The translations under genes were made by a program, and so were the position numbers. The notes beneath the pieces were generated by a model that ran no database searches, was not told the DNA's origin, and saw only the letters and a list, made by a program, of their open reading frames with translations. A stretch of 34,427 nucleotides of DNA from contig JAWXAU010000184.1 in NCBI GenBank assembly GCA_034439655.1, positions 1 to 34,427 on the forward strand, given 5' to 3'. Source of the DNA: Bacteroidota bacterium (GTDB lineage Bacteria > Bacteroidota > Bacteroidia > UKL13-3). Every line of letters begins with the position of its first letter. Position 1 is the stretch's first letter. Shown one piece after another: positions 1 through 34,427 of the stretch.

Positions 1-293
1 CGGGCTGCTGTAAATAAAAAAGGGCAGCATTCTAAGTTTTAAAATTCGTGTTTCAAACCTTTATATTTATTAGAATCGAATTATGAAAGAGGTCTATTGT
101 AGTTCGGCATTACCATTCTAAAAACTAAATCCACCACAGGCGGAGAACTATTTTAGTTTAAGAATTGGTATAATATTGCTGCCACATTAAGCGAACAAAA
201 AAAAATGCTCAAAAAAAAAATTGTTTTATTCATGTTAATATATAATAAATCAATAAAATAAGAACACTCTGGAGGAGGACCGCATCCGCAATC
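1..293. other. Window-edge region without a confident gene
   Basis: No complete gene is visible. On the plus strand one frame is open from base 1 to a TAA at about base 42 and could be the last 13 codons of an upstream gene, but this is too short to judge. Bases 100-172 hold a copy of the right half of the repeat element also found at 12407 and 18243. The stretch from about 180 to 260 is A-rich with two long A runs and shows no other structure. Confidence 0.5.
100..172 (+). repeat. MITE-like element, copy 1 (right half only)
   Basis: This copy runs from TAGTTCGGCATTACC to AGAATTGGTAT and matches the right module of the copies at 12458-12527 and 18315-18385. Two inverted-repeat pairs interlock. 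TAGTTC (100-105) can pair with GAACTA (145-150), and TACCATTCT (from 111) can pair with AGAATTGGTA (161-170). The inner CCGCC/GGCGG arm seen in copy 3 is imperfect here (CCACC). The left module, with the ACCGAAACTC end, is absent. Confidence 0.7.
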
Positions 294-791
294 CTAATAA
301 GTAAACGGCGATTTAATAGGTCGCATTACTTGAAGGGTCCAGGGTTGTGGTACTTTAAACATGCGTTTTGGGTAAGTAAAAAGTGCAATGGTCATGGCAG
401 GTACTACTACTAAAGTTGTTATGCCTCGGTCTTGCTGTGTTGCAAATCGATAAATGAGTATGCCAGAAACAATACCCATAGCAAGTGCCCCAACACGGAT
501 AATCTTTTCCTGACGACCGAAGTAACCAATTTCTCGGATACGGTGCAAGGGCACTTTCATTCCATTTTTCATAAACAAAGTGTCAGGATCCATATTCATA
601 ATAGTGCCGTTAAACTTTGTTAGAGAATTGGTCATCTTAAAAGATATCTTCTGTTTATTGCGGATGGTGTGCTCGCCAAATCCTGAAAATAATTTTAATA
701 CCGGAACTGTATCTTTAGAGGCGTTTTGCGAATTTGCCTTGACTGAAACAAGGCAAAAGAAAATAATACAAATGTTTAAACGTAAATTCAT
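294..791 (-). CDS. Small secreted or membrane protein of unknown function
   Basis: A 165-residue protein that I do not recognise. Residues 1-21 form a signal peptide with a hydrophobic IIFFCLVSV core ending near NSQ. Residues about 55-90 look like a short beta-rich segment (FNGTIMNMDPDTLFM ... VPLHRIREIGYF), a pattern often seen in Bacteroidota membrane proteins where a small beta domain precedes transmembrane helices. Two hydrophobic segments follow at about 98-113 and 124-138, then a basic, Pro-rich tail. It starts 10 nt after the stop of the M1 aminopeptidase on the same strand, so the two are probably co-transcribed. The gene appears intact. The function is open. Confidence 0.7.
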   Translation of the reverse strand: MNLRLNICIIFFCLVSVKANSQNASKDTVPVLKLFSGFGEHTIRNKQKISFKMTNSLTKFNGTIMNMDPDTLFMKNGMKVPLHRIREIGYFGRQEKIIRVGALAMGIVSGILIYRFATQQDRGITTLVVVPAMTIALFTYPKRMFKVPQPWTLQVMRPIKSPFTY

Positions 792-801
792 GGCTGCAAT
801 A

Positions 802-2667
802 TTACTTGTTTTCCATCATTTGGTCAATAGTTGTTCGAGTAACAGTATGGTAACTTGGTCGGGCTTTGCAATATATATCTTTCGCCAACGCCTTTATTTG
901 TGGGTAAGTCAGTAGCTTTTCATATAAGGGTTCCACAAATTTACGACGTCCCACCGTGCATAAATATTTTTCCAAAGCCTTATACGCAGCTTCATAATGG
1001 TTAACAATAGCTATCTGAAACCAATCGCATAAAATTTCGCAGTTGCCTGATTGCGTAAATTTGAATTTAGCATCCAACTTCTCTAGGTCTTTCAAAGCTA
1101 TTTTTTTAGGAAGTGACCGTAGGAAATGCAACCAATGATGCGTTGTCCAACCTTTTGTATCTAGTTTTTCGGGATTCGTAAATTCTTTGGCAGCCCGCTC
1201 CGATTTGTGAAGCTCGCTACTTTGTATATTTGGGTAATTTGAAGGAAGACCTGTTCCATATACCCATTCATTAATTTTAATTTTTTCTTGCCACTGCTTA
1301 TTTCCCTTAATAAGTTCCGAATTTAGATATTCGAGGAAACGCTCGGTGGTGATGCTTTTGAAAGCAAAAGTTTTGAAATAAGTATTTACAAATTGGTCCC
1401 ACTTCTCCCTACCTACCGTGTTTTCAATAGTTTGCAAAAAGAAGCAACCTTTTATATAAGCAATGTCAGTTACACCTTCATCAGGATCACGCCCTGCCAA
1501 CTTCAATTTTAATTTCGTATCGGGATTGGTATCTCCCATTTCGCTCATCTCTTTTTTCATTTCATCAAGCTCAAGTTTGCAAAGCATATCCACATAAAGC
1601 TTCCCGTATATTTTTTCCATAATACGATGTTCAAAATAAACAGTAAAACCCTCGTTCAACCAAAAGTCGTCCCAAGTGGCATTGGTCACTAAGTTGCCAC
1701 TCCAACTATGTGCAAGTTCATGTGCCACTAACGACACCAAACTTCTATCGCCAGCTATTACAGTAGGGGTAGCAAAAGTGAGGCAAGGGTTTTCCATACC
1801 ACCAAAAGGGAAACTAGGCGGCAAAACCAATACATCATATTGGCCCCATAAGTACTTCCCGTAAAGCCCCTCTGCCGATTTTATCATAGTGCCCATATCC
1901 GCAAATTCCCATGCAGCCTTTTCCAACATATTCGGTTCAGCGTAGATGCCGCAATTGTCCCCCAGTTTTTTAAATGCGATATCTCCCACCGCCAAAGCCA
2001 TTAAATAACTTGGGATGGGCTTGGCCTGTTTGAAATGGTAGATACCGTCAACGTGTTTTGCAGTATCGTTCTCTGCACTCATTAGGGCCATGAGGTTGCT
2101 AGGGCAGGTAATAGTGGCATTATAGGTAAACTTAACACCGGGGCCATCTTGAAGTGGCACCCAACTTCGGGCCAGTATGGCCTGACTTTGCGTAAACATA
2201 AATGGATGTTTCCCGCCCGAGGTTTGACTTGCATCCAGCCATTGAATAGCAGAAGATTGTGCAGAAGTACGATAATATATCCGCACTTTTTTGGTATCGG
2301 GTGTAATTTTGATGGTTAAAGATTGCCCCAAATATTTTATGGTATCTCCCAATTTAAATTCTGTAGGCTGACTATTTCCATCAATTTCAATTTTTTCTAG
2401 GGTTAAATCCCTCGAATCTAAAATCAGTTGCTTGGTATGAGTTTTGTTTTCAACCAATAAATCCACATATCCACTTAATGTCTTAGTTATGAAATCTACC
2501 TTCAAGTTCAAGTCTAAATGGGTCACCTTCGCTTCATTGGGAATTGCGAAAGAATGTTTATCAATTTCTGACATGTTGTTTTTCAAGTCATTATCAGTAC
2601 AACTGAGGGCTAAAATTAACGCCAATAAAGGGATTTGTCTAATTTCAAATTTCAAAAATCTTTTCAT
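802..2667 (-). CDS. M1 family aminopeptidase, lipoprotein (LTA4-hydrolase-like)
   Basis: A 621-residue zinc aminopeptidase. The N-terminus carries a lipoprotein signal with lipobox ALSC (Cys23), so it should be anchored in the envelope. The gluzincin motif HELAH lies at 316-320, with the third zinc ligand Glu339 in NEGF. The exopeptidase motif GGMEN is at 289-293. The C-terminal third resembles the helical domain found in leukotriene-A4-hydrolase-type members, and the length fits that subfamily. It probably removes N-terminal residues from peptides outside the cytoplasm. An exact TATTTTTG box (2672-2679) ends 4 nt before the ATG, suggesting a leaderless or near-leaderless transcript. A small membrane protein follows after 10 nt. 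Family assignment is strong, but the substrate is unknown. Confidence 0.93.
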   Translation of the reverse strand: MKRFLKFEIRQIPLLALILALSCTDNDLKNNMSEIDKHSFAIPNEAKVTHLDLNLKVDFITKTLSGYVDLLVENKTHTKQLILDSRDLTLEKIEIDGNSQPTEFKLGDTIKYLGQSLTIKITPDTKKVRIYYRTSAQSSAIQWLDASQTSGGKHPFMFTQSQAILARSWVPLQDGPGVKFTYNATITCPSNLMALMSAENDTAKHVDGIYHFKQAKPIPSYLMALAVGDIAFKKLGDNCGIYAEPNMLEKAAWEFADMGTMIKSAEGLYGKYLWGQYDVLVLPPSFPFGGMENPCLTFATPTVIAGDRSLVSLVAHELAHSWSGNLVTNATWDDFWLNEGFTVYFEHRIMEKIYGKLYVDMLCKLELDEMKKEMSEMGDTNPDTKLKLKLAGRDPDEGVTDIAYIKGCFFLQTIENTVGREKWDQFVNTYFKTFAFKSITTERFLEYLNSELIKGNKQWQEKIKINEWVYGTGLPSNYPNIQSSELHKSERAAKEFTNPEKLDTKGWTTHHWLHFLRSLPKKIALKDLEKLDAKFKFTQSGNCEILCDWFQIAIVNHYEAAYKALEKYLCTVGRRKFVEPLYEKLLTYPQIKALAKDIYCKARPSYHTVTRTTIDQMMENK

Positions 2668-2671
2668 ATTG

Positions 2672-2679
2672 CAAAAATA
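2672..2679 (-). promoter_or_regulatory. -7 box of the M1 aminopeptidase gene
   Basis: TATTTTTG matches the Bacteroidota -7 consensus TAnnTTTG. It is separated from the ATG by CAAT only. No TTG at the usual -33 spacing was found. Confidence 0.45.
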
Positions 2680-2818
2680 CTTACATCAAAGTTTAGTTAT
2701 TTGGACGCAAGTTGAACAAAAAAATTTGGATTGTTTAAAAGGAATTCAAAAATATCCCATATTTTCGTTGCCTCAAATAGCCATAACCAAAATAAAAAGC
2801 TATATAATACTTTATAAA

Positions 2819-3484
2819 ATGTCTCGAATTTCAAAAATCAGCAAGTGGGTAAAAACATTAATCATTATGTTAATGTTTAGCTATAGTGCTGTAGCTCAAG
2901 ATGAAACACCTGTAGATACCACATTGGTTGCAGATTCTATCGTTCAGCCTACTACCCCCAAATACGAACGTTTTAAAATGAACGTTGATTCAATTACACA
3001 ATTGGTTACTTATAAAGCTATAGTGGATCAAACAGAGACTCAAGCAGATTCTTTTTACCTTCGTGCAAAACGTTGGGCTAACGGTAAATACCAATTATCT
3101 AAAAACAAAAAACTAATATTATTAGACAAACCAAATGAAAAACTAATTGTTAGGGCTCGATTTGCTTCTGTACCTGCAGGCAATAAGTATAGCAGACAAA
3201 GCAATGGTTTTATAGTTTTTAACTTAACGCTTATATTCAAAGACGAGAAATATAAATATATTATTGACAATATTATATACGAACCCGAAGTTGACCCATT
3301 GGACAAAGAAGCTAGGAAAGAACCATTGGACGTAACACCTTTTGAATATTATATTCAAGTAAAGCACAAAAAGAAACAAACGGATGCATTGCTCCAAGGT
3401 GCTGATATCGACATCAAGAAATTATTAGAGGAAATTAAGAAGTCGCTCGAGAATCCAAAAATTTCAGAGGAAGACGACTTTTAG
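2819..3484 (+). CDS. Secreted DUF4468-like protein
   Basis: A 221-residue protein beginning at the ATG at 2819. The reading frame stays open upstream, but that stretch overlaps the divergent aminopeptidase gene and has no coding character, and the ATG at 2819 gives a clean signal peptide (LIIMLMFSYSAVAQ). After a Thr/Pro-rich linker, residues about 50-170 look like a DUF4468 domain, a small alpha/beta fold common in exported Bacteroidota proteins. The pattern is ITQLVTYKAIVDQTETQADSF followed by RAKRWANGKYQL. The C-terminus is Lys/Glu-rich and acidic (SEEDDF). The domain has no assigned biochemical role. dinB follows 33 nt downstream on the same strand, though the two are probably unrelated in function. 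Confidence 0.8.
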   Translation: MSRISKISKWVKTLIIMLMFSYSAVAQDETPVDTTLVADSIVQPTTPKYERFKMNVDSITQLVTYKAIVDQTETQADSFYLRAKRWANGKYQLSKNKKLILLDKPNEKLIVRARFASVPAGNKYSRQSNGFIVFNLTLIFKDEKYKYIIDNIIYEPEVDPLDKEARKEPLDVTPFEYYIQVKHKKKQTDALLQGADIDIKKLLEEIKKSLENPKISEEDDF

Positions 3485-3517
3485 TTTCTCACTCGCAACC
3501 TTCAAACTTTTTTTATT

Positions 3518-4672
3518 ATGCGTAAAATCATCCATGTAGATATGGATGCGTTTTTTGCATCCGTCGAACAATATGACAATCCTTCGCTAAGGGGCAAGGC
3601 CATTGCTGTTGGAGGTGGCGAAAATCGTGGCGTGGTTGCGGCAGCTAGTTATGAAGCACGGAAATTTGGTGTACGTTCAGCCATGTCAGGCAAGACAGCC
3701 AAACAAAAATGCCCCCATCTTATTTTTGTCAGACCGCACTTTGAACGATACCGCGAAGTATCGGGGCTAGTAATGGGAATATTCCACGAGTTTACTGATT
3801 TGGTTCAACCTATGAGTTTGGATGAAGCCTACTTGGATGTAACCGAAAATAAAGTTGGCAATATATATGCTGCTAAAATAGCCAAATCTATCAAACAAAA
3901 GATATTTGATATAACAGGACTTACGGCCTCAGCAGGGGTATCTTTCAATAAGTTTCTAGCCAAAATAGCAAGTGATATGAACAAACCCGATGGCCTCAAA
4001 GTTATTTTACCCGGCGATGCACAAGCACTTTTAGATAAACTACCCATTGAAAAATTTCACGGAATAGGGGAAAAAACAGCAGAGAGAATGCGTAAGCATG
4101 GAATACATACAGGCCTTGACATTAGAGCACATGAACTTGATTTTTTGGAAAAGCACTTCGGTAAAGCGGGCACATTTTATTACCATATAGTGCGGTGTAT
4201 CGACTATCGGGAAGTAAAAACCGACTGGGTTCGTAAGTCATTAGGTGCCGAGGAAACCTTCGATTCAGATATTATAGAACCCGACGATTTGATAGCTCAA
4301 TTAAGTGTGATCGCAAAGACAGTGGCACACCGTTTAGAAAAAAGAGAACTGAAGGGGCATACCCTTACTTTAAAAATTAAATACCATGATTTTGAACTCA
4401 AAACACGGAGCAAAACTTTTACGGAATGGGTGAATGAAGCAGAGGAATTATTAGAACATGCCGTAGCACTATTATATAATCCTGAATTGCCTCATAAGCC
4501 TGTTAGGCTGCTTGGTATAAGTATATCGAACTTGAACATAGAAGAGCAAACCCCGCCACAACTAAGTCTTTCAGTTGCTTTCGACTTGCAATTAAAACTT
4601 CCTTTTAGCGACCTATTTCTCCGCGATTCAACTCAAGCCGCACTACCGAACCCGCACAATCCAAATCGATAG
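3518..4672 (+). CDS. dinB: DNA polymerase IV (Y-family translesion polymerase)
   Basis: A 384-residue Y-family polymerase that copies past damaged template bases in the cytoplasm. Metal-binding Asp8 lies in HVDMDAFFASVEQ, and Asp102-Glu103 lie in SLDEAYLDV, so the catalytic triad is complete. Helix-hairpin-helix residues follow at about 178-200 (FHGIGEKTAERMRKHGI), then the little-finger domain (LKGHTLTLKIKY). A clamp-binding motif, QLKLPF, lies at 358-363. About 21 residues follow it (ending PNPHNPNR) that look unrelated to the family. These codons run antisense through the 3' end of folB, so the original stop may have been lost. The polymerase itself appears intact. Confidence 0.96.
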   Translation: MRKIIHVDMDAFFASVEQYDNPSLRGKAIAVGGGENRGVVAAASYEARKFGVRSAMSGKTAKQKCPHLIFVRPHFERYREVSGLVMGIFHEFTDLVQPMSLDEAYLDVTENKVGNIYAAKIAKSIKQKIFDITGLTASAGVSFNKFLAKIASDMNKPDGLKVILPGDAQALLDKLPIEKFHGIGEKTAERMRKHGIHTGLDIRAHELDFLEKHFGKAGTFYYHIVRCIDYREVKTDWVRKSLGAEETFDSDIIEPDDLIAQLSVIAKTVAHRLEKRELKGHTLTLKIKYHDFELKTRSKTFTEWVNEAEELLEHAVALLYNPELPHKPVRLLGISISNLNIEEQTPPQLSLSVAFDLQLKLPFSDLFLRDSTQAALPNPHNPNR

Positions 4673-4979
4673 GCGGTTTCGCTTTGGTGATTTCTACCGT
4701 AACAATGCCTGCAAGTGGGAGCACCTGAAATAAATCCAATGCAATTATATGTGCCACTTGCTCCAATAAGTCGTAAGTTCCTGCCATGTGTTTTTTGCAA
4801 ACCAAAGCTATAATTTCGTAATTGGTAGCATGTTCAATATTGGCAAATACGTGGGTGCCAGGAAGGATGATTTTTACTTCCACATTCAAATAAAAATCAT
4901 TGCCTTGTTCTTTTTCAAAATCATATAGCCCATGGTTGGCCCTAAAATACATTCGGTCTAGTTTGACAGTATAATTCAT
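4605..4979 (-). CDS. folB: Dihydroneopterin aldolase
   Basis: A 124-residue FolB. It cleaves 7,8-dihydroneopterin to 6-hydroxymethyl-7,8-dihydropterin and glycolaldehyde in folate synthesis. Family residues are visible: Glu22 in DFEKEQG, Tyr54 in ATNYE, and the conserved Lys in ITKAKPPI (Lys99 or Lys101). The length is normal. The last 22 codons overlap the 3' end of dinB by 68 nt on the opposite strand. No other folate gene is nearby. The ATG is the first in the frame and fits the usual FolB N-terminus (RMYFRANHGLYDFE). Confidence 0.93.
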   Translation of the reverse strand: MNYTVKLDRMYFRANHGLYDFEKEQGNDFYLNVEVKIILPGTHVFANIEHATNYEIIALVCKKHMAGTYDLLEQVAHIIALDLFQVLPLAGIVTVEITKAKPPIDLDCAGSVVRLELNRGEIGR

Positions 4980-5126
4980 TTATTATTATAATATAAAAGA
5001 GCAAACGAACAACAGAAAACCCGAATACACAAATTAAATTTGTTAGGAATATGGCAGTCAAGATACAATCAGCATGTTATACCTAGGATAGCTATTGCGT
5101 GCTGACTACATATCTGCCAGTTGTAA

Positions 5127-6797
5127 TTATTTTATATTGCCTTTAGTGTCACATAATTTATTGACGCCCCCTAATAAAGTTATTGAGTACATCAATTTTT
5201 GTGGCTCCCACACAATATCCGTGCAATCAATAATATTTGTAACAATTTCTCCATCGGGCGATATAATAAATGCTTCCATTCTGCTCGTTGTTATATTTTT
5301 TCCTGAGTATATATATTGGCCCGTTTGATTAATATATAATATATTTGGTGGTGCATAGTCAAATCGTGCCCCGCTAGGAAAAAGTTCCCCGCTCCCATCT
5401 TCATATACTGCCGCGTACTTTATAGGAATAATTTCTTTTAAGCTTTTATTGATAAGTCCATATAACGAGTCTCGGTGTGTGATATATAACTTGTGCCCAA
5501 TTTTACTAGAAGTTGTATCATTCGGATTTCCCTGAAATGCTTCAATTTCCATATTGGGAAAGGGTTTGAACTGGTCAAAATATTTTTTTACGGTATCATA
5601 ATTTTCACCAATTGGGCAACTAAAATTTATTATATAAGTACCATTGGCATGTGCAAAATTAATATAACGAAAAGAATTAGATGGGAAAGAATTTAAAAAA
5701 AACTCATTATTACTTTTATATAATATCGTTCCTTTATCATCGGCTACTAATGATGAATTTGTTTTCCCATTTACAAATTTGAAAAACAATTGACCACTTA
5801 ATGAATCATAGTAAAAAGGAGGTCTACTATACGTGATGATGGCGGTATCATGGCCAACGTATGGGTCGTTTATATCATCCAATACGAAGGTAACATTTTC
5901 TCTTTGATTGGTAAATACATAGGGAGGTATAAATTCATTCCCTTTACTATCAAGCAATCCATAATATTCCACATTGTCGTGCACGTCCATATAGGAATAA
6001 AAAAGCGGGGGCTTTTTATATATGAAGGCGTTTTCACTAAACTCGGGAGAATTGAAATAATTTTCGGAACTGGTAGTTATGTATTGGGGAACTATTTCTT
6101 GGTGGTATAATCTTTTATATATATTCCCTTTTTCATCAAACAATATATATCTGGTATGCGTATCGTTGGAAGTATTACTATAGGATATTTTCTGCAAGTT
6201 ATTTGGGTCATACATTTTAGGCCTTATACCCAGGCTTGCAAGGGCATAGCCATTAATATATCTATATAGTTCTGGATATTTTATTGGTATAATTTCTTTA
6301 CCACTTTCTGCTACCATACCATTGTTAGGATTTAAATCGAAAAATCGCACGTGTCGATAATTATAATCATTTTCTATCCCTTTAAATGAATCGACTCTTT
6401 CTGTAAAATCGGAAGAGAGGCTTGTATAATAATATTTATAACTATACTTTGTTATAATAGCTTTACCATCTATAAAAGTATCCAATACATTATAACTGGG
6501 TTTCACTACCCATTGTCCTTTTTTATTTATCAAACCCCACAGTGCATAATCCTTTGGATTGCCAACTGAATACCCGTCGCTCGTATATTCGCTGCTATGC
6601 TCTGCTCCTGATGTATCTTTTACCCAAGCCTTCCCATTTTTGAAAGTTCTGACTTCTAAATAACATTCGGCACAGATAGTCTTGCCTTTTTTGTTGTGGA
6701 GGCTATATCTAGACGTCATCATATTAAAGCTAAATTTTTGAGCACAAATTTGGCTAGTAATAGTTAGTATAATAATGAAGGTAGCAAATATTTTCAT
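5127..6797 (-). CDS. Secreted WG-repeat protein
   Basis: A 556-residue protein with a clear signal peptide (FATFIIILTITSQICAQ). Several segments fit degenerate WG repeats: WGLINKKGQWVVKPSYN (about 90), YYGLLDSKGNEFIPPYVF (about 277), LYGLINKSLKEIIPIKY (about 446) and an IIPIKYPELYRYINGYALA segment (about 170). WG repeats are short beta units of unclear function, probably for binding. The rest is Tyr/Asn/Ser-rich and beta-like, consistent with an exported surface or periplasmic protein. It lies 64 nt downstream of feoB on the same strand, but a near-consensus -7 box (TTACTTTG, 6802-6809) just before its ATG suggests its own promoter. Confidence 0.75.
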   Translation of the reverse strand: MKIFATFIIILTITSQICAQKFSFNMMTSRYSLHNKKGKTICAECYLEVRTFKNGKAWVKDTSGAEHSSEYTSDGYSVGNPKDYALWGLINKKGQWVVKPSYNVLDTFIDGKAIITKYSYKYYYTSLSSDFTERVDSFKGIENDYNYRHVRFFDLNPNNGMVAESGKEIIPIKYPELYRYINGYALASLGIRPKMYDPNNLQKISYSNTSNDTHTRYILFDEKGNIYKRLYHQEIVPQYITTSSENYFNSPEFSENAFIYKKPPLFYSYMDVHDNVEYYGLLDSKGNEFIPPYVFTNQRENVTFVLDDINDPYVGHDTAIITYSRPPFYYDSLSGQLFFKFVNGKTNSSLVADDKGTILYKSNNEFFLNSFPSNSFRYINFAHANGTYIINFSCPIGENYDTVKKYFDQFKPFPNMEIEAFQGNPNDTTSSKIGHKLYITHRDSLYGLINKSLKEIIPIKYAAVYEDGSGELFPSGARFDYAPPNILYINQTGQYIYSGKNITTSRMEAFIISPDGEIVTNIIDCTDIVWEPQKLMYSITLLGGVNKLCDTKGNIK

Positions 6798-6861
6798 AAG
6801 GCAAAGTAAGGGCTTGTCAATCTATTTATCACATACCCAAAAGGTGGTATTCAGAATTTTA

Positions 6862-8958
6862 TCAGGAAAATAGCTGGTATATAGTTAAGCTGGCTAGGTA
6901 TGCCATTCCTGTAAGTATCACAATTTGCAATAGGGGCCATTTCCACGATTTAGTCTCCCTATATACCACCGCAATGGTGCTAGTACATTGCAGGGCAAAT
7001 GCGTAAAAGAACATGAGCGACCACACGGTGGCCATACTATATCTTGGCTTGCCAGTTTGTATATTTATTTCTGCCTGCATTTTATGTTTCAAACTTAGGT
7101 GCCCTTCTCCATCACCAATACTATATATGGCCGACATGGTTCCCACAAAAACTTCTCGTGCTGCAAATGAACTGAGCAGTGCAATCCCAATTTTCCAATC
7201 GAAACCTAAAGGACTGATGGCAGGTTCTATCCATTTGCCAAAATGCCCTGCATACGATGCTTCCAGCTTTTCGGCCTGCATTTGCGAAGGTGCATTGATA
7301 GAATCTTTATAAATCGCTTGCCTATATTTATTTTCTATTTTTTCAAAAGTATCACCTGGCCCATAACTTCCTAAAAACCATAACAAAACGGATACACAAA
7401 GTATAATAAGTCCTGCTTCTTTTACGAATATTTTTACGCGGCTCCATACTACTAATGAAACATTATTAATAGTAGGCCATTTATAGGCAGGCATTTCTAA
7501 TATAAAATAATTTTTCTTGTTTTGTTTCAATACCATTTTAAAAACCCATGCTACCAAAAGTGCGGCAACAAAACCTACGAGATACATTCCCAACATTACC
7601 AAACCTTGCATGCTCAATATACCCCATACCTGTGTGTCGGGCACTATAAGACCAATGAGCAAAACATATACTGGCAACCGGGCACTGCAACTCATTAAAG
7701 GTATAACCATAATAGTTATCAAACGGTCACGCACATTTTCTATATTTCTGGTTGCCATTATAGAAGGCACTGCACAAGCCATACCTCCAATAAGTGGCAC
7801 CACCGATTTACCGTTAAGTCCAAAGCTTCGCATCAGTCGGTCCATGATGAAACTAACGCGAGCCATATAGCCGCTGTCTTCGAGTAGGGTGAGCAATGAA
7901 AACAATATAACAATTTGCGGAACAAAAACCAAGACGCCTGATATTCCTGATAGAACACCATTGGCCAATAAATCTCCCAACATACTGTTAGGTAATTGTT
8001 GCAATGTATATGAACTGAGGCTAATAAATCCTTGTTCGATTAATTCCATGGGCCAGCGTGCTAGCCAGAATATACTTTGGAACATCACAAATAATAAGGC
8101 AAAAAAGATGAGCAATCCCCAAACTTTGTGTGTTATAAATTTATCTGCAAAATTACTGCGGTCGGTTACATGTGCCGTTTTTGTAATACACTCAATCAGT
8201 ATTTCATCAATCTGTTTGAATCGATCCACGGTTTCGCGTGCTTGTAATTTCCCAGTTTCAAATTCATATTTTGAAAAAACGCGTGCTATATTTTGTTTTG
8301 AATGCGACGCAACAGAAACTTGATGGGCCAATACCAAATCTTTATACATATTGCCCGTATTGATCACAATTTTTAGTTCTTCCAAAAATTCGACAATGGC
8401 TGGATTAATTTGGTAAAATATTTTGGACGGGCTTTTTAAATTGGCAACAGTTTTTTCTAATAAATCAATGCCCTGTCTTTTGCGTGCATTAATTTCAACC
8501 ACAGGTATACCTAATAGTTTGGATAGTTCTACCGAATCAATTTGTATATGTTTTTGTGCAGCAACATCTAGCATGTTCAAAGCCAATACAGTAGGCATCC
8601 CCAAGTCAATTACCTGCAAACACAAAAGCAGTGAGCGTTTCAAATTTGAAGCATCTGCAACTACTACAATTTTATGTGGTTCGAATCCTGTTTTTTGACC
8701 TAAGATGGTGGAAACCGTTACCTGTTCATCGCCACTTTTGGGATATATACTATAAGTGCCTGGCAGGTCAATGATTCGTGCATTTCCAACATCTGCCCAT
8801 TTATAATCGACCGTAGTGCCTGGAAAATTGCTTACTTTTTGGTTAAGGCCAGTAATGGCATTAAACAAAGTAGATTTTCCTGAGTTTGGATTTCCTACTA
8901 GGGCAATATGGATAGGTTTGGTGCTGATATAATTAAAGTTTAATTTTTTTAGAACCAA
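6862..8958 (-). CDS. feoB: Ferrous iron transporter FeoB
   Basis: A roughly 698-residue inner-membrane Fe(II) transporter with an N-terminal G domain. G1 GNPNSGKST is at 22-30, the switch PGTT at 46-49, G3 DLPG at 64-67 and G4 NMLD at 128-131. Two Gate domains with about ten membrane helices follow, for example GGMACAVPSIMATRNI and SFAAREVFVGTM, and the length fits the family. The start is odd: no ATG or GTG precedes the G1 loop. The only usual start codon is a TTG at 8956-8958, inside the end of feoA (26-nt overlap). The overlap contains an A7 run at 8944-8950, so a FeoA-FeoB fusion broken or joined by slippage is possible. Expression is likely coupled to feoA. Confidence 0.96.
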   Translation of the reverse strand: MVLKKLNFNYISTKPIHIALVGNPNSGKSTLFNAITGLNQKVSNFPGTTVDYKWADVGNARIIDLPGTYSIYPKSGDEQVTVSTILGQKTGFEPHKIVVVADASNLKRSLLLCLQVIDLGMPTVLALNMLDVAAQKHIQIDSVELSKLLGIPVVEINARKRQGIDLLEKTVANLKSPSKIFYQINPAIVEFLEELKIVINTGNMYKDLVLAHQVSVASHSKQNIARVFSKYEFETGKLQARETVDRFKQIDEILIECITKTAHVTDRSNFADKFITHKVWGLLIFFALLFVMFQSIFWLARWPMELIEQGFISLSSYTLQQLPNSMLGDLLANGVLSGISGVLVFVPQIVILFSLLTLLEDSGYMARVSFIMDRLMRSFGLNGKSVVPLIGGMACAVPSIMATRNIENVRDRLITIMVIPLMSCSARLPVYVLLIGLIVPDTQVWGILSMQGLVMLGMYLVGFVAALLVAWVFKMVLKQNKKNYFILEMPAYKWPTINNVSLVVWSRVKIFVKEAGLIILCVSVLLWFLGSYGPGDTFEKIENKYRQAIYKDSINAPSQMQAEKLEASYAGHFGKWIEPAISPLGFDWKIGIALLSSFAAREVFVGTMSAIYSIGDGEGHLSLKHKMQAEINIQTGKPRYSMATVWSLMFFYAFALQCTSTIAVVYRETKSWKWPLLQIVILTGMAYLASLTIYQLFS

Positions 8959-9181
8959 AACTATCTTTTCTGATACGCACTTTTGCTGCTTCTTGCACCC
9001 GCATAGCCAAGGTATAGCCAGCTACCTGAATAGCAACGGGGTCGCCAAAAGGGGCAATCAAAACCATTTTTACTTTTTCACCAGGAACACAGCCCATTTC
9101 GAATAACTTGGCCAACAGATCATCGGCTTCAATGGCTTCTATTATAGCGGTTTCCCCCTTTTTTAGTTCGGACAAGTACAT
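8933..9181 (-). CDS. feoA: FeoA, small SH3-like partner of FeoB
   Basis: An 82-residue cytoplasmic SH3-like protein of the FeoA family, needed for FeoB-dependent Fe(II) uptake. Visible family features are the N-terminal MYLSELKKGETAIIEAI strand, the central GCVPGEKVKMVLIAPFGDPVAIQV segment and the closing YTLAMRVQEAAKVRI. It is the first gene of the feoAB unit. A perfect inverted repeat, TTTAGAACATTTCTAAA, lies 19 nt upstream of its ATG and could bind a metal-dependent repressor. Its last codons overlap the start of feoB in another frame. Confidence 0.93.
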   Translation of the reverse strand: MYLSELKKGETAIIEAIEADDLLAKLFEMGCVPGEKVKMVLIAPFGDPVAIQVAGYTLAMRVQEAAKVRIRKDSFGSKKIKL

Positions 9182-9200
9182 GTGTTGAAATCGCTTGCAA

Positions 9201-9217
9201 TTTAGAACATTTCTAAA
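9201..9217. promoter_or_regulatory. Candidate iron-responsive operator upstream of feoA
   Basis: TTTAGAACATTTCTAAA is a perfect 7-bp inverted repeat with a 3-nt centre. It lies 19 nt before the feoA ATG and about 40 nt before the divergent secDF promoter box. Symmetry, size and position fit an operator for a DtxR/MntR- or Fur-type regulator. The regulator itself is inference. Confidence 0.5.
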
Positions 9218-9256
9218 GAGCTAGGCAAAAGATTTGTGAAAAACTTGTGAATGGGT

Positions 9257-9287
9257 TTGGAAAGGTATGGGTATAGGTCTATATTTG
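9257..9287 (+). promoter_or_regulatory. secDF promoter, Bacteroidota type
   Basis: TTG at 9257-9259 and TATATTTG at 9280-9287 are 20 nt apart. They match the -33 TTG and -7 TAnnTTTG consensus of Bacteroidota. The predicted start is about 5-7 nt after the box, giving a leader of about 70 nt before the ATG at 9362. This is the best-formed promoter in the window. Confidence 0.7.
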
Positions 9288-9361
9288 CCCCTCTTTTTAC
9301 AAAACCGTATATAGATATAACAATATTAAAATCAATAACTTAAAAAGGAATAATTTAAAGT

Positions 9362-12211
9362 ATGAAAAGCCAAGGAGCCATTAAGGTATTTGCCATTGCA
9401 TTCGCATTGGTCTGCATGTTCCAACTGTCATTTACATTGGTAACAAAGTGGGTAGAAAGCGATGCCGCCGACTTTGCGAACGGGAACCCCATCCTCGAAA
9501 AACAATATCTTGATTCGGTTAGTTCCGAAAAAGTATATCCAATTTTGCCATTTACTTATAGGCAATGCAAAGACCGGGAAATAAATTTAGGACTGGACTT
9601 AAAAGGTGGAATGAACGCCACTTTAGAAGTTTCAATTCCCGACCTTATCCGCAACCTTGCAAAAAACAGCACCAATCCCGATTTCAATGGTGCTATGGAT
9701 GAAGCCTATAAAAGGCAGCTTACTAGCCAAAAAGGTTTTGTGGATTTATTCTATGAATCGTTTAAAGACAAAAGCCCAAGCAAAAGCCTTGCAGGAATTT
9801 TTGCAAATAAAGATAACTCCAAGTATATAACAAATGTATCATCGAACGATGAAGTAATTAGCTATATACGCAAGCAAGCCACTGATGCTATCGATCGTAC
9901 TTTCAAAATCCTAAGGTCGCGTATCGACAAGTTTGGTACCACCCAGCCTAATATACAAAAATTGGGGACAACAGGCCGTATTTTGGTGGAATTGCCCGGT
10001 GTGAGCGACCCTGTGCGTGTAAAGAAACTTTTGCAAGGTACTGCACGCTTAGAGTTTTATCGTACCTACGACCTTAAACAATTTGCCCAAAAGGATGGTG
10101 TATGGGATCGCATGAATACTGCCGTTCGTAATAAAATGGGAGGTATAAAATTAGATACCGCATTGGTAAAAGACACAGGCCAGCAAGCACTAGATAATAA
10201 AGTTTTCGATTCCATTCCATTTGCGAAATATTTTCAACGCGTAAATTCCAATGGCGAAGAAAATGTATTGTGTTACGTGTCCGTAAAAGACACACCTAAA
10301 TTCAATAATTTAATACAAATGGCCGATATGAAGTCGTTGGCCCCAAATGTACGTTTATTATATGCTGCCAAACAACGTTCTAAGTCAGAACCTTTTTATG
10401 GGGTTTATATTATCGAAACTAAAAATGATGGCTCACCTTTATTGGACGGTAGCGTAATTACTGATGCTAGAAAAGATGTGAACCAAGGTGGTGCCAAAGA
10501 AATTTCGATGAGCATGAACAGCGACGGTGCAAAAGCATGGAAACTGATAACAGGGCAAAACAAAGATAAGTTTATAGCCATCGTCTTGGATAGTGTGGTT
10601 TATTCGGCACCAAGGGTTATTAATGAAATACCCAACGGGCAATCGCAGATTACAGGAAACTTCACCGATGAGGAAGCAAGCGACATGGCCAATATATTAA
10701 AAGCAGGTCAGTTGCCAGCTCCAGCACATATTGTTGAAGAAGCTATAGTAGGTCCTACCTTGGGTCAGGAATCTATTAATGCAGGTTTGCTTTCCTTTAT
10801 TATAGCTTTATTATTGGTATTGGTATTTATGGTATTCTATTATAGTAATGCAGGTTGGGTTGCCGATATCGCTTTGTTCTGTAACGTATTCTTTATTATG
10901 GGTGTGTTGGCTTCGCTTAATGCAGTGCTCACCATGCCAGGTATAGCAGGCATTGTGCTTACCATTGGTCTGTCGGTGGATGCTAATATTTTAATATTTG
11001 AACGTATTCGTGAAGAGTTGTTGAGTGGGAAAGCTACTAGCAACGCTATACGAGATGGTTATAAAAATGCGATGTCGTCCATCTTGGACTCCAATATCAC
11101 TACCTTATTATTAGGAATTATATTATATATGTTTGGAACAGGCCCAGTTCAAGGATTTGCAACCACACTTATTATAGGTATCCTCACTTCATTGTTCTCC
11201 GCTATCTTTATCACCCGTATGGTTTTTGAACGTTGGTTGAGCAAAAACAAGGAGATCAGGTTCAGTACCAATTTTAGCAAAGGTGCTTTCCGCAATATCA
11301 ATATCGATTGGGTTAAACGTCGTAAATCATATTATTTATTCTCCTCTAGTATTATAGCTTTGGGTGTAGTATTTTACTTTATCAATGGGTTTAATTTCGG
11401 TGTAGGATTTAAAGGTGGTCGTACTTATACCGTTGAGTTTAACAAAACTGCTTCCAATGACGAGCTGCGTGCTGAATTGGCTAAAACACTTGGCAACCCT
11501 CCCGAAGTAAAAACTTTTGGAGAAAGTCGAAAAAAAATTACAACTACTTATAAAATTAATGAAACCGACAATAAAACGGATTCTATCGTAGAAGGTGCTT
11601 TGATTGCGGGCTTGCATAATTGGGGCGTTACAAAACTAGATATAAAGAGTTCGCAAAAAGTAGAACCGACCATAGCTGATGATATTAAACAGACTGCTAT
11701 ATGGGCCATTTTATTTTCGTGTGTGCTCATGTTTATCTTTATTATGATACGATTCCGCAAATGGCAATATGGCTTGGGTGCAACAGTAGCTCTCTTCCAC
11801 GACGTGCTCATCATTCTTTCCTTCTATACTATATTAAATGGAGTAATGCCTTTCACGTTAGAAATAGATCAAGATTTTATTGCAGCTCTGCTTACCGTTA
11901 TGGGTTATTCAATGACCGATACGGTGGTGGTGTTCGACAGAATAAGGGAATACCTGAACTTGCGCAAGAAACGTGAGCTTGAAGGAGAAGAAAAGATAAC
12001 GGTTATTAACCACGCCTTGAACAGTACACTTAGCCGTACCTTAATTACCTCTTTGACTATCTTTATCGTAATTTTGGCAATCTTTATATTCGGTGGTGAA
12101 GTAATACGTGGATTCTCTTTCTCACTACTTATAGGTATTGTGATTGGAACCTATTCATCTATATGTATAGCTACACCAGTTGTGGTAGATTTCGACAAAG
12201 ACAAGAGCTAA
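9362..12211 (+). CDS. secDF: Protein translocase SecDF, one-piece form
   Basis: A 949-residue fusion of SecD and SecF, an inner-membrane RND-type accessory to SecYEG that uses the proton gradient to help proteins leave the channel. The SecD half begins with a membrane helix and shows LGLDLKGGMNATLEV (about 76-90), a large periplasmic region, then EEAIVGPTLGQESINAG and a helix bundle (about 455-620). The SecF half starts near residue 645 (NINIDWVKRRKSYY) and has FNFGVGFKGGRTYTVEF followed by helices including ALLTVMGYSMTDTVVVFDRIREY. The fused form is common in Bacteroidota. It has its own promoter at 9257-9287 and a strong terminator downstream, so it is probably monocistronic. Confidence 0.97.
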   Translation: MKSQGAIKVFAIAFALVCMFQLSFTLVTKWVESDAADFANGNPILEKQYLDSVSSEKVYPILPFTYRQCKDREINLGLDLKGGMNATLEVSIPDLIRNLAKNSTNPDFNGAMDEAYKRQLTSQKGFVDLFYESFKDKSPSKSLAGIFANKDNSKYITNVSSNDEVISYIRKQATDAIDRTFKILRSRIDKFGTTQPNIQKLGTTGRILVELPGVSDPVRVKKLLQGTARLEFYRTYDLKQFAQKDGVWDRMNTAVRNKMGGIKLDTALVKDTGQQALDNKVFDSIPFAKYFQRVNSNGEENVLCYVSVKDTPKFNNLIQMADMKSLAPNVRLLYAAKQRSKSEPFYGVYIIETKNDGSPLLDGSVITDARKDVNQGGAKEISMSMNSDGAKAWKLITGQNKDKFIAIVLDSVVYSAPRVINEIPNGQSQITGNFTDEEASDMANILKAGQLPAPAHIVEEAIVGPTLGQESINAGLLSFIIALLLVLVFMVFYYSNAGWVADIALFCNVFFIMGVLASLNAVLTMPGIAGIVLTIGLSVDANILIFERIREELLSGKATSNAIRDGYKNAMSSILDSNITTLLLGIILYMFGTGPVQGFATTLIIGILTSLFSAIFITRMVFERWLSKNKEIRFSTNFSKGAFRNINIDWVKRRKSYYLFSSSIIALGVVFYFINGFNFGVGFKGGRTYTVEFNKTASNDELRAELAKTLGNPPEVKTFGESRKKITTTYKINETDNKTDSIVEGALIAGLHNWGVTKLDIKSSQKVEPTIADDIKQTAIWAILFSCVLMFIFIMIRFRKWQYGLGATVALFHDVLIILSFYTILNGVMPFTLEIDQDFIAALLTVMGYSMTDTVVVFDRIREYLNLRKKRELEGEEKITVINHALNSTLSRTLITSLTIFIVILAIFIFGGEVIRGFSFSLLIGIVIGTYSSICIATPVVVDFDKDKS

Positions 12212-12320
12212 TTAAGTGCTAGTTCAAATACTCCTCTTTTTTCGTTAGGCTCAAAAGAGAAGCTTTCTATCCAAGCACCGATTTTTAGTTCAGATATTAA
12301 TTAATATAAAAGAGTTTTAT

Positions 12321-12353
12321 AAAGACGCCTGCGAAATCGGGCGTCTTTTTTTG
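12321..12353 (+). terminator. Rho-independent terminator downstream of secDF
   Basis: AAAGACGCC (12321-12329) pairs perfectly with GGCGTCTTT (12340-12348) around a 10-nt loop, followed by a T run. It lies 110 nt after the secDF stop. The weaker CTCTTTT/AAAAGAG inverted repeat before it has no T run. Confidence 0.85.
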
Positions 12354-12382
12354 TTGAAATATATTTTTTATCGAAACCCCCA

Positions 12383-12406
12383 TTGTCGCCGTTCTGCGAA
12401 CAGTAA
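12383..12406 (+). repeat. 24-nt palindromic repeat, copy 1
   Basis: TTGTCGCCGTTCTGCGAACA plus GTAA. The core CCGTTC-TGC-GAACaG forms a short hairpin with one mismatch. It sits directly beside the left end of the MITE-like element at 12407. Related copies lie at 14873, 15720, 15796 and 15865. Confidence 0.7.
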
Positions 12407-12527
12407 TACCGAAACTCAATATATAATAGTCCAAAAAAAGTGGGACTAAACATATTCTAGTTCGGCATTACCATTCTAAAAACCAATCCGCCCCAAGCAG
12501 AGAACTATTGTAGTTTAAGAAATGGTA
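12407..12527 (+). repeat. MITE-like element, copy 2
   Basis: A 121-nt element that begins TACCGAAACTCAATATATAA and ends AGAAATGGTA, so its ends are TACC...GGTA. TAA stands on both sides, a possible 3-bp target duplication. Inside are an inverted pair TAGTCC (12427-12432) / GGGACTA (12442-12448), then a right module with TAGTTC (12458-12463) / GAACTA and TACCATTC / GAAATGGTA. No ORF is inside. With the terminator and the 24-nt repeat it fills most of the gene-free stretch 12212-12622. The last 95 nt of that gap show nothing else. Confidence 0.75.
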
Positions 12528-12622
12528 TAACTATGTAATAACTGCCAAGTCTGCAACCAAAAAAAGCTATTAGCAATGGATTGGCATTACTACTTTTTGC
12601 GTATTGACTTGCCCATTGCAGA

Positions 12623-12949
12623 ATGAATACATTTGTCACAGTTACTTACAAAGGTGAAAATATTAATATTAGCACTGCCGATTATATAAAATACAGAGGG
12701 GTTGGTTTCGATAAAATTAAAATGCCTGCTGTATTTCTGCCCTATAAAGCAAATGTTGATATTGTTGTTTCTTCAGCATCGGTGGGCAAAAGTGCTACGC
12801 TTCATCTCCAATCAAAATTATGGGGATTGACAACCGCAGTAAATTGCTGTACCTTTCCCATAGCCTCGCATATCTTAGACTATGCCACAAAAAATGACAG
12901 GGTATTAAAACCTCGCTTGCTAGATTGTTACAGCTTTCTTAAACGGTAA
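12623..12949 (+). CDS. Hypothetical 108-residue protein
   Basis: An orphan ORF that I do not recognise. It has plausible codon use for this genome and no signal peptide or membrane helix. The N-terminal half (about 1-65) is beta-like and the C-terminal half contains two adjacent Cys (NCCTF). There is no clear promoter or ribosome site. It lies 95 nt downstream of a MITE-like element, in a stretch with repeats and broken genes, so it may be a remnant of a longer gene or a chance ORF. The convergent MaoC-like gene ends 37 nt beyond it. Confidence 0.4.
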   Translation: MNTFVTVTYKGENINISTADYIKYRGVGFDKIKMPAVFLPYKANVDIVVSSASVGKSATLHLQSKLWGLTTAVNCCTFPIASHILDYATKNDRVLKPRLLDCYSFLKR

Positions 12950-12986
12950 ACCTAAGAGCGAATGGACCACACCTTAATATATTTTA

Positions 12987-13400
12987 TTAAGCATTTACAA
13001 ACTGCTGGCGGTTAAGCAACATAGCTTCGCCTGTGGTAGTAAGTTCATTGGTTCCTACTTCGTAAATATTCGTTTCGATAACGGCTCTATTTTTTTCGTA
13101 GTTTACTTCTTTTACAGTGAGGCGGGCTTCATATTCTCTACCTGCAAACATCGGTTTCATAAACTTCATACTTTGCGATAGGTACACATTGCCATCGGCA
13201 TAAAACAAGGTGCCGAAAATTTTGGTGAATACACAAGCACCTAGGTAACCGTGCATAATACGCTGACCAAACATGCTGTTTTTTGCATACGCTTCATCTA
13301 TATGCAATGGGTTGGTATCGCCCGATACTTGGGCAAATACATTCACCTGCTCTTGTGTATAAGAAAAGCGGTGGTTAAAAGTTTCTCCTGCTGTTATCAT
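12987..13400 (-). CDS. MaoC-like (R)-specific enoyl-CoA hydratase
   Basis: A 137-residue single hot-dog domain protein of the MaoC/PhaJ type. The hydratase motif is complete: Asp28 and His33 in SGDTNPLHIDEAYA, followed by FGQRIMHGYLGA, the usual second conserved block. Such enzymes add water to trans-2-enoyl-CoA (or enoyl-ACP) to give the (R)-3-hydroxyacyl form, linking beta-oxidation intermediates to other lipid pathways. It acts in the cytoplasm. No polymer synthase or thiolase is near, so the pathway cannot be set. The start is the first ATG and gives a normal N-terminus. Confidence 0.9.
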   Translation of the reverse strand: MITAGETFNHRFSYTQEQVNVFAQVSGDTNPLHIDEAYAKNSMFGQRIMHGYLGACVFTKIFGTLFYADGNVYLSQSMKFMKPMFAGREYEARLTVKEVNYEKNRAVIETNIYEVGTNELTTTGEAMLLNRQQFVNA

Positions 13401-13616
13401 GTTAATTTATTATAAGTTAATGGTTTCAAAAATCGAAGATTTAAAAAGATATGATATATCTCAGATTTTTTTTGCAAAGTTACAAAAACAAAAGCCTTTG
13501 CTCTGTTGTTGGTATAAGTTGTTGACATTTGACAAAAGTCAAGCTACCATTTGCATCAGCATGCACTTATATAGAATTATTAAAATATAGGATAAGCATT
13601 GAATGCAAAAACAATA

Positions 13617-13624
13617 TACATTTG
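13617..13624 (+). promoter_or_regulatory. -7 box of the thioredoxin gene
   Basis: TACATTTG matches TAnnTTTG and lies 25 nt before the ATG at 13650. A TTG at 13599 is only 15 nt upstream, closer than the usual 19-21, so the -33 part is uncertain. Confidence 0.4.
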
Positions 13625-13649
13625 TAACCGAATAAAATTATATAACACA

Positions 13650-13973
13650 ATGGCAATAGAAATAACAGACAGCAACTGGCAAGAGGTTGTAATGAATTCA
13701 GACAAACCCGTATTGGTCGATTTTTGGGCAGAATGGTGTGGCCCCTGCCGTATGGTGGGCCCTATCGTAGAAGAACTTTCGAAAGAATATGAGGGAAAAG
13801 CAGTGATAGGGAAAATGAATGTAGACTTTAACCCCGGCATTTCGCAAGAATATGGTATCCGAAGTATCCCCACCTTGTTGATTTTTAAAGGCGGGCAGTT
13901 GGTCGATAAACAAGTAGGTGCCGTACCAAAGAATGTATTGGCGGGCAAACTAGACAACCAAATAGCTTCTTAA
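13650..13973 (+). CDS. trxA: Thioredoxin
   Basis: A 107-residue cytoplasmic thioredoxin that reduces protein disulfides. The active site WCGPC has Cys30 and Cys33, and cis-Pro74 lies in RSIPTLLIF. The chosen ATG at 13650 gives the normal thioredoxin length. An upstream ATG in the same frame (13599) would add 17 residues without family support and would lie upstream of the -7 box. A hairpin terminator follows directly. It is a single-gene unit with no reductase nearby. Confidence 0.96.
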   Translation: MAIEITDSNWQEVVMNSDKPVLVDFWAEWCGPCRMVGPIVEELSKEYEGKAVIGKMNVDFNPGISQEYGIRSIPTLLIFKGGQLVDKQVGAVPKNVLAGKLDNQIAS

Positions 13974-13993
13974 ATTTACCGAAAAAGAAATTG

Positions 13994-14023
13994 AACCCGT
14001 AGTGAACACTGCGGGTTTTTTTT
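13994..14023 (+). terminator. Rho-independent terminator of trxA
   Basis: AACCCG (13994-13999) pairs with CGGGTT (14012-14017). An inner AGT/ACT pair extends the stem, and T8 follows. It begins 21 nt after the thioredoxin stop. Confidence 0.85.
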
Positions 14024-14073
14024 GTTTGTTCATTAAAGAAATATATAATTAATTTGTATAAAAATATACCAGC

Positions 14074-14781
14074 ATGAACTGTAAAGAAGTACTAAGAGAA
14101 TTAGAAAAAATGGGCACTGCCCAAACCAGAAAAACATGGGCCAACCATGGTGCCAAAGAACCTTTCTTCGGTGTAAAAATTGGTGATATGAAAATCATAC
14201 AAAAAAAGGTCAAGAAAGATTATGAACTTTCATTGCAGCTATATGATAGCGGCAATTCCGATGCTATGTATTTAGCGGGACTTATAGCCGATGAAAAAAG
14301 AATAACCAAAGAAGACTTACAACGCTGGGCCGAAAATGCTAGCTGGCACATGGTGAGCGAATTTACTGTGCCCTGGATTGCTGCCGAAAGTTTTTACGGT
14401 TGGATACTGGGCATGGAGTGGATAGATTCTCCTGACCCCAAAATAGCATCATGCGGTTGGGCTACTTTAGCAAGTGTGGTATCTCTTAAACCAGATGCCG
14501 AATTGAATATACAATTATTGGATAAAATCTTAAACCGCGTCGCCAAAAATATACATAGTGCCCCCAATCGTGTTCGATATACCATGAATGGATTTGTAAT
14601 TGCTGTGGGTTCGTATATAGAATCACTTACCGATAAAGCCATTGCCACTGCCGAAAAGATTGGTAACGTAGAAGTAGAAATGGGCGGCACATGTTGCAAA
14701 GTACCTACAGCCAAAGAATATATATTAAAGGTGAAAGCTGCTGGAAAAATTGGGAAGAAACGGAAGGAGGCGAGGTGCTAG
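14074..14781 (+). CDS. AlkD-like DNA alkylation repair HEAT protein
   Basis: A 235-residue all-helical protein of the DNA alkylation repair (AlkD-like) family, built from HEAT-like repeats (for example ELEKMGTAQTRKTWANHG, FFGVKIGDMKIIQKK and RVRYTMNGFVIAVGSYI). In Bacillus AlkD a Trp/Asp/Arg set acts on alkylated bases. The equivalent block here seems to read NASWHMVSEFTVPWIAAES, where the usual WxxVD Asp is not seen, so it belongs to a divergent subfamily. Glycosylase activity should not be assumed. The C-terminus has Cys residues (GGTCCKVP) and a basic tail. It stands alone between trxA and a repeat-bearing gap. Confidence 0.85.
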   Translation: MNCKEVLRELEKMGTAQTRKTWANHGAKEPFFGVKIGDMKIIQKKVKKDYELSLQLYDSGNSDAMYLAGLIADEKRITKEDLQRWAENASWHMVSEFTVPWIAAESFYGWILGMEWIDSPDPKIASCGWATLASVVSLKPDAELNIQLLDKILNRVAKNIHSAPNRVRYTMNGFVIAVGSYIESLTDKAIATAEKIGNVEVEMGGTCCKVPTAKEYILKVKAAGKIGKKRKEARC

Positions 14782-14872
14782 ATATATTTTATGGTAATAA
14801 GTGAAACAAGAAATGGGTTCTACTTTTGTCGTCCAGAACCTTTAGGGAGCAAAACCTGATTGCTACTGTAAG

Positions 14873-14896
14873 TCACAATTCGCAGAACGCCGACAA
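14873..14896 (-). repeat. 24-nt palindromic repeat, copy 2 (inverted)
   Basis: On the minus strand this reads TTGTCGGCGTTCTGCGAATT plus GTGA, a close match to the copies at 12383 and 15796. It lies in the 235-nt gap between the AlkD-like gene and the broken beta-barrel gene. Confidence 0.65.
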
Positions 14897-15016
14897 CGTG
14901 GGGTGAGAGAAAAGAAATGAAGGACGAAATAGCTAAATTGACCCGTTTAACATGTACGTTAAATATCATAACTTTGAAACCATTTATTTTTTTGCAACCC
15001 AAGAACGCACACCACA

Positions 15017-15696
15017 ATGAAAAAAGTTGCCTGTATAATAATCATCCTTCATTGCACAATTAACCTTTATGCAGGTCATCCCGAAAAAAATGCTTTTCAG
15101 TATAGTATTTCAGGATGCTATGGATTGAACCTGCTGTGGTTAATTGAGGGTAGGAAGACTTGGCCTTTAGGACCTGTTATTATAACCTGTGAAGCCAGAA
15201 AAGGGAAAACCGGCACTGTGCTTGAAGTTAATTATAGCGAGAATCATTATATAAATTATAATCGCGGACATATATATACATACGAGGGGAATTCGTGGTT
15301 CAAAACTGAAACAAGAAGAACACACACAATATTATATAGGGCAAGGGTAATGGCAGGGATGAACAGGTATTTCTGTCATTCAAAACAAAACGAATTGTAT
15401 GCAGGTTTTCGCATTGGATATTATTACATGAAAGAAAAATACCAGTATACTTTTGACGAACCAGTTAGAAAAATTGCAGTAGATAACCCAAGTAACAGCG
15501 TAGGTATTTCTATATTCGATTGGATCGGTTACCAAAGAATTTGCGGACGTATTTGTGTTCGGGTAATTATACCATAGGGAAACGTCTTTCGCTTAACTAC
15601 GAAATTGGAATTGGCGGTGGACCGGTTTTAAATGCAGGAATTAAAATGAGAATAAGTCAGAAATCTGCAATAAATTGGGTGCTTCGTTCTGCCTGA
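15017..15696 (+). pseudogene. Outer-membrane beta-barrel-type gene with frameshift
   Basis: The first frame (15017-15577) encodes 186 residues with a signal peptide (VACIIIILHCTINLYA) and barrel-like strands (YAGFRIGYYYMKEKYQYTF, VGISIFDWIGYQRI). It then turns into non-barrel sequence (CGRICVRVIIP) and stops. A shifted frame from about 15544 to the TGA at 15694-15696 reads NYTIGKRLSLNYEIGIGGG and then GIKMRIS, which looks like the missing last strands. A third frame briefly reads ADVFVFG between them, so one -1 shift or two +1 shifts near 15540-15565 could explain the break. It is either a decayed gene or a sequencing error. Three 24-nt repeats follow directly. Confidence 0.75.
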
Positions 15697-15719
15697 TTTT
15701 TCTTTGTTCAGATACTCCG

Positions 15720-15888
15720 TTGTCGCCGTTCTGCGACCGGTGGCTATAGCTGATGTCCTTGCAGATCACTAAATCTTACTCTTAATCCAAACCTGTTGTC
15801 GCCGCACTGCGAACGGTGACTTAATGAATATGGCCCTATAACTGCAAGGTATGCGACCGCCACGCTGTCGCCGCTCTGCCAACGGTAA
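15720..15888 (+). repeat. Cluster of three 24-nt palindromic repeats
   Basis: Copies start at 15720, 15796 and 15865, all in the same direction, 76 and 69 nt apart. The shared frame is TTGTCGCCG-N-TGCGAACGGTgA. The hairpin arms are partly broken in each copy (GACCGG, CCGCAC, CCAACGG). The spacers are unrelated to each other. No REP-associated (RAYT) transposase is in the window. Confidence 0.75.
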
Positions 15889-15911
15889 CAATAATTGGTT
15901 TTTGCATATTA

Positions 15912-16997
15912 CTATATCTTATTCCTAATCCAATTTTTCAACCACATGCCTGGCGAACTTTGTGGTATAAAATAGTTAACCAAATGCTGAGGTACAGTAT
16001 TATATATTTTTTTTTCTGAGGAGTTCACCAAGTTGAGACCCGAACCTTCAATTCTATTGATATAATTGAGCTCTGGCGGTTTCAAATCTAAAGCATATCG
16101 ACTTTCTACAGTAGAGATATTTTGAGAAGTAAGCACTTTTTCGGTGATAATATGTTCTGATTTTTTTTGTCCATATATATCAAAACTAATATTGTCGATG
16201 GGAATATGTTCCATATAACTATCATATATCGCGTCACTTTCTGCAAACGATTTAAATCGTGCATGCCCCTCAAAACCTACCCATAAATTTGATTGAAACT
16301 GATTGCTATTTTTGCTATGGTGCCCGCCTGCTATTCCTGTATTAGTAGAAAAAGAAGCTCTCGGATAAACCATATATTTATTTTCTTCCACCATCCATGC
16401 ACAGAGCCATTTTTTCCATGAACTCTCGGGCCAATTTGCAATTTTTTCGGGCAAGGCCAAAGTATATAAATATTCATCACTTTTATTTTCAATCCAAATT
16501 AAAAATTCTTTTGCGGCCCAAGGGAATAAGACAAAACCTGACGAAGATGGGTACTGCATAAAATATACATCACTCCCATCAAACAAAGGCCACAAAGGCA
16601 GTTCCGTGAGTTGGTGATAAGGCTGGTGATACAAGGATATGCCACAAATATATTTGTCAGTATGATAATAGCTATATGCTTCTGTTATATATTGATGATA
16701 ATTATCTGCTATATATAAATCGTCTTCAAAGATTATACTAAGTGTATCATTATTTATTTGTGCAATCAGGTTTAATATATGTTTTTTTAATCCCAAATGG
16801 GTATCCATTTGTATCATGTTTTTAGTCCCGAAATTCCAGGCAAAATCGTTTGCAACTTTATATACTTCTGCCTGCTTGTCGGAAAAATCGATGCTTACCG
16901 TTAGAGATATAGTGCCCTGTTTGGTAGCCTTGTGCAAGGATTGTAGCATTTGGTGCAATGCCGTTGGTCGGTTATATGCAGCAACAATTATTTGCAT
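15912..16997 (-). CDS. Glycosyltransferase, GT-A fold (GT2/GT13-like)
   Basis: A 361-residue GT-A type glycosyltransferase. The N-terminus MQIIVAAYNRPTALHQML is the usual nucleotide-sugar-binding start. The acidic metal-binding motif EDD lies at 91-93 (IIFEDDLYIADNY), preceded by HLGLKKHI, which recalls GT13-like enzymes. There is no membrane helix, so it probably works on the cytoplasmic side. The last 120 residues show no known domain to me. Its start overlaps the end of the GT4 gene by 10 nt, so the two are translated as a pair and probably build the same glycan. Donor and acceptor are unknown. Confidence 0.88.
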   Translation of the reverse strand: MQIIVAAYNRPTALHQMLQSLHKATKQGTISLTVSIDFSDKQAEVYKVANDFAWNFGTKNMIQMDTHLGLKKHILNLIAQINNDTLSIIFEDDLYIADNYHQYITEAYSYYHTDKYICGISLYHQPYHQLTELPLWPLFDGSDVYFMQYPSSSGFVLFPWAAKEFLIWIENKSDEYLYTLALPEKIANWPESSWKKWLCAWMVEENKYMVYPRASFSTNTGIAGGHHSKNSNQFQSNLWVGFEGHARFKSFAESDAIYDSYMEHIPIDNISFDIYGQKKSEHIITEKVLTSQNISTVESRYALDLKPPELNYINRIEGSGLNLVNSSEKKIYNTVPQHLVNYFIPQSSPGMWLKNWIRNKI

Positions 16998-18115
16998 AGT
17001 TCCACATACAACTGTTCCAATTTTTTTGAGCAGACTATATGATTGAAGTCTTGTTTTACATGTATATAACTATTGTTGGAGAAAGTATGATAGGTTTTAT
17101 CGTCCATATTGTAAAATTTTTCTATATTTTTTTGTAAAAACAATACATCGTTTTCATCCGAGAGTAACCCTGTTTCACCATCAATCACTATGTGTGGTAT
17201 ATCGCAGTGCTTGGTAGAAATAATAGGTAAGCCATTGGCCATCGCATCTAGCAAAACCACAGGTGCACCGCCTTCGCAGTCGTGTTCAATGCTGTGCTTG
17301 CTGGGTTGTATCAATACATGGTTTTTATATAAAAGCTCAGGCAATTTGTCGAAAGCCAAATGCGGAATAAAGGTAACTTTTTCTTGTATATTATCGAACT
17401 CTACAAACTCACGACATTCATTAATAGTATGGCCATCGCCCACTAAGGTGAGGTGCATACTAGGGCAATTATCCAAGGCTGCTGCGAAAGCTACCAAAGT
17501 GTCTATATGTCCTTTTTTTTCTTTAAAGTTAGCTATCTGAATAAGATTGAGCTCGCTTACTTTTTTTTCTTTTTCTGGTATGGCTGGGGGCACATTTACA
17601 CCCAAAGGTATGATATATATCTTCTGCTCAGGGCATCCTTTTTTTATTAAGGTTTCTTTGCCGTGCGGGCCTTCACACACAAATATATCGGCTAAGTCGA
17701 ACATGTGTTTGTAGCGGATTTGCCAAATGGGTTCTACATGGGGCAGGTATTCATAATCGAACCCATAGAAAGATATAATCAGTTTTTTATTCACCTGTTT
17801 ACATACTTCTAGATACTCCCATCCCACCATCGAAAAATGTGCATGTACCAAATCGAACTGACTTGCATTCTCCAAAATCCATTTCTTTATATATTTTATA
17901 TTTTGCTTGTGTTTGATATTGCCCAGCAAACCTGTAGGTACATGCCCTAGATTATTCCGCATCGGTATTTTATCTCCTTGCAAATCGAATTGTGGGTTCA
18001 AATAAACTGGGGCTGCCAGTTTTAGAGTTACACCCCTCATGGGTTCAAGAAGATGATATAACCAATTGGAGCTATTGTCGAGGTAGTGGTGGAATAATTC
18101 AAGTACGGTAGGCAC
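16988..18115 (-). CDS. Glycosyltransferase family 4
   Basis: A 375-residue GT-B glycosyltransferase. The C-terminal donor domain shows LIQIANFKEKKGHIDTLVAF (about 191-210), LTLVGDG (222-228) and the acidic E-x8-D block EGGAPVVLLDAM (Glu281, Asp290), in place of the more common E-x7-E. The N-terminal half has LVHAHFSMVGWEYL, the usual acceptor-side signature. The start is GTG at 18113-18115, and an exact TATATTTG box ends 4 nt upstream of it. It overlaps the following GT gene by 10 nt. The pair probably adds sugars to a surface polysaccharide or lipid. No transporter or polymerase is adjacent. Confidence 0.92.
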   Translation of the reverse strand: MPTVLELFHHYLDNSSNWLYHLLEPMRGVTLKLAAPVYLNPQFDLQGDKIPMRNNLGHVPTGLLGNIKHKQNIKYIKKWILENASQFDLVHAHFSMVGWEYLEVCKQVNKKLIISFYGFDYEYLPHVEPIWQIRYKHMFDLADIFVCEGPHGKETLIKKGCPEQKIYIIPLGVNVPPAIPEKEKKVSELNLIQIANFKEKKGHIDTLVAFAAALDNCPSMHLTLVGDGHTINECREFVEFDNIQEKVTFIPHLAFDKLPELLYKNHVLIQPSKHSIEHDCEGGAPVVLLDAMANGLPIISTKHCDIPHIVIDGETGLLSDENDVLFLQKNIEKFYNMDDKTYHTFSNNSYIHVKQDFNHIVCSKKLEQLYVELCK

Positions 18116-18119
18116 GGTG

Positions 18120-18127
18120 CAAATATA
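18120..18127 (-). promoter_or_regulatory. -7 box of the GT4 gene
   Basis: TATATTTG lies 4 nt (CACC) before the GTG start at 18115. The spacing predicts a leaderless mRNA. No -33 TTG was found at the usual distance. Confidence 0.5.
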
Positions 18128-18242
18128 GGGGGAAGGAACTAGGATTCAGGAGTAGGAAATAAGGCCATTCGGGAAATAATAGCGTTAGCAACTTAATGCC
18201 TATGCTATTATATATTTCCATATTAGAATACAAACCATTTTA

Positions 18243-18385
18243 TACCGAAACTCAAAATATAATAGTCCAAAAGAAAGGGACTAATCCCATTCAAGCTTGC
18301 GGGCTTTCGGGATGTAGTTCGGCATTACCATTCTACAAACCAAATCCGCCACAGGCGGAGAACTATTATAGTTTAAGAATTGGTA
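18243..18385 (+). repeat. MITE-like element, copy 3 (longest)
   Basis: A 143-nt copy with ends TACCGAAACTC and AATTGGTA, flanked on both sides by TTA. It contains TAGTCC (18263-18268) / GGGACTA (18277-18283), an extra small ATCCC/GGGAT hairpin absent from copy 2, then the right module with a perfect CCGCC-ACA-GGCGG hairpin and the interlocked TAGTTC/GAACTA and TACCATTCT/AGAATTGGTA pairs. It fills the middle of the gene-free stretch 18116-18476. The remaining parts hold the GT4 promoter box and the prmA upstream region. Confidence 0.8.
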
Positions 18386-18476
18386 TTATATCGTCAGCAG
18401 GGGTCTTATTCCTTATTCCTAGTACCTTATTCCTAAACATTTGCGTAACCCAAGTTTTTGAACCAAATTTGCCCTT

Positions 18477-19307
18477 ATGAACCAACCCTACTTAGAGTTT
18501 CGTATTCCTGCCATTGGCAACACCAAAGATATGCTTATATCTGAATTAGCTGAAGATGGATTTGAAGGGTTTGTGGAGCACGACGATGGTTTTTCGGCAT
18601 TTATACCAGAGAATATATTTCTGCGAAGACGCTTTGAGGATTTGATACATGCTTACGAAATACCTTTGAGCCGAATAATCGAAAATAAAATTGAACAACG
18701 CAACTGGAATGCGGAATGGGAAGCATCGTATGAACCTATATGCATCCATAAAGATATATATATTAGAACCCCATTTCACCCTGCAATGCCCGATTTTAAG
18801 CACCAATTGACCATTCAACCTAAAATGAGTTTTGGCACGGGCCACCACGAAACTACAAGGCTCATGTTGCAATTGATGCTAGCGGAGGACTTTAAAAATA
18901 AATATATATTTGACTATGGATGCGGCACAGGCGTATTGTCTGTGATGGCTTCTGTACTTGGTGCTACGGAAATATTTGCAGTAGATATAGACGACTGGGC
19001 TGCAGAAAATTTATATGAAAACGCCCAATTGAACGACATCAAAAATATTGTTTTTGAGCAAGGTGATATTGATAAAGCAAAAGGGAAAATTTTCAACTTG
19101 GTTTTGGCAAATATCAACAAGAATATATTAACTGCTACCATGGCCGAAATGGCTAGTACAATCGAAGTAGGTGGCCTATTGTTAATGAGCGGTTTTTATG
19201 AAAATGATGTGGACGATTTGTTGAGTGTTGCCTTGCCGTATGGCCTAACTTTGAACCAAAAAATTAACGAAAACGATTGGACAGCAATGGTACTCGTAAA
19301 AAAATAG
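18477..19307 (+). CDS. prmA: Ribosomal protein L11 methyltransferase
   Basis: A 276-residue SAM-dependent methyltransferase that modifies ribosomal protein L11. An N-terminal substrate-recognition domain (about 1-85) is followed by the PrmA signature MSFGTGHHETTRLM (117-130), SAM motif I DYGCGTGVLSVMA (146-158), acidic loop VDIDDWAAENL (169-179) and NLVLANI (207-213). The length is normal. The ATG at 18477 lies 5 nt after CAAATTTG, a near match to the -7 box. The MITE-like element copy 3 lies about 90 nt upstream. Confidence 0.95.
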   Translation: MNQPYLEFRIPAIGNTKDMLISELAEDGFEGFVEHDDGFSAFIPENIFLRRRFEDLIHAYEIPLSRIIENKIEQRNWNAEWEASYEPICIHKDIYIRTPFHPAMPDFKHQLTIQPKMSFGTGHHETTRLMLQLMLAEDFKNKYIFDYGCGTGVLSVMASVLGATEIFAVDIDDWAAENLYENAQLNDIKNIVFEQGDIDKAKGKIFNLVLANINKNILTATMAEMASTIEVGGLLLMSGFYENDVDDLLSVALPYGLTLNQKINENDWTAMVLVKK

Positions 19308-19367
19308 TTTATAATAAAAACGCAGCTTTTACGTTATTAATTACGATATCACTTTTTATATTTTTAC

Positions 19368-22300
19368 ATGAAAAAACATCTTTGGCTACTTGCCTTCATT
19401 TTATTAAGTTTTAACGCTTTTTCTCAAATCACATTTTTCAATGTAGATACCGTGAAGTTTATCAATGATTTTGAAAAATACATAGGCGAAGCTGCCAACA
19501 GCAAATTAAACGACGACGCCGCAAAGTTTATTAAAAGTTGGAACAAAAACCTAATCACCACGCCACAAAAACGCCTCTTGGTGAAAATATGTAATACCAT
19601 GATTATGTCAGGCAAAACACAGGAAGATTTCTTTTGGCCTTATATACAAATTGTTAACTATTTTTTAGTTAACCCCGCCGAAGAAACTGGACTTGATACT
19701 TGGCAAGGATATTACTTGCAAACCTTGGAAAATGATCCCGAAAAGTTGCCTAATTTCTTAAACTTTTCACTTAATTTCTTCACACGTCGCACCTTATTTG
19801 CTAACGATAGGCATGAATGGACCACCAATGCCGAAAACTATGATTTACAATTCAAGCGATATCCAATACTCAAACTCAAAAACATTGACATCACCTGCAC
19901 AGTAACCGATGCCGACACCATATTTATACGCAATACCTCTGGAACTTATTTGCCCTATAAAAATGAATGGGTAGGAAAAAAAGGTCGTATAGATTGGCGA
20001 AGGACAGGCCTTGACACTAACAAGGTTTATGTGCATTTAAATAATTACAACCTTAATACCAGTCGCTCCGATTTCAAGGCAGATTCGGTGATATATAAAA
20101 ATAGCTATTTCTTTTCGCAGGTATTGCTGGGAGGCTTCGAAGACAAAGGAAATGTAACACAAGGTGCGGGCACTTTTTTCCCAAAATTTAATTCATACGA
20201 AAAAACTTTGTTTATTAAAAATATATTTCCTGGAGTTGATTTAACTGGTGGTTTTATACACCAAGGACAAGGAATAAAGTCGAACGGAAATGATTCAGTA
20301 CGAGCCAAAATCGACATATATTATAAAAATAAATTAACTGGGCGAGCTTATGCTAAAAAAGAGTTTGTGATAAAACCAGCAGGGATTATTACAGATAACG
20401 CAATGATAAGTTTATATATGCGTGACTCAGCTACCGACAAACTAGATTCGGTATTTCACCTTTCGGCAGGGTGTAATTTTAGCGAGAAAACCCGCGAACT
20501 TTCTATTACCCGCAGCGATAAAGGCTTTGGACTTACGCCATTCAAAGATTCCTATCACCGCATGGAAATTACCTGTGATGCAATTTTTTGGACCATCGAT
20601 TTACCTTTTTATGCTTTTAGTATGATAAATCCATCAGGTACAGCTAAGTTCGAATCGGGCAATTATTTTAGGGATCAGCGTTATGATGCCATGCAAGGAA
20701 TATTGGAATATAACCCCATTGAAAGGATGCGGACTTTTGTGTTAAAAAGAAAGAAAGATGGCTATCCCACCCCTCAAATATTTACACCTGCTGAATTTGC
20801 ACAATTCTTAAATAACAAAACCGAATATGTTACTGGATTGCTTATTTTGATGAATGATAAAGGGTTTATATTGTATGATACTGAGAAAGATCTCGTAACT
20901 GTATTGCCCAAGACCTCAGAATACTTTTTGGCCCATGAAAAAATTTCCGATTTTGATGTAATTGGGATGCAATCTGTAATTTCAGCAAAGCCAAATGGTG
21001 TGATAAACTTGGTGAACAACGACTTGGTGTTGGAGGGTGTTAAAGGCTTACAATTTTCCGATTCGCAAAGTGTATATGTGGTGCCTACTTCGCAGCAATT
21101 CACGGTACGCAAAAATAGAAATATGTATTTTGGTGGCAGAATGCATGCAGGACGATTCGATTTTTACGGAAAGAACTTTTATTTCGATTATAATAATTTT
21201 CTAATTAAATTGGATAATGTTGACTCGATGCGGTTTGTATGTCCTTCGCGTGAAAATCCTGAAAAATATGTATTGGTAAAAACCGTACTACAAAATATAT
21301 ATGGTACTTTATATATAGATAAAGAAAATAACAAATCAGGATTGAAAGATTATCCGGAGTACCCCATGTTTGTGAGCGACCGCGGTGCTATGGTGTACTA
21401 TGATAAGCCCGAAATTTTTGGTGGTGTATATAATAGAGAAGAATTTTATTTTAAAACAGATCCCTTTACCATCAGGAGTTTGGACAATTTCAAATTGGAA
21501 GACATCAAACTCTCTGGCCTGTTTTCGTCGGGAGGTATTGTTCCAGATTTCAATGATACACTAACGGTACAAAAAGATTACTCATTGGGTTTTATTCGCC
21601 AAAATCCTCCTGAGGGATTTGCAATGTACGGTGGCAAAGGTAAAAACTTCGGCCAAGTATCATTAAGTAATGAGGGTTTTATAGGAACTGGTAAAATAGA
21701 ATACCTCACATCGGTAGGTTATTCAGCCAGGTATTTTATGTTTTTGGACTCAACAAATGGCATGTTCGAAGAATATAATATTGCACGTACCGCTACTGTA
21801 CCCGATGTGAAAGGCACCGATGTATATATGCATTGGAAAGCAAAAGAAGACCAAATGGATGTGAGCAATAGGGAAACACCATTGGATATATTCAAAGGCA
21901 AGGCAAATATGTTTGGTACCGTAACCTTGTCTCCAGTTTCACTAGAAGGTCGTGGGCGGTTAGAATTTGATAAAGCAGTGCTGGCATCTGAGGTGTTCGA
22001 CTTCCACCCAATAACGGTGAATGCCGCCACCTCCGACTTTAAGATAAAAGGAGACGATACAACAAGGATTGCATTTTTATCGAACAATGTAAATTCATTT
22101 GTTGATTTTGAAAAACGTTATGGCGATTTCAAATCGAACAACGAAGGTGCAAATACGTTCTTCCCCATCAATGATTACCGCACCAACCTGAACGACTTTA
22201 AATGGGAGATTGACCAGCGTAAAATTACACTTTCAAAACCTGTGGGTACTGACGATCCACACTTTGTATCTACCAAGAATGGGCAAGATTCTCTCAAGTT

Positions 22301-23759
22301 CACAGCGGGCAGAGCCAGCTTTACGATGTCGAACAATATTTTGGATATTAACGAAGTTCCTTTCATCAATGTATGTGATGGAAAAATATATCCCGACAAG
22401 CAAAATGTGGTAGTAGAATCAGAAGCATATATGCGTCCGTTGCTCAACTCAAAACTAACCTGCGACAGTGTGAGCGAATATCATAAACTATATGATTGCG
22501 AAATCCAAATTCGGGGTAAATACAAAATGGAAGGTGGTGGTTTTTATGATTATGTCGACTCGAAAGGACATAAGCAAGTTATACATTTTGAAAAAATAAC
22601 AGACAACCAACGTGGCCGTATTGTAGGTACTTGTCCTATTAATGATCGGGATAGTTTTTTGGTGGGACCTAAGTTCGGTTTCAAAGGAAATATAAATTTA
22701 CTGTCGAATGCTTTATTCCTCGAATTTGACGGATTTGTGAGGCCCATACACGAAATGTGGACACTTAAAACAGAGCCTTATCAATTCACCAAACGCATCA
22801 ACCCCGACTCCGTAATATTATCGTTCAGTCATCCAAAAAATCAATACAAAGCAGACCTATTTACTGGCCTAGCCTATAATGCTGATTCGCCCCATGTATA
22901 TGCAGGTTTTTCGTGCAGGAAAAGATATTTTGGAGATAATGAAATTTTACGTGGGCATGGCGTATTATATTATGATGAGCCCTACCAACAATTTGTTATT
23001 ACCGACTCGGCTAGGTACTTGAAAAAATCTTTGCGTGGTTCTTATATGTTATTTAAGGAAGCCACGAACGAAGTGTATGGAGAAGGCAAGTTTAATTTTA
23101 ATTTTAAAATGAGCGATATCAAAATAGAAGCTGCCGGTAATTGCAATGTGGCAATGGGAGATACCATTACGGTGAATTTTGAAACGATGCTACTCATGGA
23201 TTTTCCTTTTCCAAAATCGGCATTAAATAATATGTTCGATAATTTTGAAGCTGATAATGAAAGGGCAAAAAATGTTAGGTATAATAGTGAATTTTCAAAG
23301 AAGTGTGCAGCAGAGTTTTTAGATGATAAGACATTGGAGAAATGGTTAAAAAAATATACAGAAGACGAGAAATTTTTGGTTGCGAATGCGTTTGAAAAAG
23401 CCTTGGTTTTTGGCAATTTAAAGTTGGAATGGCATAGCAAAAGCAAACGATATATATATGATGGAGAAGCGGGGTTAACAGCTATCAATAAGAAAGCTCT
23501 CAATAAGTTTGTGAAAATAAAAATATCTATTGAAAAGAAAAAGCAGGGCGATATTATGAATATGTATCTGCTTACCAATAAAGGCACTTGGTATTACTTC
23601 TTTTTTAGTAAAGGCACTTTGGGTGGATTGAGCAGCGAAGCCAAGTTTAATGAGATTATAATAAAAGAAGGACCCAAAGTAAAAGCTCCAGATATCCGTA
23701 TCAGAGAATCTACAGAAAAACAAAAGAACAATTTCTTGAGAGATTTTCCTGGGTGGTAA
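19368..23759 (+). CDS. Very large secreted protein of unknown function (1463 aa)
   Basis: I do not recognise this protein beyond a general impression that similar large exported proteins occur in Bacteroidota. Residues 1-19 form a signal peptide (LWLLAFILLSFNAFSQ). Residues about 25-160 are helical. Residues about 165-1280 are dense in alternating beta strands, Asp/Asn turns and aromatic residues, with strands such as VSLEGRGRLEFDKAVL and INLVNNDLVLEG, which recall stacked beta folds of the OstA/LptA kind; this is only an impression. Residues about 1284-1360 are helical and charged, and a short beta region ends in RDFPGW. No sorting tail, catalytic motif or membrane helix is visible. The only near neighbour on this strand is prmA, 60 nt upstream. 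The stop TAA abuts a MITE-like element end. Confidence 0.85.
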   Translation: MKKHLWLLAFILLSFNAFSQITFFNVDTVKFINDFEKYIGEAANSKLNDDAAKFIKSWNKNLITTPQKRLLVKICNTMIMSGKTQEDFFWPYIQIVNYFLVNPAEETGLDTWQGYYLQTLENDPEKLPNFLNFSLNFFTRRTLFANDRHEWTTNAENYDLQFKRYPILKLKNIDITCTVTDADTIFIRNTSGTYLPYKNEWVGKKGRIDWRRTGLDTNKVYVHLNNYNLNTSRSDFKADSVIYKNSYFFSQVLLGGFEDKGNVTQGAGTFFPKFNSYEKTLFIKNIFPGVDLTGGFIHQGQGIKSNGNDSVRAKIDIYYKNKLTGRAYAKKEFVIKPAGIITDNAMISLYMRDSATDKLDSVFHLSAGCNFSEKTRELSITRSDKGFGLTPFKDSYHRMEITCDAIFWTIDLPFYAFSMINPSGTAKFESGNYFRDQRYDAMQGILEYNPIERMRTFVLKRKKDGYPTPQIFTPAEFAQFLNNKTEYVTGLLILMNDKGFILYDTEKDLVTVLPKTSEYFLAHEKISDFDVIGMQSVISAKPNGVINLVNNDLVLEGVKGLQFSDSQSVYVVPTSQQFTVRKNRNMYFGGRMHAGRFDFYGKNFYFDYNNFLIKLDNVDSMRFVCPSRENPEKYVLVKTVLQNIYGTLYIDKENNKSGLKDYPEYPMFVSDRGAMVYYDKPEIFGGVYNREEFYFKTDPFTIRSLDNFKLEDIKLSGLFSSGGIVPDFNDTLTVQKDYSLGFIRQNPPEGFAMYGGKGKNFGQVSLSNEGFIGTGKIEYLTSVGYSARYFMFLDSTNGMFEEYNIARTATVPDVKGTDVYMHWKAKEDQMDVSNRETPLDIFKGKANMFGTVTLSPVSLEGRGRLEFDKAVLASEVFDFHPITVNAATSDFKIKGDDTTRIAFLSNNVNSFVDFEKRYGDFKSNNEGANTFFPINDYRTNLNDFKWEIDQRKITLSKPVGTDDPHFVSTKNGQDSLKFTAGRASFTMSNNILDINEVPFINVCDGKIYPDKQNVVVESEAYMRPLLNSKLTCDSVSEYHKLYDCEIQIRGKYKMEGGGFYDYVDSKGHKQVIHFEKITDNQRGRIVGTCPINDRDSFLVGPKFGFKGNINLLSNALFLEFDGFVRPIHEMWTLKTEPYQFTKRINPDSVILSFSHPKNQYKADLFTGLAYNADSPHVYAGFSCRKRYFGDNEILRGHGVLYYDEPYQQFVITDSARYLKKSLRGSYMLFKEATNEVYGEGKFNFNFKMSDIKIEAAGNCNVAMGDTITVNFETMLLMDFPFPKSALNNMFDNFEADNERAKNVRYNSEFSKKCAAEFLDDKTLEKWLKKYTEDEKFLVANAFEKALVFGNLKLEWHSKSKRYIYDGEAGLTAINKKALNKFVKIKISIEKKKQGDIMNMYLLTNKGTWYYFFFSKGTLGGLSSEAKFNEIIIKEGPKVKAPDIRIRESTEKQKNNFLRDFPGW

Positions 23760-23785
23760 TAACGAAACTCAATATATAATACCAT
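23757..23785 (+). repeat. MITE-like element fragment (joined ends), copy 4
   Basis: TAACGAAACTCAATATATAA matches the left end of copies 2 and 3 with one change (TAAC for TACC). It runs straight into TACCATTTCTTAAAA, the inverted form of the right end. The middle is missing. The fragment starts at or beside the stop codon of the 1463-residue gene. Confidence 0.55.
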
Positions 23786-23805
23786 TTCTTAAAACATGGG
23801 CGTTT

Positions 23806-23829
23806 TTCCTTATAAGGAACCATTTTTTT
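23806..23829 (+). terminator. Possible terminator after the 1463-residue gene
   Basis: TTCCT-TATA-AGGAA (23806-23819) forms a short hairpin followed by T7 at 23823-23829. On the other strand an A/T-rich tail also follows, so it could serve the convergent gene as well. The stem is only 5 bp. Confidence 0.35.
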
Positions 23830-23877
23830 GTAATGAGCGTAACGAATAAAGAGCAGTTTTGGACAAGCTCTATATAG

Positions 23878-24525
23878 TTATTTCAATAAGTAGCAAGCAC
23901 CTATATAAAATCTGGCAAGTGACGTCAAGGATAATGAATTGTCGGGATAGGAGGTGTCAAACCGATACCTGTATGCTACTTCAACACCAAAATTTAAGAG
24001 TATACTTTCTGTTATAATAGTTCTGCGACCCATACCCAAGCATATCATGGGAGCGAATATAAACTTACGAAAAGGGGCAGCTAAATTACCAGATCCAGTT
24101 GAATTGGTGGTGTCAAATTTTATTGAGGCGATTCCTGTACCCAAGGCAATTGTTCCATATCTTCCTACTGGTGATAATCCCCCATGTGTTTTATTTGACC
24201 AAGTCCAACGCCACATGATGTCATGCACTCTAGTCTTAGTTGTCGCATTATAAATTACTGTACTGTTTGCAGCAGTATACCTATCTTTATCAACTGGGCA
24301 TGTTCTATAATATACGCCACTTGCCCTAACCCTGTTTCTTGATCTTTCATAAGCCAAGGTAAATGAAATATTAGGTGCGAAATCATCTTGAAGTGGCGTA
24401 TATCCTATCCCAACGCCAGCAGTAATAATTCTGGTTTTGCCAAACAAACCTGGGGCTTGGGCAATCAATTGTGTGCTAAAGAATAAACCGAATATCAATA
24501 TATATATATGTTTTAGTTTCATCAT
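23878..24525 (-). CDS. Small outer-membrane beta-barrel-type protein
   Basis: A 215-residue protein starting at the ATG at 24525 (a second ATG follows at 24522). Upstream ATGs would overlap the preceding gene and push the signal peptide inward. The signal peptide is HIYILIFGLFFSTQLIAQ. The rest shows amphipathic strands with aromatic ends (IITAGVGIGYTPL, ISFTLAYERSR, LNFGVEVAYRYRFD) and ends LARFYIGACYLLK, consistent with an 8- or 10-strand barrel. It starts 4 nt after the M48 peptidase stop and is almost certainly co-transcribed with it. No specific function can be given. Confidence 0.75.
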   Translation of the reverse strand: MMKLKHIYILIFGLFFSTQLIAQAPGLFGKTRIITAGVGIGYTPLQDDFAPNISFTLAYERSRNRVRASGVYYRTCPVDKDRYTAANSTVIYNATTKTRVHDIMWRWTWSNKTHGGLSPVGRYGTIALGTGIASIKFDTTNSTGSGNLAAPFRKFIFAPMICLGMGRRTIITESILLNFGVEVAYRYRFDTSYPDNSLSLTSLARFYIGACYLLK

Positions 24526-24529
24526 ACTT

Positions 24530-26959
24530 TTATTTTTTGGTTTTGATATGATACAATAATTCATATAGATGTGTTTTTACTCTTATTTCTTTATCTCGGG
24601 CGTTAAACATCTTAACTCTGGAATATACACTCTGCCCCGTTTTTAGGTCAATAACATTTGAAAGCAAATAGGTATAATTGTGATTTTTCAGTATTACATT
24701 TACAGCAGAATTATCGCTAGAATTAGACCCCCCTAGTAATAAAACTCCAATAGCACAAGCAAGTTCGAATTTGTCTATTTCTTCCTTTACACCTATTACA
24801 CCTAGTTTTAGAATAAATTGCGTTCCATGATTTGCTATAAAGCCATCTATTTCAGTTTTATCGACTGGTATCAATGAAAACTCTGGATCTGTTGAACTTT
24901 CGTTCAGAAAGTTATTGATTAAATACATTTCATTGAGCTTTTCAGCATCATTTTCTTTTAACGTTTTAGTATTGATATCATCAATAGGCATATCTATTTT
25001 TTTCGCCACATAGTTCATGTCTTCGCTCAATTTTATCACTTTGTTTTCAGAGCTCTCGAACCGGAAATCATCCTTTTTGTTGTGATTGAGTTTTATATAA
25101 AAAGGTGCTACCATTACCATTTTATCTATGGCAACACTTTCATCGAGTTCATACGTGTCAAAGGCTTTATATTCTATATCCATGTACTCTTCTTTCTTGA
25201 TGGTAGACTCTTCTTCATCTTCATTGGCTTTTTTCTTCTGTATATTTTTCTTTTCTTTATATAGTTTTTTATATAGTTTAGCATACTCCTCATCTGCCGC
25301 CAATGCCTTTAGAATACTATAGAAAACAGGTCTTGATTCTGTCCTGATTTCTTCTTCGTTAAATTCCTCACGAAGATTTTTCTTTGACTTTTTCTTCTTT
25401 TTTATTTTTTTCTCCTTGGTTGTTCCCTTCTGGTTTTTATCTTTTGTAGCGTTTATATCTTCATCCGAATCATCTTGTTCAACTTCCACTTTTTTTTCCT
25501 TTTTCTGTTTCTTTTCAGATTTGGTTATTTTTGATTTCTTCCCTTTACTGCCTATAGGTTTGGCTGGGTCAATGTTTTTAAGAGCATCAAAATCTAAATT
25601 GTATTTGGCAACAAAAGTTTTGGTTAAGTCCTCTATCAAGTTGGTAGCATTTTTATCATTGGGATTTACTTTATGGTATTCCCACATTCTTTCCAATGCT
25701 GTTGAAACAAGACCAACATCCGATTTTATTAGACGGCCCAAAAAATAATATGATCCACCGCCACTTCCCTCTATAGTTTTATAACTGGTATGCACCATAC
25801 TATAATAGTTAGTTGCTCCATAATGTACCTGTAGTTTTGACATGGCATACAAACAATGATTCAAGCACTTTTGCAAATAATGGCTATTGGGGTTTTCAGC
25901 CATAAGCAAATATAAACTTACAAAGGCCTCTTCGTATTTCTGCTGCACCAAACAAACGTGTATGTATTCATAACGTGCCACTTTCCTCATATCGAAAAAT
26001 TCTTTCTCGCCGTTCAAAAAAAGTGAGTTACCTGCTGGTTTCATTTTAGCAGCCAAGGCCAATAGCCGTTCTCTGCGTTTCTTAATATTAGGATGCGTGG
26101 ACAGTTCATCATCATACGCATCGGAATTTATATCAAGTGGTGTTAAAACAGAATCTGATGGGATATAGGAATTTGGGAATTTGAGATTCTTGGTTTCTAA
26201 AAAACTGGCACTAAACCGTTTTTCATCAAAAGGTAAATTTGCAAATTGTAATACATCGAACATGCTTTCAATAGCATCGAAACTATAACCGCTTTCTTTA
26301 TATAATTCTAAACCTTCTTCGTCGGCTTCGGTTTCCAGATCGCGACTATATGCTGTTTTCTTAATAAACTTGTCAAAATCTTGACCACTGCTCTTTTTAT
26401 TTAAATCCTTTTCGAGTTGTACTTGATGCTTGAATCCTTTATAAGAATGTTCCTTCGCATAATGTTGAATTTCATGACATAGTATTAAAGCTAACTGTGC
26501 CTCATTTTCAATATGCGATAATAGTCCAATGGTGACGAATACAATTCCTGAATTGGTAGTAAATGCATTTACATAGGGAAACCTGACCACATAAAATCTC
26601 ATTTCATTACTCAAATTCCCTTGCTCTTTGAGCACGGTTTGGGCTACTTTATTTACATAATCACCAAGTGGATCATTATATAGTACCAATCCACTGAGGA
26701 GTATTTCATCAACACTAAAATTAACATACATTTGAAATTCTCTTTGTGTTTTTTTCTCCTTATGAGAAATTTTTTTCTTAGAGATTTTTTCAAGAGATTT
26801 TTTGTATTTCTCCGTACTAGTAGTTGTAACGTCCTTTGGCAAATTACCAGAAGATTTAATCAGTTCATAATGGTCGAAGTCAATAGATGACTGACCCAAA
26901 ACTGTCCTTACCGTAAAAATCAAAATTAAAAATGGCAATTCTCGTTTAAATTTACACAT
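24530..26959 (-). CDS. Secreted M48-type metallopeptidase with Lys-rich insert
   Basis: An 809-residue protein. The ATG at 26959 is preferred because it puts the signal peptide (LPFLILIFTVRTVLGQ) at the N-terminus. The M48 zinc motif HEIQH lies at 162-166, with the third ligand in DLETEAD (207-213), so the peptidase core (about 75-230) looks active. A helical, TPR-like region follows (about 330-465). Residues about 470-555 are a low-complexity stretch rich in Lys, Glu and Asp, unusual for an exported protein. The last 250 residues have no family I can name. The gene is followed by a small beta-barrel after 4 nt, which suggests an envelope quality-control role (inference). An AAT repeat lies about 40 nt upstream. 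Confidence 0.85.
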   Translation of the reverse strand: MCKFKRELPFLILIFTVRTVLGQSSIDFDHYELIKSSGNLPKDVTTTSTEKYKKSLEKISKKKISHKEKKTQREFQMYVNFSVDEILLSGLVLYNDPLGDYVNKVAQTVLKEQGNLSNEMRFYVVRFPYVNAFTTNSGIVFVTIGLLSHIENEAQLALILCHEIQHYAKEHSYKGFKHQVQLEKDLNKKSSGQDFDKFIKKTAYSRDLETEADEEGLELYKESGYSFDAIESMFDVLQFANLPFDEKRFSASFLETKNLKFPNSYIPSDSVLTPLDINSDAYDDELSTHPNIKKRRERLLALAAKMKPAGNSLFLNGEKEFFDMRKVARYEYIHVCLVQQKYEEAFVSLYLLMAENPNSHYLQKCLNHCLYAMSKLQVHYGATNYYSMVHTSYKTIEGSGGGSYYFLGRLIKSDVGLVSTALERMWEYHKVNPNDKNATNLIEDLTKTFVAKYNLDFDALKNIDPAKPIGSKGKKSKITKSEKKQKKEKKVEVEQDDSDEDINATKDKNQKGTTKEKKIKKKKKSKKNLREEFNEEEIRTESRPVFYSILKALAADEEYAKLYKKLYKEKKNIQKKKANEDEEESTIKKEEYMDIEYKAFDTYELDESVAIDKMVMVAPFYIKLNHNKKDDFRFESSENKVIKLSEDMNYVAKKIDMPIDDINTKTLKENDAEKLNEMYLINNFLNESSTDPEFSLIPVDKTEIDGFIANHGTQFILKLGVIGVKEEIDKFELACAIGVLLLGGSNSSDNSAVNVILKNHNYTYLLSNVIDLKTGQSVYSRVKMFNARDKEIRVKTHLYELLYHIKTKK

Positions 26960-27000
26960 AACTTTATTATTTGGCCACAATAATAACAAAGAAATTATAA

Positions 27001-27027
27001 AATAATAATAATAATAATAATAATAAT
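27001..27027. repeat. AAT trinucleotide repeat (9 units)
   Basis: Nine perfect AAT units lie 42-68 nt upstream of the M48 peptidase ATG, in the 179-nt gap between that gene and the VWA-type gene. Such tracts can change length by slippage. Confidence 0.9.
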
Positions 27028-27138
27028 TTATAAAAATAAATAAAAACTGCCTTTAAATATAGACCCAAGAATAGGAACTAACTACGTTAAAATTGACAAT
27101 AAATAAGGCATGCTATATTGTAATTAAAATCACTCAAA

Positions 27139-29232
27139 CTAAACCGCCCCGTTCATCTTCCGCACCAACCACTCCACGGTCATAAACAACAACAACATGG
27201 CAAACAACCATTTCAGATTAATCAAATCTGTCGTTTCGCGTTCGGTATATAAAATAGGTTTTATTACTTCGCTCGATTTAAGTTGTTTCACCAATTTATC
27301 AATTTCTTTGGGATAAAACAACGTTCCTCCAGTGTTCTGCGATAATTGTCCCAAGAGATTATGATCGGCTACCGTTTCTCCCAATTCATTTTGTAAAGGC
27401 AATATAGAAAAGCTTCCAGAGATCGTTTCCACTTTGCCGTCCACCGTAGTTTTGGCAGAATAAGTATATATACCCGGTTGAAGAACTCCTGCATTTAAAG
27501 TATAAGAATTTGCTGTTTTAGAAAATGTATATTTATATAGTTTTCCATCGCTGGTATTAATAGAAAATTCAACATCATTTTTATTGTCTAATTCATAACT
27601 TGGATTATATACTTCAGCATCCAATTGTACAGCTTCGTTTTCTAAATAGGAAGTTTTAAAATTCACCAAACGGAATCGTCGGAGATCACTTTTTACGCCC
27701 AAATATTGTACTGTTTTATTCACAACTTCATCAAAAGCATCATAATTTTTGTTCTGGTTAAAATCGGCCAAACGCCAACGCCACAAGCCTTCACCGCATA
27801 CTACGCCAACCTTCCAAGTATTACCTTTGCTCAAAGCAATTAAAGGATTATTAGTTTTTACATAACCCACTTGTTGGTTAGCCAATACTTCAAAACTTGT
27901 ATTACTATAATTGGCAAATGGCGATTTAAGTGGTGGGAAATTCCCCAATTTATTTTTTAAATTTTCACTCAACGAAAATAAACTAAAACTTCCATTGACA
28001 ATAGGTATCGCATCGTTTTCGTTTGTAGGCGAAGTGTTGATTCTTAAACCACTTAAATACGATGATAATACCTGCCAGTTGGTTTGCGAACCCCCAATAA
28101 ACAAGGTGGGAATTTGCATTTGACGCAAAGTATTTAATATATTTTGTACTGAATTACTTGTGCCTGGCAATTGGTGCATCACCACCAAATTGTATTGTTT
28201 TAAATCAGTAATTTTAGCCAATTCATTTACAAAAACTATTTTGGCTTCATAGTTTCTGTTGCCCTCAATTGATTTTTTCAAAGCCCCCAAATCGGGGTGC
28301 GGCGAGAGGGCAGCGAGTAATATTTTTTGCTTGCCATCTAGTACTTCCACCGCAAATTGATACGTATTATTTATATAACTTATTTCATTGGCAAGCTGCG
28401 TTACCTGAATAGTATAATGTTGCAAACCTGATTCCTTTGCATCAAGTACAACAGGAATATCTGTTGTATAATTTGGCCCTTCTATACTGATGTTTTTAGT
28501 GAATATTTCGTTGCCTTTATATAATACCGAAACCTTCGCTTGTTCACTATTACAGCCATCGCCGGCTATAGCTATATTGACAGGAAATGTATTGCCCAAA
28601 TAGGCGATTTCATTATGCTTTACTTTTTTAATTCGTATATCACGTTGTCTATTGGTATCGCCCAAAGCTATAGTGAACACAGGAAATTTGAATGCTTTGG
28701 CCTCGTAAACAGGATTTACACCTTTGTTATATAAACCATCTCCCACCAATACCAAAGCCCCAATATTATTATTTTCGTAACGCGAATAAATGCCAGAGAT
28801 AAGTGTGCTGTAATCACTTTGTTTTTCATCGAACGTTATATTATTCCCGTCTGTTATTTTTTCGCCAAAAGTGAGGTATTTCACTTCAAAATTATCACCC
28901 AGTTCTTTGTCAATTTTCTTGATATTATCAACGAGCACCGTACGGTAAAATGCTGAATCTTTATTGGCTTTGATGCTTTGCGAATTATCTACAGCTACCA
29001 CTATTAATGGTTTTTCTTTACGGCTATTTTCAGAATTCAACAAGGGGTTGAACAATAGCAAACATATAATACTTACTGCTATAAATCTGAAACCAGACAA
29101 TATATATAATTGCCAACGCTGCGAATCTTCGAAGGGTATTTTATTTTTGCGGTAAAGCCACCACGATGCAGCCGCACCTATTACCAAACACAATAATAGG
29201 TACCAAATGGGATATGGGGTGGAGATATTCAA
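27139..29232 (-). CDS. Membrane-anchored VWA-type protein
   Basis: A 697-residue protein with two N-terminal membrane helices (IWYLLLCLVIGAAASWW and FRFIAVSIICLLLF) and a C-terminal helix near 675-690 (LKWLFAMLLLFMTVEWLV). After the second helix comes a von Willebrand A-like domain with MIDAS motif DNSQS (Asp82, Ser84, Ser86) and LVLVGDGLYNKG. Beta-rich, Ig-like segments and a glutamine-amidotransferase-like region (about 300-400, NLVVMHQLPG and TLFIGGSQTNW) follow. Similar proteins in Bacteroidota are uncharacterised. The start is TTG at 29230-29232: a TGA lies 6 nt upstream in frame, no ATG is available, and the sequence STPYPIWYLLL is the usual start. It stands alone, not beside MoxR or Bat genes. 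Confidence 0.85.
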   Translation of the reverse strand: MNISTPYPIWYLLLCLVIGAAASWWLYRKNKIPFEDSQRWQLYILSGFRFIAVSIICLLLFNPLLNSENSRKEKPLIVVAVDNSQSIKANKDSAFYRTVLVDNIKKIDKELGDNFEVKYLTFGEKITDGNNITFDEKQSDYSTLISGIYSRYENNNIGALVLVGDGLYNKGVNPVYEAKAFKFPVFTIALGDTNRQRDIRIKKVKHNEIAYLGNTFPVNIAIAGDGCNSEQAKVSVLYKGNEIFTKNISIEGPNYTTDIPVVLDAKESGLQHYTIQVTQLANEISYINNTYQFAVEVLDGKQKILLAALSPHPDLGALKKSIEGNRNYEAKIVFVNELAKITDLKQYNLVVMHQLPGTSNSVQNILNTLRQMQIPTLFIGGSQTNWQVLSSYLSGLRINTSPTNENDAIPIVNGSFSLFSLSENLKNKLGNFPPLKSPFANYSNTSFEVLANQQVGYVKTNNPLIALSKGNTWKVGVVCGEGLWRWRLADFNQNKNYDAFDEVVNKTVQYLGVKSDLRRFRLVNFKTSYLENEAVQLDAEVYNPSYELDNKNDVEFSINTSDGKLYKYTFSKTANSYTLNAGVLQPGIYTYSAKTTVDGKVETISGSFSILPLQNELGETVADHNLLGQLSQNTGGTLFYPKEIDKLVKQLKSSEVIKPILYTERETTDLINLKWLFAMLLLFMTVEWLVRKMNGAV

Positions 29233-29292
29233 AGTTCAGTATTTACGGATATAGCGGGTTAAAGTTAATAACAGATAAAGTATGATACAGTT

Positions 29293-30039
29293 TTACATCA
29301 CCATGCCACCGCACACATTAATGGTTTGTCCAGTAATATATGCCGACATATCGGAGGCTAAAAATATACAGGCATTAGCCACATCTGCGGGCAGACCAAC
29401 ACGTTTCAATGGGATTGTTTGCACCCATTGTGCTTTCACTTCATCACTAAGGTGTCCTGTCATTTCAGTTTCAATAAATCCCGGTGCTACTGCGTTACAG
29501 CGTATATTTCTAGAGCCGAGTTCTTTGGCTATCGATTTGGTAAAACCTATCATGCCTGCTTTGGATGCAGCGTAATTGCTTTGCCCTGCATTGCCTGTAA
29601 TACCAACTATGGAGCTCATGTTTATAATACTACCACTTCGAGCCTTCATCATATATTTTGTAGCTGATTTTGTGAGATTGAAAGTAGATTTGAGGTTGGT
29701 CTCCATCACGTCGTCCCACTGCTGCTCAGTCATACGCATCAATAAGGTGTCGCGGGTGATGCCCGCATTATTTATTAGTATATCGAGCGAACCAAAATCT
29801 GCCATCACCGCATCAACCAGTTTTTCCGCTTGGTCGAATTTGGCTGCGTCACTTTGGTAACCTTTTGCTTTGATGCCCAAAGCCAGTAATTCTGCTTCGA
29901 ATACTTTTGCTTTTTCTACAGAGCTTAAATAGGTGAATGCCACATTTGCACCTTGTTGTGCAAACGCTTCAGCCAAGCCTTTTCCTATACCACGGCTGCC
30001 ACCCGTAATAAGGGCTGTTTTTCCTTCGAGTAATTTCAT
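29293..30039 (-). CDS. fabG: 3-oxoacyl-[ACP] reductase
   Basis: A 248-residue short-chain dehydrogenase that reduces 3-oxoacyl-ACP with NADPH in fatty-acid synthesis. Cofactor loop TGGSRGIG is at 12-19, NNAG at 90-93, and catalytic Ser143, Tyr156 and Lys160 lie in SNYAASKAG. The length and the ending (TGQTINVCGGMVM) are typical for FabG. The ATG at 30039 is chosen because it gives the family N-terminus (MKLLEGKTALITGG). An upstream start at 30078 would add 13 atypical residues. An exact TATATTTG box ends 4 nt before this ATG. Confidence 0.95.
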   Translation of the reverse strand: MKLLEGKTALITGGSRGIGKGLAEAFAQQGANVAFTYLSSVEKAKVFEAELLALGIKAKGYQSDAAKFDQAEKLVDAVMADFGSLDILINNAGITRDTLLMRMTEQQWDDVMETNLKSTFNLTKSATKYMMKARSGSIINMSSIVGITGNAGQSNYAASKAGMIGFTKSIAKELGSRNIRCNAVAPGFIETEMTGHLSDEVKAQWVQTIPLKRVGLPADVANACIFLASDMSAYITGQTINVCGGMVM

Positions 30040-30043
30040 GCAG

Positions 30044-30064
30044 CAAATATAAGGCGAATGCCTT
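30044..30064 (-). promoter_or_regulatory. fabG -7 box with adjoining palindrome
   Basis: TATATTTG (30044-30051, minus strand) lies 4 nt before the fabG ATG. Directly upstream, AAGGC-GAAT-GCCTT (30051-30064) is a perfect 5-bp inverted repeat inside the promoter spacer. It could be a small operator, but no regulator is known. Confidence 0.4.
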
Positions 30065-30153
30065 TTGGCTGATTGCATTTGCTATAGTACCTTTCATTTT
30101 CAATTCTTTTGCAATAACTTGCAACCCAAATTTAGCTATCCCCAAATTAATAC

Positions 30154-31920
30154 ATGCTGAAAATAAAAATCATATTATGGAGCATTTGTTTAGTTGCCTT
30201 AAGCCATACTGCAATAGCCCAAGGCGATATGGACGATGCTTTTTTCGATAAGCATAAATCTAATGTAAAAGCTGGGGCTGACCTTCTGAAAAAACTTAAG
30301 AAAAGTAAAAATCTTCAAATCTCAGATCCCAAGCAAGCTATGGATTTGGCTACTGAGGCAACGGAGAAAGCTAAAAAAATGAAACTGAAAAAAATTGAAA
30401 TGATAGGACATTTGCAGCTCTCAAATTTATATAATAAAGAAAAAAATTACACAAAAGCCCATGCACAATGCAGCGATGCAGAAGCACTGGGACATAGCAG
30501 CAATGACAATGAACTCTTGGCCATTATCTATTATCAGAATGCAGCCATATTTAATAACCAAGCCAATATCGATGAAGCATATAATTATTATAGTTACGCA
30601 TTGGGATATTATCAGAGCCAAAGAAACACTAAAGGCATGATGCATTGTAATATTGAAATGGGAAGTATCTCTATAGCAAGAAATAAACTTGAAGATGCCA
30701 AAGTACAATTGGCAGAAGCGAAGAAACTGGCTACTACCCTAGCAGATGGGGCATCATTGAATAAGATAAACGAGAAGCTAAATTTCTGCCAAATCACGCT
30801 CGACAATCAAAAGAAATCAAATGAAATGCAGGGTAAGGTTTCTCAAATGCAGGACGAAGTTGGATTGATGAACTCAACGTTGAACCTGATGAAGGATTCC
30901 ATGCAAATGACTGAACGCGAAAAGAAAATGTTGCATCAGCAAATGGATATGGAACGTAATAACCAACAGCAGAAACTCGACCTAGGGCAGAAACAACGTG
31001 AAATACAAGAACTTCAGTTACAAGAAAAAGAATCCGATAAAAATGTACTTATTATTATATTGACCATGTTGGGTATTGTTGGAATTTTAATGTCAGTGCA
31101 GCTACGTGCACTCACCAAAGCCCGGAATAATTTGCAAATAGCACTTACCGAATTAAAAGAAACGCAAAGCCAATTGGTGATGTCGGAAAAGCTGGCATCG
31201 CTAGGCAAAGTAACCGCTGGCATCGCTCATGAATTGAAAAATCCACTCAATTTTATTAATAATTTTGCTAAACTCAATTACGATTTGCTCCACGAACTGC
31301 ACGACCCCATCAACGATGAGGAAAGAAAAGCTGTTATACAATTATTGCAAGAAAATACCAGTAAAATATCAGAACACGGTAAACGTTCAGATGGAATTAT
31401 TACCAATATGTTACGCCATTTAGACAATGTGAAAAGTAAACCCGCAGATTTTGATTTTGGTAAAATGGTAGAGGAAACATTATATTATAGTATGGAGCAA
31501 AACAACAAGCGATTTCCATCACTTTTGGTAGTACCACAAGTGGAACTATTATATAATGAGATTGTTCATAAACCCAAAAAAGATTTGGCCCGTGCTGTTA
31601 CCAATATAGTTGATAATGCTTTGTATGCACTTAATGAAAAACTAAAAACCAATCCTGATTTTATACCAGAACTTATCATAAAAACTTATGATAAAAACAA
31701 CCAGATATATATTAGTATTGCCGACAATGGCGACGGCATAAAACTATCCGAATTACAAGAGATATTCGAACCATTTTACACCACCAAACCTCCTAACGAA
31801 GGCACAGGGCTTGGACTTTCACTAGCTTTTGATCTGGTGAGAGCGAATGGTGGGAATATTATAGTAGAAAGTGAAGTTGGCAAAGGTTGCAGTTTTATTT
31901 TGGAACTACCGAAAAGTTAA
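30154..31920 (+). CDS. Sensor histidine kinase with secreted TPR domain
   Basis: A 588-residue kinase. A signal peptide (1-22) is followed by TPR-like helices (about 35-215), a coiled coil (about 222-293) and one membrane helix (297-315). A cytoplasmic linker leads to the HisKA-type H-box, with His359 in GIAHELKNPLNFINN, and to an ATPase domain with N-box NIVDNALYAL, G1 ADNGDGI, F-box FEPFYTTKP and G2 GTGLGLSLA. The kinase core looks complete. There is no receiver domain and no response regulator within view, so its partner is encoded elsewhere. Signal-peptide TPR sensor kinases of this plan are common in Bacteroidota. The stimulus is unknown. Confidence 0.93.
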   Translation: MLKIKIILWSICLVALSHTAIAQGDMDDAFFDKHKSNVKAGADLLKKLKKSKNLQISDPKQAMDLATEATEKAKKMKLKKIEMIGHLQLSNLYNKEKNYTKAHAQCSDAEALGHSSNDNELLAIIYYQNAAIFNNQANIDEAYNYYSYALGYYQSQRNTKGMMHCNIEMGSISIARNKLEDAKVQLAEAKKLATTLADGASLNKINEKLNFCQITLDNQKKSNEMQGKVSQMQDEVGLMNSTLNLMKDSMQMTEREKKMLHQQMDMERNNQQQKLDLGQKQREIQELQLQEKESDKNVLIIILTMLGIVGILMSVQLRALTKARNNLQIALTELKETQSQLVMSEKLASLGKVTAGIAHELKNPLNFINNFAKLNYDLLHELHDPINDEERKAVIQLLQENTSKISEHGKRSDGIITNMLRHLDNVKSKPADFDFGKMVEETLYYSMEQNNKRFPSLLVVPQVELLYNEIVHKPKKDLARAVTNIVDNALYALNEKLKTNPDFIPELIIKTYDKNNQIYISIADNGDGIKLSELQEIFEPFYTTKPPNEGTGLGLSLAFDLVRANGGNIIVESEVGKGCSFILELPKS

Positions 31921-31933
31921 CTGTTAGTCTGAG

Positions 31934-32616
31934 TTAATAGTATTCAAAATATCTAATTGCTATTTCACGGGGTTTCCTATCTTTTGATTTAGAAATATGG
32001 ATTTCTGTTGGATTATTTTGAGCATCAAATTTAAAATATGAAAAGAATTCTTCTGTTATTTCTTGTGATAGTAGATTTGTTTCTATACTTTTTACTATTC
32101 TATTTTGAGCATCGATAATATTCTCATATTTTTGAGCAAAGACAATAGCTGCATGTTCATCATAATAAAGGCCTTTCCATGCCTTATCACGAAAGTTACT
32201 GCTTAATTCCATATTATATATCCAGCACACTTTGCCAGCTATATCATATTGAGTCACTACATAGGCAGTGTCCGAAACCCATTTATAATTGAAAGAGTCT
32301 GTTCGTGTTCCATCAGCATTCATAACAATACCGCTTACTCTTTTATTTTCGTATTTATTATGGTTATGTATTTAAAAATAGGCTCTGGATATTCGGAAGA
32401 TTTTGAATATGTTTCTTTTCATATAAAATCTCCTTCAACACTAAAATAATAATGGTTTTTGAATGTCCATAGTGATGTATCAATAAGGTGAGTAGTATCA
32501 AAACTCGTAGATAAGGACTCAAGGTGATAAGTCAAAATACTTTTCACTTTACCTCTAAATCCATACTCTTTTAGACTAGTATATTGACCAAAGTACATAA
32601 TAATGAAAGAACGCAA
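31934..32616 (-). pseudogene. Broken gene: one in-frame stop and one frameshift
   Basis: Two open pieces appear to be one original gene. The upstream piece (32422-32616) reads YTSLKEYGFRGKVKSILTY and ends at a TGA (32419-32421) after EGDFI. The same frame continues with KETYSKSSEYPEPIFKYI until about 32365. A second frame then takes over with HNKYENKRVSGIV and runs into the 129-residue ORF (31934-32323) ending IAIRYFEYY. The joined product would be a roughly 220-residue, Tyr/Asn-rich protein of a kind often secreted in Bacteroidota; I cannot name a family. The N-terminus has no ATG start or clear signal peptide, so it may also be truncated. Other genes here stop at TGA, so stop recoding is unlikely. 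Confidence 0.7.
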
Positions 32617-32638
32617 AATGAGGTTAGAAGATATTTTT

Positions 32639-32884
32639 TCAAAACGAAACTCTTTTACGATTGAAAGTTCGTGATTGCTTTATATCATTAATCATTTCAT
32701 CTGCTGATTGCTTTGAAACAAAAGCCCCATAAAGCGATTCTAAAGAATGCTTTTTTGTCCAACTAGTTGTTTTCGTAGAGTTTGAAAGTTTAGCAATAAG
32801 CTCCAATTTGCTATCAGCACTTAGGTTCTTAAGCATCTCAAAGTATGTTTCTACTAAGTTAATATTTAAGTCTGCTGCCTTCAT
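32639..32884 (-). CDS. Antitoxin-like small protein, orphan
   Basis: An 81-residue, largely helical protein. The layout, with an N-terminal NLVETYFEMLKNLSADSKLELIAKL helix pair and the ending DEMINDIKQSRTFNRK, resembles small Bacteroidota antitoxins that precede PIN-domain (VapC-type) toxins. I recall the SRxFNR ending from that group, but cannot check it. No toxin follows: the next frame holds the broken gene described at 31934. If the family call is right, this is an orphan antitoxin. A TACATTTG box (32912-32919) lies 27 nt upstream of the ATG. The reading frame is intact. Confidence 0.6.
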   Translation of the reverse strand: MKAADLNINLVETYFEMLKNLSADSKLELIAKLSNSTKTTSWTKKHSLESLYGAFVSKQSADEMINDIKQSRTFNRKRVSF

Positions 32885-32911
32885 GTGCTATATTGATTAT
32901 TATTTGCAACG

Positions 32912-32919
32912 CAAATGTA
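32912..32919 (-). promoter_or_regulatory. -7 box of the antitoxin-like gene
   Basis: TACATTTG on the minus strand matches TAnnTTTG, 27 nt before the ATG. No TTG was found at the normal -33 spacing. Confidence 0.35.
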
Positions 32920-33010
32920 GGAAAAATTTTATTGTTTATCGTTAGCAATTCAAATGAAAGACCCACCCAAAATTAATTTTTTATTAATAGGAATACTACC
33001 TTCTCTATCA

Positions 33011-33018
33011 TAGTTTTG
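33011..33018 (+). promoter_or_regulatory. -7 box of the GH3-family gene
   Basis: TAGTTTTG matches TAnnTTTG and ends 7 nt before the GTG start at 33026. The transcript start would fall at or next to the start codon. Confidence 0.4.
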
Positions 33019-33025
33019 TACCACA

Positions 33026-34427
33026 GTGTCATTGTTCAATACTTTTTACAGTTGGTACCTGCGGAAACGCAGCGATCAGGTGGCTGCCATGATGGAAGAT
33101 CCGCATCCGGGGCAGCATGCCTTATTTCGTCATTTGGTGGACGAAGCCAAAAATACGGACTGGGGCCAGCTTCATGGTTATAGAAGTATTCAGAATATCG
33201 AGCAGTTTAAAAGCCGAGTTCCCATTAGCAATTACGAAAAAATTTCCCCTTGGATAGAACGCATGATGAAGGGCGAGCAAAATATATTATGGCCAGGAGA
33301 AATTAAATGGTTTGCCAAATCGAGCGGTACTACTAACGATAAGAGCAAATATATACCTGTAAGTTACGAGTGTGTTGAAGACTGTCACCTCAAAGCTACC
33401 CGCGATTTGCTATCTATATATTGTTCGCAAGTGCCCGATACCAAGGTATTCTCGGGTAAAGGATTGGTAATGGGCGGTAGCCACCAAGTAAATAATATGG
33501 GTGGCAATTCATTTTATGGCGACCTTAGTGCCGTGCTCATGATGAACCTGCCTTTTTGGGTACACTTTATTCGAACACCCGACTTGTCCGTAGCCCTGTT
33601 ATCTGACTGGGAAGATAAGATTGATAAAATGGCCCGTGCCACTATTAAAGATGATGTAACGAATGTATCGGGAGTGCCTACTTGGACCTTGGTTTTGGCA
33701 GAAAGAATATTTGAGCTCACGGGCAAAACCGACCTTACGGATGTGTGGCCGAATTTAGAATTATATGTACATGGTGGCGTTAGTTTCACGCCCTATAGAA
33801 ATAGGTTCAAAGAGCTCACTGCCAAAAAGCCCATCAACTTTATGGAAACTTATAATGCCAGCGAAGGATTTTTTGGATTACAAAATGATTTAACAAAAAA
33901 TGATTTATTGTTAATGACCGACTATGGCATATTCTACGAATTTATGCCCATGGAATATTATGGCACAGACCACCCCAAAACACATTTGCTGCATGAAGTA
34001 GAACTGAATAAAGAATATGCACTTATTATTACAACTAATTCTGGTTTGTGGCGGTATTTGGTGGGTGATACTGTTCGGTTTACTTCTAGTAAACCTTATA
34101 AGTTTACCATCACCGGTCGTACTCGGCATTTTATAAATGCATTTGGCGAAGAGCTGATGATAGACAATGCCGACCGTGCCATAGCTTTTGCATCGGAAAA
34201 TACAGAAGCAGCCGTGAGAGATTATACAGCCGCACCAATATATTTTGACGGCCACGAAAAGCCAACCCACCAATGGCTCATCGAATTTGAAAAAGAGCCC
34301 AAAGATTATCATATATTTTGCAAATTGCTCGATGATAAATTACAGGAATTGAACAGCGATTACGAAGCCAAAAGATTTAAGAATATGGCCATGCAAATGC
34401 CCAAAATACAACGAGCTCCCAATGGTA
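33026..34427 (+). CDS. GH3-family protein, 3' end outside the window
   Basis: An open frame from a GTG at 33026 to the window edge, 467 codons without a stop. It matches the GH3 auxin-responsive promoter family, acyl-adenylate-forming enzymes known in plants for joining amino acids to hormones. Visible marks are the nucleotide-binding loop AKSSGTTNDKSKYIPVS (from about 97), HGGVSF, ETYNASEGFFG (274-284, the central motif) and WRYLVGDTVRF. GH3 proteins are usually about 500-520 residues, so only some 40 are missing. The start follows from the family N-terminus (MSLFNTFYSWYLRKR) and an in-frame TAG 12 nt upstream of the GTG. The bacterial substrate is unknown. Confidence 0.92.
   Translation, partial: MSLFNTFYSWYLRKRSDQVAAMMEDPHPGQHALFRHLVDEAKNTDWGQLHGYRSIQNIEQFKSRVPISNYEKISPWIERMMKGEQNILWPGEIKWFAKSSGTTNDKSKYIPVSYECVEDCHLKATRDLLSIYCSQVPDTKVFSGKGLVMGGSHQVNNMGGNSFYGDLSAVLMMNLPFWVHFIRTPDLSVALLSDWEDKIDKMARATIKDDVTNVSGVPTWTLVLAERIFELTGKTDLTDVWPNLELYVHGGVSFTPYRNRFKELTAKKPINFMETYNASEGFFGLQNDLTKNDLLLMTDYGIFYEFMPMEYYGTDHPKTHLLHEVELNKEYALIITTNSGLWRYLVGDTVRFTSSKPYKFTITGRTRHFINAFGEELMIDNADRAIAFASENTEAAVRDYTAAPIYFDGHEKPTHQWLIEFEKEPKDYHIFCKLLDDKLQELNSDYEAKRFKNMAMQMPKIQRAPNG

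Follow-up and report, generated by a model that had tools for sequence, protein, structure and literature searches.

A conserved 1463-residue protein of Bacteroidota with an apparent export signal and a partly LptA/LptC-like predicted fold

The delivery of non-LPS lipids to the outer membrane is still under investigation, even in E. coli. The closest described systems are LptA and LptC, which have the OstA fold and range from ~180 (E. coli LptA, a soluble protein with 16 strands in the monomer) to 560 residues, and the AsmA-like proteins TamB, YhdP and YdbH, which are putative lipid bridges of extended beta architecture that retain an inner-membrane helix. We describe here a 1463-residue protein encoded in a 34,427-nucleotide stretch of DNA from a member of the Bacteroidota (the window). 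It appears to share export and beta-jellyroll strands with LptA and LptC, and like LptA it is apparently soluble, but it is far longer as a single chain, has additional helical, winged-helix and C-terminal domains, and has no profile similarity to them. Its extended beta architecture, putative bridging role and size are in common with the AsmA-like proteins (the main TamB open frames are mostly 1460–1790 residues in the genomes searched), although it has an apparently cleavable signal peptide where those have a retained helix, and no TamB or AsmA Pfam match. The long lipid-carrying beta sheets of VPS13/chorein proteins and ApoB100 are weak fold matches, but with low probability, no sequence similarity and different cellular compartments. 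Literature searches gave no description of the protein, and the papers found cover the Lpt bridge, AsmA-like proteins and TamL/TamB of F. johnsoniae.

The gene product and family searches

The open reading frame at 19368–23759 (forward strand) has an ATG start, 1463 codons and no internal stops, and is the largest in the window, in agreement with an earlier note that described the gene as apparently intact and the largest there. The N-terminus (MKKHLWLLAFILLSFNAFSQ) resembles a cleavable Sec signal by inspection, and in the orthologues the signal segment also terminates in A-Q or S-Q. We read the hydrophobic N-terminus and the conserved site as a cleaved signal, so judged by eye the signal peptide reported earlier holds up, and the protein is apparently exported.

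Neither Pfam nor NCBIfam gave a match at E 0.1, and scanning 24 orthologues against both at E 1 gave scattered matches only, each in one member. At the sequence level, neither the protein alone nor a profile drew a significant match from the PDB. The TamB and AsmA profiles are unmatched by the protein or the 24 orthologues at E 1, as is the NCBIfam T9SS C-terminal sorting domain (E 0.1 for the protein, E 1 for the orthologues), and no adhesin, S-layer or repeat family was matched in the Pfam and NCBIfam scans of the same set. There is likewise no Pfam match to OstA_2/LptA (PF13100, PF03968) in the protein or its 24 orthologues, and in hhalign comparison with 19 Bacteroidia OstA_2 proteins no whole slice reached a probability of 1% and no piece exceeded 5%; profile comparison does not place the protein in the OstA_2/LptA family. 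By these searches it falls in no catalogued protein family, as first suggested from the letters of the sequence, and the enzyme or adhesin family match that would have spoken against that view did not emerge from the profile searches.

Predicted architecture and fold

Two overlapping AlphaFold2 models (residues 20–1040 and 470–1463) have mean pLDDT values of 90.8 and 90.0 and assign the same secondary structure to 97% of the residues that they share, with pTM values (0.66 and 0.53 respectively) that leave the placement of the domains uncertain. Combined, they contain 18 helices and 96 strands, many of the strands just 3–6 residues long (Table 1). A helical N-terminal region, more than 1000 strand-rich residues and a helical, charged C-terminal part had been proposed earlier, and the models have each of these, with helices at residues 28–140, beta structure from 142 to 1280 broken by a winged helix (~436–523), and helices at 1283–1333 followed by long strands at 1346–1422. 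Hydrophobicity alternates along the strands with a value of 2.00, compared with 1.30 ± 0.13 for shuffled sequence; such two-faced strands would fit a groove, and equally any beta sandwich.

Table 1. Features of the 1463-residue protein gene and its upstream neighbour, in window coordinates
Feature	Position	Strand	Basis
prmA (ribosomal protein L11 methyltransferase), upstream neighbour	18477..19307	+	NCBIfam equivalog NF001785; upstream in many relatives too
Apparent signal peptide region, residues 1–20 (..NAFS|Q), without lipobox cysteine	19368..19427	+	Sequence by inspection; A-Q/S-Q position kept in orthologues
N-terminal six-helix bundle, residues 28–140	19449..19787	+	AlphaFold2 model 20–1040, pLDDT 85–92 over most
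First beta region, residues 142–432	19791..20663	+	AlphaFold2; containing model matches LptC 6mit_C, TM 0.56
Duplication copy 1, ~residues 272–432 and 530–587, interrupted by winged helix	20181..21128	+	hhalign self-comparison
Inserted winged-helix domain, ~residues 436–523	20673..20936	+	AlphaFold2 secondary structure; MarR-type Foldseek matches
Main beta region, residues 533–1280	20964..23207	+	AlphaFold2, pLDDT mostly 85–95; Foldseek LptD top, also LptC/LptA/ApoB100
Duplication copy 2, ~residues 821–1023, without winged helix	21828..22436	+	hhalign self-comparison
Charged helices, residues 1283–1333	23214..23366	+	AlphaFold2
C-terminal domain: six strands (1346–1422) and terminal helical tail	23403..23756	+	AlphaFold2

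The two duplication copies align in order with a probability of 95% (E 5e-8, 200 columns; hhalign), and by this comparison the winged helix is an insertion within the first copy. Profile self-comparison gave no significant internal repeat beyond this single duplication; the matches B7/B8, B4/B5, B3/B4 and B6/B7 were set aside because the overlapping slices share sequence. In Foldseek searches with the two models the winged helix drew many MarR-type matches (probability 0.9–1.0).

The best PDB match for both models in Foldseek is LptD (E 6e-7 and 1e-6), with alignments of ~1000 columns, which would be the expectation for an LptD-like translocon made up of an outer-membrane beta barrel and a jellyroll plug. 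However, a shared 26-strand barrel should superpose, and the superposition is poor for both models (TM ≤0.18, rmsd ≥40 Å), so the E-values reflect a local strand pattern and not shape. The many short strands also argue against a barrel, as does a helical C-terminus without the conserved barrel-ending aromatic residue, and we regard this reading as highly improbable. In the absence of a global superposition on LptD, the fold assignment rests mainly on LptC (6mit_C), which matches the N-terminal model with probability 1.00, TM 0.56 and rmsd 3.9 Å over 160 columns and is the only Lpt match with TM above 0.5, and on LptA (2r1a_E; TM 0.49, probability 0.89). LptH is also among the PDB matches, and the 50 top-ranking ones listed include no TamB structure. 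ApoB100 is within the first 12 PDB matches of the C-terminal model, weakly and at a probability of ~0.5 or less, and the best match in a viral library is a chorein-domain (VPS13-type) protein, also weak (probability 0.51).

Part of the chain is thus predicted to adopt an LptA/LptC-type beta-jellyroll fold. The OstA/LptA likeness put forward in the earlier note stands as regards fold, through the LptD, LptC, LptA/LptH, ApoB100 and chorein matches, and falls as regards OstA_2/LptA profile membership; the structure prediction that it called for gave a beta-rich protein with an LptC-like part, rather than one lacking an extended beta fold.

Distribution, constraint and gene neighbourhood

Orthologues are present in 55 of 58 relatives, nearly all full length and with 27–90% identity, and in all 46 genomes of the order. 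In a larger draw of relatives 215 of 245 genomes have a match, and ~57 family labels have at least one genome with the gene (~59 families in total when f18 and f31 are added, counted from the tables). The gene is nearly always single copy, and second matches in a few genomes look like contig-end fragments or split matches. When genomes were drawn evenly across the phylum, a sample dominated by a few large families, 11 of 296 had the gene. The listed genomes of families f21, f25, f26, f27, f32, f72 and f97 gave no match, and family f14 is mixed (present in G047, G200 and G240, absent from G130 and G165). A divergent homologue in f25–f27 was considered and rejected, since a diverse C-terminal profile gave no match there; the profile is unmatched in 17 genomes without the gene, and does match in other genomes. 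We note that matches in f3 and f5 (e.g. G036, G390, G392) are interrupted by one in-frame stop although their open frames run to ~1480–1546 residues, and the alignment possibly runs beyond the true C-terminal stop.

Comparison of the window with two genomes of the same genus gives dN ~0.06 and dS 1.8–2.0 (near saturation), and dN/dS is ~0.03 overall and low in each domain where it could be computed. The gene is under strong purifying selection, and on these comparisons its conservation is far beyond chance.

The gene order tpiA-prmA-gene-plsY-clpS is found, whole or in part, in many relatives. Although prmA is a conserved neighbour, we do not propose that it shares a function with the gene. 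The product of plsY is an inner-membrane acyltransferase of phospholipid synthesis. It is encoded directly downstream in 44 of ~80 named loci, with a spacing of -20 to +11 bp in 34 of them (counted from a table in which gene starts were assigned mechanically), and it adjoins the gene in distant families too (G038, G049, G053, G126). In the genome of the window plsY is on a different contig, not next to the gene, and three genomes with the gene (G037, G047, G200) have no plsY match. The neighbour check suggested earlier therefore gives tpiA-prmA upstream, and plsY downstream in many relatives though not in the window. In seven of nine gene-lacking genomes examined prmA still adjoins tpiA, clpS or both, which would fit a loss of the gene from a locus that was ancestrally complete.

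Several other genes in these regions are worth recording. An 819-residue M48 metallopeptidase with a lysine/glutamate-rich stretch and weak similarity to BepA, which in E. coli acts in LptD assembly, is encoded at 24530–26989 (reverse strand); it seems to be no conserved neighbour, and the close relative L053 has a 697-residue gene in its place. At 15912–18115 (reverse strand), upstream of a 94-residue ORF, there is an adjacent pair of glycosyltransferases (one GT4-type, one weakly GT2/GNT-I-like), and at 30154–31920 (forward strand) a histidine kinase with an apparent signal sequence and an N-terminal helical region that is TPR-like by eye. In two genomes without the gene (L168, 5977–7528; L169, 5959–7489) plsY is followed by a similar 266-residue lipoprotein-like gene, M48-like by eye, and in L089, L114, L122, L125 and L130 there are ORFs of ~1000–2300 residues just downstream of the gene or plsY.

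A large, beta-rich, exported protein might also be a structural component of the surface or cell wall built of beta domains, such as an S-layer-like, adhesin or matrix protein, and low-probability Foldseek matches to teneurin and phage tail fibres are in keeping with this. However, the single copy, low dN/dS and recurrent synteny run contrary to what is seen in fast-evolving surface proteins, adhesin, S-layer and repeat families are unmatched, and there is neither a T9SS sorting-domain match nor a lipobox; such a role is improbable.

The gene does not appear to fill a vacancy in lipid transport. All 30 genomes tested have a canonical OstA_2 protein, so the 1463-residue protein is not needed as a substitute for the LPS bridge and we rejected it as a canonical LptA substitute, although it may play an additional part there. 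TamB and MCE proteins occur in all sampled genomes, with or without the gene, and replacement of either was rejected. AsmA matches are found in 18 of 22 genomes (12 of 12 with the gene, 6 of 10 without), and as this pattern is not complementary replacement of AsmA was rejected too. With LptA, TamB and MCE present regardless of the gene, no lipid-transport gap demands it.

A possible role in lipid handling

Our preferred, though tentative, reading is that the protein is an extended, LptA-like component of the periplasm with a part in handling or bridging lipids. It would be exported as a soluble periplasmic protein taking part in outer-membrane biogenesis, with its ~96 strands forming an extended LptA/LptC-like beta jellyroll in a single chain. 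A hydrophobic groove in the beta region would let lipid cross the periplasm or be handed on, the helical N-terminus, winged helix and C-terminal domain would serve as docking sites for partners at the two membranes, and the protein would work in parallel with the LptA, TamB, AsmA and MCE systems of the same genome. Stacking of all the strands in the manner of LptA would give the equivalent of about six E. coli LptA monomers, an upper bound on length at which a span across the periplasm would be possible. Periplasmic location, groove, lipid cargo, docking of partners and spanning are inferences here, and neither a membrane anchor nor a partner was identified. The predicted Lpt-type fold, the signal without a lipobox or T9SS match, the single copy, the constraint and the plsY adjacency in relatives favour lipid handling, and we count against it the poor LptD superposition, the weakness of the ApoB100 and chorein matches, the lack of OstA_2 profile similarity and the non-adjacency of plsY in the window.

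The same fold and distribution would be expected of a periplasmic assembly factor or scaffold whose jellyroll binds proteins, aiding for example outer-membrane protein or Lpt/BAM assembly, and carries no lipid. The additional helical, winged-helix and C-terminal domains resemble docking surfaces, and there is a precedent in the beta-taco tube of TamB, which has been proposed as a chaperone of outer-membrane proteins (PMC12045153). However, the neighbours that recur in the clusters counted are housekeeping genes and the lipid-synthesis gene plsY, with no assembly-type gene among them, and we consider a scaffold rather unlikely.

Taken furthest, lipid handling would make the protein a trans-envelope lipid bridge of a kind not described before: a giant LptA-like chain, present in the ancestor of the class and since lost from several large families, that works beside Lpt and TAM and brings to the outer membrane a lipid perhaps obtained near PlsY. 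This fuller picture is doubtful. The earlier guess at the fold was a good one, and a lipid-bridge function is plausible.

Bacteroidota outer membranes hold unusual lipids, among which sulfonolipids and ornithine lipids are major constituents in F. johnsoniae (PMC12045153). A single-copy, constrained giant with a predicted LPS-bridge fold would be a good candidate for a component of envelope construction that has gone unrecognised, and its presence in most sampled families of the class and absence from several large ones offers a natural comparison.
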